Positions 1-42,097 of a DNA stretch of 42,097 bases are shown piece after piece. The DNA lies in assembly GCA_021790455.1 (NCBI GenBank), contig JAJYDY010000003.1, forward strand, positions 1 through 42,097. Direction: 5' to 3'. Origin of the DNA: Microcaldota archaeon (GTDB lineage: Archaea > Micrarchaeota > Micrarchaeia > Micrarchaeales > Micrarchaeaceae). The notes beneath the pieces were generated by a model, which had not been told where the DNA came from, did no database searches, and saw nothing but the letters and a program-made list of their open reading frames with translations. Position 1 is the stretch's first letter, and each line of letters begins with the position of its first letter. The translations under genes and the position numbers were made by a program.

Positions 1-934
1 CCTTCAACACCGCGTTATCTATGTCCCTCCCTGAAAGGTGGACGTAAGTGGCGGCCATTTTGCTATCTCCAGTCCATCCAAAGAATATCTTGAGCTGCTG
101 CTCGGTGAGTTTATTGGCATAGTAAGAGGCCCGACTATGCCTAAATAAATGCGGATATACGCGCTTTTTTATTTTTGCAAGCTCGGATACTCTCTTTAAC
201 ATCATTCTTATTGCCCCATAGTCTATCCTCTCTATAGCAGTATGGGCTCCCAGCCCGACCCATAACCATGACGTCCTGTCCTTTTCCTTAAGTGTATTAA
301 GGTAGGCTGCGACAAAAGGAACACTAAACATTATAGGTATCTTCCTCATGCCTGTCTTTCCATTTACTATTATGTGGGCCGGATTGGAGACCAAGCCTAT
401 GTCTTTTATCTTCAAGCCCATAATCTCTCCCATACGGCAGCCCGAATCATAAAGCAGCGCTATAATGGCCTTGTCCCGGATGTTTGTCGCTGCTTCCAAC
501 ATCCTTAGTATCTCGCTTTCAGTTAGTATGTCGTCCGGGAGCACTTTTTTGTTAGATTTCAAAGAGGTTTTTATCCATGAAACCTCTCTCGGGTAAAATT
601 CGTCGTCCCCGATAAAGTGTTTGTAGAACTGCTTTATTGAAACCTTTATGTTCTGCTTTGTCTTCTCGGAGTAATCGCTTCGTTCTATCGTAGCAACAGC
701 ATTCGCTACATCGTCCTTTGTTGTTTTCATGACCGATTTGCTCCCGATCGCTTTTAGATAAATCGAGAAACAATAAAGATTCTTTAAGATTGTCCTTTCC
801 GCCAGGCCTTTAGAATTCATGAAGCTTATGTAGCTGTTTGCCTTTTCCTTATTTGCTGGGGGGATTTTGTGGTCTGATTCTATTGCGTTAATCAGTCTGA
901 TGCGCCTGCCTTCAGCCTCATCTATGTAAGACAT
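1..934 (-). CDS. Tyrosine recombinase/integrase (C-terminus truncated by window edge)
   Basis: Hand translation of the minus strand from ATG at 934 is open to base 1: MSYIDEAEGRRIRLINAIESDHK...DSGCRMGEIMGLK...NGKTGMRKIP...HLFRHSRASYYANK...GWTGDSKMAATYVHLSGRD. Contains the R, K, HxxR and Y catalytic signatures. Not in the supplied ORF track, apparently because it runs off the window. Confidence 0.9.
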   Translation of the reverse strand, partial: MSYIDEAEGRRIRLINAIESDHKIPPANKEKANSYISFMNSKGLAERTILKNLYCFSIYLKAIGSKSVMKTTKDDVANAVATIERSDYSEKTKQNIKVSIKQFYKHFIGDDEFYPREVSWIKTSLKSNKKVLPDDILTESEILRMLEAATNIRDKAIIALLYDSGCRMGEIMGLKIKDIGLVSNPAHIIVNGKTGMRKIPIMFSVPFVAAYLNTLKEKDRTSWLWVGLGAHTAIERIDYGAIRMMLKRVSELAKIKKRVYPHLFRHSRASYYANKLTEQQLKIFFGWTGDSKMAATYVHLSGRDIDNAVLK

Positions 935-1008
935 GAATAATTTATGTAACGTAGTTTATATAAAGCTTTAGGTATCCCCTTTGAACAGGCCTCCTCGTAA
1001 ACATAAAA

Positions 1009-1081
1009 TGGGGACGCCGAGATTTGAACTCGGACGACTAGCTCCCAAAGCTAGTAGTCTACCAGGTTAGCGTACGTCCCC
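1009..1081 (-). tRNA. tRNA-Pro (UGG)
   Basis: Minus strand GGGGACG...CTAGC-TTTGGGA-GCTAG...GTTCAAATC...CGTCCCC-A; 7-bp acceptor, anticodon TGG; no encoded CCA. Confidence 0.92.
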
Positions 1082-1183
1082 GTGAAGGTGCTTGTGGAGG
1101 GGCACATATATAAGATGCATAGATATTCGCAGAAAAGTTAATAAAGGCGTTGCACAAAATCATTATGTCATCTTTTTTCTCTG

Positions 1184-2158
1184 ATGTTTATGCAGCTACC
1201 AGACCTACCATGGATTGAGAAGTATAGGCCAAAGAACTTAGATGGAGTAATAGGGCAGAAGCTGATTGTCGGAAGGCTCAAGGCGTTTGTAGAAAGAGGA
1301 AACTTCCCTAACATGATATTCGCAGGCAGTGCAGGCATAGGAAAGACAACCTGTGCTATAGCGATGGCGAACGACCTTTATGGCGATGAGTTAAACGGCG
1401 CCATGAAAGAGCTTAACGCATCGGATGCACGCGGAATAGATGTGATAAGGGGAGAGGTAAAGGAGTTCGCGAAGACGATGTCTATGGCAAAGGTGCCAAT
1501 AAAGATAATATTCCTTGACGAAGCAGACGCGCTGACAAGCGACGCACAGCATGCCCTCAGGAGAACAATGGAGAAGTTCTCGAAGGAAACGCGTTTTATA
1601 CTCAGCGCAAACTACGCCAGCAAGATAATAGAGCCTATCCAGAGCCGGTGCGTGGTGTTTCGTTTCAAGCCGCTCAACGAAGAGGAGATGAAGGAGTACA
1701 TAGAAAGAATAGTCCGTGAGGAGAAGCTGGAGACGGAAGGAAAGGCGATTGACGCGCTTGTCTATGTTGGAGACGGCGACCTGAGGAAGCTCACGAACAT
1801 ACTCCAGAGCGCTGCGATGCAGAGCAGGAAGATCACGGAGGCGAGCATCTACGAAGTTGCTGCAAAGGCAAGGCCAAAGGAGATAGTGACCATGTTAAAG
1901 GATTCAGTTGCAGGGAATTTCAATTCAGCTAGGAACGAACTTGATAACCTGATGCTTAGGCACGGGATGAGCGCGGAGGACATACTCACACAGTGTTACA
2001 GGGAGGTGCAGGGCCTTGGCGTTGATGAACGTCTGAAACTCAAGATAGTGGTGCAGCTCGGAGAATGCAACTTCAGGATAGTCGAAGGTGCGAACGAAAG
2101 GATACAGCTTGAGGCCATGCTGGCTACCCTCGCATTGCTTGGAAAGGAGAAAGGTTGA
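1184..2158 (+). CDS. rfcS: Replication factor C small subunit (clamp loader ATPase)
   Basis: WIEKYRPKNLDGVIGQ, Walker A AGSAGIGKTT, FLDEADALTSDAQHALRRTME, sensor FILSANYASKIIEPIQSRC. Confidence 0.95.
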   Translation: MFMQLPDLPWIEKYRPKNLDGVIGQKLIVGRLKAFVERGNFPNMIFAGSAGIGKTTCAIAMANDLYGDELNGAMKELNASDARGIDVIRGEVKEFAKTMSMAKVPIKIIFLDEADALTSDAQHALRRTMEKFSKETRFILSANYASKIIEPIQSRCVVFRFKPLNEEEMKEYIERIVREEKLETEGKAIDALVYVGDGDLRKLTNILQSAAMQSRKITEASIYEVAAKARPKEIVTMLKDSVAGNFNSARNELDNLMLRHGMSAEDILTQCYREVQGLGVDERLKLKIVVQLGECNFRIVEGANERIQLEAMLATLALLGKEKG

Positions 2159-2162
2159 TAAG

Positions 2163-2621
2163 ATGAAATCGAGAAGTAGTCCGGCCATGCCGCGCATGTA
2201 TGTAGATGGCCAGTCCCTGTCCAAATTGGAGATGATATTGTGCACTCCGGCATATTTTGATACGGAGAAGTTTGGCCTTGCCTTTAGAACAAAGAAATTC
2301 ACTGGCTATCACTCGTTTACCGCTGGATCTAGCGATAGTGTCTATGACGAAAGGCGATGGCTGTATATAGCTCACTTCAGCGTCGGCATGATAGAAAGAT
2401 TCAAGAATGAGGTTATTGTTCTATTCCCAAAAGTCATGACTGATGAGGGGGGTAATAGAAAAGTCGAACGGCCAATAGAGGTCAGAGTTGGTGGAAACCT
2501 TGGTCCAATCGGCGTCACGCTCTTATTGGGAAAAATCGCCAGGGAACTCGAGAATAACAACGGCGCAAGTCACTTGGTTAGGAATCAGCGACACCAGGCA
2601 ATCACCTCGATCAGGACCTAG
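2163..2621 (+). CDS. Hypothetical protein (about 152 aa)
   Basis: In-frame ATG at 2163, just after the RFC stop; ORF open to 2621; protein-like composition. Confidence 0.55.
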   Translation: MKSRSSPAMPRMYVDGQSLSKLEMILCTPAYFDTEKFGLAFRTKKFTGYHSFTAGSSDSVYDERRWLYIAHFSVGMIERFKNEVIVLFPKVMTDEGGNRKVERPIEVRVGGNLGPIGVTLLLGKIARELENNNGASHLVRNQRHQAITSIRT

Positions 2622-3695
2622 TTATAAAAGCACTACCGCTTTGCCTATGAAAGAGGCGTAGCTCTCTGCAGTTGTATTGATCGACTCTTTTTGCATTTTG
2701 CTTAATTTGCCAAATGGCCTAAGCGTAATCTCTACAACGCCGTTCTTTGTCATACTTCTCCATGTGCCGATTATCCTTCCATCAAACACGATGGTGGGCA
2801 AGAACAAGAACGTACTGCCTCCAATCACCTTGTTGAAGTGACTTGGATCGAGAATTGCACTGCGGTCCCTGTACGCAATCAAGTACTCATCAAATGCTGG
2901 AAGAAGATACGCTGCGCCCGGATTGGCTTTTACTTTGATGTTCTTTGACATGAAGTAGGATTTTTCATCGATAACTTCTTCGTGCAGCTGCGTAGCAGCC
3001 GCTTCAAGTCCTAGTTTGGCATCCCACATTCTAAGTCCCGCCCACCATGAAAAGTCATTGACAGTCGCAGGGCCGTGCCCGATAAAATACCTCTTCGCCA
3101 GTGCTGCAAGTGCCTCTTCGCGCCTAAGAGAATTTTTGTCGCCAACCCAATCATTTAGGAGCACAAATGCCGGCTGCTTGCCGACATGAGGGCCAAAGCA
3201 AATCATGCCTTCCCTGGCTGCCCTCCTAATTATATGGCTCCTGACTTCATTTTTTCCGAGCGCTGGGATTCCGGTCCTTTTAAGCGCATCGTGCAGCTCC
3301 TTGCGCGGTATATACTTCCTTCCTTCGAATGCCTTTAATATCGCTCGCTCTCCCTGCTCAACAATCGCCTCATCTAGACCATTGCGTCTCTGGTAATCCG
3401 GCACTTTTTGTTCCGGGCAGAGGGAAAGCATCCATTTTACATCTTTGTGGGAAACAAAGTGGAGAGTATGGCGCATCGGCCACGTGCGCACTATCTCCTT
3501 GTCCAGGATCGCTTTCTCTACGTCGGCCCTTTTCGCGTCTTTCAAGCGAAGGCCTATCGCCCATAGCGCTCCATAGTAATCCTGCGCCTGGACTGCGCCG
3601 AGTGAAGAGACCACGTCTGCTGGCGTCATTGAGGTTGTCCTGGCGATCTGCTGGCTGATTAGCCTGCGATTCGCAATATCTTGCTCGTCAATCAT
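2622..3695 (-). CDS. Winged-helix DNA-binding domain protein (HTH_42/AlkZ-like)
   Basis: SSLGAVQAQDYYGALWAIGLRLKDA, RTWPMRHTLHFV, LPAFDEYLIAYRDRSAIL and FDGRIIGTWR are characteristic of this family. Confidence 0.8.
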   Translation of the reverse strand: MIDEQDIANRRLISQQIARTTSMTPADVVSSLGAVQAQDYYGALWAIGLRLKDAKRADVEKAILDKEIVRTWPMRHTLHFVSHKDVKWMLSLCPEQKVPDYQRRNGLDEAIVEQGERAILKAFEGRKYIPRKELHDALKRTGIPALGKNEVRSHIIRRAAREGMICFGPHVGKQPAFVLLNDWVGDKNSLRREEALAALAKRYFIGHGPATVNDFSWWAGLRMWDAKLGLEAAATQLHEEVIDEKSYFMSKNIKVKANPGAAYLLPAFDEYLIAYRDRSAILDPSHFNKVIGGSTFLFLPTIVFDGRIIGTWRSMTKNGVVEITLRPFGKLSKMQKESINTTAESYASFIGKAVVLL

Positions 3696-4372
3696 TCCAT
3701 CCTTATTTCCAATGGTCCGCCATAGTCCATCTGCGGCGCCTGTATGTAGAGGTCGATGAGATAGCCCGTCTTGTTGTCTATCTTGAAAGGCGTCTGTGGA
3801 TCTGAGCTTACAAACGCAAAGGGAGGAAGCACCTCTATCTTCCTAACCTCGCCTCCGAAATCTACTGCTCCAAAGAGATGGAGATTCTGCTTGAACACCT
3901 GCCCCTTCGATAGGTCCAGGATTACCGACTTATCCTTCATCTCTGTCCGCTTGTCCTTGAACCCTACGATTATCTTTGATATCTCTAGGTGCACCATGTC
4001 TTCTGCGCTGTCCGAGAGGAGTTCTATATTGAGAGGCCCTTCGTAGGAGTAATCGGGCGTGTTTACTGTGAGCTTGAATTCTATCTTCTCTCCCTCCTTT
4101 ATCGCTACAGGCAGGTTTGGGAAAGCCGAAACAAGCTTGAATGGCTCCTTGATCGAGACGCCTTTTATCCGCATGACTGGCTTTTTCTGCGGCTTGAAGT
4201 AGGTATTCAGGAACTCAAAACTCTCCTGCTGCCGATTTTGGAATGGTATGGTTACATCGAACACCTTTCCCTTTACCTCTACCTTTCCAAGAGTGTGCGT
4301 AGAGCCTCGCCACTTGAGGTTTACAGCAGTAACAGCGACTTTTGTACCCTTCTTCAAGAAGTTGAAGTTCAT
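3692..4372 (-). CDS. Conserved-looking hypothetical protein
   Basis: 226-aa ORF with a 4-nt overlap to the downstream winged-helix gene. Confidence 0.65.
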   Translation of the reverse strand: MNFNFLKKGTKVAVTAVNLKWRGSTHTLGKVEVKGKVFDVTIPFQNRQQESFEFLNTYFKPQKKPVMRIKGVSIKEPFKLVSAFPNLPVAIKEGEKIEFKLTVNTPDYSYEGPLNIELLSDSAEDMVHLEISKIIVGFKDKRTEMKDKSVILDLSKGQVFKQNLHLFGAVDFGGEVRKIEVLPPFAFVSSDPQTPFKIDNKTGYLIDLYIQAPQMDYGGPLEIRME

Positions 4373-4432
4373 TGTAAGGATTTCAGCGAAAGTTATATTT
4401 ATTCTTTTGGTTGATAACTTATTGGTGGTGAA

Positions 4433-4885
4433 TTGGTGGAGGAGGGTTCAAAAGCGCCCCCATTCAAGCTCATGGGGGACGATGGAAAGGTGCATTCGCT
4501 CAGCGAGTTTGCAGATCGCACGCTTGTGCTTTACTTTTATCCGAAGGATGATACTCCTGGCTGTACGATAGAGGCTAAGGACTTCACAAAGCTGCTTCCA
4601 GCAATTAAAAAAACAGGGGCGGAAGTTGTCGGAATCAGCAAGGATGAATTTGACTCTCATTGCAAATTCAGGGACAAGTATTCCCTGAAGGTGCTCCTTC
4701 TTTCTGATCCGAGCAGCACGACAATCAAGAGCTATGGCGCTTATGGGGACAGGGGAATCTTCGGGAAAGGAACTCTTAGGAAGACGTTCGTGATAAGAAA
4801 CGGAAAGATAATAAAAAACTTTGGAAAGGTGAGCGCGGTCGGTCACGCTAATAATGTACTTGAGTACCTTAAAGCAATGAAGTGA
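4433..4885 (+). CDS. bcp: Peroxiredoxin, BCP family
   Basis: VLYFYPKDDTPGCTIEAKDF active-site motif, DPSSTTIKSYGAYG, GILRKTFVIRNGKI-like segment. Confidence 0.93.
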   Translation: MVEEGSKAPPFKLMGDDGKVHSLSEFADRTLVLYFYPKDDTPGCTIEAKDFTKLLPAIKKTGAEVVGISKDEFDSHCKFRDKYSLKVLLLSDPSSTTIKSYGAYGDRGIFGKGTLRKTFVIRNGKIIKNFGKVSAVGHANNVLEYLKAMK

Positions 4886-4886
4886 G

Positions 4887-5321
4887 ATGATGAATATCTA
4901 CTTTGCCGGTTCCGTAACTGGTGGAAGAAACGATGCCGCGCTCTATCAAAAGATAATAGCGCACCTGAAGCAGTATGGTGTGGTCCTTACAGATTTCCTT
5001 GGCGATTCCTCCGTGAATCCAAAGACAGGCACAGGACCAATCGACGAAACGGTAAAGTTATTGACCGAACTGCTGAAGAAGACTGACGTGATGGTTGCAG
5101 AGGTGACAACCCCCTCCCTCGGCGTCGGATATGAGATAAGAGACGTGCTTAGCTCCGGAAAGCCGATACTCTGCTTATACAGGCCGCAGCCGGACAGGCG
5201 CCTATCGGCTTTGATTGCAGGCAGCAGGGGGATTATAGTTAAACAATATCAATCGATATACGAAGCACAGTTGTATATCGACGCTTTCCTCAATGAGCTG
5301 CAGGACTCAGGAAAGATTTGA
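4887..5321 (+). CDS. Nucleoside 2-deoxyribosyltransferase/DNPH1-like nucleotide N-hydrolase
   Basis: MNIYFAGSVTGGRNDAALYQKI; VMVAEVTTPSLGVGYEI; GKPILCLYRP. Confidence 0.8.
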   Translation: MMNIYFAGSVTGGRNDAALYQKIIAHLKQYGVVLTDFLGDSSVNPKTGTGPIDETVKLLTELLKKTDVMVAEVTTPSLGVGYEIRDVLSSGKPILCLYRPQPDRRLSALIAGSRGIIVKQYQSIYEAQLYIDAFLNELQDSGKI

Positions 5322-6410
5322 TCCTCTCATTTCCTTTAGTGCTTTTCTGTACGCTTCAAGCGTTAGTCTTGCTGTGTTCTTCCACGTGAATCTCCTCGCA
5401 TAGTCCATCGCTGTTTTCCTTCTCTTCGCATCGTAGCCGCTCCTCTTCAGCTCGCTGATTATCCTTGCCATGTCTGCACTGTCCTCAGCTTCGAAGCAGT
5501 AGCGCCTTATCTCCTTTGCAATGCGCCCTTTCTTGCATATGATGACTGGAAGACCGCGAGCCTGCGCTTCAATTATGGCAAGGCCTTCGCCCTCATAGGA
5601 GCTTGGGAAGACGAATGCATTGAAACTGTCATAGATCTTGACCAGGTCTTTCTCTGGTGCAAATCCCTTGAATTCTATCCTCTTGTCGCCCTTTACTCTT
5701 TCCCTAAGCATATTGTACTCGAACTTGGGAGGCCCCCAAAGCTCGAACACAACATCTTTTTCAGGAAGCATCTTAAAAGCCTCAACAGCAAACCCGACAT
5801 TCTTTCTCGTCCTGAATGCGCCGACATAGCCGACCTTGAATCGTTTCACATGCCCCTTCTTCTTCAGCGGTGCGCTTATGAAGCGTTCGTCCATGCCGTG
5901 ATTTGCAACAAATATCCTCTCTTTTGGAAATCCCATCTCTATAGTCTCATCCCTTGTCTGTGTAGAGTTTACCATTATGTAGTCCACAGAAGAAAGGGAG
6001 ATCTTTACCGGCATCTTGAGGAACGTTCTTGACCACCAAATCTTCTTTAGCGCACTCCTTTTTACGTCAGAGCTCAATTCAGGCACTAGGAGGAACTGGA
6101 AATCGTGTATAGTCATGAACTTTATCGTGTTCCTTGATCTTAGATTCTGCATCGGCATTAGCGTCAGGCTGTGCGCTATGTCGAATTCGCCCAGATTTGC
6201 AAAGAAGTTGCCCAATGCAAACGATAGCCTTTTACTGAGGTGCTTCCTCACTGGAAGCTCCACCTTTTCCACGCAAGACGAGTATTCAGACTCGACCTTT
6301 TTCATGTTTCTGTATAGCTCGTACATATAGCGGAGCGTCCCCTCTCCCTGCGCCTTGTCAAAATCCCCTTTTGGTGCCAGTAGCGCTATTCTCATGCTTT
6401 CACTTCCCAA
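5307..6410 (-). CDS. Glycosyltransferase family 4
   Basis: VGYVGAFRTRKNVGFAVEAFKML, FVFPSSYEGEGLAIIEAQARGLPVI, RFTWKNTARLTLEAYRKAL. Confidence 0.88.
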   Translation of the reverse strand: MGSESMRIALLAPKGDFDKAQGEGTLRYMYELYRNMKKVESEYSSCVEKVELPVRKHLSKRLSFALGNFFANLGEFDIAHSLTLMPMQNLRSRNTIKFMTIHDFQFLLVPELSSDVKRSALKKIWWSRTFLKMPVKISLSSVDYIMVNSTQTRDETIEMGFPKERIFVANHGMDERFISAPLKKKGHVKRFKVGYVGAFRTRKNVGFAVEAFKMLPEKDVVFELWGPPKFEYNMLRERVKGDKRIEFKGFAPEKDLVKIYDSFNAFVFPSSYEGEGLAIIEAQARGLPVIICKKGRIAKEIRRYCFEAEDSADMARIISELKRSGYDAKRRKTAMDYARRFTWKNTARLTLEAYRKALKEMRGSNLS

Positions 6411-7626
6411 ATTCCCTCTTTTGGTACTTATCGTACTTCCTTGCCCTCTTCATGTCAACTTCGTGGTTGTCCTTGAAGTTCGACTGGATTCCGAATGTTT
6501 CTGAGTAAACTTTATCGCTGATGAGTTTTGCCGCTGCATTCCTGTCGCCGTTTATCGCAGCCTCTATGAAGTTGTTTATGTTTACATGAGATACATAGCC
6601 ATCTGTCTTTACTTTCTTGAAGTACTTCGGCATCTTAAGTACGAACGGCACCCTGACTATCTCGTCTATCAGACACGGACCGTGCCCTATGAAGCCATCT
6701 CCGCCTTCGCCAAAGCTCTGGCCATGATCTGAAGTTATCATCACAATTGTATCCTCTTCCCCAAACCGCTCAATCAGGTCTGTAGCTACCTGCTTTGCGT
6801 ATTTCAATCCCATTATTGAAGCAGTCGCATATCTCTTCTTCCACTCGCCTATGAGCGCTTCGCCTGGCTGCTTTTTGAAATAAGGAGTCAGTAGGTCAAA
6901 GTCCTTTCCTTTCTTGCCTATATATGGCTCGTGCGCCTCCATGAGATTGATGAAATAGAAGAATGGTTTCTTTATTTTTTGTGCCCTTATCTTGGCCATC
7001 GTCTCCTTGCCCCCCTTCTCAAGAGGCCAGCCTTCTATCATCTTTGCATTCAGCTTCTTGAGTAGATTCCTAAAGGTCAGGAGCGCGGTTTTTGGCAGGC
7101 CCCTGACTTCTGTTATCAGGGCGGGGTCGTCCCTAAGCATAGCGAATCCTATCTTGAAAAAACTGCCTCCAAATTTTGCTCTGTACTTTGCAAGCATCGG
7201 CTTTAGTCTCTTTGGCACCTCTATCGCATGGCCCTGCAGATCGGTGAAATAGGTTTCTTCAGTGAAATGCTGGAATTCGTCAAATCCATAGACCGGGTGT
7301 ATATAGGGGTTTGATGATATCAGGTAAGTGGAATAGCCGATGGTATTCAATGCCCCTACTATCGTGGGGACCTTTATCCTCATCTTCGCTATATCAAGCG
7401 ATTTTATCTCTTTTGTTTCATGGGAGCCATGCTCGCTGGGGTACATCCCAGTCACCATGGAAACGTGTGAGGGCAGAGTCCATGGCGCAGCCGCTATGCA
7501 ATTCTTGAAGATAAGCGCATTGGAAAATAGCCCGGAGTCTAATCCGGCCTTGCTGATCAGCTTCTCAGCCATCTCCTGCCGTAGAGTGTCTACTACGATA
7601 AGCACTATGTTAAATTTCTTCAACAA
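6400..7626 (-). CDS. Sulfatase-like hydrolase (alkaline phosphatase superfamily)
   Basis: NIVLIVVDTLRQE, AAPWTLPSHVSMVTGMYPSEHG, TIVMITSDHGQSFGEGG, FIGHGPCLIDEIVRVPFVLKMP. Confidence 0.88.
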   Translation of the reverse strand: MLKKFNIVLIVVDTLRQEMAEKLISKAGLDSGLFSNALIFKNCIAAAPWTLPSHVSMVTGMYPSEHGSHETKEIKSLDIAKMRIKVPTIVGALNTIGYSTYLISSNPYIHPVYGFDEFQHFTEETYFTDLQGHAIEVPKRLKPMLAKYRAKFGGSFFKIGFAMLRDDPALITEVRGLPKTALLTFRNLLKKLNAKMIEGWPLEKGGKETMAKIRAQKIKKPFFYFINLMEAHEPYIGKKGKDFDLLTPYFKKQPGEALIGEWKKRYATASIMGLKYAKQVATDLIERFGEEDTIVMITSDHGQSFGEGGDGFIGHGPCLIDEIVRVPFVLKMPKYFKKVKTDGYVSHVNINNFIEAAINGDRNAAAKLISDKVYSETFGIQSNFKDNHEVDMKRARKYDKYQKREFGK

Positions 7627-7715
7627 GTCACCAATTATTATCTGGGTAGCCCATTAAAAGACTTTCCTTCAAGACCAATACTTTTAAATAGCTTAATGTA
7701 ATAACATTATACTAT

Positions 7716-7955
7716 ATGAAGAAAGGAAACCCAGGCATAAAAAGGAAATATACGACGATTACTATCCCGACTCCCCTCTTTGCAAGGATACAGGAGATAA
7801 TAAAGGAGACGGGCTTCTCATCTGCATCCGACTATGTTACCTACATAATGAGGGAGATGGTCTCCGAGGTGCAGGCGAGCAAGAAGCCAAGCGCAAGGAG
7901 TAGCAAGGCAGAGGGGGAGGTAATCAAGAAACTTCGCGCTTTGGGGTACGTCTGA
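7716..7955 (+). CDS. Ribbon-helix-helix-type small protein
   Basis: KYTTITIPTPLFARIQEIIKETGFSSASDYVTYIMREMV; preceded by a TTTAAATA-like box near 7683. Confidence 0.75.
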   Translation: MKKGNPGIKRKYTTITIPTPLFARIQEIIKETGFSSASDYVTYIMREMVSEVQASKKPSARSSKAEGEVIKKLRALGYV

Positions 7956-7968
7956 AAACGTGAATTAT

Positions 7969-8274
7969 ATGAGCAACAAGATCAATGATATCGCGGATGC
8001 GCTCTGGAAGGATGAGAGCGAGAGGAATTGGAAGGAGTTTGCCAAAACTCTGCCAAAGAGCGGGTTAAGGTATTACAGGGTGGTCTTCCTGAAAGGGGAG
8101 AAACTAAAGAAGGCTCAAGACCTTACCAAGTCTTATGCTGAACTATACGATGCAAAAGAGAGGTTGGTGGCTAAGATACCAATTTTCGAGAAAAAGGGCA
8201 AGAGAATAGAAGGCGCCACATACTATATGAAAGGCCTTCTAACAATAAATAAAGTTGACGAGTGGGTTAAATGA
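7969..8274 (+). CDS. Hypothetical protein upstream of cysD
   Basis: ORF 7960..8274 (GTG 7960 or ATG 7969), overlaps the cysD start by 4 nt. Confidence 0.65.
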   Translation: MSNKINDIADALWKDESERNWKEFAKTLPKSGLRYYRVVFLKGEKLKKAQDLTKSYAELYDAKERLVAKIPIFEKKGKRIEGATYYMKGLLTINKVDEWVK

Positions 8275-9059
8275 TTAAACAAGATCTAAACGCTTTGGAA
8301 GAGAAGAGCATCTATATAATAAGGGAGGCAAAGCTGAAGTTCAAGAACATTGCAGCACTGTGGAGCATGGGCAAGGATTCCACCACCATGCTAGCGCTGA
8401 CAAGAAAGGCGTTCATGGGAAAGATCCCATTCCCAGTAATCCACATCGACAACGGAATAGATTTTCCCGAGACTTATGATTTTAGGGAGGAGCTGGCAAA
8501 GAAATGGAACTTCAAAGTAATTGTCGGGCATAGCGAGATAAAGCCTGACCTCGTAGGATCAGCATGCTGTGGCAAGAACAAACCAGAAACGCTCAAGAAG
8601 ATAATGGCCGAATACGGATTTGACGCGCTCATAGTATCTATAAGGAGAGATGAGCATGGAATAAGGGCAAAGGAGAGGTATATGTCTCCAAGAGACGAGA
8701 AGTTCAGATGGAACTACAAAGACCAGCCTGCTGAATTATGGGATGACTATACCTCAAAGCTCGACACGAAGGGGCACATAAGAGTGCACCCGCTGCTGGA
8801 TTGGAACGAGATCGATATTTGGAACTATGTCAAAAGGGAGAATGTGCCAGTCAATTCGCTCTACTTCTCTAGAAATGGATTCAGGTATAGGAGCCTTGGA
8901 TGCACGCACTGCACAGTTGCTGTTAAATCTAATGCCAAGAACGTAGACGGCATAATTAAGGAGCTTGAAACCACGAAAATAGAGGAAAGATCCGGAAGGA
9001 GCATGGACAAGGAGAATGAGTATGTCATGCAGCGGCTGCGCCAGTTTGGCTATATGTGA
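8271..9059 (+). CDS. cysD: Sulfate adenylyltransferase subunit 2 (CysD-like, ATP-PPi pyrophosphatase fold)
   Basis: ALWSMGKDSTTMLAL (PP-loop), FPVIHIDNGIDFPETYDFREELAKKW, VSIRRDEHGIRAKERYMSPRD, FRYRSLGCTHCTVAV. Confidence 0.88.
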   Translation: MIKQDLNALEEKSIYIIREAKLKFKNIAALWSMGKDSTTMLALTRKAFMGKIPFPVIHIDNGIDFPETYDFREELAKKWNFKVIVGHSEIKPDLVGSACCGKNKPETLKKIMAEYGFDALIVSIRRDEHGIRAKERYMSPRDEKFRWNYKDQPAELWDDYTSKLDTKGHIRVHPLLDWNEIDIWNYVKRENVPVNSLYFSRNGFRYRSLGCTHCTVAVKSNAKNVDGIIKELETTKIEERSGRSMDKENEYVMQRLRQFGYM

Positions 9060-9063
9060 TCTG

Positions 9064-10278
9064 ATGGAAGTCAAGAGCATTACATTACTGGGGCATAAAG
9101 ACCATGGCAAATCAACCCTTATAGGTAGCCTATTGATGCAGACAGGTGCAGCTACAAAGGTCAGGATAAAGGAAGCAGAGGAGTATAGCAAAAGGATGGG
9201 GAAGGCGTTTGAGCCGGCTTTCATCCTTGACAGCTTCGCTGAAGAAAGGACAGGGGAGATGACAATAGATACGACAAGGGCTGAGATAAAGTACAAGAAT
9301 CTCGCGTTTGCGCTCATAGACGTCCCAGGACACGAAGAGCTGATAAAGAATATGATAAGCGGCGCCTCGTATGGGGAAGTTGCATTACTTCTTGTCTCTG
9401 CAAAGAAGGATGAAGGCATAAGGGACCAGACAAAAAGGCACCTCTTCCTTTCCAGGATGTTCGGCATAGAAGACCTTGTAATTGCTGTCAACAAGATGGA
9501 TACAAGGAATTTTGATGAGGGCTCCTTCCTTGCGGTGAAGAAAGAGCTCTCTGGCTTCATCGGGCGCATAGGCTTTGACACAAAGAGGGTTACGTTTGTG
9601 CCAATTTCCGCTTATTCTGGGGAAAACCTTGTAAAGAAGAGCAGAAAGATGAAATGGTACAAGGGAGAGCCGCTGATAGAGGCGCTCTATGAAAGCGCCA
9701 GAAGGAAGAAAAAGCAGGGAAATGGCGCACTTAGACTGTTGGTGCAGGGGACTATAGATGATGGAGCGGGAATTATAGGAGGGAAAATAGTAAAGGGCCA
9801 CCTCAGTGCTGGAGAGAAGATTGCGATACTTCCACAGGACCAGCATGCGATGGTGAAAGAGATAGTTGTAAAGGGAAAGAAGGTAAAAAAAGCTAGAGTA
9901 GGGGAAAACGTCGCAATTACGCTCGATAAAAGGATGCGGTTTGAGATGCGCGGCTCCGTCATCTCAAACACGGATGAGAAGCCAAGATTAACGAACAAGA
10001 TCAGGGCAAAGATATTCGTCGTCAACAAACCAGGGAAATCGCTGTGCTTGAAGTTCAATGGCATAGACCTGCAGTGCAGCGGAATTAAGATACTCAACAG
10101 CATAAACTCTGTTACTGGAGAGAAAGGTCCCGCTAAGGCTGAATCACTGAATGCGATAGAAGCAGAGATAGAGTTGGAGCAAAAGCTACCTGTGGAGGAG
10201 TTTGAGACCACTAAAGAGCTAGGCAGATTTGTCCTCTACAGCGGTAATGAATTTACGGGCATAGGAACCATCCTTTAA
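9064..10278 (+). CDS. cysN: Sulfate adenylyltransferase subunit 1-like GTPase (CysN/EF-Tu superfamily)
   Basis: G1 GHKDHGKST, G3 DVPGHE, G4 NKMD; ERTGEMTIDTTRAEIKYKN; immediately downstream of cysD. ATG at 9064 preferred to the track start at 9016. Confidence 0.8.
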   Translation: MEVKSITLLGHKDHGKSTLIGSLLMQTGAATKVRIKEAEEYSKRMGKAFEPAFILDSFAEERTGEMTIDTTRAEIKYKNLAFALIDVPGHEELIKNMISGASYGEVALLLVSAKKDEGIRDQTKRHLFLSRMFGIEDLVIAVNKMDTRNFDEGSFLAVKKELSGFIGRIGFDTKRVTFVPISAYSGENLVKKSRKMKWYKGEPLIEALYESARRKKKQGNGALRLLVQGTIDDGAGIIGGKIVKGHLSAGEKIAILPQDQHAMVKEIVVKGKKVKKARVGENVAITLDKRMRFEMRGSVISNTDEKPRLTNKIRAKIFVVNKPGKSLCLKFNGIDLQCSGIKILNSINSVTGEKGPAKAESLNAIEAEIELEQKLPVEEFETTKELGRFVLYSGNEFTGIGTIL

Positions 10279-10310
10279 GTATCTTTGCTGTTCATTTTCA
10301 AACAGAGACC

Positions 10311-11018
10311 ATGAGCGAAGAAAACAAGAGGATGTTCTCTCTAATCGCCAAGAATTATGATAAAACCAATAGGCTGATAAGCCTCGGTGCTGATTCTGGA
10401 TGGAGGAAAGAGGCCGCAAAGGAATGTGCTATCGACAAAAAATCGATAAATGTACTGGATGTAGCTACCGGCACGGGGGAACTGGCAATCTCTATAGTGC
10501 GACAAGTGGAAAAGAACAAGAGAAAGGTCCATGTTGTCGGTCTGGACTTCAACAAGGACATGTTGAAAATCGCAAAAGACAAGATTGCAAAGAAAGGAAT
10601 AATTGATATAGATTTCATGATGGGGGATGCGCTCGCGCTTAACCTTTGCAACAGTTCGTTTGACGTTGTTACTTCTGGTTTTGCGCTAAGGAACTTTGAT
10701 GACCTCCAACAATTTATGAAAGAGTCCTACCGCGTGTTGACGCCAGGAGGCAAGATTGTATTTTTGGACGTTGCGAAGCCTGACAATGTATTCAACAAGC
10801 TGTTCGAGAAATACTATTTCAATATCATTCCGCTCATGGGGGCACGCTACAACAAGGATGCATACGTGCACCTTATCACAACAGCATGGCGCTTCAATAA
10901 GAACGTGCTTTCGCAGATGGCAAAGAGCATCGGTTTTGTGCATCCGAAGCTGAGAAACCTGACATTCGGGACAGCGTTTATCTTTACTGCAAATAAGCCG
11001 AAGAAGGCAAAGCGATAG
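10311..11018 (+). CDS. ubiE: UbiE/MenG-type SAM-dependent methyltransferase
   Basis: FSLIAKNYDKTNRLISLGADSGWRKEA, VLDVATGTGELAIS, FALRNFDDLQQFMKESYRVLTPGGK. Confidence 0.88.
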   Translation: MSEENKRMFSLIAKNYDKTNRLISLGADSGWRKEAAKECAIDKKSINVLDVATGTGELAISIVRQVEKNKRKVHVVGLDFNKDMLKIAKDKIAKKGIIDIDFMMGDALALNLCNSSFDVVTSGFALRNFDDLQQFMKESYRVLTPGGKIVFLDVAKPDNVFNKLFEKYYFNIIPLMGARYNKDAYVHLITTAWRFNKNVLSQMAKSIGFVHPKLRNLTFGTAFIFTANKPKKAKR

Positions 11019-11021
11019 GCG

Positions 11022-13136
11022 TCACTGCTGCATATTCTGCATGAACTCCCTCACACGAAGAGCAGCTTTTATCCCACTGGCTGCAGCTGTTCCGGCTTGC
11101 CTGTAGAATCTATCAGAAACATCACCTGCAACGAATACGCCAGGGATTTCAGTAAGGACCTCCTCCTTCGTCACTATATAACCCTGGTCATCGAGCGACA
11201 ACTTCCCCTCCAGGAATTGCGTGTTTGGCACATAGCCTATCGCAATGAAGACTCCCTGGCACGGAATGGTCGATTCTTTTCCTGTATTCACGTCTTTTAT
11301 CCTAACACCCTCAACTCCAGTGACGTCTTTTCCAAGTATTTCCTCTACTGTGCTGTTCCAAACGACCTTTATCTTCGGATTTGAAAGAACAATCTGCTGC
11401 ATGATCTTGCTTGCCCTGAATGAATCCTTTCTATGCACTATCGTTACCTGTTTGACAAATCTAGTAAGGAAGTTTGAATCTTCCATCGCTGTGTCGCCTC
11501 CGCCTACTACAACGACGTTGTCCTTTCCTTTGAAGAACGCACCATCGCAGTTATGGACTATACTATTCGTGGTTACATAGGTATGGTTGCCCTCAACCGC
11601 CAAGTTGTAGACAAGGCCGTCATAAGATTTTTTAATGATCGTCTTAATTGGAAGGTGTACATAGTTGTCTATAATCCATGCGTGGTAGTTCCAGCGGTGC
11701 TTCTTCTTTGCCAACAGCGGATGGCGTTCATCTAGAACTTTAGACATCATCTTAATCCAAGGTCCGCCAATCACCAGCTGATAAACATCTCTCTTAAATC
11801 TAACTTCTCTGCCTTCTATTGTGCTGTGTTCAAGCGTTTTGAATCGCCTTTTCTCCAAGTGGGGCAGTATGTTTAGCCTTAATAGAATCATCTTTAGCTG
11901 CTCTGCAAGTTCCCTTGAACTCGTCGTTATTACAAAATCTTCTGCACGCGTGCATCCATCACCTCGCCACATTCCTTTTATCAATTCTTTCTGTAAACTT
12001 CTTTCCATAGTAACAAAAAGATGCGGCATTCTCTTTTCGTGCGAATATTTCGAAAACCATTTTTGGAAAAGCTTACTCAATATCATTGAGTAAACAGTAA
12101 CCTTTAATACAGATTTCTCTGGTTTTATTGCAGCATCCAAACCAAATTTCCTTTTAATTATGCGCTTAACATCTCTAGCATATTCGGTTTCTTTGATATT
12201 AAATGCAAATGACATTCCTCTGCTGTGAGAGTATCCCTCAGAAAGATAGTATCCAACAAGCCTGCCAAAATCTTTATCGACGTTTATGGTGTTTGGTAAT
12301 CTGTGAGATGTGTGTGTTTCATGGAGCTGCATAACTCTTCCTTTGTTATCTAATCTTAACTTCAGTTCTTTACTGATGTCAAATTTGAACAATGTAGCTG
12401 TTTTTTTTACAATCGGGTATAGTACAACGTGTCTTTTGTTTAACTCGCCAGCCTCTACCCAAAAAGGTTTCGACCAGGAAACTTTGTGGTAGTTTACGCC
12501 TTTGCCCCTTTTTAGCGTTTTTACTAAAACAGGATGGTTTGGTGTTAGAAAGGTATACTCTGAACGGAAAAGCCTTGTTTTAAAGCCTATTAGTTCTCCC
12601 TTATATTTTCTTTTCATTACCTCAGCGACTGGTCTGAATGTACCATCGACAGTTAGGACTCTCATACCTTTTGCAGTTTGGCCTATTTTTTTAGTTGATG
12701 GATTAGAAACTATAAGTGAATTTGGTGGTAAGCAAGTAGCGCAGGTGCTTACCCCCTTCCCCATGTGCTCCATCTCTGAAGGAATGCCAAGAGTCCTTGC
12801 GTTTGCGCCAGTAGAAATTATTATCGTGTGCGCCTGATAGGTATTTTCTGCTGTTTTTACTGTGAAAGGCCTTTTGCTGAAATCCACTTCCGTAACATCC
12901 TCTGCTATCATCCTCGCGCCGAACTTCTGCGCCTGCTTGGTCATGCCATCAATAAGCTCAGGACCTTGCACTCCATTAGGGAAACCTGGATAGTTCTCGA
13001 CGGTGGTGGTAAGAAGGAGCTGACCGCCTGCGATTGAACCTGTAATCATAAGAGGCTTGAAATCTTCCCTTGCAGTGTATATCGCTGCAGAAAGTCCGGC
13101 TGGACCAGATCCTATTATTATCACATTCTCTATCAT
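11022..13136 (-). CDS. trxB: Thioredoxin reductase precursor containing an in-frame intein
   Basis: N-extein MIENVIIIGSGPAGLSAAIYTARE...STCAT; C-extein CDGAFFKGKDNVVVVGGGDTAMEDSNFLTRF...GVFVAGDV. Removing 395 aa leaves a normal-length TrxB of 309 aa. Confidence 0.95.
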   Translation of the reverse strand: MIENVIIIGSGPAGLSAAIYTAREDFKPLMITGSIAGGQLLLTTTVENYPGFPNGVQGPELIDGMTKQAQKFGARMIAEDVTEVDFSKRPFTVKTAENTYQAHTIIISTGANARTLGIPSEMEHMGKGVSTCATCLPPNSLIVSNPSTKKIGQTAKGMRVLTVDGTFRPVAEVMKRKYKGELIGFKTRLFRSEYTFLTPNHPVLVKTLKRGKGVNYHKVSWSKPFWVEAGELNKRHVVLYPIVKKTATLFKFDISKELKLRLDNKGRVMQLHETHTSHRLPNTINVDKDFGRLVGYYLSEGYSHSRGMSFAFNIKETEYARDVKRIIKRKFGLDAAIKPEKSVLKVTVYSMILSKLFQKWFSKYSHEKRMPHLFVTMERSLQKELIKGMWRGDGCTRAEDFVITTSSRELAEQLKMILLRLNILPHLEKRRFKTLEHSTIEGREVRFKRDVYQLVIGGPWIKMMSKVLDERHPLLAKKKHRWNYHAWIIDNYVHLPIKTIIKKSYDGLVYNLAVEGNHTYVTTNSIVHNCDGAFFKGKDNVVVVGGGDTAMEDSNFLTRFVKQVTIVHRKDSFRASKIMQQIVLSNPKIKVVWNSTVEEILGKDVTGVEGVRIKDVNTGKESTIPCQGVFIAIGYVPNTQFLEGKLSLDDQGYIVTKEEVLTEIPGVFVAGDVSDRFYRQAGTAAASGIKAALRVREFMQNMQQ
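11550..12734 (-). mobile_element. Intein (395 aa) with LAGLIDADG-like homing endonuclease domain inside trxB
   Basis: Block A CLPPNSLIVSN; block B-like YTFLTPNHPVLV; LAGLIDADG-like LVGYYLSEG and LIKGMWRGDG; block F VYNLAVEGNHTYVTTNS; block G IVHN followed by Cys+1. Boundary codons TGC (12732-12734) and AAC (11550-11552) checked. Confidence 0.95.
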
Positions 13137-13181
13137 AAAAAGAGCACCGATTATCCTTGTCTTATTATTTAAGGGAAGTTA

Positions 13182-14189
13182 ATGTATAAAATAGTTTCTT
13201 TCGTTATACTGACAGGCGACTGGATGATACACTCGAATGGGTTAGCGCTATCTCTTGACAGGAAGGAGAAGGGAGCGACGGCGGATTTCATTTCACACGC
13301 ACATACAGACCATATCGCATCTGCGAAGTCTTCGAAGAATGTTATCGCGAGCAAGGAGACGGTTGAGCTGCTTGAGGAATTCAGAGGCATCAGTATAAAT
13401 CAGGTCCAATTGCCACGATCTGTAAAATTGCTTGATGCAGGGCATATGCTTGGCTCAAAACAGATTGCAATTGAAGATGAAAATAAGGGAGAGAGGATAA
13501 TCTATACAGGCGACTTCCAACTCCAGGAGTCACGCGCTTGTAGCAGAATAGAGCTGGAAAGCGCTGACACCGTTATAGTGGATTCCACCTACTTTGATCC
13601 TGATATAAAGTTTGATCCTAGGGAAGAGACCGAATCCGCAATACAGTTCTGGACCGAACTGAAGCTAATGAGCGGGATTGTGCTTTTCGGCACTTATTCC
13701 GTTGGGAAGGCACAGGAATTGATCGCAATCCTCAACGAGCAGGGGATTGTGCCGCTTGCCAGCAAGAAGATAAGCGCAGCAAGCGAAGTCTATATAAAGA
13801 ACGGTGTAAAGCTCGACTACGCATCAACAACTCACAACAGAGATGATTACGACCAGCTTATAGGTGGAAATTTTGTTGGGATTGTCGAGAATAATTCTGT
13901 GAGATCCATAAGCGCAAGGCTCAACTCAAATTATAGGAAACAGGTGTTCACGGCAGTTGCGACCGGCATGTCCACAATGATGAACTTCAATACCGATGTT
14001 CAATTCGCATTGAGTGATCATGCTGATTTCTCGCAGGTGATGGAATACATAAATTCGGCCGGCGCTAAGCACGTCTTCACTTACGGACAGAATGCAGCGC
14101 TCTTAGCAGGCAATCTAAGGAAAGCGAGCTACAATGCACTGCCATATATGGGAATTGAAACGGCATTGAACCAATTAGTCAAGGAATAG
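13182..14189 (+). CDS. MBL-fold exonuclease-like protein (COG1236-type RNA/DNA processing nuclease)
   Basis: FISHAHTDHIASA metal motif, LDAGHMLGSKQIAIE, IIYTGDFQ, ALSDHADFSQVMEYI. Confidence 0.85.
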   Translation: MYKIVSFVILTGDWMIHSNGLALSLDRKEKGATADFISHAHTDHIASAKSSKNVIASKETVELLEEFRGISINQVQLPRSVKLLDAGHMLGSKQIAIEDENKGERIIYTGDFQLQESRACSRIELESADTVIVDSTYFDPDIKFDPREETESAIQFWTELKLMSGIVLFGTYSVGKAQELIAILNEQGIVPLASKKISAASEVYIKNGVKLDYASTTHNRDDYDQLIGGNFVGIVENNSVRSISARLNSNYRKQVFTAVATGMSTMMNFNTDVQFALSDHADFSQVMEYINSAGAKHVFTYGQNAALLAGNLRKASYNALPYMGIETALNQLVKE

Positions 14190-14316
14190 AATCGATAAAG
14201 CTCCTAACGTGCTTTTCAAATTTTAAATCTTTCTTTTTTCCAACAACTTTTCATCGGCAGTGTAAAAAGAGCAACCGAGTATGAAAGCTAAAGCCAAATA
14301 GGATGCGTCATGTGCT

Positions 14317-14649
14317 TTATTTACTTACAACACCAGTAACTTTTGGATTTTGTAACGTGCTTATCAAAATAGTTTTACTAGCTGCCTCTATTTTGATGCC
14401 ATCAACATTTGCGCTGGTTATGGCAGCATCCAGCCAATTTTGATAGCTAGAATTAGTCGTCATATTTTGGTCGGTATTCATTATCACAGTATAAAACGTT
14501 TCTATCGCTACTAGGTTTGAATATTCAGCAAGCTGACCTGCCTGTTCAATATTGCCATTTGACACTTGGCTTGTTAATGTAATAAGATACGCAACGGAGC
14601 TTATTGAAGTTATCGCAATAAGAAGACCGAAGAAACCCACGTTATCCAC
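14317..14649 (-). CDS. Pilin-like membrane-anchored small protein (GTG start)
   Basis: GTG at 14649 gives VDNVGFFGLLIAITSISSVAYLITLTSQ...; N-terminal hydrophobic helix; 8-nt overlap with the upstream gene's stop. The track's 14781 start would overlap the neighbour out of frame. Confidence 0.6.
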   Translation of the reverse strand: MDNVGFFGLLIAITSISSVAYLITLTSQVSNGNIEQAGQLAEYSNLVAIETFYTVIMNTDQNMTTNSSYQNWLDAAITSANVDGIKIEAASKTILISTLQNPKVTGVVSK

Positions 14650-15034
14650 CACATACAGTAAGACAAACCTGCTCGAATGTGCCGTTTGCACTAACGGGAA
14701 AACATTCTGTCTTTTCTGCCGCACACGTGCCAAAGCTTCCGACTTCGGTGCTTTTATTATTGATGGCAAGCAGGGATCCATCGAACGAATATTCTGAGTT
14801 TATATCCTTCAATAATGCTGAAATGCATTCCTTGTTTGATGATAGGATACAAGACCTAAAAGAAGCGTTTCTATAGAGGATCCCAGTAAAATCATAGAAT
14901 ACGTTCTGCATGCCAAAATCGATTCCGCGTTGAGATGTTGAAATTGAGTAAGATATTGATATTGCTGTGCCAACTACCGCTGACAGTGTTAATGAAGAGA
15001 GGAGGGCTTCTATCATTGCCATTTGCGCTTTCAT
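14642..15034 (-). CDS. Pilin-like protein, pilus operon
   Basis: MKAQMAMIEALLSSLTLSAVVGTAISISYSIS N-terminal helix, Cys-containing globular part; in operon order. Confidence 0.7.
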   Translation of the reverse strand: MKAQMAMIEALLSSLTLSAVVGTAISISYSISTSQRGIDFGMQNVFYDFTGILYRNASFRSCILSSNKECISALLKDINSEYSFDGSLLAINNKSTEVGSFGTCAAEKTECFPVSANGTFEQVCLTVCGG

Positions 15035-15038
15035 AGAA

Positions 15039-16370
15039 CTACCTTATCTCTATCGATGAACCCTGATATTGGACCGATTGGTTTAGCCCATTATAACCAT
15101 AGATAAATGTCGCTATGTCGTAACTGAATGGCATTGTTGGTCTGCACGAATAGGATGTTGGAGAGCGCACTGGATAGAAGAGGCAATTGTTTGGCTGGAT
15201 TGATTTTGCACCAAGGAGTGTCTTTTCGTAATTTAGAAGATAGGCGAGCGTCTTTTGTATATAGTTCAATGTATCGCTCCCGACCCATGTATTGTTGTTT
15301 ATATTAAGGAGATTTACAAGAGATGCGTCGGTATTCGAATAGTTTTCATAATATGTATAATTAATCGCTGTGTCGTTCCCAGACTTATCAAGCACCGCGT
15401 AAATCAGATAGGGTGGAGGGAGGATCGACCCAGTATAAGTGCTATTGATATAGATACTGCCTGCTGGCGTGCTATTCTTAAAATACAAGTTTGCGCGCCT
15501 AGATTGACTTGTAAAGTTGGCTTCTAATGTATAACCAGCGTTTCCTAGGCTTATGGCAGCGCTATAAACATAGCTCTGCTCAGGTGTAAGAGTCCCTACT
15601 TTACTCGTTGTTTTGTTTTCTGCAAAGCAGTAATAGCGATCTTGACCATCCCACCAGAACCTATTGCAAGTGTTATCTGAAACTATAAATCCCCAGGTGT
15701 TGCTTCCACATTGCCACGGTTCCTTCTCCCTGCCACTAGCGTTATGGTATGCACAATGTGACCATGAGTACATCGATTCTACATTGTTCTGTTGCGCAAT
15801 CGGGAAGAATACGCTCTCATTCCTGTTGTTGATGGTGGCGATGAAGTTATTGCCCGCAGTCGTATTCCCTAAGGCGCTTTGCCGGAGCGCATAAGTATAA
15901 GCGTTCGCCGTTACATTCAAAATGGAGTTGCTGGCATTGCTGAAAGTGCCGATTATAGTAAATTTGAGTGGTCCTTCCTCCGTTGGCAGATAAGAAAAAG
16001 TGAGCGCACCTATTGAGGAGTAGGGGACCGCTATAAGTTCTGGCGGAAGAATTGAAACGTTCGGTATTGAGCTTATGCGAATGCGCTCTAAGTTATAAGA
16101 TTTAGGGTAGGCGACAACTACTTCCAAGCTCCCACTTTTGTTTATATAGCTCACATTAGAGACTACCGGAATGAGGCTTATATTGCCGGAATATCCTGTC
16201 GTTGTATTTGAACTGTGCGCATTGTACAAGGTCTGGTTATCTAGCGTTTCATACGCTGCGTTCTGCGCGCCCTGCAAATGCAGGTACTGGCTTAATACAA
16301 AAATGCTGAAAAGCGCCACTGCAGACAGTAACACTATGAACTCAAGGCTCGTTTGTAGTCGCATTGTCAT
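15039..16370 (-). CDS. Large pilin-like/surface protein with class III-type signal peptide
   Basis: MRLQTSLEFIVLLSAVALFSIFVLSQYL; N-x-S/T-rich 443-aa ectodomain; overlaps the upstream gene. Confidence 0.75.
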   Translation of the reverse strand: MTMRLQTSLEFIVLLSAVALFSIFVLSQYLHLQGAQNAAYETLDNQTLYNAHSSNTTTGYSGNISLIPVVSNVSYINKSGSLEVVVAYPKSYNLERIRISSIPNVSILPPELIAVPYSSIGALTFSYLPTEEGPLKFTIIGTFSNASNSILNVTANAYTYALRQSALGNTTAGNNFIATINNRNESVFFPIAQQNNVESMYSWSHCAYHNASGREKEPWQCGSNTWGFIVSDNTCNRFWWDGQDRYYCFAENKTTSKVGTLTPEQSYVYSAAISLGNAGYTLEANFTSQSRRANLYFKNSTPAGSIYINSTYTGSILPPPYLIYAVLDKSGNDTAINYTYYENYSNTDASLVNLLNINNNTWVGSDTLNYIQKTLAYLLNYEKTLLGAKSIQPNNCLFYPVRSPTSYSCRPTMPFSYDIATFIYGYNGLNQSVQYQGSSIEIR

Positions 16371-16728
16371 CCACCATTAAATAGTATTGATCTCCCGCTA
16401 TAGTCACAATTCTTTTTATTTCATAATCGTCTGTTTGAATTCCGTTTGCAGAAGAAAATTTGGATAGGGAATACCTATCACCAAAATAACCTTTCAGTAC
16501 CTGCATTGCTAATGAGAGCGTCATGCCTGGTGACTCGATTATTGATATTGCATGCTGGACTTGCGCTTCTGAAGACAACATTGAACTTACGCTTATCCCC
16601 TGAGCAATCGAAGTGCCGCTTGCTATAGAAAGCTTCACGATGAATAAGGCGAAGAAGGCGGAGAATAGAGTAATTGCAATCAGAATTTCCAGGCTTAGAA
16701 CCATACCCTTTACTGATCTCGACTTCAT
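16342..16728 (-). CDS. Pilin-like protein
   Basis: VKGMVLSLEILIAITLFSAFFALFIVKLSIA; ATGA overlap with the upstream ORF. Confidence 0.7.
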   Translation of the reverse strand: MKSRSVKGMVLSLEILIAITLFSAFFALFIVKLSIASGTSIAQGISVSSMLSSEAQVQHAISIIESPGMTLSLAMQVLKGYFGDRYSLSKFSSANGIQTDDYEIKRIVTIAGDQYYLMVDDNATTNEP

Positions 16729-16925
16729 ACTATCACTCTAAGATTCCCGCTTTGCGGAAATGTGCTGTTTAAAATCAACGAAGACCTAGAAATCGAATTG
16801 GACAATATCCTAGATTCGCCGGATAAATGGGCTTCGTAGGCCATGCTGATAGAGAGCACAAGAAGGGAAAATGCCACAGCTACCGCAAGCACTATAAGGA
16901 ACTCAAAAAGAATCTGCGCCATCAT
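16725..16925 (-). CDS. Short pilin-like protein (66 aa)
   Basis: MMAQILFEFLIVLAVAVAFSLLVLSISMAYEA; 4-nt overlaps on both sides. Confidence 0.65.
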   Translation of the reverse strand: MMAQILFEFLIVLAVAVAFSLLVLSISMAYEAHLSGESRILSNSISRSSLILNSTFPQSGNLRVIV

Positions 16926-17308
16926 GGGTTAGCACCTGAAAACTCAACAAGAAAGGTTTGGTTCGGATAGCGCAACATTTGGATTTCAGCAATCTCCCCG
17001 CTATAAGCGCAAGCATGGCTTTGGTTAATGCTGACATTGCTGTTAAAATAGTAGCTGGCGTTTGAGAACTCTACACTCTCAGCGCCAAACCTTGAATCGC
17101 AGACTGCTGATGGGATATAGGCAGTGAAGCTTGCTTTCTGGTAGCCCATGTTTGCATTTATCGATGCTACCATTTCTTCCAATGAGGCTTTTCCACCAAT
17201 GCTTGATGCAATGGCGTTTCCCTTTATGTAGAGGGAGAGCACGATGACTAAAGACGCGGCTGATACTGCGGTGTAAATCAGGAACTCTAGTGAAACCTGT
17301 GCCTTCAT
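16922..17308 (-). CDS. Pilin with class III-type signal peptide
   Basis: MKAQVSLEFLIYTAVSAASLVIVLSLYIKG. Confidence 0.78.
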   Translation of the reverse strand: MKAQVSLEFLIYTAVSAASLVIVLSLYIKGNAIASSIGGKASLEEMVASINANMGYQKASFTAYIPSAVCDSRFGAESVEFSNASYYFNSNVSINQSHACAYSGEIAEIQMLRYPNQTFLVEFSGANP

Positions 17309-17315
17309 GAAATCA

Positions 17316-17555
17316 CTATTTTACGCTGCTGCTCAAGTTTGCAAGCTCATTTGCCAGCTGAGACCCTATGCTCTGATTCCCTCCTCCGAAAGAGTGCAGG
17401 GCGGTTCCCTTAAGCTGCATTATCATTGCTAGAGCTATGACTATGATTATGCTCACCGCTGAGAGCATCATTATGTACTCCAGCGATCCTTGCCCCCTCT
17501 TGGACTTTATGGGCACGAGCAATGTCCTTGACCAGTTTATGATTATGTCTATCAT
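17316..17555 (-). CDS. Pilin with canonical class III signal peptide
   Basis: KRGQGSLEYIMMLSAVSIIIVIALAMIMQLKGTALHSFGG. Confidence 0.85.
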   Translation of the reverse strand: MIDIIINWSRTLLVPIKSKRGQGSLEYIMMLSAVSIIIVIALAMIMQLKGTALHSFGGGNQSIGSQLANELANLSSSVK

Positions 17556-18353
17556 CTATCCACCTATAAGTGTAAACGCGAGATTCGAAGTTAAAGTGAA
17601 AAGAAAAAGACCAACAGCGGTAAATAGAGAGACTGTTGTCAAGATGTGCTTGGTGCTGTGCGTCTTACCAAAAACAGAATTAGAGTAGTTAATTATGACG
17701 AGATAACCTATGAATACTACAAAGAGGCTCATCACGCCAGCATTCTTGATCTGGGTGCTTAAGGTATTTGTAAACCTTATTATGTCAAGACTTATTCCTG
17801 CGAATATGGGAAAGAATACCGCCCCACCCATCTGGTTTATAGTAATTACATTTTCCATAGCGCCCAGAGTCTTCAGCCTATAGCTGTCTCTCTCCTTTGC
17901 ATTCTCCCTTACCGCGATGAGTGCAGGCTCTATGTCGCTGCCGGTTTCTAGCCCAACATCTACTACGTCAATCAATTCATTCAGATAAACTGAACCGTGG
18001 ATTTTCAATCCGGAGAAGGCGGATTCAGTCGGCATCCCGTCCCTTAACTTGGCGATGGCCTCTTTGAGAGTATTTGAAAAAATATAACTGCCGTTTGAGG
18101 TTGTCTCCAGAGCTGAAATGAGATTCTTTGATTTTGAATATTCGCTTATTAGGACATCAAGGAAGTTTATAGTATCCGAATCTATCCGACTAACGCTTTT
18201 CCCGGTCGCCAGCCTCTTTTTAAAAATAATAATGCCAAATCCAAGCGCGATTATGGAGATTGTAAAGTATCCAAAGATCGAAAACGCGGCACTTAGAATA
18301 AATAAAATGCTGCAAAAGAGGTTCCACCGCCATATTTCACTAATCTTCCTCAT
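17556..18353 (-). CDS. Type II/IV secretion system F-domain membrane protein (TadC/ArlJ-like)
   Basis: AIAKLRDGMPTESAFSGL, VDVGLETGSDIEPALIAVRENAKERDSYRLKTLGAMENVITI, multiple TM segments; contiguous with pilus genes. Confidence 0.8.
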   Translation of the reverse strand: MRKISEIWRWNLFCSILFILSAAFSIFGYFTISIIALGFGIIIFKKRLATGKSVSRIDSDTINFLDVLISEYSKSKNLISALETTSNGSYIFSNTLKEAIAKLRDGMPTESAFSGLKIHGSVYLNELIDVVDVGLETGSDIEPALIAVRENAKERDSYRLKTLGAMENVITINQMGGAVFFPIFAGISLDIIRFTNTLSTQIKNAGVMSLFVVFIGYLVIINYSNSVFGKTHSTKHILTTVSLFTAVGLFLFTLTSNLAFTLIGG

Positions 18354-19062
18354 TTAATCTCATCCTTATAATGCTAGAAGCCCCTGGCAGCACAGACAGG
18401 AGCACAGTTGAAAAAAGCAGAAATTGCGATTCTGAATAAGAGAGGATAGAGTAGCCTACAAAGGCAAAAACAGCAAGAGAGGGGAGTATGGTGCTGAATA
18501 CCATGCTTATTATGAGGTATCTCTGATTGGATCCTATCGCGCGCTCCCTCTTTATCAGAAAGTCCCTTGAAAGCCTGCTATGCGCGGTCTTAAGCGGATT
18601 CAGGATATTTCCAGTCTTTGAGTACTCGTATCCGACGGGCGTTAGGATATCGCTAACCTCACTGCTAAGGCTTTTCTCTGAGCAAATTGCACTGCCAAAG
18701 TCTTGACCAAAACACATCCGCTCCTTCAATCTTAGAAACACTTTAGAGATAGTGGTATTCCCATTACCCCTGCATGCCACTTCATTCATCCCTGAAAACA
18801 AGGGCATCCTACTGTCCTTCATTCTGCTGCCTAAAAGGCCTATGGCGCTTGACAGCTCTTTTATTTCTGCGTCCTTCTTTCGCTTCCTCGCCATCAAATT
18901 GTAGTAAGTGCCCACAAAAAGAGAAACAGAAATTATGATTGGCGCTGCAAAAAGCGCATTGTATCCGTTCGCTATGATTATGGTGGAAATAGCGATTGCA
19001 GGCGGCACAATCACTGAAAGTAGAAACTCCCTTGATACTACAGGCATCTCAGTTAACCTCAT
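18340..19062 (-). CDS. TadB-like pilus assembly membrane protein
   Basis: N- and C-terminal TM pairs flanking a helical domain (AIGLLGSRMKDSRMPLFSGMNEVA...GQDFGSAIC); between ATPase and TadC-like genes. Confidence 0.72.
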   Translation of the reverse strand: MRLTEMPVVSREFLLSVIVPPAIAISTIIIANGYNALFAAPIIISVSLFVGTYYNLMARKRKKDAEIKELSSAIGLLGSRMKDSRMPLFSGMNEVACRGNGNTTISKVFLRLKERMCFGQDFGSAICSEKSLSSEVSDILTPVGYEYSKTGNILNPLKTAHSRLSRDFLIKRERAIGSNQRYLIISMVFSTILPSLAVFAFVGYSILSYSESQFLLFSTVLLSVLPGASSIIRMRLNEED

Positions 19063-20599
19063 TGTATGCTGCTATATATTCATAGCTCGCCTTTCCAGAA
19101 TTTTTAGGAAGGCTCATCGAGCTCAGGAAGCGTGCGCGCCTTTTAAGTTCTTTTAGCGTTTCGGCTGCGGTCTCTCCGCTATATTCGGAAAACGCCTTTA
19201 TGACCTTCGAGGTTTTCAACGCCTCCTCATCGAAAACGCCATTTTTCATAATAGTATTAAGCTTTACGCCAAACGCGTCCTGCAGGCATGCATCAGTCTC
19301 CACTTCTCCCCTACTATGCCAATTGTATTCCACAATGCTCTCAAGATAGCGGCTCCCACCCGCATTCTGCATCATGAAAAGAGATAGATCGAGCATATTG
19401 AGTGCGTTTTGCTCCACCAGCATCGGAGCTGACACCAACCTGTTGATTATTGATATGCCATTGCTGCTGGTGTGCATCGTTGTCATAAATGGAATGCCGA
19501 GGTTTGCCCCTGAGAACGCCTCTTTTGCCTCGCTCCCCCTTATCTCACCTATTATCAATCGTTCCGGTCTCATGTGGAGTGCATTTACTATCTGGTCCCT
19601 TAAACCAATGGCGCCGCTTCTTGATGAACCCTGGAGTGGGATGACATTGATGAAATTAGGAAAGAACTTTAGTTCGTTGACGTCCTCCTCAATGGTGATA
19701 ATGCGCTGCCTTCTTCCGACAAGGGCATTGATTGCTAGAAGGAGCGAGGTCTTCCCGGACGCAGGTGCACCAGAGATGATCATATTCTTTTTCGACTCTA
19801 TTGCGAACCAAAGATAAGCAAGCGCAATTGGAGGAATAGCCTTTGTCTCTATCAGCCTTCTTATATCGATTCCCTTTCCCGTGTTTAGCCTGATTGATGC
19901 TGCAGCTCCTTTTACCGAATATGGCTTGAGCTGCGCGTGAACCCTGGATCCATCAGCCAATTGCGCATCTATTATGGGAAATGTTGAATTGAGTTCCTTT
20001 TCCGCCGCTGATATCAGCCTGTTTACCACGAGCCTAAAGCTGTTTTCACTGTTGAACTTTAGATTTGTAATGCATCTTCCGTACTTGGTATGGAAGACGG
20101 ATATGTTCGAGTCGGGAGAATTAATCTCTATTTCCTCTATGTTTGACGCGTCCTCAAGCAATATGCTAATTGGTCCATGACCTATTATGTCATGCGCAAC
20201 AAGATATGCGATTACATCCTTCCGCTCGTTCGTCTTAAAGTCCCTTAAGCTTTCCAGGCAGAGATCTAACGTTTTCCCTATCAGATTCTGATTTCCCTCC
20301 TGGGCCTGTAAACCGACAAGGTTGTTTATCACTTTCGCCTTTACCTTTCGTGCAATAGCTGCATCATTGCCGTTAAGATTCATAGCCAAGATTGAGTAAA
20401 GCGTCGTTCTCCCCTTAGTGCCTATTGCCCTGTGCAGGCCTTCGTCGGCATTGAGCACCTTGTCCGGGTAATCGTATGTGACGGAAAAGGTGAGGTCTGC
20501 AGTCTCGACAGGAGCCGCCTTCTCTTGGCCTGTATCTTGCTCTTTTATGCGGCTTTGCCGTGAAAAACTGCCAAAATTAAATAACACTCCGCCCACCAT
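19049..20599 (-). CDS. Archaeal type IV pilus/Tad secretion ATPase (CpaF/TadA/VirB11-like)
   Basis: Walker A SGAPASGKTSLLLAINALV, RIITIEEDVNELKF, Walker B RLIIGEIRGSEAKEAFSGANLGIPFMTTMHTSS. Confidence 0.92.
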   Translation of the reverse strand: MVGGVLFNFGSFSRQSRIKEQDTGQEKAAPVETADLTFSVTYDYPDKVLNADEGLHRAIGTKGRTTLYSILAMNLNGNDAAIARKVKAKVINNLVGLQAQEGNQNLIGKTLDLCLESLRDFKTNERKDVIAYLVAHDIIGHGPISILLEDASNIEEIEINSPDSNISVFHTKYGRCITNLKFNSENSFRLVVNRLISAAEKELNSTFPIIDAQLADGSRVHAQLKPYSVKGAAASIRLNTGKGIDIRRLIETKAIPPIALAYLWFAIESKKNMIISGAPASGKTSLLLAINALVGRRQRIITIEEDVNELKFFPNFINVIPLQGSSRSGAIGLRDQIVNALHMRPERLIIGEIRGSEAKEAFSGANLGIPFMTTMHTSSNGISIINRLVSAPMLVEQNALNMLDLSLFMMQNAGGSRYLESIVEYNWHSRGEVETDACLQDAFGVKLNTIMKNGVFDEEALKTSKVIKAFSEYSGETAAETLKELKRRARFLSSMSLPKNSGKASYEYIAAYNEVN

Positions 20600-20626
20600 G
20601 GAATAGCTATTTACTTAACTACAAGT

Positions 20627-20646
20627 TATTTTACTCAAGTAAAATA
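20627..20646. promoter_or_regulatory. Perfect inverted repeat TATTTTACT-CA-AGTAAAATA in the divergent promoter of the pilus operon
   Basis: Two 9-bp arms with a 2-bp spacer, overlapping the AT-rich TATA-like tract between genes starting at 20599(-) and 20732(+). Confidence 0.65.
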
Positions 20647-20731
20647 TATATACCTTTGTCTAAATGGGAAATCAACTCCAACTTTGTGTCCTTTGCTAAT
20701 ATTTATAAACCTTTATATGCAATATACAACC

Positions 20732-21064
20732 ATGGTGGATAAGGAAAAAGCTAAAGATGAGATTTGGCTTCTTAGGAAGGCGCTCAGCAGACCAAACTAC
20801 GCCGTGATGCTGCTATTGCTGCAGAAGTCTCCGCGCACCACAAGGGAGCTCTACTCGATCCTTGAGAAGAAGTTCACGCGAAAGACGCTTATAATAACGC
20901 TCAGGGAGCTCTCTCTCGACCTGAATATAATACAGCCTACGCACATAAGGACGGAGAAGGGATATGGGCTCGGATACAGGCTGAATCCAAAGATAAAGCC
21001 AGTGATAAAAGGAGTTCAGAAGTTCGCAAAGATCCTTGACGGCATAAGGAACGTATCTAAGTAG
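20732..21064 (+). CDS. Winged-helix-like transcriptional regulator, divergent from the pilus operon
   Basis: WLLRKALSRPNYAVMLLLLQKSPRTTRELYSILEKKFTRKTLIITLRELSLDLNII resembles a wHTH; ATG at 20732, with a TATA-like ATTTATAAA near 20701. Confidence 0.65.
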   Translation: MVDKEKAKDEIWLLRKALSRPNYAVMLLLLQKSPRTTRELYSILEKKFTRKTLIITLRELSLDLNIIQPTHIRTEKGYGLGYRLNPKIKPVIKGVQKFAKILDGIRNVSK

Positions 21065-21089
21065 TGCAAGCGCAACGCAATCTTTATTG

Positions 21090-22865
21090 CTACTTTTCGC
21101 TATCTTTGCCGAGGCTTACGCGCTTCTGCTGCCTGTACATCTCTACGACCTCCTTTGATGTAGTGGCCTCCTCAACACTCTTGTCCTTCCTGATTGCGCC
21201 TTGCTCGCCGACCAGCCTTGGGAACCTGAGAGCGTATCCTACGCCGCCGTCCCTTCCGCAGGTGTGCATCGGCGACTTCGTTATCTCATCTGCCCTTATC
21301 GTGACAACATATCTTGGAGTGACCCAGAAGTCAGGCTCCACGAGCGAATCCACGCGTGCCGGCTTGAGTTTGGATTTTATCCTGCCAAGGGTGCTCTCGA
21401 GTTCCACCATCTGCTTCTCAGTAAAGCCGCTGCCAATCCTTGAAACGGTCTCGAAAAGGTCCCTCTTGTCGTTGTAGGTCGCGCAGAGAAGCCCTCCGAA
21501 GCCAAACTCCCTTCTCATGCCCCTGCCGAGGTAGTAGCCTACTATCACGAGATCGACAGTATCGGAGAGCTCTCCCCTGTAGCTCCTCTTGAGCTTTATC
21601 CACGAGAACTTCCTCGCACCAGCCACGTATGTGGAATTGAGATCCTTTGCAATTATCCCCTCAAGGCCGGCCGCTATAGAGCTCTGGAAGTAGTCCTCAA
21701 GCTCCTTGGGCGTCTTCGCTATTATCGAGCCGGCTGTGACGATTGTCTTTCCGTTCTTCAGCAGCGCATCGAGTTCCTCCCTTCTCTTGTGGTACGGCTC
21801 GCTCATCAAATCCTTCCCGTTCAGGTACATGACGTCGAACGCGAAAAGCTTCAGTGGCATCTCCTCTATCTTCTTCTCAAGACCATGCTTCCTCTTCCTC
21901 TGGATAGTGGCCTGGAAAGGGAGGAACTCGTTTGTGGCTTCGTTGTATGCGAGCGCCTCGCCGTCGAGTATTGCGCTGTCGGCATGAATCTCCTTCTGTA
22001 CGGCCTCTACGAGATCAGGGTACATAGAGGTGGTGTCCTCAAGCCGGCGGGAGAAAAGCTTGACCTTGTCCCCCTTCTTGTGCACCTGAACCCTGAAGCC
22101 ATCATACTTCTGGTCGACCTCGGCCTTGCCCCCCATCTTCTCCAGTATCTCCTCTGCGGTGGGCAGCCTCTCCGCAAGCTCCGGGCGGATCGGCTTGAAC
22201 AGCGTCAGGCCGAAGCCCTTAATGGCCTTCTCCCCTTCTATTGCGGCTTCCGCTATCACGCCAAGGTCGCTGTTGAGATTGTAGGCAATCTCAAGCTCTG
22301 GCTTCAGGCTCCTGTCGCCCTTCGCGACTATGGAGAGAGCCTCCAGGATCGTTGAGTCGCCTACCCCAAGCCTCAACTCATCGAGCGGATACTTGACTAT
22401 GTACTTCGCCTCAATAGGGGTGGATGCGGTGATGAGACTGGAGAGCAGCTTTATCTTCGTGTCCTTGCTGCCCGAACCAGAGGTCGCAGCTATCCTGCGC
22501 ATAGTGTCGTAAACCTCGTTGACCGTGAACTCCTTTGATGAGATTCGCTTGAGCTTTGACTTCTCCTTTATGTTCTGCGCAGCTATGCCCATGTCCCCGG
22601 TCTTCTTGTATTCCCTCTCCACCTCTTCCTTGGTGAAGCCGGTGGATATGGCTATCGCATCCTCCACTGTCTTCTCGGCCATGCCGAACTCCACGCCCTC
22701 AGATGGAGGCGCGAGGATCCCCTGGGTTATGTAGACAACGTGTGCTATCTCATCGTGCTTTGCTTTCTTGAGCAGCTCTGACATTATGTCCATCATCGCG
22801 AGCCGCGATGACACGGCCTCGAGTTTCTCGTAGTAGCCCGCAAGCTCCTTGAACAGCATAAGCAC
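21090..22865 (-). CDS. lig: ATP-dependent DNA ligase (archaeal/eukaryotic type)
   Basis: KYDGFRVQVHKKGDKVKLFSRRLEDTT active site, ILDGEALAYN, LEGIIAKDLNSTYVAGARKFSWIKLK. Confidence 0.95.
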   Translation of the reverse strand: MLMLFKELAGYYEKLEAVSSRLAMMDIMSELLKKAKHDEIAHVVYITQGILAPPSEGVEFGMAEKTVEDAIAISTGFTKEEVEREYKKTGDMGIAAQNIKEKSKLKRISSKEFTVNEVYDTMRRIAATSGSGSKDTKIKLLSSLITASTPIEAKYIVKYPLDELRLGVGDSTILEALSIVAKGDRSLKPELEIAYNLNSDLGVIAEAAIEGEKAIKGFGLTLFKPIRPELAERLPTAEEILEKMGGKAEVDQKYDGFRVQVHKKGDKVKLFSRRLEDTTSMYPDLVEAVQKEIHADSAILDGEALAYNEATNEFLPFQATIQRKRKHGLEKKIEEMPLKLFAFDVMYLNGKDLMSEPYHKRREELDALLKNGKTIVTAGSIIAKTPKELEDYFQSSIAAGLEGIIAKDLNSTYVAGARKFSWIKLKRSYRGELSDTVDLVIVGYYLGRGMRREFGFGGLLCATYNDKRDLFETVSRIGSGFTEKQMVELESTLGRIKSKLKPARVDSLVEPDFWVTPRYVVTIRADEITKSPMHTCGRDGGVGYALRFPRLVGEQGAIRKDKSVEEATTSKEVVEMYRQQKRVSLGKDSEK

Positions 22866-22914
22866 ACCGAAGCAATAGGATTATGGAAGCTAGAACTAAA
22901 AAGATGACTAACGC

Positions 22915-23214
22915 TTACGAGCGCTGTGTGCCCCTGAGCAGCGAAGCGGGATTGACAGGGCTGCTGTGCTGCAGGCGCAGAAGCACCGAATAGTAGGCTG
23001 CGTCCACGCTGCTTATCATTGCACCGCCAGCTGTGAGGGAAGCGAAATCCGTCTTGTGCACCGCATCCAGCGCGAGAGTGGCTGTAGCGAGGGCTATGGC
23101 CATGCCTGTCGCTAGCCCCCTGAGCGTCCTAGAAAGCGCCATATTCCGCTCAGCGCGCGTCACCTGCTGTGTCACCGGAGTTTCCGGCAGCCTGTATGCA
23201 AACTTCTCTGCCAT
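22915..23214 (-). CDS. Hypothetical small protein (99 aa)
   Basis: MAEKFAYRLPETPVTQQV...LATGMAIALATATLALDAV; hydrophobic stretch. Confidence 0.55.
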   Translation of the reverse strand: MAEKFAYRLPETPVTQQVTRAERNMALSRTLRGLATGMAIALATATLALDAVHKTDFASLTAGGAMISSVDAAYYSVLLRLQHSSPVNPASLLRGTQRS

Positions 23215-23269
23215 CTAATCACAAATGGGTCTGTCTTCCAGATATTTAAGGCTGGCGGTGTTGTTCAGC

Positions 23270-26230
23270 TTACTTGCACGTGATGGAGGAGCTGCTTATC
23301 CAATCGCAGTTGCCGTTCGATGAGCAGTAGTTCTGGCCGCTGTCGAAGTTGTTCGCGCTGCTCTGCGCCGTGCCGGAGCATATGATTCCGCTGGTGAGGC
23401 CGTAGAAGTGGTTTGAGGTAAACTGGTTGTTGGTGGAGTTGTAGAGTGTGAGTCCTTCACCGCTTGGGCTTGTAGATGTGTCGTTCGTGAACTGTGTGGT
23501 GTTTGTGAAAGATATGGCGTAGGACACGCCTCCTGCTGTGATGTTGTTGTCCAGGACCTTTGCGGATACGACCTTGTACAGGTACACGCCCTTTCCTGGC
23601 GTCACTATGCTATTGAGCTTTATCACAGTGCCCCCGAATATCGAGTTGGTCACGTTTATCGCTGGCGGGCTTGCGTAGTACTGAGAGGAATTATCGTACA
23701 TCGTGTTGTTGAATATTGTTGCGCTGCCCCCCGTCACAAGCGCGGGAGTTGTGAATCCCTTGAGGTAGCAGTTCTCGAACTTTCCGCCGTGGGAGTTTGC
23801 AAACTGTGCGAGCGTGCCGCCGTTTGTCGCTATCACCGTGTGGCCATCGCAGTTGATCGCAGAGTCGTTGCCGGAGTACTTGTCGCATATGGCGCCATAG
23901 CTGTACACATAGTCCTGCGTGAGATAGTCTGTTTCCGGGGTGTTGTAGCTGCTGCAGAATATCGGCTTTGACCCTATGGGCAGCGCTACCAGCCAGTGGC
24001 ATCCTATCTTCTTGCTGCCTGTGTTGATTCCGCCGTTCTCGCTCACCATGCCGCTGTCCTGCGCAGCGCAGTAGTAGTCTGCAGCCGTGCTTGATGCCAT
24101 CGTGTTGTTTTCAACCGTGTTGTTGTTCGATGCGCCCTCTATCAATATTCCATAGTGGTTTGCATAGCCGCTGTTGTTCATAACCCTGTTGTTGACCGAG
24201 TCCTCCAGCAGCAGCGCTGAGCCGCCTGCGCCTATTCCGCCCATCGTATTGTTGAATATGGTAACGTTCCTGCTCCCTATGAGCGCTATTGTCACGTTCT
24301 TTGGCGTTGGTATTACTGTATTTGACACGGTTCCGTTCTTGCTGTCGCTTATGACTATGCCCGACTGACCGATCGTCTGACCGGAGATATGGTCGAAGTA
24401 GAAGCCGGATACGTTGCTTGCCTGCAGCGCTGTGTTGTAGTTTATTGCCTTGCAGTCCCTCACGCTGACGTTCTGCCTGTTGCTCACAACTATCGCAGCT
24501 CCCTGCGTAAACGGCTGCGCATCGAGCAATAGGCCGGAGCAGTTAAGAGATACGTCGCTCGCGTCTATCTTCATGCACTGCGAAGGCGCATTGATGACGT
24601 TCTGCGTGAGCGTGTATATGCCGGAGTGCTTTATGTCAGTGCACATGGTGAGCGGATATGAGTAATAGGTCGTGCTGGTGTGCTGAGCGCACGGCGCCCA
24701 TGCCGCGTCGGTGAGGCCGCAGTTCGTGGAGCCCATGAGGTTGTCCGTAGCATTGTAAGAATCCGTTGTCGCGAACACGTCGAACCTCGTGTTGTTGATG
24801 GCGACACCGTTGTTGAATATGTTGCCGTACGAGTTCGCCACATATACCCCAAAGCGGTTGTAGTTCGTAGAGAAGTTGCCCAGTATGTCTGCAGAGGAGT
24901 TGGAGAAGTAAACGCCGTATGTGCTGTTGGTCGCCCTTATATTTGACATTGTTATGCCGAGAGAGCCGACAAGCGATACCGATGCATTGTTGTGCATCAG
25001 CGTCGAGTTGAGGATTTGCCCGCCGCTGACCTTGTTGAACAGTATCCCTATGTCAGAGCCATCGGCATTGCAGTTCGTGAGCGTCACGTTGTTTGCAGCG
25101 GCCTCTATGCCCGCATATGCATTGGATATTGAGTGGCCATTGCAGTTGAGCGCGACGTTGTCAGCGCTTATCTTCAGGCACGGTATCTTATAGTATGCGA
25201 GAGTGGCTATCGCTGCGCCGCTGTAATCCTGCATGTTGAGATTTGATGTGAGGGAATAAGACCCTGGCGCATCTATCGAGCCGCAGGATGAAACCTGTGT
25301 CGCTAGCGATATCTGCGACACGTTCACCGGGACGTTGATTCCCTGGCAGGTCACGAAGTCGCAGCCGGTCTGGTTGAAGCATGTGTTGCTCTGCGCAAGA
25401 TTGCTTGAAGGGAGGCCGAACTGCGCCCTGCACTCGAAAGAGAACTGCGAGCCGACTATGAAGTTGTCTATGAACCTGTTCGTCGATGCGCTTATGTTGA
25501 AGCCATAGAACTCATTGTACCTCAGGCTGTTGTTCTGGAACAGGTTATTGAGCGAGCCTGCAGCGACTATCACGGCGCCGTAGGGGCTGCCGGACCGCAT
25601 GAACAGGTTGCTCTGGATGGTTCCGCCGCTTGAGTTGCGCATGTAGAGGTTAGCTATGTAGTTTGTGCTAACGTTGTTGTAGAACATCTTGAGGGCGAGC
25701 ACCGAGTCGGAGTAAACGCCATATGAGAAGTTGCTGATCGTGCAGTTGTCTATCGAAACATTCGATGCGCCGGTTACGAGTATCCCGTAGCTGAATGGGG
25801 GTATGCCTGTGTACGGACCCGAGCCGATGATGCTGTGGCCGCCGCACTGGATTGCCACATTGCTGCTCCTGACATATATGCAGGAGCTGTTTATGTTGCT
25901 TGTCTTTATGCTGCTGGACAGGGAATATGTTCCAGGCGCGGTCACGTTGCTGCACGAGCTGAGAGTGCCTGACTGCGATACTATGCTGGTTGTGCCTGTG
26001 ATTGTAGAGACCGTCGTTGTGCTCGGTCCCTTGCTGATGACGAGCGCATAGACGAGGACGAGCAGGATGGCGATTATTATGACAGGGGCTATGATGTGCG
26101 AGACGCTGAAGCCTTTCTTCTTCTGCCCCTGGTCCAGCTCGGGTATGTCGCCGCTGCCAAATGGGCTCTGCTGCGGAATCGCTACCTTCATTCCGCCTTC
26201 CGTGCTATCGTCTGCCATCAAAGGACCCAA
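23270..26230 (-). CDS. Membrane-anchored multi-module beta-helix-like surface protein (about 986 aa)
   Basis: N-terminal TM HIIAPVIIIAILLVLVYALVI, Ser/Thr linker, then four Cys-delimited modules with parallel beta-helix-like repeats (SNVSIDNCTI, NVTLTNCN, QNVSVRDCKA, NNTVENNT). Start may be ATG at 26218. Confidence 0.82.
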   Translation of the reverse strand: MGPLMADDSTEGGMKVAIPQQSPFGSGDIPELDQGQKKKGFSVSHIIAPVIIIAILLVLVYALVISKGPSTTTVSTITGTTSIVSQSGTLSSCSNVTAPGTYSLSSSIKTSNINSSCIYVRSSNVAIQCGGHSIIGSGPYTGIPPFSYGILVTGASNVSIDNCTISNFSYGVYSDSVLALKMFYNNVSTNYIANLYMRNSSGGTIQSNLFMRSGSPYGAVIVAAGSLNNLFQNNSLRYNEFYGFNISASTNRFIDNFIVGSQFSFECRAQFGLPSSNLAQSNTCFNQTGCDFVTCQGINVPVNVSQISLATQVSSCGSIDAPGSYSLTSNLNMQDYSGAAIATLAYYKIPCLKISADNVALNCNGHSISNAYAGIEAAANNVTLTNCNADGSDIGILFNKVSGGQILNSTLMHNNASVSLVGSLGITMSNIRATNSTYGVYFSNSSADILGNFSTNYNRFGVYVANSYGNIFNNGVAINNTRFDVFATTDSYNATDNLMGSTNCGLTDAAWAPCAQHTSTTYYSYPLTMCTDIKHSGIYTLTQNVINAPSQCMKIDASDVSLNCSGLLLDAQPFTQGAAIVVSNRQNVSVRDCKAINYNTALQASNVSGFYFDHISGQTIGQSGIVISDSKNGTVSNTVIPTPKNVTIALIGSRNVTIFNNTMGGIGAGGSALLLEDSVNNRVMNNSGYANHYGILIEGASNNNTVENNTMASSTAADYYCAAQDSGMVSENGGINTGSKKIGCHWLVALPIGSKPIFCSSYNTPETDYLTQDYVYSYGAICDKYSGNDSAINCDGHTVIATNGGTLAQFANSHGGKFENCYLKGFTTPALVTGGSATIFNNTMYDNSSQYYASPPAINVTNSIFGGTVIKLNSIVTPGKGVYLYKVVSAKVLDNNITAGGVSYAISFTNTTQFTNDTSTSPSGEGLTLYNSTNNQFTSNHFYGLTSGIICSGTAQSSANNFDSGQNYCSSNGNCDWISSSSITCK

Positions 26231-26294
26231 AAACTGATCGATAAAGCTTATGCGCTAATATTTAAAACACTTGCCCATATAACTATTTAATTGT

Positions 26295-26366
26295 GCCTCG
26301 GTAGCTCAATGGCAGAGCGCTAGTTTCGTAAACTAGAGGTTGAGGGTTCAACTCCCTCCCGGGGCT
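26295..26366 (+). tRNA. tRNA-Thr (CGU)
   Basis: GCCTCGG...CTAGT-TTCGTAA-ACTAG...GGTTCAACTCC...CCGGGGC-T, then TTTTT; 7-bp acceptor, anticodon CGT. Confidence 0.92.
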
Positions 26367-26450
26367 TTTTATGCTCCGTTTTCGGAAGTTTGCTACGCTT
26401 TGTGTTCTCGTATGTTTTAAATATCTTTGAACTGCTATAAAATCGATAAA

Positions 26451-26753
26451 ATGGTAGGGGTAAAGGAGGTAGTAGCTGCACTCTCGAAGTGCGTTGATCC
26501 AGAGATGGGCTCTGACATAGTCAACCTCGGGCTGATATACAATATCAAGGTAGAGGGGAGCGAAGGGAAGGACGTGAAGGTCACTCTTACCATGACAAGC
26601 CCGATGTGCCCAGTAATCAGCATAATACTCGCTGACGTTCAGCTGAGGCTAGAGGCAATACAAGACATAGGAAAAGTGGACATAGACCTTGTCTGGGACC
26701 CTCTTTGGAATCCGGAGATGATGAGCGACGACCTGAAGTATGCAAGGGTTTAA
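26451..26753 (+). CDS. DUF59/MIP18-family Fe-S assembly-type protein
   Basis: VDPEMGSDIVNLGLIYNIKVEG, VTLTMTSPMCPVISIIL, VDIDLVWDPLWNPEMMSDD. Confidence 0.88.
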   Translation: MVGVKEVVAALSKCVDPEMGSDIVNLGLIYNIKVEGSEGKDVKVTLTMTSPMCPVISIILADVQLRLEAIQDIGKVDIDLVWDPLWNPEMMSDDLKYARV

Positions 26754-27316
26754 TTGACGATATTCTCGTCTGCTCTCCTGTACTTGTGAATTTCCTCTTT
26801 TGTGAACCAGACTGCTATCTCCCTCTTTGCAGTATCCGGCAGATCGGATGCATGTACTATGTTCCTGACCGCTCTCTTTCCCTTATCAGCAAGATCATAA
26901 CTGTCTGTAGAGAACATTCCTCTTATTGAACCGGGCTCCGCTTTCTCAGGTGCAGTTGCCCCGACAATCTTTCTTACTATCGGTACGGCATAATTGCCCT
27001 CGACCACCATAGCAACAACAGGTCCACTCGTGAGCCCTTCGAGAAGCCCATTCCTTACTCTCGTGCCTGTCTCGATGGCTGTTTCCTTGAACGAAATTCC
27101 TTTTGATTCATAGTTTTCCTTTGTCTTTTTCCAAAGCGGTTCGTACCATCCCTTTTCAAGTGGATAGTGCTTCTCAGCGAGCGCCTTGCTCGGCAGAACC
27201 ATCTTCATTGCTGTCACTTTCAATCCGACCTGCTCGAACCTCTTTACCACTTCTCCAATCAATCCCCTCTGGACTCCATCCGGTTTTACCAGAACTAGAG
27301 TGCTTTCTATTCCCAT
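26750..27316 (-). CDS. ndk: Nucleoside diphosphate kinase
   Basis: ESTLVLVKPDGVQRGLIGEVVKRFEQVGLKV, IRKIVGATAPEKAEPGSIRGMFS-type motif, NIVHASDLPDTAKREIAVWF. Confidence 0.95.
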   Translation of the reverse strand: MGIESTLVLVKPDGVQRGLIGEVVKRFEQVGLKVTAMKMVLPSKALAEKHYPLEKGWYEPLWKKTKENYESKGISFKETAIETGTRVRNGLLEGLTSGPVVAMVVEGNYAVPIVRKIVGATAPEKAEPGSIRGMFSTDSYDLADKGKRAVRNIVHASDLPDTAKREIAVWFTKEEIHKYRRADENIVN

Positions 27317-27392
27317 GCTTACACCTAACTTTTTATAATTGACTAACATAAGTAATAAAACAGGTTTTTAACACTTCTTGTTTTGTGATGCA

Positions 27393-29153
27393 ATGATACG
27401 CCAGCCTATAATAGTAGTCATGGGGCACGTAGACCACGGAAAAACGTCGCTGTTGGATAGGATCAGGAATACAACAATTACTGCGAAGGAGGCTGGGGGC
27501 ATAACACAGCACATAGGCGCAAGCGAAGTGCCGATCGACGTGATAAACAAGATATCCGGACCTCTGCTTCAGGCAACAGGATTCAAGATAACCCTGCCCG
27601 GCCTTCTCTTTATAGACACGCCAGGCCACGAGGCGTTCACTAACCTTAGGAGGAGGGGAGGCAGCGTAGCAGATATTGCAATACTCGTAGTCGACGTATC
27701 GAAAGGATTCGAGCCGCAGACCATAGAGGCGATAGACATACTCAAGGAGTATAAAACCCCCTTCGTGATCGCTGCGAACAAGATAGACCTTATAACGGGT
27801 TGGATTCCCCAAAAGACCAACAGCGTCATGGAATCCCTCAAGAAGCAGAACACTTATGTCGCAACCGAGTTCGAGAACAGGATGTACCAGCTTGAAGGAA
27901 GGCTGAGCGAGCTGGGTTTTGGGAGCGAGGTGTTCAACAAGGTGCATGATTTCAAGAAAGAGATCGCAATAATCCCTCTCAGCGCGAAGACAGGGGAGGG
28001 GATAGCAGAGCTGCTCATGGTAGTGACGGGACTTGCGCAGAGGTACATGGAGTCGGAGCTGAAGATAGAGGTCAACGGGCCTGGAAAGGGCAGCATACTT
28101 GAGAAGAAGGAGGTCAAGGGGCTTGGGATAACGATTGACGTGATACTTTATGACGGGACGCTCCACGTGAATGACAACATAGCATTCGCAACTGCCGCGG
28201 GGACAATCGCGACATCGAAGGTAAAGGCGCTCCTCAAGCCGAAGCCGCTGCAGGAGATAAGGGAATCGTCGTCTAAGTTCTATTCGATAGACGAAGCGCA
28301 CGCCGCTTCCGGAATAAAGGTCAGTGGGACGAACCTTGATGATGCGATGCCGGGGTCGCCTGTCATCCAGATAACAGACGCGAACTATGAGAATGAGATA
28401 AAGTCGGAGATCAGCAGCATTTTCCAGGCAGACAAGAAAGGTGTGATACTCAAGGCGGACTCCATTGGCAGCATAGAGGCGATATCTCGGCTTCTCAACG
28501 CAGCCGGATTCGGAGTAAGCAAGAAGGGGATAGGGGACATAACGAAGAGAGATATTATGGATGCGTTCACGCTCAACGCTACCGAGCCGCTCAACGCCGT
28601 CGTTCTTGGCTTCAATGTCCACGTTGACGCAGAGGCCGAGGAGGCGGTGCATTCCAGCGGCGTGAAGATAATAGAAGGCAACGTAATCTACAAGCTGATC
28701 GACAATTACAAGCTGTACGTGGACGAGAAAAGGAAAGGTATAGTATCGAAGGTGGAAAGCTCGACTGTTTTCCCTGGTGCGATAAAGGCGCTCCCTAATT
28801 CGTTCTTCAGGATATCAGATCCTGCGGTCTTCGGCGTAGAAGTGGCAGTGGGAAAGATAAAGCCAGGATACGTGCTGATGAATGATAGTGGTGAGATAAT
28901 AGGAAAGATAAAGGAGATCCAGGAGGAGAAGGCGAAGAAGGAGCAGGCGAAGAAGGGAGATGCTGTGGCGATATCTGTTGACGGCCCGACTCTCGGCAGG
29001 CAGGTCAAGGAGAACCAAATACTCTACACAAGGCCGACTGACGCTGACGAGAAGCTCCTCATGGGAGATTTCGCCAACCTCCTCGACAAGGACGAGAAGG
29101 AACTATTAAAAAAGATAGCAGAGATAAAGAAGCTCTCGAAGAGGAGCGTGTAG
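27393..29153 (+). CDS. infB: Translation initiation factor IF-2 (aIF5B)
   Basis: IIVVMGHVDHGKTSLLDRIRNTTI, EAGGITQHIGAS, FIDTPGHEAFTNLRRRGGSVADIAILVVD, ANKID. Confidence 0.95.
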   Translation: MIRQPIIVVMGHVDHGKTSLLDRIRNTTITAKEAGGITQHIGASEVPIDVINKISGPLLQATGFKITLPGLLFIDTPGHEAFTNLRRRGGSVADIAILVVDVSKGFEPQTIEAIDILKEYKTPFVIAANKIDLITGWIPQKTNSVMESLKKQNTYVATEFENRMYQLEGRLSELGFGSEVFNKVHDFKKEIAIIPLSAKTGEGIAELLMVVTGLAQRYMESELKIEVNGPGKGSILEKKEVKGLGITIDVILYDGTLHVNDNIAFATAAGTIATSKVKALLKPKPLQEIRESSSKFYSIDEAHAASGIKVSGTNLDDAMPGSPVIQITDANYENEIKSEISSIFQADKKGVILKADSIGSIEAISRLLNAAGFGVSKKGIGDITKRDIMDAFTLNATEPLNAVVLGFNVHVDAEAEEAVHSSGVKIIEGNVIYKLIDNYKLYVDEKRKGIVSKVESSTVFPGAIKALPNSFFRISDPAVFGVEVAVGKIKPGYVLMNDSGEIIGKIKEIQEEKAKKEQAKKGDAVAISVDGPTLGRQVKENQILYTRPTDADEKLLMGDFANLLDKDEKELLKKIAEIKKLSKRSV

Positions 29154-29194
29154 GTGTTTTTATCCCAAAGGAAATTGAACTCAGGATTTTCAAC

Positions 29195-29740
29195 GTGAAT
29201 CCAAAAGAGGTATCAGCGAGGCTCATGGAGATGGGCGCGGAATATGTAGCGACAAGGAACTTCAGGAGGGTGGAACTCCTGATTAAGGGAAAGGTTTCCA
29301 ACGTCTACAAGGGCCACAAGATGTGGGCGCGCGTCCGCACAGACGGAAAGAAGACTACGGTCACGCTGAAGGAGAGGAAGGGAAGCGCGGTCCATGGGAC
29401 TGATGAGTGGGAGATAGAAGTCAACGACTTCAAGACTGCTGTCCAGATGTTCTGCAAGATGTACAAGCCCACAATCTACGAGGAGAACAAGAGGATAGAG
29501 TACAATTACGGCGGGACGCAGATAACAGCGGACAAGTGGCCCATGCTCCCGTGGCTGCTCGAGATAGAGGGCGGCAGCGTAAAGAGGGTCAGGGAAATCT
29601 ACAAAAAGATGGCGCTGAGGAAAGGTGAGGAAGTAGGGAACATGTCCATAGTCGAGGGCTACAAGAAATATGGGATAGACTGGGTCAAGCTTACGAGAAG
29701 AAACAGGAAGAAGCTGGAAAGGCTTCTTGCAGGAAGGTGA
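29195..29740 (+). CDS. CYTH-domain protein (class IV adenylyl cyclase/thiamine triphosphatase superfamily); true 5' end uncertain
   Basis: VRTDGKKTTVTLKERKG, DEWEIEVNDFKTAVQMF, RIEYNYGGTQITADKWPMLPWLLEIEGGS. In-frame codons upstream of GTG 29195 encode IPKEIELRIFN (CYTH ExExK-type motif) with no in-frame ATG/GTG/TTG. Confidence 0.8.
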   Translation: MNPKEVSARLMEMGAEYVATRNFRRVELLIKGKVSNVYKGHKMWARVRTDGKKTTVTLKERKGSAVHGTDEWEIEVNDFKTAVQMFCKMYKPTIYEENKRIEYNYGGTQITADKWPMLPWLLEIEGGSVKRVREIYKKMALRKGEEVGNMSIVEGYKKYGIDWVKLTRRNRKKLERLLAGR

Positions 29741-30944
29741 GGGTATAGTAGAGATAAGGGTCATAGAGTCGGCGAACACCCCCGCCGGCGAGCAGCCGGT
29801 GGAGTACGTGGAAAGGAAGGGGAAGGGACATCCCGACACCCTTATGGACGGGATCGTAGAGGCTGCATCGCTCGCGCTCTCGAAATATTATCTCGACTAC
29901 TTCGGCACAGTGCTCCACCACAACGTCGACAAGGGGCTCCTCGTAGGCGGCGAGGCCGAAGCAGTGTTCGGTAATGGGAAGATAACAAAGCAGATAGAGA
30001 TAATAATTGCAGGAAGGGCTACAGACAACTATCAGAAGGAGAAGATTCCGGTAGATGAGCTCTGCGTACGTGCGGCGAAGGATTACCTGAGGGCGAACAC
30101 GAGATTCCTTGACCTTGACGAGGATGTCAAGATATCGACGAAAATACTGAAGGGGTCCGAATCGCTAAGCAAGATATTCTCAAGAAGCGTTGATGTGCAG
30201 CTTGCAAACGACACCTCGTTCGGGATTGGATACGCGCCGTTGTCTGTCGCAGAGGGGCTCACGCTCGAGATCGAGCGCTTCCTGAACAGCTACGAATACA
30301 AAAGCAGGATGCCTGCCGTCGGAGAGGACATAAAGGTCTTCTGCATAAGGGAAAACAGCAGGCTATCGCTTAATGTTGCCGCGGCGTTTGTTGCGCAGCT
30401 GGCGAAAAGCAAGGAGGAGTACTTCTCGACAAAGGAGAAGGTTGCTGAAGATATCGCCGCGTTCGCAAAAGGCATAGCAAAGTCCGATGTGGAAGTTGTA
30501 GTCAACAGCGGCGATTCAGAAGAAAGGGGAGAGGCCTACATAACAAAGTCAGGGTTGAGCTGCGAATCTGGCGACGACGGCCAGCCCGGAAGGGGCAATA
30601 GGGCTAACGGCCTGATCACCCCATTCAGGCAGATGTCAATGGAGGCGGTGGCAGGAAAGAATCCTGCATCGCATACCGGGAAGATTTACAACGTGCTCGC
30701 GCGGGAAATCGCAACAGAGGCGGTCACCCTTTACCCGCAGATAAAGGAGTGCACGGTCACCATTGCCTCGTACATAGGGCGCAGGATAGACGAGCCGAGA
30801 GATATGACAATCGCGCTCGCAATGCAGAAAGGCGAAAGGGCGGACGCGGTGAAGTCGAAGGTAAGGGATATCGCAGATGACATGCTCACAAACATAGGCT
30901 ACATAACAAGGGGCCTTGCCGACGGAAAGTACACGGTCTTCTGA
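29727..30944 (+). CDS. mat: Archaeal-type S-adenosylmethionine synthetase (likely TTG start overlapping upstream gene)
   Basis: QPVEYVERKGKGHPDTLMDGIVEAASLALSKYYLDYFGTVLHHNVDKGLLVGGEA; GDDGQPGRGNRANGLITPFRQMSMEA. Confidence 0.93.
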   Translation: MQEGEGIVEIRVIESANTPAGEQPVEYVERKGKGHPDTLMDGIVEAASLALSKYYLDYFGTVLHHNVDKGLLVGGEAEAVFGNGKITKQIEIIIAGRATDNYQKEKIPVDELCVRAAKDYLRANTRFLDLDEDVKISTKILKGSESLSKIFSRSVDVQLANDTSFGIGYAPLSVAEGLTLEIERFLNSYEYKSRMPAVGEDIKVFCIRENSRLSLNVAAAFVAQLAKSKEEYFSTKEKVAEDIAAFAKGIAKSDVEVVVNSGDSEERGEAYITKSGLSCESGDDGQPGRGNRANGLITPFRQMSMEAVAGKNPASHTGKIYNVLAREIATEAVTLYPQIKECTVTIASYIGRRIDEPRDMTIALAMQKGERADAVKSKVRDIADDMLTNIGYITRGLADGKYTVF

Positions 30945-30946
30945 AA

Positions 30947-32377
30947 TCATTCCCAGATCGTGTGCTCGTGCGGCTGCAGCTCCTCTATCGTGATCTCCCT
31001 CGCCATCATCTTCTTATCCTGCCTCGTCCTCCTTCCCGTTTCCTCATAATCTCTTTTCGGAGGGAGCTTTATGTTGTAATTTTCCACTAACCTGCTATAC
31101 AGCCTGGTGTTGGTAGGGTCTATCTTCCTATAGCAGAGGGTGCCGACTATCGTGTTCGTAACGATAAAAGTCTTCAGCTTTATCCCGCTCTTCTTCTCAT
31201 CAGCGGCCTTGTGCATCTCGTCTAGGTCGCCATCCTTGAACACGGGCTGGAAATATACCATCCCGCTTGGGCTCTCTATTCCGCCGACAAGGGTGTACCT
31301 GTCGAGCACCGTCCCGCTGTCACGCAGTGTCTTGGTCAGCGCACGAGCCCTCATCCTCCTGTACTTCTTGTAATTTATGATGTAGTGCAGGTGCAGGCCA
31401 ATATATTTGACAGGCGCCTTCTGCATAGTTGTTGTTATGCGCACCAGCGTTCCGTTCTCCCTTAGCTTGTGGTAGGTATAAAGCGCCCTCCCTTCGTCGA
31501 ATCCGTACTTCTTGTCGATTTCGGTCAGCACCATCGTGCCCCTGCTGTTGAGCTCCCTGAGCACTGCATATTCCCTCTCAAGGATCCTCCCATGCAGGCT
31601 CTCTATGAACTCATCCCGCAACGGTATGAAGTTGAAGTGGAATATACCCGGCGTGGTGGACCATTTGGAGTTGTACTTTCCCAGAGCCATCCTGACCCTG
31701 CCTCTTATTTCTGTGATCTCTGCGTTGTCCCTAGCAAGGACGTATATCAGTATCCCGTATCCGGAAAGTGTCTGGACCAGCTGGATCTGCGGTTCCTTTG
31801 ATGTTGCCTTGAATATCTCCTCCGCTGTGGGCGCCTTGCCGAAGAAGTGCGCCCTGATGAAGAAACTGAGGTAGCCGAGCTTTCGCGTGTCTATCTCCGC
31901 TATGTACTTGAGCCCGTACTTCATCTCAAGCTGCTTGACCCTCCTGTACATCTCGGATGGCTTGACCCCCATCCTCCTGCCGAAATAAGCAAGATCGGCC
32001 CTGGCGTTTGTGCTAAGTATCGTGAGGAGCTCTTTGTCTACCTCATCATCCACCCTGAACTGCGGTGGATCTGCTGTGATTATCGGCTGCCGGGCTGCCG
32101 GGGAGGTTTTCTGCTTCAGTTTCGACTTCCAGACAGTATTTTTCCCTGCAGGCGGTTTCTTCTTCCTCTCTATGAAAACGCCTTCATCGTTTATCCTGCC
32201 CATGTACTCTGTCAGCGTTTTCGCCTTCTTCTTTTCACTGTCCCAGAGGGTTGTTGCCTTGTAGAGGTAGTAGCGGCTGTCTATCCTCTTTAGCGTTATG
32301 CAGAAATCGTACTTGTCCTTTAGCTCGACGTAACACTCTCGGACCATTGGCGGGACGTCGCCAACATTGGTTATCAT
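30947..32377 (-). CDS. Lrp/AsnC-like multi-domain transcriptional regulator
   Basis: VDKELLTILSTNARADLAYFGRRMGVKPSEMYRRVKQLEMKYGL (HTH) followed by ligand-domain-like beta segments; second HTH-like EYAVLRELNSRGTMVLTEIDKKYGFDEGRALYTYHKLRENGTL. Confidence 0.65.
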   Translation of the reverse strand: MITNVGDVPPMVRECYVELKDKYDFCITLKRIDSRYYLYKATTLWDSEKKKAKTLTEYMGRINDEGVFIERKKKPPAGKNTVWKSKLKQKTSPAARQPIITADPPQFRVDDEVDKELLTILSTNARADLAYFGRRMGVKPSEMYRRVKQLEMKYGLKYIAEIDTRKLGYLSFFIRAHFFGKAPTAEEIFKATSKEPQIQLVQTLSGYGILIYVLARDNAEITEIRGRVRMALGKYNSKWSTTPGIFHFNFIPLRDEFIESLHGRILEREYAVLRELNSRGTMVLTEIDKKYGFDEGRALYTYHKLRENGTLVRITTTMQKAPVKYIGLHLHYIINYKKYRRMRARALTKTLRDSGTVLDRYTLVGGIESPSGMVYFQPVFKDGDLDEMHKAADEKKSGIKLKTFIVTNTIVGTLCYRKIDPTNTRLYSRLVENYNIKLPPKRDYEETGRRTRQDKKMMAREITIEELQPHEHTIWE

Positions 32378-32444
32378 ATTGGTTATTTATAAGCGCGCAT
32401 ATTTAAAACCATACTATGGTTATGTATTCCCTAGTGAATAACCA
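32366..32444. promoter_or_regulatory. Candidate operator cluster TGGTTAT/ATAACCA around the regulator promoter
   Basis: ATTGGTTAT at 32366-32374 and 32378-32386, TGGTTAT at 32417-32423, inverted ATAACCA at 32438-32444, flanking a TTTAAATA-like box about 25 nt upstream of the ATG at 32377. Confidence 0.45.
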
Positions 32445-32787
32445 TTGTAAAAAGCACAAAATTACAAGAAATAGGCAAAAAGTATTGTTTTTAGAGCATT
32501 TTGGGCGCCATGTTCCTTAATCAGCAATTTATACTTGCAAAAAGAAGCTTTGTTAAGGCAGGAATATGAAAGGAGATATCTATACCGATATACGCGATTT
32601 CTACAAGTTGATTCTACGGTATGGAAACGTAACGTCATCCTCTACAACCCACCCTAAATGGCTTACGTACTACTTAACTTCTCCTTTTATTCTTGCCTTA
32701 CACGACCTCCTTTTCCTTTTGACCCGCGTCATGCCGGCAAGCACTCGTGCTTTTGGTTGATTAAATGAAAAATAGGGGAATTGAGAT

Positions 32788-33010
32788 GAAAAGATTGGGT
32801 AACGGCCTTTACAAGTTCTACCTTCCTGATGCAGATTCGGGCTCGAGCATGGACAAGCTCGCCGATGCGCTGATAGGATTCAGCGAGGTGAGAGAGGTCA
32901 TAATATCGGATGCGAGCAGCGGCTACCTCGTCAAGGCCAGGTTCTTCACCGGAAGGGAGCCGAAGGGAAGGGAGATGGAAAGGTTCGTGAAAAGAGCGAA
33001 CAGGCTTTGA
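32788..33010 (+). CDS. Hypothetical small protein upstream of lipoate-ligase-like gene
   Basis: MKRLGNGLYKFYLPDADSGSSMDKLADALIGFSEVREVIISDASSGYLVKARFFTGREPKGREMERFVKRANRL; start could be 32765. Confidence 0.6.
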
Positions 33011-33060
33011 AAGCAAAAATCCACGCCAAGGCTTAAAGCCTTTTACGCTAATTTATTACC

Positions 33061-34008
33061 ATGTTCAACTACGAGTACTGGGGGGCAACGACTCTCCCCA
33101 TAAGCTCGCAGATGGCGCTTGAGGAATACCTTCTAGAGCGGTCGGAGAAGCAAAAGGTTGCTACTGTAAGGTTTTGGGACGTCACGAAGGATGCGGTTGT
33201 CATAGGGTACGGCGAATCCGATTCCGTGCTCAAGAGGAGGGATGGAACATTTGACCTCGCAAGGAGGATAACCGGCGGCTCACACGTTCAGTTCGACCAG
33301 AACTGCTTCGCATACTCGTTCACGGTGCCAAGGGACGGCAGCTTCAGGCACTATGAGGATATGAGGAAGTACTACGCTGAAAAGGTCGCAGAGGCGCTGC
33401 GAGAACTTGGCATAGAGATCAGCAGCGTCGACAACAGGGCATCGACGATAAACGTGGACGGCAAGGTGGTGGCGAGCCACGCTGTGTTCTGGGGCGTGAA
33501 GAGCGGGCTGCTGCACGGGCTGATGTCGATAACTAATTATGACGTCGACAGGATTTTCGAGAGGATGCTGCTCAAGGAAAGGCGCATAGGGAGCCATGTC
33601 TACAGCGAATATTCTGCTCTGAGGAACATGCCGGCACTGGCCGGGCTGCTCGAAGACAGCATGCATGGCATAGATCCGCAGCGCAGGCGAGACTACGCGA
33701 AGAGGATGATAGCGGAAGGAGTCCTAAAGCAGGTTACGAGGGGCAGGCACACGGAGATGCATCCGACGCAAAATACTCTTGATGCTGCCGCTGCGCTTGT
33801 TGCTGTGTCCCACGTCGGAGGGCCGTGGTTCAGGGAGAGGACTCCCCCGTACAGTGAAGAGGAGGTGGAGGCGATTCCTGGAGAGGAGCTCAACGGCGCG
33901 CTCAAGGGAAACCTCGGCTATTGCATGTACATCCAGGTGCCTGACAGCGATTTCGCGAAGATGGCAGAGCCTGGTGAAAATGCAAGTAGGGAGAAACTAA
34001 AGCATTGA
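33061..34008 (+). CDS. Biotin/lipoate A/B protein ligase family (LplA-like)
   Basis: VRFWDVTKDAVVIGYGES, LARRITGGSHVQFDQNCFAYSFTVP, NVDGKVVASHAVFWGVKSGLLHGLMSI. Confidence 0.82.
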   Translation: MFNYEYWGATTLPISSQMALEEYLLERSEKQKVATVRFWDVTKDAVVIGYGESDSVLKRRDGTFDLARRITGGSHVQFDQNCFAYSFTVPRDGSFRHYEDMRKYYAEKVAEALRELGIEISSVDNRASTINVDGKVVASHAVFWGVKSGLLHGLMSITNYDVDRIFERMLLKERRIGSHVYSEYSALRNMPALAGLLEDSMHGIDPQRRRDYAKRMIAEGVLKQVTRGRHTEMHPTQNTLDAAAALVAVSHVGGPWFRERTPPYSEEEVEAIPGEELNGALKGNLGYCMYIQVPDSDFAKMAEPGENASREKLKH

Positions 34009-34247
34009 CTAGTTAGTGGATGCGCTGCGCTACCGCAGCAATTGAACGCCGAAAAGTGCACTTCTGCTCACTTGCAGGTGCAAGCTTTCGATGGCTTGCC
34101 TCAATCGGAGCAAACCCTGTTCTTTATCCCAGCTCCGCGCTTGTTGCATGGAGCGCGGCAACAGGTCTGGCACATGATAGAATATCTGAAAATGGACTTT
34201 TGCAATGCTGCCACTATAATTATCATTTGGATTTGTGATTTATTGCA

Positions 34248-34775
34248 TCAACCCTGCGCAACGGTGAGGGAGGCGAAAGTACCGCCATTTCCCGGAGACG
34301 TCGCATTGTTCCAATTCCAGCCGAGTATCGCGCTTGCGCCAGACTGGCTGGCTGTAACGAGGTCTGAAACCTGCTGTGGTGTAAGGTCGAATGTCACAGT
34401 AAGGGTCTGCCCGGAACTCCATGTTGCATTGGTCGGGCTTGTGGAATTTATGTAGAATCCCTGTATCTGCCTGCCCAAGAAGGTGCCGCTCGCCGAACTC
34501 AGGTAGAAGCTTACGTCCGTGTCCGTGCCTGTGCTTTGCGTTGTCTCGAAGGACAGCACACCGCCGCTCAGGGTGGCGCCGGTGCAGGTGAGATTGTCTG
34601 GTGCTGGTCCCAGCCCTTGCTGGTATTGTGTAGTGCAGGTTACCGTATAGCCGCTGCTGACGCCAGCAGTGGTCGTTGATCCGTTCGGTTTACTGCCGCC
34701 CGAAAGCACGACAGCTGCACCGACAACTGCCACTATCACTACTATTATTCCTATTATGAGCACTGGAGCTGCCAT
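34248..34775 (-). CDS. Secreted or membrane-anchored small protein
   Basis: MAAPVLIIGIIVVIVAVVGAAVVLSGGSKPNGSTTTAG N-terminal TM and Thr/Ser-rich ectodomain. Confidence 0.7.
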   Translation of the reverse strand: MAAPVLIIGIIVVIVAVVGAAVVLSGGSKPNGSTTTAGVSSGYTVTCTTQYQQGLGPAPDNLTCTGATLSGGVLSFETTQSTGTDTDVSFYLSSASGTFLGRQIQGFYINSTSPTNATWSSGQTLTVTFDLTPQQVSDLVTASQSGASAILGWNWNNATSPGNGGTFASLTVAQG

Positions 34776-34838
34776 GTAAAATCCCTCTGTCTCTCATTTA
34801 TTGGATATCCATATTTTTAACTTTATCTTTTTATCTCT

Positions 34839-34899
34839 TTTACCGAAAAGGCAACAGCAGGCCAGAAGCTATTGGTGAACCTGCTATCCTGTCGGTAAA
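34839..34899. other. Long imperfect intergenic stem-loop
   Basis: TTTACCGA (34839-34846)/TCGGTAAA (34892-34899) plus nested AGCAGG (34856-34861)/CCTGCT (34880-34885) and possible CCA/TGG. Confidence 0.45.
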
Positions 34900-35086
34900 C
34901 GTATATGCTTGCAGCTGTTTATATTATCCGCCTCCCTATTTTCATATGCTGTTGGTGTGGATAGCAGGCGCGCGGCACTTTGTTTACGCTGGAGATATTT
35001 AATCTGCCGAAGCCTCTTTCCATGCGGATTGGGAGAACAGCCAGCGGTTTTAAAGCCTTCCACATCAAATCTATTCTGGTGATTTC

Positions 35087-35734
35087 ATGGATACGCAGAG
35101 TGTGGTCCTTGCATCTACAATAATAGTGTTCGCGCTCACTCTTGTCCTGGCTGTATGCATCAGTGTATACTATATGAGAAGAAGGACCATGAACTATCTT
35201 TTCTGGGGGCTTGGAATGTGGCTCTTCGCTGCCGGCGCGCTGCTCCAGATCCTCTTTGCAGATGGCGTCTATAGTGAACCATTGATGAAGATCTATCTCC
35301 TGGTGGTGGCACTCCTTGTTGAGGCGCTGGCCACCGGCTCTATGCAGCTGATAAAGTCGAAACGGGCGAAAAACTCCTTCTATGCCTACACAATAGCGGT
35401 CACTGCACTGCTCATTTACTACCTATTCACATCACAAGTAGGCAACCTGCTGCAGAACTATGTCGTGGTCGGCAATCCCCCGATGGATGTCATAATAGGC
35501 TCGTCGCTGGCTGCCTTCCCCGCTGCCATTATAATAATCGTAATCGCGGCGCTGGGCTACAAACGAACAAAGGACCTGCGCCTTCTCAGCATAATCCTTG
35601 GCGTAATAATCGTGAGCGCCGCCGGGACGCTTTATATAGCCTCGTTCCCCGCATTCCTCTACTATGCCGAGTTTATAGGCATACTGCTTCTTTGGATAGG
35701 CTTTCTGGACTTCAGGTCGCTAACAAAAAGATGA
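35087..35734 (+). CDS. Polytopic membrane protein of unknown function
   Basis: 215 aa with about seven hydrophobic segments (VVLASTIIVFALTLVLAVCISVYYM, YLFWGLGMWLFAAGALLQILF and others). Confidence 0.75.
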   Translation: MDTQSVVLASTIIVFALTLVLAVCISVYYMRRRTMNYLFWGLGMWLFAAGALLQILFADGVYSEPLMKIYLLVVALLVEALATGSMQLIKSKRAKNSFYAYTIAVTALLIYYLFTSQVGNLLQNYVVVGNPPMDVIIGSSLAAFPAAIIIIVIAALGYKRTKDLRLLSIILGVIIVSAAGTLYIASFPAFLYYAEFIGILLLWIGFLDFRSLTKR

Positions 35735-35748
35735 AGACCTGGAAGGGA

Positions 35749-37245
35749 TCAGCGCCTCTTCCTATTCCTATTTTTAGCCCTGCTCCTCATCTCAGGTATG
35801 GTGAACCTGTTCCAGAAGAGCTTGTAGAGCTTGAGCCTGTCCGGTATTGCCCTCAATCCCGGTATGTAGGGAAGGGCGAAGAGCAGGAAGAACGCAAGGA
35901 GCGCCACGCTGCCGCTCCCAAGGTCGCCCCACCACGGCATAGCGCTTGTCTCTATCTGAAGGAAATTGTAGGGTAAAAGCCAGTACTGGAGATACCAGGG
36001 AGGTGGCCCCACCTCAAGCATGCCCCATTGCGAGACGTTGAGCCCGTATTTCTCAGCTGTGCCCCAGAGCGCGCCGGTGTCAAATAAGAAGCGTATCACG
36101 TATGTTGTATCCATGCCGCTGGCAACCTCACTCTGGAGCATGGGCTGGTAGACTCCGGTCTGCGCCATGTATGTAAGGCTTGATGCGAGCTTTATCATTG
36201 GGTTGCTGGAGTTCATGCCGTTCGATATGGTGCCATTGCCTGAAAAATACGAGGCAGCCTGGGCCATTGTCCTGTTCTGCTGTGGCAGGGTTTCCGAGAG
36301 GAAAGCCTGCTCTGCATCGCTTGAATGCGACAGGTCCAGATATGCATCGTATGGAATTGAGATATAAACCGTCCTTGTGCTGAAGTTGTACGGGTTGATG
36401 GTATCGAGGTACGTAGCCGTAGGTGAGGAGCGGTTGAACTCGCTCAGGAATGTCAGCGCGGTCGCGTCAGGATGTGCCTGTGCCACCTGGCCTATGGTCA
36501 ACGGAGGCACGAAGGGCGCCCTGAAGACTATCGCAAAGAGCAGCACCACCGCAAGCACGTATGCCATGCGCTTGTACATCATCGTGTGGTTTATGGGGAT
36601 TGTGCGGGAGGGCACATCACTTCTGTATGGCGCGTTCAGCCCCTGCTTCCTGACTATACTGTAATGCAGGAACATCAGCGCAGCCAGCAGCATCGGGAGT
36701 ATCGCAACATGCCAGCCGAAGACTGCACCTTCGTTCATCGGGTTTATCCAGTAGCCTAGGCCCATGCCGTTCCATAGGTCTGCGCCTGCCTGCTCGTTCA
36801 CCTGTCCGTAGAGGCTGCCACCAAATCCGACACCGAAGGCAAACTCAAGCAGCACAAGCATCAGCATTACGCTGCCTATCATCCACATCAATCTTTTCTT
36901 TCTAAATGCAGACGTACAGAAGTTAACGAAGAGGTGCAGGAACATCAGGGTCACAAAGGCCTCTGCAGCCCAGAGATGGACGCTGCGAAAGAAGGTTCCC
37001 GTTGAAGTGAGGTCCCACCAATATGGACCGAAGATAAGCATTATTATGCCGGTCACGACCAGAACAGCGAAGAGCAGGAGCAGATAGACGCCTATTGTGA
37101 AGAAGAAGTTGTTAGCATAAGGGGGGCCTTTCATTATCAGCTGCTCGCGGAACACCTTCTTGAGGATGGAGCGTGAACTCTCCTGGCTCTCCTCATGCTC
37201 TTTTTTGCCTCCGGTGCCATTACTATCCTGTCTAACGTCCTGCAC
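35749..37245 (-). CDS. Cytochrome b (bc1/b6f-type quinol oxidoreductase subunit)
   Basis: FFRSVHLWAAEAFVTLMFLHLF (H-x13-H), FGWHVAILPMLLAALMFLHYS (H-x14-H), PPWYLQYWLLPYNFLQI (PEWY-like). Confidence 0.85.
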   Translation of the reverse strand: MQDVRQDSNGTGGKKEHEESQESSRSILKKVFREQLIMKGPPYANNFFFTIGVYLLLLFAVLVVTGIIMLIFGPYWWDLTSTGTFFRSVHLWAAEAFVTLMFLHLFVNFCTSAFRKKRLMWMIGSVMLMLVLLEFAFGVGFGGSLYGQVNEQAGADLWNGMGLGYWINPMNEGAVFGWHVAILPMLLAALMFLHYSIVRKQGLNAPYRSDVPSRTIPINHTMMYKRMAYVLAVVLLFAIVFRAPFVPPLTIGQVAQAHPDATALTFLSEFNRSSPTATYLDTINPYNFSTRTVYISIPYDAYLDLSHSSDAEQAFLSETLPQQNRTMAQAASYFSGNGTISNGMNSSNPMIKLASSLTYMAQTGVYQPMLQSEVASGMDTTYVIRFLFDTGALWGTAEKYGLNVSQWGMLEVGPPPWYLQYWLLPYNFLQIETSAMPWWGDLGSGSVALLAFFLLFALPYIPGLRAIPDRLKLYKLFWNRFTIPEMRSRAKNRNRKRR

Positions 37246-37333
37246 GAAAGATAATTTTTGGCAAACTATTTAATGTTTGCTGACTGGGAAGCGAAAGCGC
37301 CATTTTAAGAAGGAAGTTGATGCACAGATGAGA

Positions 37334-37409
37334 TGGTGCGACCGCCGGGATTTGAACCCGGGCTACTGCCTTGGCAAGGCAATGTCCTACCAGGCTAGAC
37401 TACGATCGC
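37334..37409 (-). tRNA. tRNA-Gly (GCC), CCA encoded
   Basis: Minus strand GCGATCG...TTGCC-TTGCCAA-GGCAG...GGTTCAAATCC...CGGTCGC-A-CCA. Confidence 0.92.
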
Positions 37410-37635
37410 ATATAAGACAGAATACTATTTGACAGAACTGTATTTAAAACTTGGTCACCGACCCTGCGCTCTTTGAAAATAGCCCTAGCTCCCTTCTGCG
37501 TTTGAATTCGTGGTGGGTGAGGCTCTCTATGATCACCCTATCTCTTTTTCGATAGCGTCCGTCCGATCACAGATTCAACTTTGAATAATGCACAAGCACT
37601 ATTTAAAAGTGAACAACTATTAAACACAGAGGAAT

Positions 37636-38475
37636 ATGAAACTGTTCGATAGCCTGGATAAAAGCCTGAAAGCGCTGAGGGAGAAAAATAGAGAAAAGAG
37701 TCTTCAGGAGCTGCTCAACGCAACAGGCCAGATAGAGGAGCACATGACCGCAGCGATGGGTAGCATGTTCAAGAAGGCTGGCGAAAAGGAGCTGCTTGAC
37801 CAGTACTACAAGACTCTTGAGATAAAGAGGACAAGCGATCAGAAGATAATCAGGAGCGCGTACGTAAGGCTGATAAAGCAGCACCATCCGGATGTCAGCA
37901 AGGAAGAGGAATCGGAGGAGATTGCCAAAAGGATAAACGAGGCTTATAGGGCGCTGAGCGAGAAGAGATTGAACAGAAACGTAGAGGAGATGCTCGTAGG
38001 AGGGGAGATAAGCAAGGAAGTCAGGCTAGAGATGGCGAACGGCCTGCTAGAGGCTTACACGAAGAAGAGGAATGAGGACTTCGAGGCGATGCAGGGGAAA
38101 ATCACCCACGAGACAGACATAAACATGGTGGCTGTATTCGTAGGAGAGTTCACTGACTGGAAAAGGAGGTACGATGATGTTGTGAGAGATTTCTTCAATG
38201 ACCTTTACAAGGTCAAGACCAAGCTAAAGCGCCTTGAGAAGAGGAACTCATCGCTATACAAAGGAGAGATGGACCAGGCGAAGAAAACACTCCTTGAGCG
38301 GAATGCTGCAAAACTGGAGAATGCGATAAGGCTGTTTGAGCAGTTCGAGTCAGGGACCGAGTCCGTAGTTGGTTGGGTGAAGGAAACGATCGAGATGGAG
38401 GAAAAGCAGGTAACGAAGGAGATGGAGGACTTTGTCGCTTATATCCGAGGCCTAGAAGCAGGCATGGTGGACTAA
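37636..38475 (+). CDS. J-domain (DnaJ-like) protein
   Basis: DQYYKTLEIKRTSDQKIIRSAYVRLIKQHHPDVSKEEESEEIAKRINEAYRALSEK with HPD; long coiled-coil-like C-terminal part. Confidence 0.8.
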   Translation: MKLFDSLDKSLKALREKNREKSLQELLNATGQIEEHMTAAMGSMFKKAGEKELLDQYYKTLEIKRTSDQKIIRSAYVRLIKQHHPDVSKEEESEEIAKRINEAYRALSEKRLNRNVEEMLVGGEISKEVRLEMANGLLEAYTKKRNEDFEAMQGKITHETDINMVAVFVGEFTDWKRRYDDVVRDFFNDLYKVKTKLKRLEKRNSSLYKGEMDQAKKTLLERNAAKLENAIRLFEQFESGTESVVGWVKETIEMEEKQVTKEMEDFVAYIRGLEAGMVD

Positions 38476-38524
38476 AAGAGGAATAGACAGAAGGCCTGGC
38501 GGAAGAGCAATGATGATTTCAATT

Positions 38525-38620
38525 TCATCCGCAAATGCACTGCGGGTTGCATGAGCATTTTGTCTTGCCCCAAGTCTGCAGCGGCAACTTCGGGCGGCGG
38601 CATATGCAGTATTTTCCCAT
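38525..38620 (-). CDS. Candidate Cys-rich microprotein (31 aa)
   Basis: Hand translation: MGKYCICRRPKLPLQTWGKTKCSCNPQCICG*. Alternative frame ORF 38452..38670 (72 aa) overlaps it. Confidence 0.25.
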   Translation of the reverse strand: MGKYCICRRPKLPLQTWGKTKCSCNPQCICG

Positions 38621-38687
38621 TCTCTGTTCTTCGGTTTTTTCTTAAGCTTCCTCTTCCTGTCTGGCATCATGCGACAGTAAAGCGCAA

Positions 38688-39233
38688 TCAGGCGCTTCCA
38701 AGCTTCCTCTTTGCCTCGAAATATGAGTCAATCAGGCTGATGACAAACTCAAGTTGCTGGAGCGAGTCGGTAAGCAGCTCGTCTGCCTCTCTCTTAACTT
38801 CGTCGAGGGTAGGGCTGGGCTTCAGCAACAGCGCCACGTTTGGAAGACCCTTTTCTGCATCTTCGACCTCCTGCTCCGCCTTCGGATTCTTGAACCTCTC
38901 TTTCATGTCCTTTTCCAATCTGCCTGACACCTCCGAAAGCTTACGCCTTATTAGTTGAAGTGCTGCATCCTCTCCTGTGGAACTCCTATTGTTGAAGGTG
39001 TTTTTCACGTATTCCCTTAGTTCACCCAGAGCGGCGCCTTCCCATCCCTGCATTCCAATTACGTTCTCTTCAATCCCTGTTTCAGCAGCCACCCTGCGTC
39101 TCTCGACCTCTTTGCACTCATCGCCGGATCCCCTTTTGAATTGCAGCGATGGATCACTCGGTCCCTGGGGCGCATTCCCTGTAGCAGGTGCATTCTGCGG
39201 GGCAGGTGGCGTGTGTCCCTTGAAGAAGCTCAT
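38688..39233 (-). CDS. Hypothetical protein (181 aa, helical)
   Basis: MSFFKGHTPPAPQNAPATGNAPQGPSD...LRRKLSEVSGRLEKDMKERF-type composition. Confidence 0.65.
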   Translation of the reverse strand: MSFFKGHTPPAPQNAPATGNAPQGPSDPSLQFKRGSGDECKEVERRRVAAETGIEENVIGMQGWEGAALGELREYVKNTFNNRSSTGEDAALQLIRRKLSEVSGRLEKDMKERFKNPKAEQEVEDAEKGLPNVALLLKPSPTLDEVKREADELLTDSLQQLEFVISLIDSYFEAKRKLGSA

Positions 39234-39284
39234 CGTATCACTTCATGTTATGATTAATATGAGACACTACAAAATATTTAGATA

Positions 39285-39356
39285 TGCCGCAACCCGGATT
39301 TGAACCGGGAACCTCCCCGTCTTCAGCGGGACGCTCTCCCGTTGAGCTATTGCGGC
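39285..39356 (-). tRNA. tRNA-Phe (GAA)
   Basis: Minus strand GCCGCAA...TCCCG-CTGAAGA-CGGGG...GGTTCAAATCC...TTGCGGC-A; anticodon GAA. Confidence 0.92.
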
Positions 39357-39405
39357 CTGTCAAAGAGTTAGAAAAAAGAAACTATTTATATTGTGTGCTT
39401 CGCCC

Positions 39406-40170
39406 TTAGAACTCGTCAATCGGGATCGGGGGCCTCGGCCTCTTCCTCCTTATCGAATCTTCTATGTTAACACCAGGATAATATCCCTGCGCATAGCTGT
39501 TTCTCATGTAGGATACTCTGCCAAGAACGTCCCTTAGCGGAGAATCCTTGTCAAGGCCATCTATGAACTTCACAAGGCCGTCAAAAAGCTTGATGGTCTG
39601 CTCCCTTGAGAATATAGGCAGCGACAGCACAACCTCATTCCAATCCAAAACAGCAAGAGACATGCTGTTTATCGCAGGATCCGCCACAACATAAGCGCTG
39701 TGGTTCCTCTCGAACAGGTATGAGACATAGCCGAAGTCTGTGCCATTGAACGTGGAAGGCCTGCAGTTCACCCATCCTATGCTTATACCATGGAAGTTTG
39801 CGTCTCTTACGTAGATCCACTCCCTCTCATTTTGATCGTAAGTCGAGCACCGGGAGCACTGAATGTCGAGCCTCAGCCTGCCCCTTCCGCGCCTTATCAG
39901 ATCCTCCAGGTCCTTGAAGGCCGCCCGCGCCCTCAGGTTCTTTTCCAGCGAAGGTTCGATAGCCATTCCCACGGAAACCAGAGGCTGCCCAGCACCAAAC
40001 CAGCCGAGAGCCCCTCTCTGCACGCCATCAACAGGACCGCCGTTCCTGCGTAGCAGTTCTACTTCTCGCTGGCTTATCACGCACGAGCGCAGCATCTCCT
40101 CTCTTGCGGCAGTCGACCTAAGCAGTCTTGTAGAAATAGTCTGCTTTGATTCTTCTGAAACGCTCCTCAA
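39406..40170 (-). CDS. Hypothetical protein (254 aa)
   Basis: Long ORF with coding-like composition (LRLDIQCSRCSTYDQNEREWIYV...). Confidence 0.65.
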   Translation of the reverse strand: MRSVSEESKQTISTRLLRSTAAREEMLRSCVISQREVELLRRNGGPVDGVQRGALGWFGAGQPLVSVGMAIEPSLEKNLRARAAFKDLEDLIRRGRGRLRLDIQCSRCSTYDQNEREWIYVRDANFHGISIGWVNCRPSTFNGTDFGYVSYLFERNHSAYVVADPAINSMSLAVLDWNEVVLSLPIFSREQTIKLFDGLVKFIDGLDKDSPLRDVLGRVSYMRNSYAQGYYPGVNIEDSIRRKRPRPPIPIDEF

Positions 40171-40278
40171 AAATGCACCTTTTCATTGAAGCATCTATAA
40201 ATCAGATATTTATTACTATTCCCGATTCGGCCTTCTCCTTTGCAAAAGCTATTTATTACCAGAAAAGGAATCAGGATT

Positions 40279-41844
40279 ATGCGGGAATGGAGCGAGCTCG
40301 GCGATTGCGCCAGGCTTGTCAACACGAACTCGGTGGAGCCGAGGGACTACCAGATAAACATAACGAGAAGCGTGTTCACGGGGAGGAACACGCTTGTCAT
40401 ACTCCCCACAGGATTGGGGAAGACGCTGATAGCCGTGTTTGCTATAGCGAATGCGCTCACCAACGGGAAGAGGGCGTTGATACTCGCACCAACAAAACCG
40501 CTGAGCGAGCAGCACCACAAGTCGCTCGAGTCCCTTCTCAACATAGACAAGGAGGGCATCCTCCTTCTCACAGGAAGCATCGGCGCAAAGCAAAGGAAAG
40601 AACTTGTGAAGAGCGCGAAAGTGATCGCTGCCACTCCGCAGACAATATCAAACGACCTCAAGGCGGGAAGGCTCTCGCTGGAGGATTTCGGTGTAGTGAT
40701 ATTCGATGAATGCCACAAGGCTGCTGGGAAATACGCGTACACCTACATAGCGGAGGAGTGCGGCCTGAACGGGGTGCAGCTGATCGGGCTGACAGCGTCC
40801 CCAGGAAGCAAGAAGGAGAAGGTCGATGCACTGATAAAGGCGCTGAACATACAGAACATAGAGATAAGGATGTCGAGCGACCCTGATGTCGAAAGATATG
40901 TATTCGGTAAGGAGATAACCACCATACACGTTGACAAGAACATGCACATCGATACAGTGTTGGGGCAGCTGAGGCCTGTGATAACGGAACACCTCGAAAA
41001 TCTTTACAAGTACGGGCTCAGTCCGTTCAAGAACTTCGAGAGGATGCCGAAGGGGCGCCTGCTCGAGATAGGCGATAACATCAAGAAGCTGCAGGCGAAG
41101 AACTACAAGTTCATGGCGCTATTCAATTACGTCTATGTGCTAGACCTTATGCATGCTTACGACCTGGCTGCGACAGAGGGGCTCTATCCGTTTGTCTCTT
41201 ACATAGAGAACCTGCGGAACAGGGAGCAGAAGAGCAGGGTAGTCCTCAACATCCTCAACAACAAGAACGTAATCGCAGCGGAGTGGTCAGCGAGGCAGGC
41301 ACTAGAGGCCGGCGGCGAGCACCCAAAGATGTTCAAGGTTGTGGAGATGATAGGGAGCAGGTACAGAGGGAAGAGCGTGATAATATTCGCGCAATACCGC
41401 TCTACGATAAAGAAGTTGGTCGACGTCCTCAACAAGAACGGGATAAGCGCTGGCGCGTTTGTCGGCAAGAAGGAGGGAGTGACGAACGTCCACCAGGCGC
41501 AGGTGATACAAGACTTCAGGGAGAACAAGTTCAAGGTCCTTGTGGCGACATCTATCGGGGAAGAGGGCCTCGACATACCAAGCGTTGATGTGGTAATATT
41601 CTACGAGCCGGTTGCAAGCGAGATAAGGAACATTCAGAGGAAGGGAAGGGCTGGCAGAATCAGGTACGGAGAGGTCATGATACTTGTAACGAAGGGAACG
41701 AAGGACGAGACATACCACATGATAGCGAAGATGAAGGAGAAGAAGATGCACGACCTTGTTTTGAGGATAAAGAAGCAGCTCGAATACAGCAGCCTTGGTT
41801 CTGGAAGGAACGTGCTTGAGGATGGACAGAGAAGGCTCGCCTGA
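40279..41844 (+). CDS. Hef/MPH1-like SF2 helicase (helicase part only)
   Basis: PRDYQINITRSVFTGRNTLVILPTGLGKTLIAVF, VVIFDECHKAAGKYAY, LIGLTASPG, SIGEEGLDIPSVDVVIFYEPVASEIRNIQRKGRAGR. Confidence 0.92.
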   Translation: MREWSELGDCARLVNTNSVEPRDYQINITRSVFTGRNTLVILPTGLGKTLIAVFAIANALTNGKRALILAPTKPLSEQHHKSLESLLNIDKEGILLLTGSIGAKQRKELVKSAKVIAATPQTISNDLKAGRLSLEDFGVVIFDECHKAAGKYAYTYIAEECGLNGVQLIGLTASPGSKKEKVDALIKALNIQNIEIRMSSDPDVERYVFGKEITTIHVDKNMHIDTVLGQLRPVITEHLENLYKYGLSPFKNFERMPKGRLLEIGDNIKKLQAKNYKFMALFNYVYVLDLMHAYDLAATEGLYPFVSYIENLRNREQKSRVVLNILNNKNVIAAEWSARQALEAGGEHPKMFKVVEMIGSRYRGKSVIIFAQYRSTIKKLVDVLNKNGISAGAFVGKKEGVTNVHQAQVIQDFRENKFKVLVATSIGEEGLDIPSVDVVIFYEPVASEIRNIQRKGRAGRIRYGEVMILVTKGTKDETYHMIAKMKEKKMHDLVLRIKKQLEYSSLGSGRNVLEDGQRRLA

Positions 41845-42097
41845 TGCACACTTTTACTTTTTACAACTGCATACGGGTGGCATGCAGCAACGATTGCAGA
41901 GTTTATTTAAATACTTTGGTTCTGTACTAAAGATATGTTAAATGACAATGTTAGAGCAAAGCGCAGAAAAAATAGGGAGGGGTTTGTTTATCCTATAGCT
42001 TTCCTTGAAAGTAATACGACACTTCAGCTCAAATATGTTTCTATCGGAATGAAGTTGCAAACACTCTTTATCTCTTCCGGGGTTAGTCTCTTCACGA

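Follow-up and report, generated by a model that had tools for sequence, protein, structure and literature searches.

Platforms split into single-domain proteins and major pilins the size of Flp are features of the Epd/Tad group of type 4 filaments (PMC6668835). Assembly of known filaments in this superfamily is initiated by minor pilins that form a tip complex with a Glu5-less subunit as its cap (PMC10191384). For the micrarchaeon Ca. Mancarchaeum acidiphilum Mia14, the main text of Golyshina et al. (2017, PMC5498576) describes a type IV pilus system, MIA14_0252-0260, which it labels 'euryarchaeal-like' and whose key components it gives as common to many Micrarchaea. The wider question is by what means DPANN archaea recognise their hosts and stay attached to them. 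Micrarchaeota are tiny, probably host-dependent and among the few DPANN with cultured hosts (Cuniculiplasma, Scheffleriplasma).

Here we analysed a window of 42,097 nucleotides, the whole stretch of DNA considered, from a Microcaldota archaeon. It carries ten genes on the minus strand at 14317-20599: one for a motor ATPase, two for half-size platform proteins and seven for small membrane-anchored proteins, P1-P7. Together they specify a complete machine of long conservation, and the pilus that they most likely build is a good, concrete candidate for host holding. The Mia14 locus is almost certainly the orthologue of this operon: in the Mia14-matched genome the ATPase lies at 229.9 kb, which at 968 bases per gene falls at about gene 240-255. 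The system is already reported in outline for Mia14; absent from the main text of that paper are the two modules, the Flp-sized major pilin, the Glu5-less P7, the sequon pattern and the loss series.

Gene order, inheritance and the two modules

All ten open reading frames listed in a sequence-only reading of the window were found at their position and strand. That reading had most junctions overlapping by 4 to 29 nt; such overlaps exist, at only about half of the junctions. The ATPase and TadB-like genes overlap by 14 nt, or are separated by 1 nt if the homologues' start is used, the TadB-like and TadC-like genes overlap by 14 nt, P2/P3 and P3/P4 by 4 nt each, and P4/P5 by 29 or 23 nt. The non-overlapping junctions have gaps of 0-7 nt. 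Two gene starts differ from those first proposed. The 443-aa frame (P5) probably begins at 16364 (MRLQTSLEF), giving 441 aa. The last frame had been read as 154 aa; since homologues place its start at GTG 14640, one nucleotide past the P6 stop, P7 has 107 aa.

The operon is colinear across the Micrarchaeota: 46 of 76 loci reach the last gene and 44 of these 46 do so in identical order. Because the whole gene order is kept in other Micrarchaeota, chance can be excluded. The sequence-only reading had staked its interpretation on a conserved association with the ATPase in relatives, and this association proved very strong. P1 is found in 36/38 genomes with a full-length ATPase vs 0/22 without one, and P5 in 35/38 vs 0/22.

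The operon is made up of two modules, ATPase-TadB-TadC-P1-P2 and a putative tip cassette, P3-P7. In some genomes the cassette has been relocated as a block; it is intact in 4 of 6 such genomes, while a fifth has P4-P7 and the sixth P5-P7. P2 stays beside P1 in every reduced operon. Our first idea, that P5 had been lost from the reduced operons, was rejected when P5 was located elsewhere in those genomes. A mobile tip cassette would parallel, in archaea, the tip-priming complexes of bacteria.

Among the flanking genes tested, only a winged helix-turn-helix (wHTH)-like gene and, less widely, a ligase remain adjacent to the operon. The former, a possible regulator (20732..21064, plus strand; frame open from TTG 20684), is divergent in 57/75 named loci, at a distance from the ATPase frame that is usually 7-201 bp. 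It has no Pfam match at 0.001, is also present in loci L134, L136 and L137, and is kept where the operon is lost.

Motor, platform and relation to known systems

The motor ATPase (516 aa; 19049..20599, minus strand) is of T2SSE/VirB11 type, matching Pfam T2SSE (PF00437) at 9.1e-21, above the cut-off, with intact Walker A (GAPASGKTS) and Walker B-type (IIGEIRG) motifs. Its closest solved relatives are A. fulgidus GspE (2oap, 221 bits), CpaF (182) and FlaI (163). In an unrooted tree that holds no Epd reference sequence, it forms a separate clade (100/100), outside the CpaF branch and apart from the AfGspE/haloarchaeal/FlaI clade. No other P-loop protein was found among the ten operon genes, and so no TadZ/FlaH-type second ATPase in the locus.

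There is no fused two-domain platform. Instead, the TadB-like protein (18340..19047, minus strand; an upstream start at 19062 is also possible) and the TadC-like protein (17556..18353, minus strand), of 240 and 265 aa, carry one T2SSF domain each. The T2SSF match of the TadC-like protein is at the cut-off (25.2 bits), that of the TadB-like protein weak (E 0.06); the two proteins are homologous to each other (E 5e-12). Marginal alignments place the TadB-like protein on the C-terminal T2SSF half of a fused haloarchaeal platform (E 7.5e-4) and on bacterial TadB (E 1.1e-3), and the TadC-like protein on the N-terminal half of the fused platform (E 1.4e-3, likewise marginal). The window indeed holds no prepilin peptidase, as had been noted; one A24 prepilin peptidase is encoded elsewhere in the genome, on contig C14. 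An EppA-type peptidase (PF06847) exceeded the cut-off in 0/60 genomes, and was detected in control genomes that carry EppA.

The system has a T2SSE/VirB11-type ATPase, a T2SSF-type platform, class III leaders and a prepilin peptidase, all features of the type 4 filament superfamily. It shares with the Epd-like/Tad clade a short major pilin and two single-T2SSF platform genes, TadC representing the N-terminal and TadB the C-terminal half. The label 'Tad-like' given by the sequence-only reading fits the architecture (split platform, tiny major pilin) and does not extend to full membership. Like bacterial Tad (T4c) systems, the operon has the order ATPase-TadB-TadC-pilin-like genes, single-domain platform proteins and a Flp-sized major pilin (compare locus L139); unlike them, it lacks secretin, pilotin, RcpC and TadZ, and in the unrooted tree its ATPase falls outside the CpaF branch. 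The EppA-dependent pili of methanogens and Thermococci (Epd-like, clade 1) have in common with it the split platform, a major pilin of ~60-80 aa, class III QxSxE leaders and several minor pilins; however, none of the 60 genomes has an EppA-type peptidase over the cut-off, the operon lacks a FlaH/MinD-type partner ATPase and a DUF2341 adhesin, and the gene order differs. The operon thus resembles Epd while lying outside its definition, which includes EppA and a TadZ/FlaH partner, and an EppA-dependent pilus in the strict sense was rejected, as no EppA was found in the 60 genomes. An archaellum was likewise rejected: the ATPase scores 166 bits against the NF058587 cut-off of 550, and FlaH, FlaF and FlaG are lacking.

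The small proteins and the putative tip cassette

Pilin-type N-termini are found in most of the seven small proteins, all on the minus strand. P1 (17316..17555; 79 aa, mature 58 aa, QGSLEYIMMLSAVSIIIVIALAM...), the predicted Flp-sized major pilin, scores above the Class_IIIsignal Pfam cut-off and is the most conserved pilin, with a canonical class III leader in 63/64 homologues and a mature length of 56-62 aa in 62. It has no match to solved pilins at E 1. P2 (16922..17308), a minor pilin with two invariant cysteines, has a QxxxE leader in 62/64 homologues. In the pilin-fold check proposed with the sequence-only reading, its high-confidence AF2 model (pLDDT 94.8) shows a 50-residue N-terminal helix and a small beta head, which is pilin architecture; the model has no significant fold match in the PDB, and none to a known pilin over the whole fold. 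Many of its Foldseek hits are OB-folds, but with a best E of 0.45 we do not claim P2 as an OB-fold protein. P3 (16725..16925) is a mini-pilin of 66 aa with QxxxE in 37/48 homologues. In P4 (16342..16728; KGMVLSLEILIAI-type N-terminus) and P6 (14642..15034; KAQMAMIEALL) the class III leader is non-canonical. P4 is assigned as a minor pilin from synteny and its relocation with P5-P7, and P6 from Q....E in 42/47 homologues, with the Glu shifted by one residue towards the C-terminus compared with P1, P2 and P5.

P5 (15039..16364) is a large modular pilin with QxxxE in 47/48 homologues and six invariant or nearly invariant cysteines (C206, C221, C235, C248, C396, C409). Its AF2 model (pLDDT 83.5) shows beta domains grafted onto a pilin helix, again as a pilin-fold prediction should give; over the whole fold it matches no known pilin significantly. 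The many N-x-S/T motifs remarked on earlier are real and non-random (18 vs 8.2 +/- 2.3 in shuffles). Both the mobility of the P3-P7 cassette and the six cysteines add weight to the suggestion that P5 is a tip or adhesin subunit, which we infer only as a putative role. A very improbable reading of the model gives P5 an ectodomain of class II fusogen-like (fusexin-like) type, carried by the pilin stem; the tip of the pilus would then insert a disulfide-braced aromatic loop into host membranes or fuse them. Foldseek gave HAP2 as the top PDB match (E 1.3e-4), its leading viral matches were mostly bunyavirus-type glycoproteins (best E 7.6e-6), and conserved aromatic residues lie in the Cys206-Cys248 region. 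However, TM-scores normalised by P5 are <=0.30, the domain order differs (the P5 helix is N-terminal), and sequence searches with P5 found no fusogen and one weak pilin only (PilA, E 0.006). Because the TM-scores are low, we keep this as a lead only.

The count of seven pilin-like genes does not hold for P7 (14317..14640; MGFFGLLIAIT...), which is membrane-anchored, has neither leader nor Glu5 and is not a classical pilin. Of 46 homologues, 44 begin M..[YF]G and 45 are free of acidic residues over their first 16 aa. A FlaF/FlaG-type beta-sandwich stator is unlikely, as homologues in a second family shrink to ~50 aa, a helix with a short tail. By analogy, a cassette with a six-cysteine modular P5 and a leaderless, Glu5-less P7 as putative cap matches what would be expected of a tip-priming complex. 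T4aP PilHIJK and T2SS GspHIJK are likewise sets of minor pilins encoded together, one of them Glu5-less and another modular or large (PMC10191384); no sequence similarity was shown, and P7, unlike GspK/PilK, has no leader at all. P7 could instead be a protein of the membrane base.

In every one of P1-P7, N-x-S/T is 2.1-3.5 times as frequent as the reversed motif (3.5 in P3); no such excess is seen in the ATPase (55 vs 78), TadB (0.81) or TadC (0.56). This enrichment in all seven small proteins, absent from the ATPase and platform, supports surface exposure of all seven. An STT3 homologue was not found in this 84%-complete MAG; 34/60 relatives have one.

Proposed function and alternatives

We consider it likely that the operon encodes a thin, N-glycosylated Tad/Epd-like type IV pilus for attachment, probably to an archaeal host. 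A hexameric ATPase would drive the platform of two half-proteins, TadB and TadC, which would lift P1, processed by the A24 peptidase to 58 aa of almost only helix, out of the membrane into the filament. P3-P7 may pre-assemble into a tip complex that primes assembly, with P7 as its cap and P5 displaying a disulfide-braced beta head that would bind the partner surface. Most probably the micrarchaeon would use the pilus to attach to its archaeal host or to neighbouring cells; PMC5498576 cites pili-like contacts of ARMAN cells with larger host-like cells. Many relatives carry a second pilus system as well, and host attachment therefore need not be the job of this one.

Classification as a euryarchaeal clade-2-like adhesion pilus follows Golyshina et al., who so assign the most likely corresponding locus, and among solved structures Archaeoglobus GspE is the closest to the ATPase. 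We find this doubtful, given a split platform in place of the fused protein, a major pilin of Flp size, as in the Epd/Tad group (PMC6668835), and an ATPase that does not join the AfGspE/haloarchaeal/FlaI clade of the unrooted tree. Less probable still is a secretion or pseudopilus machine, a type II secretion-like or bindosome-like scaffold whose short pilins would push out or display exoproteins without a long pilus being formed. The parts are few, the minor-pilin cassette is like GspHIJK, the ATPase resembles bindosome BasE weakly (81 bits), and P1 is almost without a head group, which would fit a filament that is thin or short. However, no exoenzyme or binding protein is conserved beside the operon among the flanking genes tested, and the dedicated, highly conserved 58-aa P1 looks like a filament-forming Flp-type pilin.

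Bacterial type IV pili take up DNA, and Sulfolobales use the Ups pilus to exchange it. A comparable Com-like or DNA-exchange pilus, pulling DNA from host or neighbours, would account for the gene transfer that is reported between Mia14 and Thermoplasmatales; for Mia14, PMC5498576 describes horizontal transfer from the host. We rate this slightly lower again, as neither a retraction ATPase nor DNA-translocation genes lie beside the operon and a 438-aa ATPase beside FtsY (locus L001) is unlinked to it. For the attachment pilus that we favour, the predicted major pilin, tip cassette and adhesin make the shaft protein, the tip protein and an N-glycosylated filament testable. Genomes that have lost the system, some of them retaining a dead ATPase, are natural knock-outs for host-range comparison.

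Gene content and export of the small proteins

The operon comprises ten tightly packed minus-strand genes (14317-20599) on contig 9 of a 782-kb MAG that is 84% complete. An ATPase of 516 aa (T2SSE match, 9.1e-21) is followed by the platform genes TadB and TadC, the latter reaching the T2SSF cut-off, and by seven small pilin-like proteins: P1 (79 aa, passing the Class_IIIsignal cut-off), P2 (128 aa), P3 (66 aa), P4 (128 aa), P5 (443 aa, modelled span 15039-16370), P6 (130 aa) and P7 (~107 aa). We place the P7 start at GTG 14640, yielding an ORF shorter than the mechanical 154 aa, because 44/46 homologues have an MSFYG-type start. Of the tight, coupled operon proposed by the sequence-only reading the packing stands, with overlap at five junctions and spacings of 0-7 nt at the remainder.

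Judged by their sequences, P1-P7 are exported proteins. The canonical class III start Q-x-x-x-E is present in 63/64 homologues of P1, 62/64 of P2, 47/48 of P5 and 37/48 of P3. P6 starts with Q-x-x-x-x-E (42/47), the P4 start deviates (e.g. KGMVLSLEILIAI) and both leader and acidic residue are absent from 45/46 homologues of P7. N-x-S/T is expected to exceed reversed S/T-x-N in ectodomains only under selection for N-glycosylation. The ratio of the two was 3.1, 2.5, 3.5, 2.4, 2.4, 2.6 and 2.1 for P1 to P7 in order (818 vs 348 for P5), compared with 0.81 for TadB and 0.56 for TadC; the ATPase (55 vs 78) also falls below 1. The excess in the small proteins holds in 61/64 loci. Sequon richness had already been noticed in the 443-aa protein and is borne out, as P5 of the window carries 18 sequons vs 8.2 +/- 2.3 in shuffles. 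An STT3-type oligosaccharyltransferase was identified in 34/60 relatives and was not found in the window's own MAG. Moreover, conserved cysteines (two in P2, six in P5) fit oxidised, extracellular heads.

Mature P1 (56-62 aa) is almost all helix, is encoded as a single strong copy per genome and is likely the shaft subunit. The proposed pilin architecture is seen in the P2 model, a 50-residue helix with a small beta barrel (pLDDT 94.8), and in that of P5 (pLDDT 83.5), where a helix is followed by two beta domains, the second holding 4/6 cysteines, and a mixed C-terminal domain. However, the P2 fold has no significant Foldseek match (best E 0.45), and its head may therefore differ from known pilins. 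Part of the P5 model, probably the first beta domain judging by length, matches CARDB/Ig-like folds (E about 1e-3, TM to target 0.5-0.57). Foldseek also returned HAP2 and many bunyavirus-type glycoproteins for P5, despite low TM-scores.

Distribution, modularity and loss

The ATPase profile recovered 75 loci in named genomes titled Micrarchaeota (including Mancarchaeum, Burarchaeum and Fermentimicrarchaeum), uncultured archaea or Marsarchaeota-labelled MAGs, the last of which look mislabelled; the scan was built on patterns of the ATPase's own family and is uninformative on remote relatives elsewhere. In other genomes, profiles of the window genes pick up the corresponding genes downstream of the ATPase. 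Counting the window, 46/76 loci are complete to P7, 44 of these being colinear and 41 containing all nine ATPase partners. A full-length ATPase occurs in 38/60 genomes, own genome counted; P1 is found in 36 of these 38 (E below 1e-14) and P5 in 35, compared with 0/22 genomes lacking a full-length ATPase. The suggested tie between the pilin-like genes and the ATPase is thus upheld in relatives. The counts are not independent, since the genomes of both searches partly overlap. Exceptions include two genomes with the locus at a contig end (G016, G004) and one with a divergent ATPase (G050). Five loci (L112, L114, L115, L118 and L119; Burarchaeum, Fermentimicrarchaeum and others) pair an ATPase relative with larger platform proteins; P1-P7 are not recognisable there, which suggests an older or different branch.

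Ten operons end early despite ample downstream room; P1-P2 are the last genes in nine of them, and P3 is the last in the tenth. In six genomes with an early-ending or interrupted operon P5 is located elsewhere, within a relocated P3-P4-P5-P6-P7 (G013, G019, G039, G037), P4-P7 (G006) or P5-P7 (G010), always with order kept. The P3-P7 cassette therefore moves as a block, which is evidence for joint function, and ATPase-TadB-TadC-P1-P2 is the assembly core.

Four congeners (G001, G003, G005, G008) have lost the operon. Each retains an open frame of 287-315 aa (L134:7304-8167, L135:23-928, L136:7338-8225, L137:6841-7788) corresponding to the C-terminal ATPase half without the N-terminal domain. 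Both Walker motifs, A and B, are degraded whilst the C-terminal motifs EYxWxxRxE and SK are retained, and from sequence the remnants are apparently catalytically dead. Because the frames have stayed uninterrupted at an identity of about 30%, selection for another role may be acting on them. In 3/4 congeners the remnant adjoins the same wHTH gene and DNA ligase as in the window; that of G003 lies at a contig edge. In most loci the wHTH-like gene (20684-21064, plus strand) is oriented divergently to the ATPase; it is 57-98% identical, has no Pfam match and is kept even where the operon is lost.

Relation to known systems and proposed assembly

The Mia14 report (PMC5498576) lists a single FlaK-like peptidase and two sets of type IV pilus genes, of which MIA14_0170-0177 is Methanococci-like and MIA14_0252-0260 euryarchaeal-like; an archaellum is reported to be lacking. 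The operon copy in G021, taken as Mia14, lies where genes numbered around 250 are expected, and the existence of the system is therefore not new. What is new, relative to the literature compared, is the operon anatomy together with the Flp size of the major pilin, the mobility of the tip cassette, the signature of glycosylation and the series of losses.

The architecture is Tad/Epd-like (compared with PMC6668835). TadB and TadC, mutually homologous (E 5e-12), align with the C-terminal and N-terminal halves, respectively, of a fused haloarchaeal platform, an arrangement as in Tad and Epd, albeit at marginal E-values. However, EppA is absent from the 60 genomes, and no TadZ/FlaH partner is encoded; hence we file the operon as neither Epd nor Tad. 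The ATPase family forms its own clade (support 100/100), separate from FlaI, haloarchaeal PilB, Archaeoglobus GspE, CpaF and a second Micrarchaeal system.

Assembly of type 4 filaments begins at a minor-pilin tip complex with a cap subunit lacking Glu5, and modular pilins bear grafted adhesive domains (PMC10191384). The P3-P7 cassette has the composition of such complexes, P7 being the Glu5-less cap and P5 the modular subunit. We propose that a P3-P7 complex would prime the filament, that the ATPase and split platform would then insert P1 from below, and that P5 would be exposed at the tip. We infer the biological use of the pilus from lifestyle, namely the reliance of Mia14 on Cuniculiplasma and the pili-like contacts seen by electron microscopy of ARMAN cells (PMC5498576).

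A second pilus system, a third ATPase and a neighbouring intein

A second system at L129, L130 and L133, most likely the Methanococci-like one of Mia14, has two platform genes, a 233-aa protein and an ATPase whose length is about 508-561 aa. Very large pilin-like proteins (655-1220 aa) with starts such as GFIFTLDAVFALI are encoded on the opposite strand. An ATPase of this type was not detected in the window's genome. At L001 (G000:C45) a third T2SSE ATPase (438 aa) adjoins FtsY, and a class III protein of KAQSAMEYLMTYGWAIL type is encoded close by. Across genomes there are recurrent short matches of class III type, many of them lying in ~300-aa frames; G013 has 18 weak ones besides P1.

Lastly, the neighbouring thioredoxin reductase (11022-13136, minus strand) contains a LAGLIDADG intein at about 11550-12734, inserted immediately ahead of the second cysteine in the active-site motif CATC; of such an intein our literature search found no clear report. 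The gene is uninterrupted in the sister species G009. As the +1 extein residue is the catalytic cysteine, splicing may be redox-linked.
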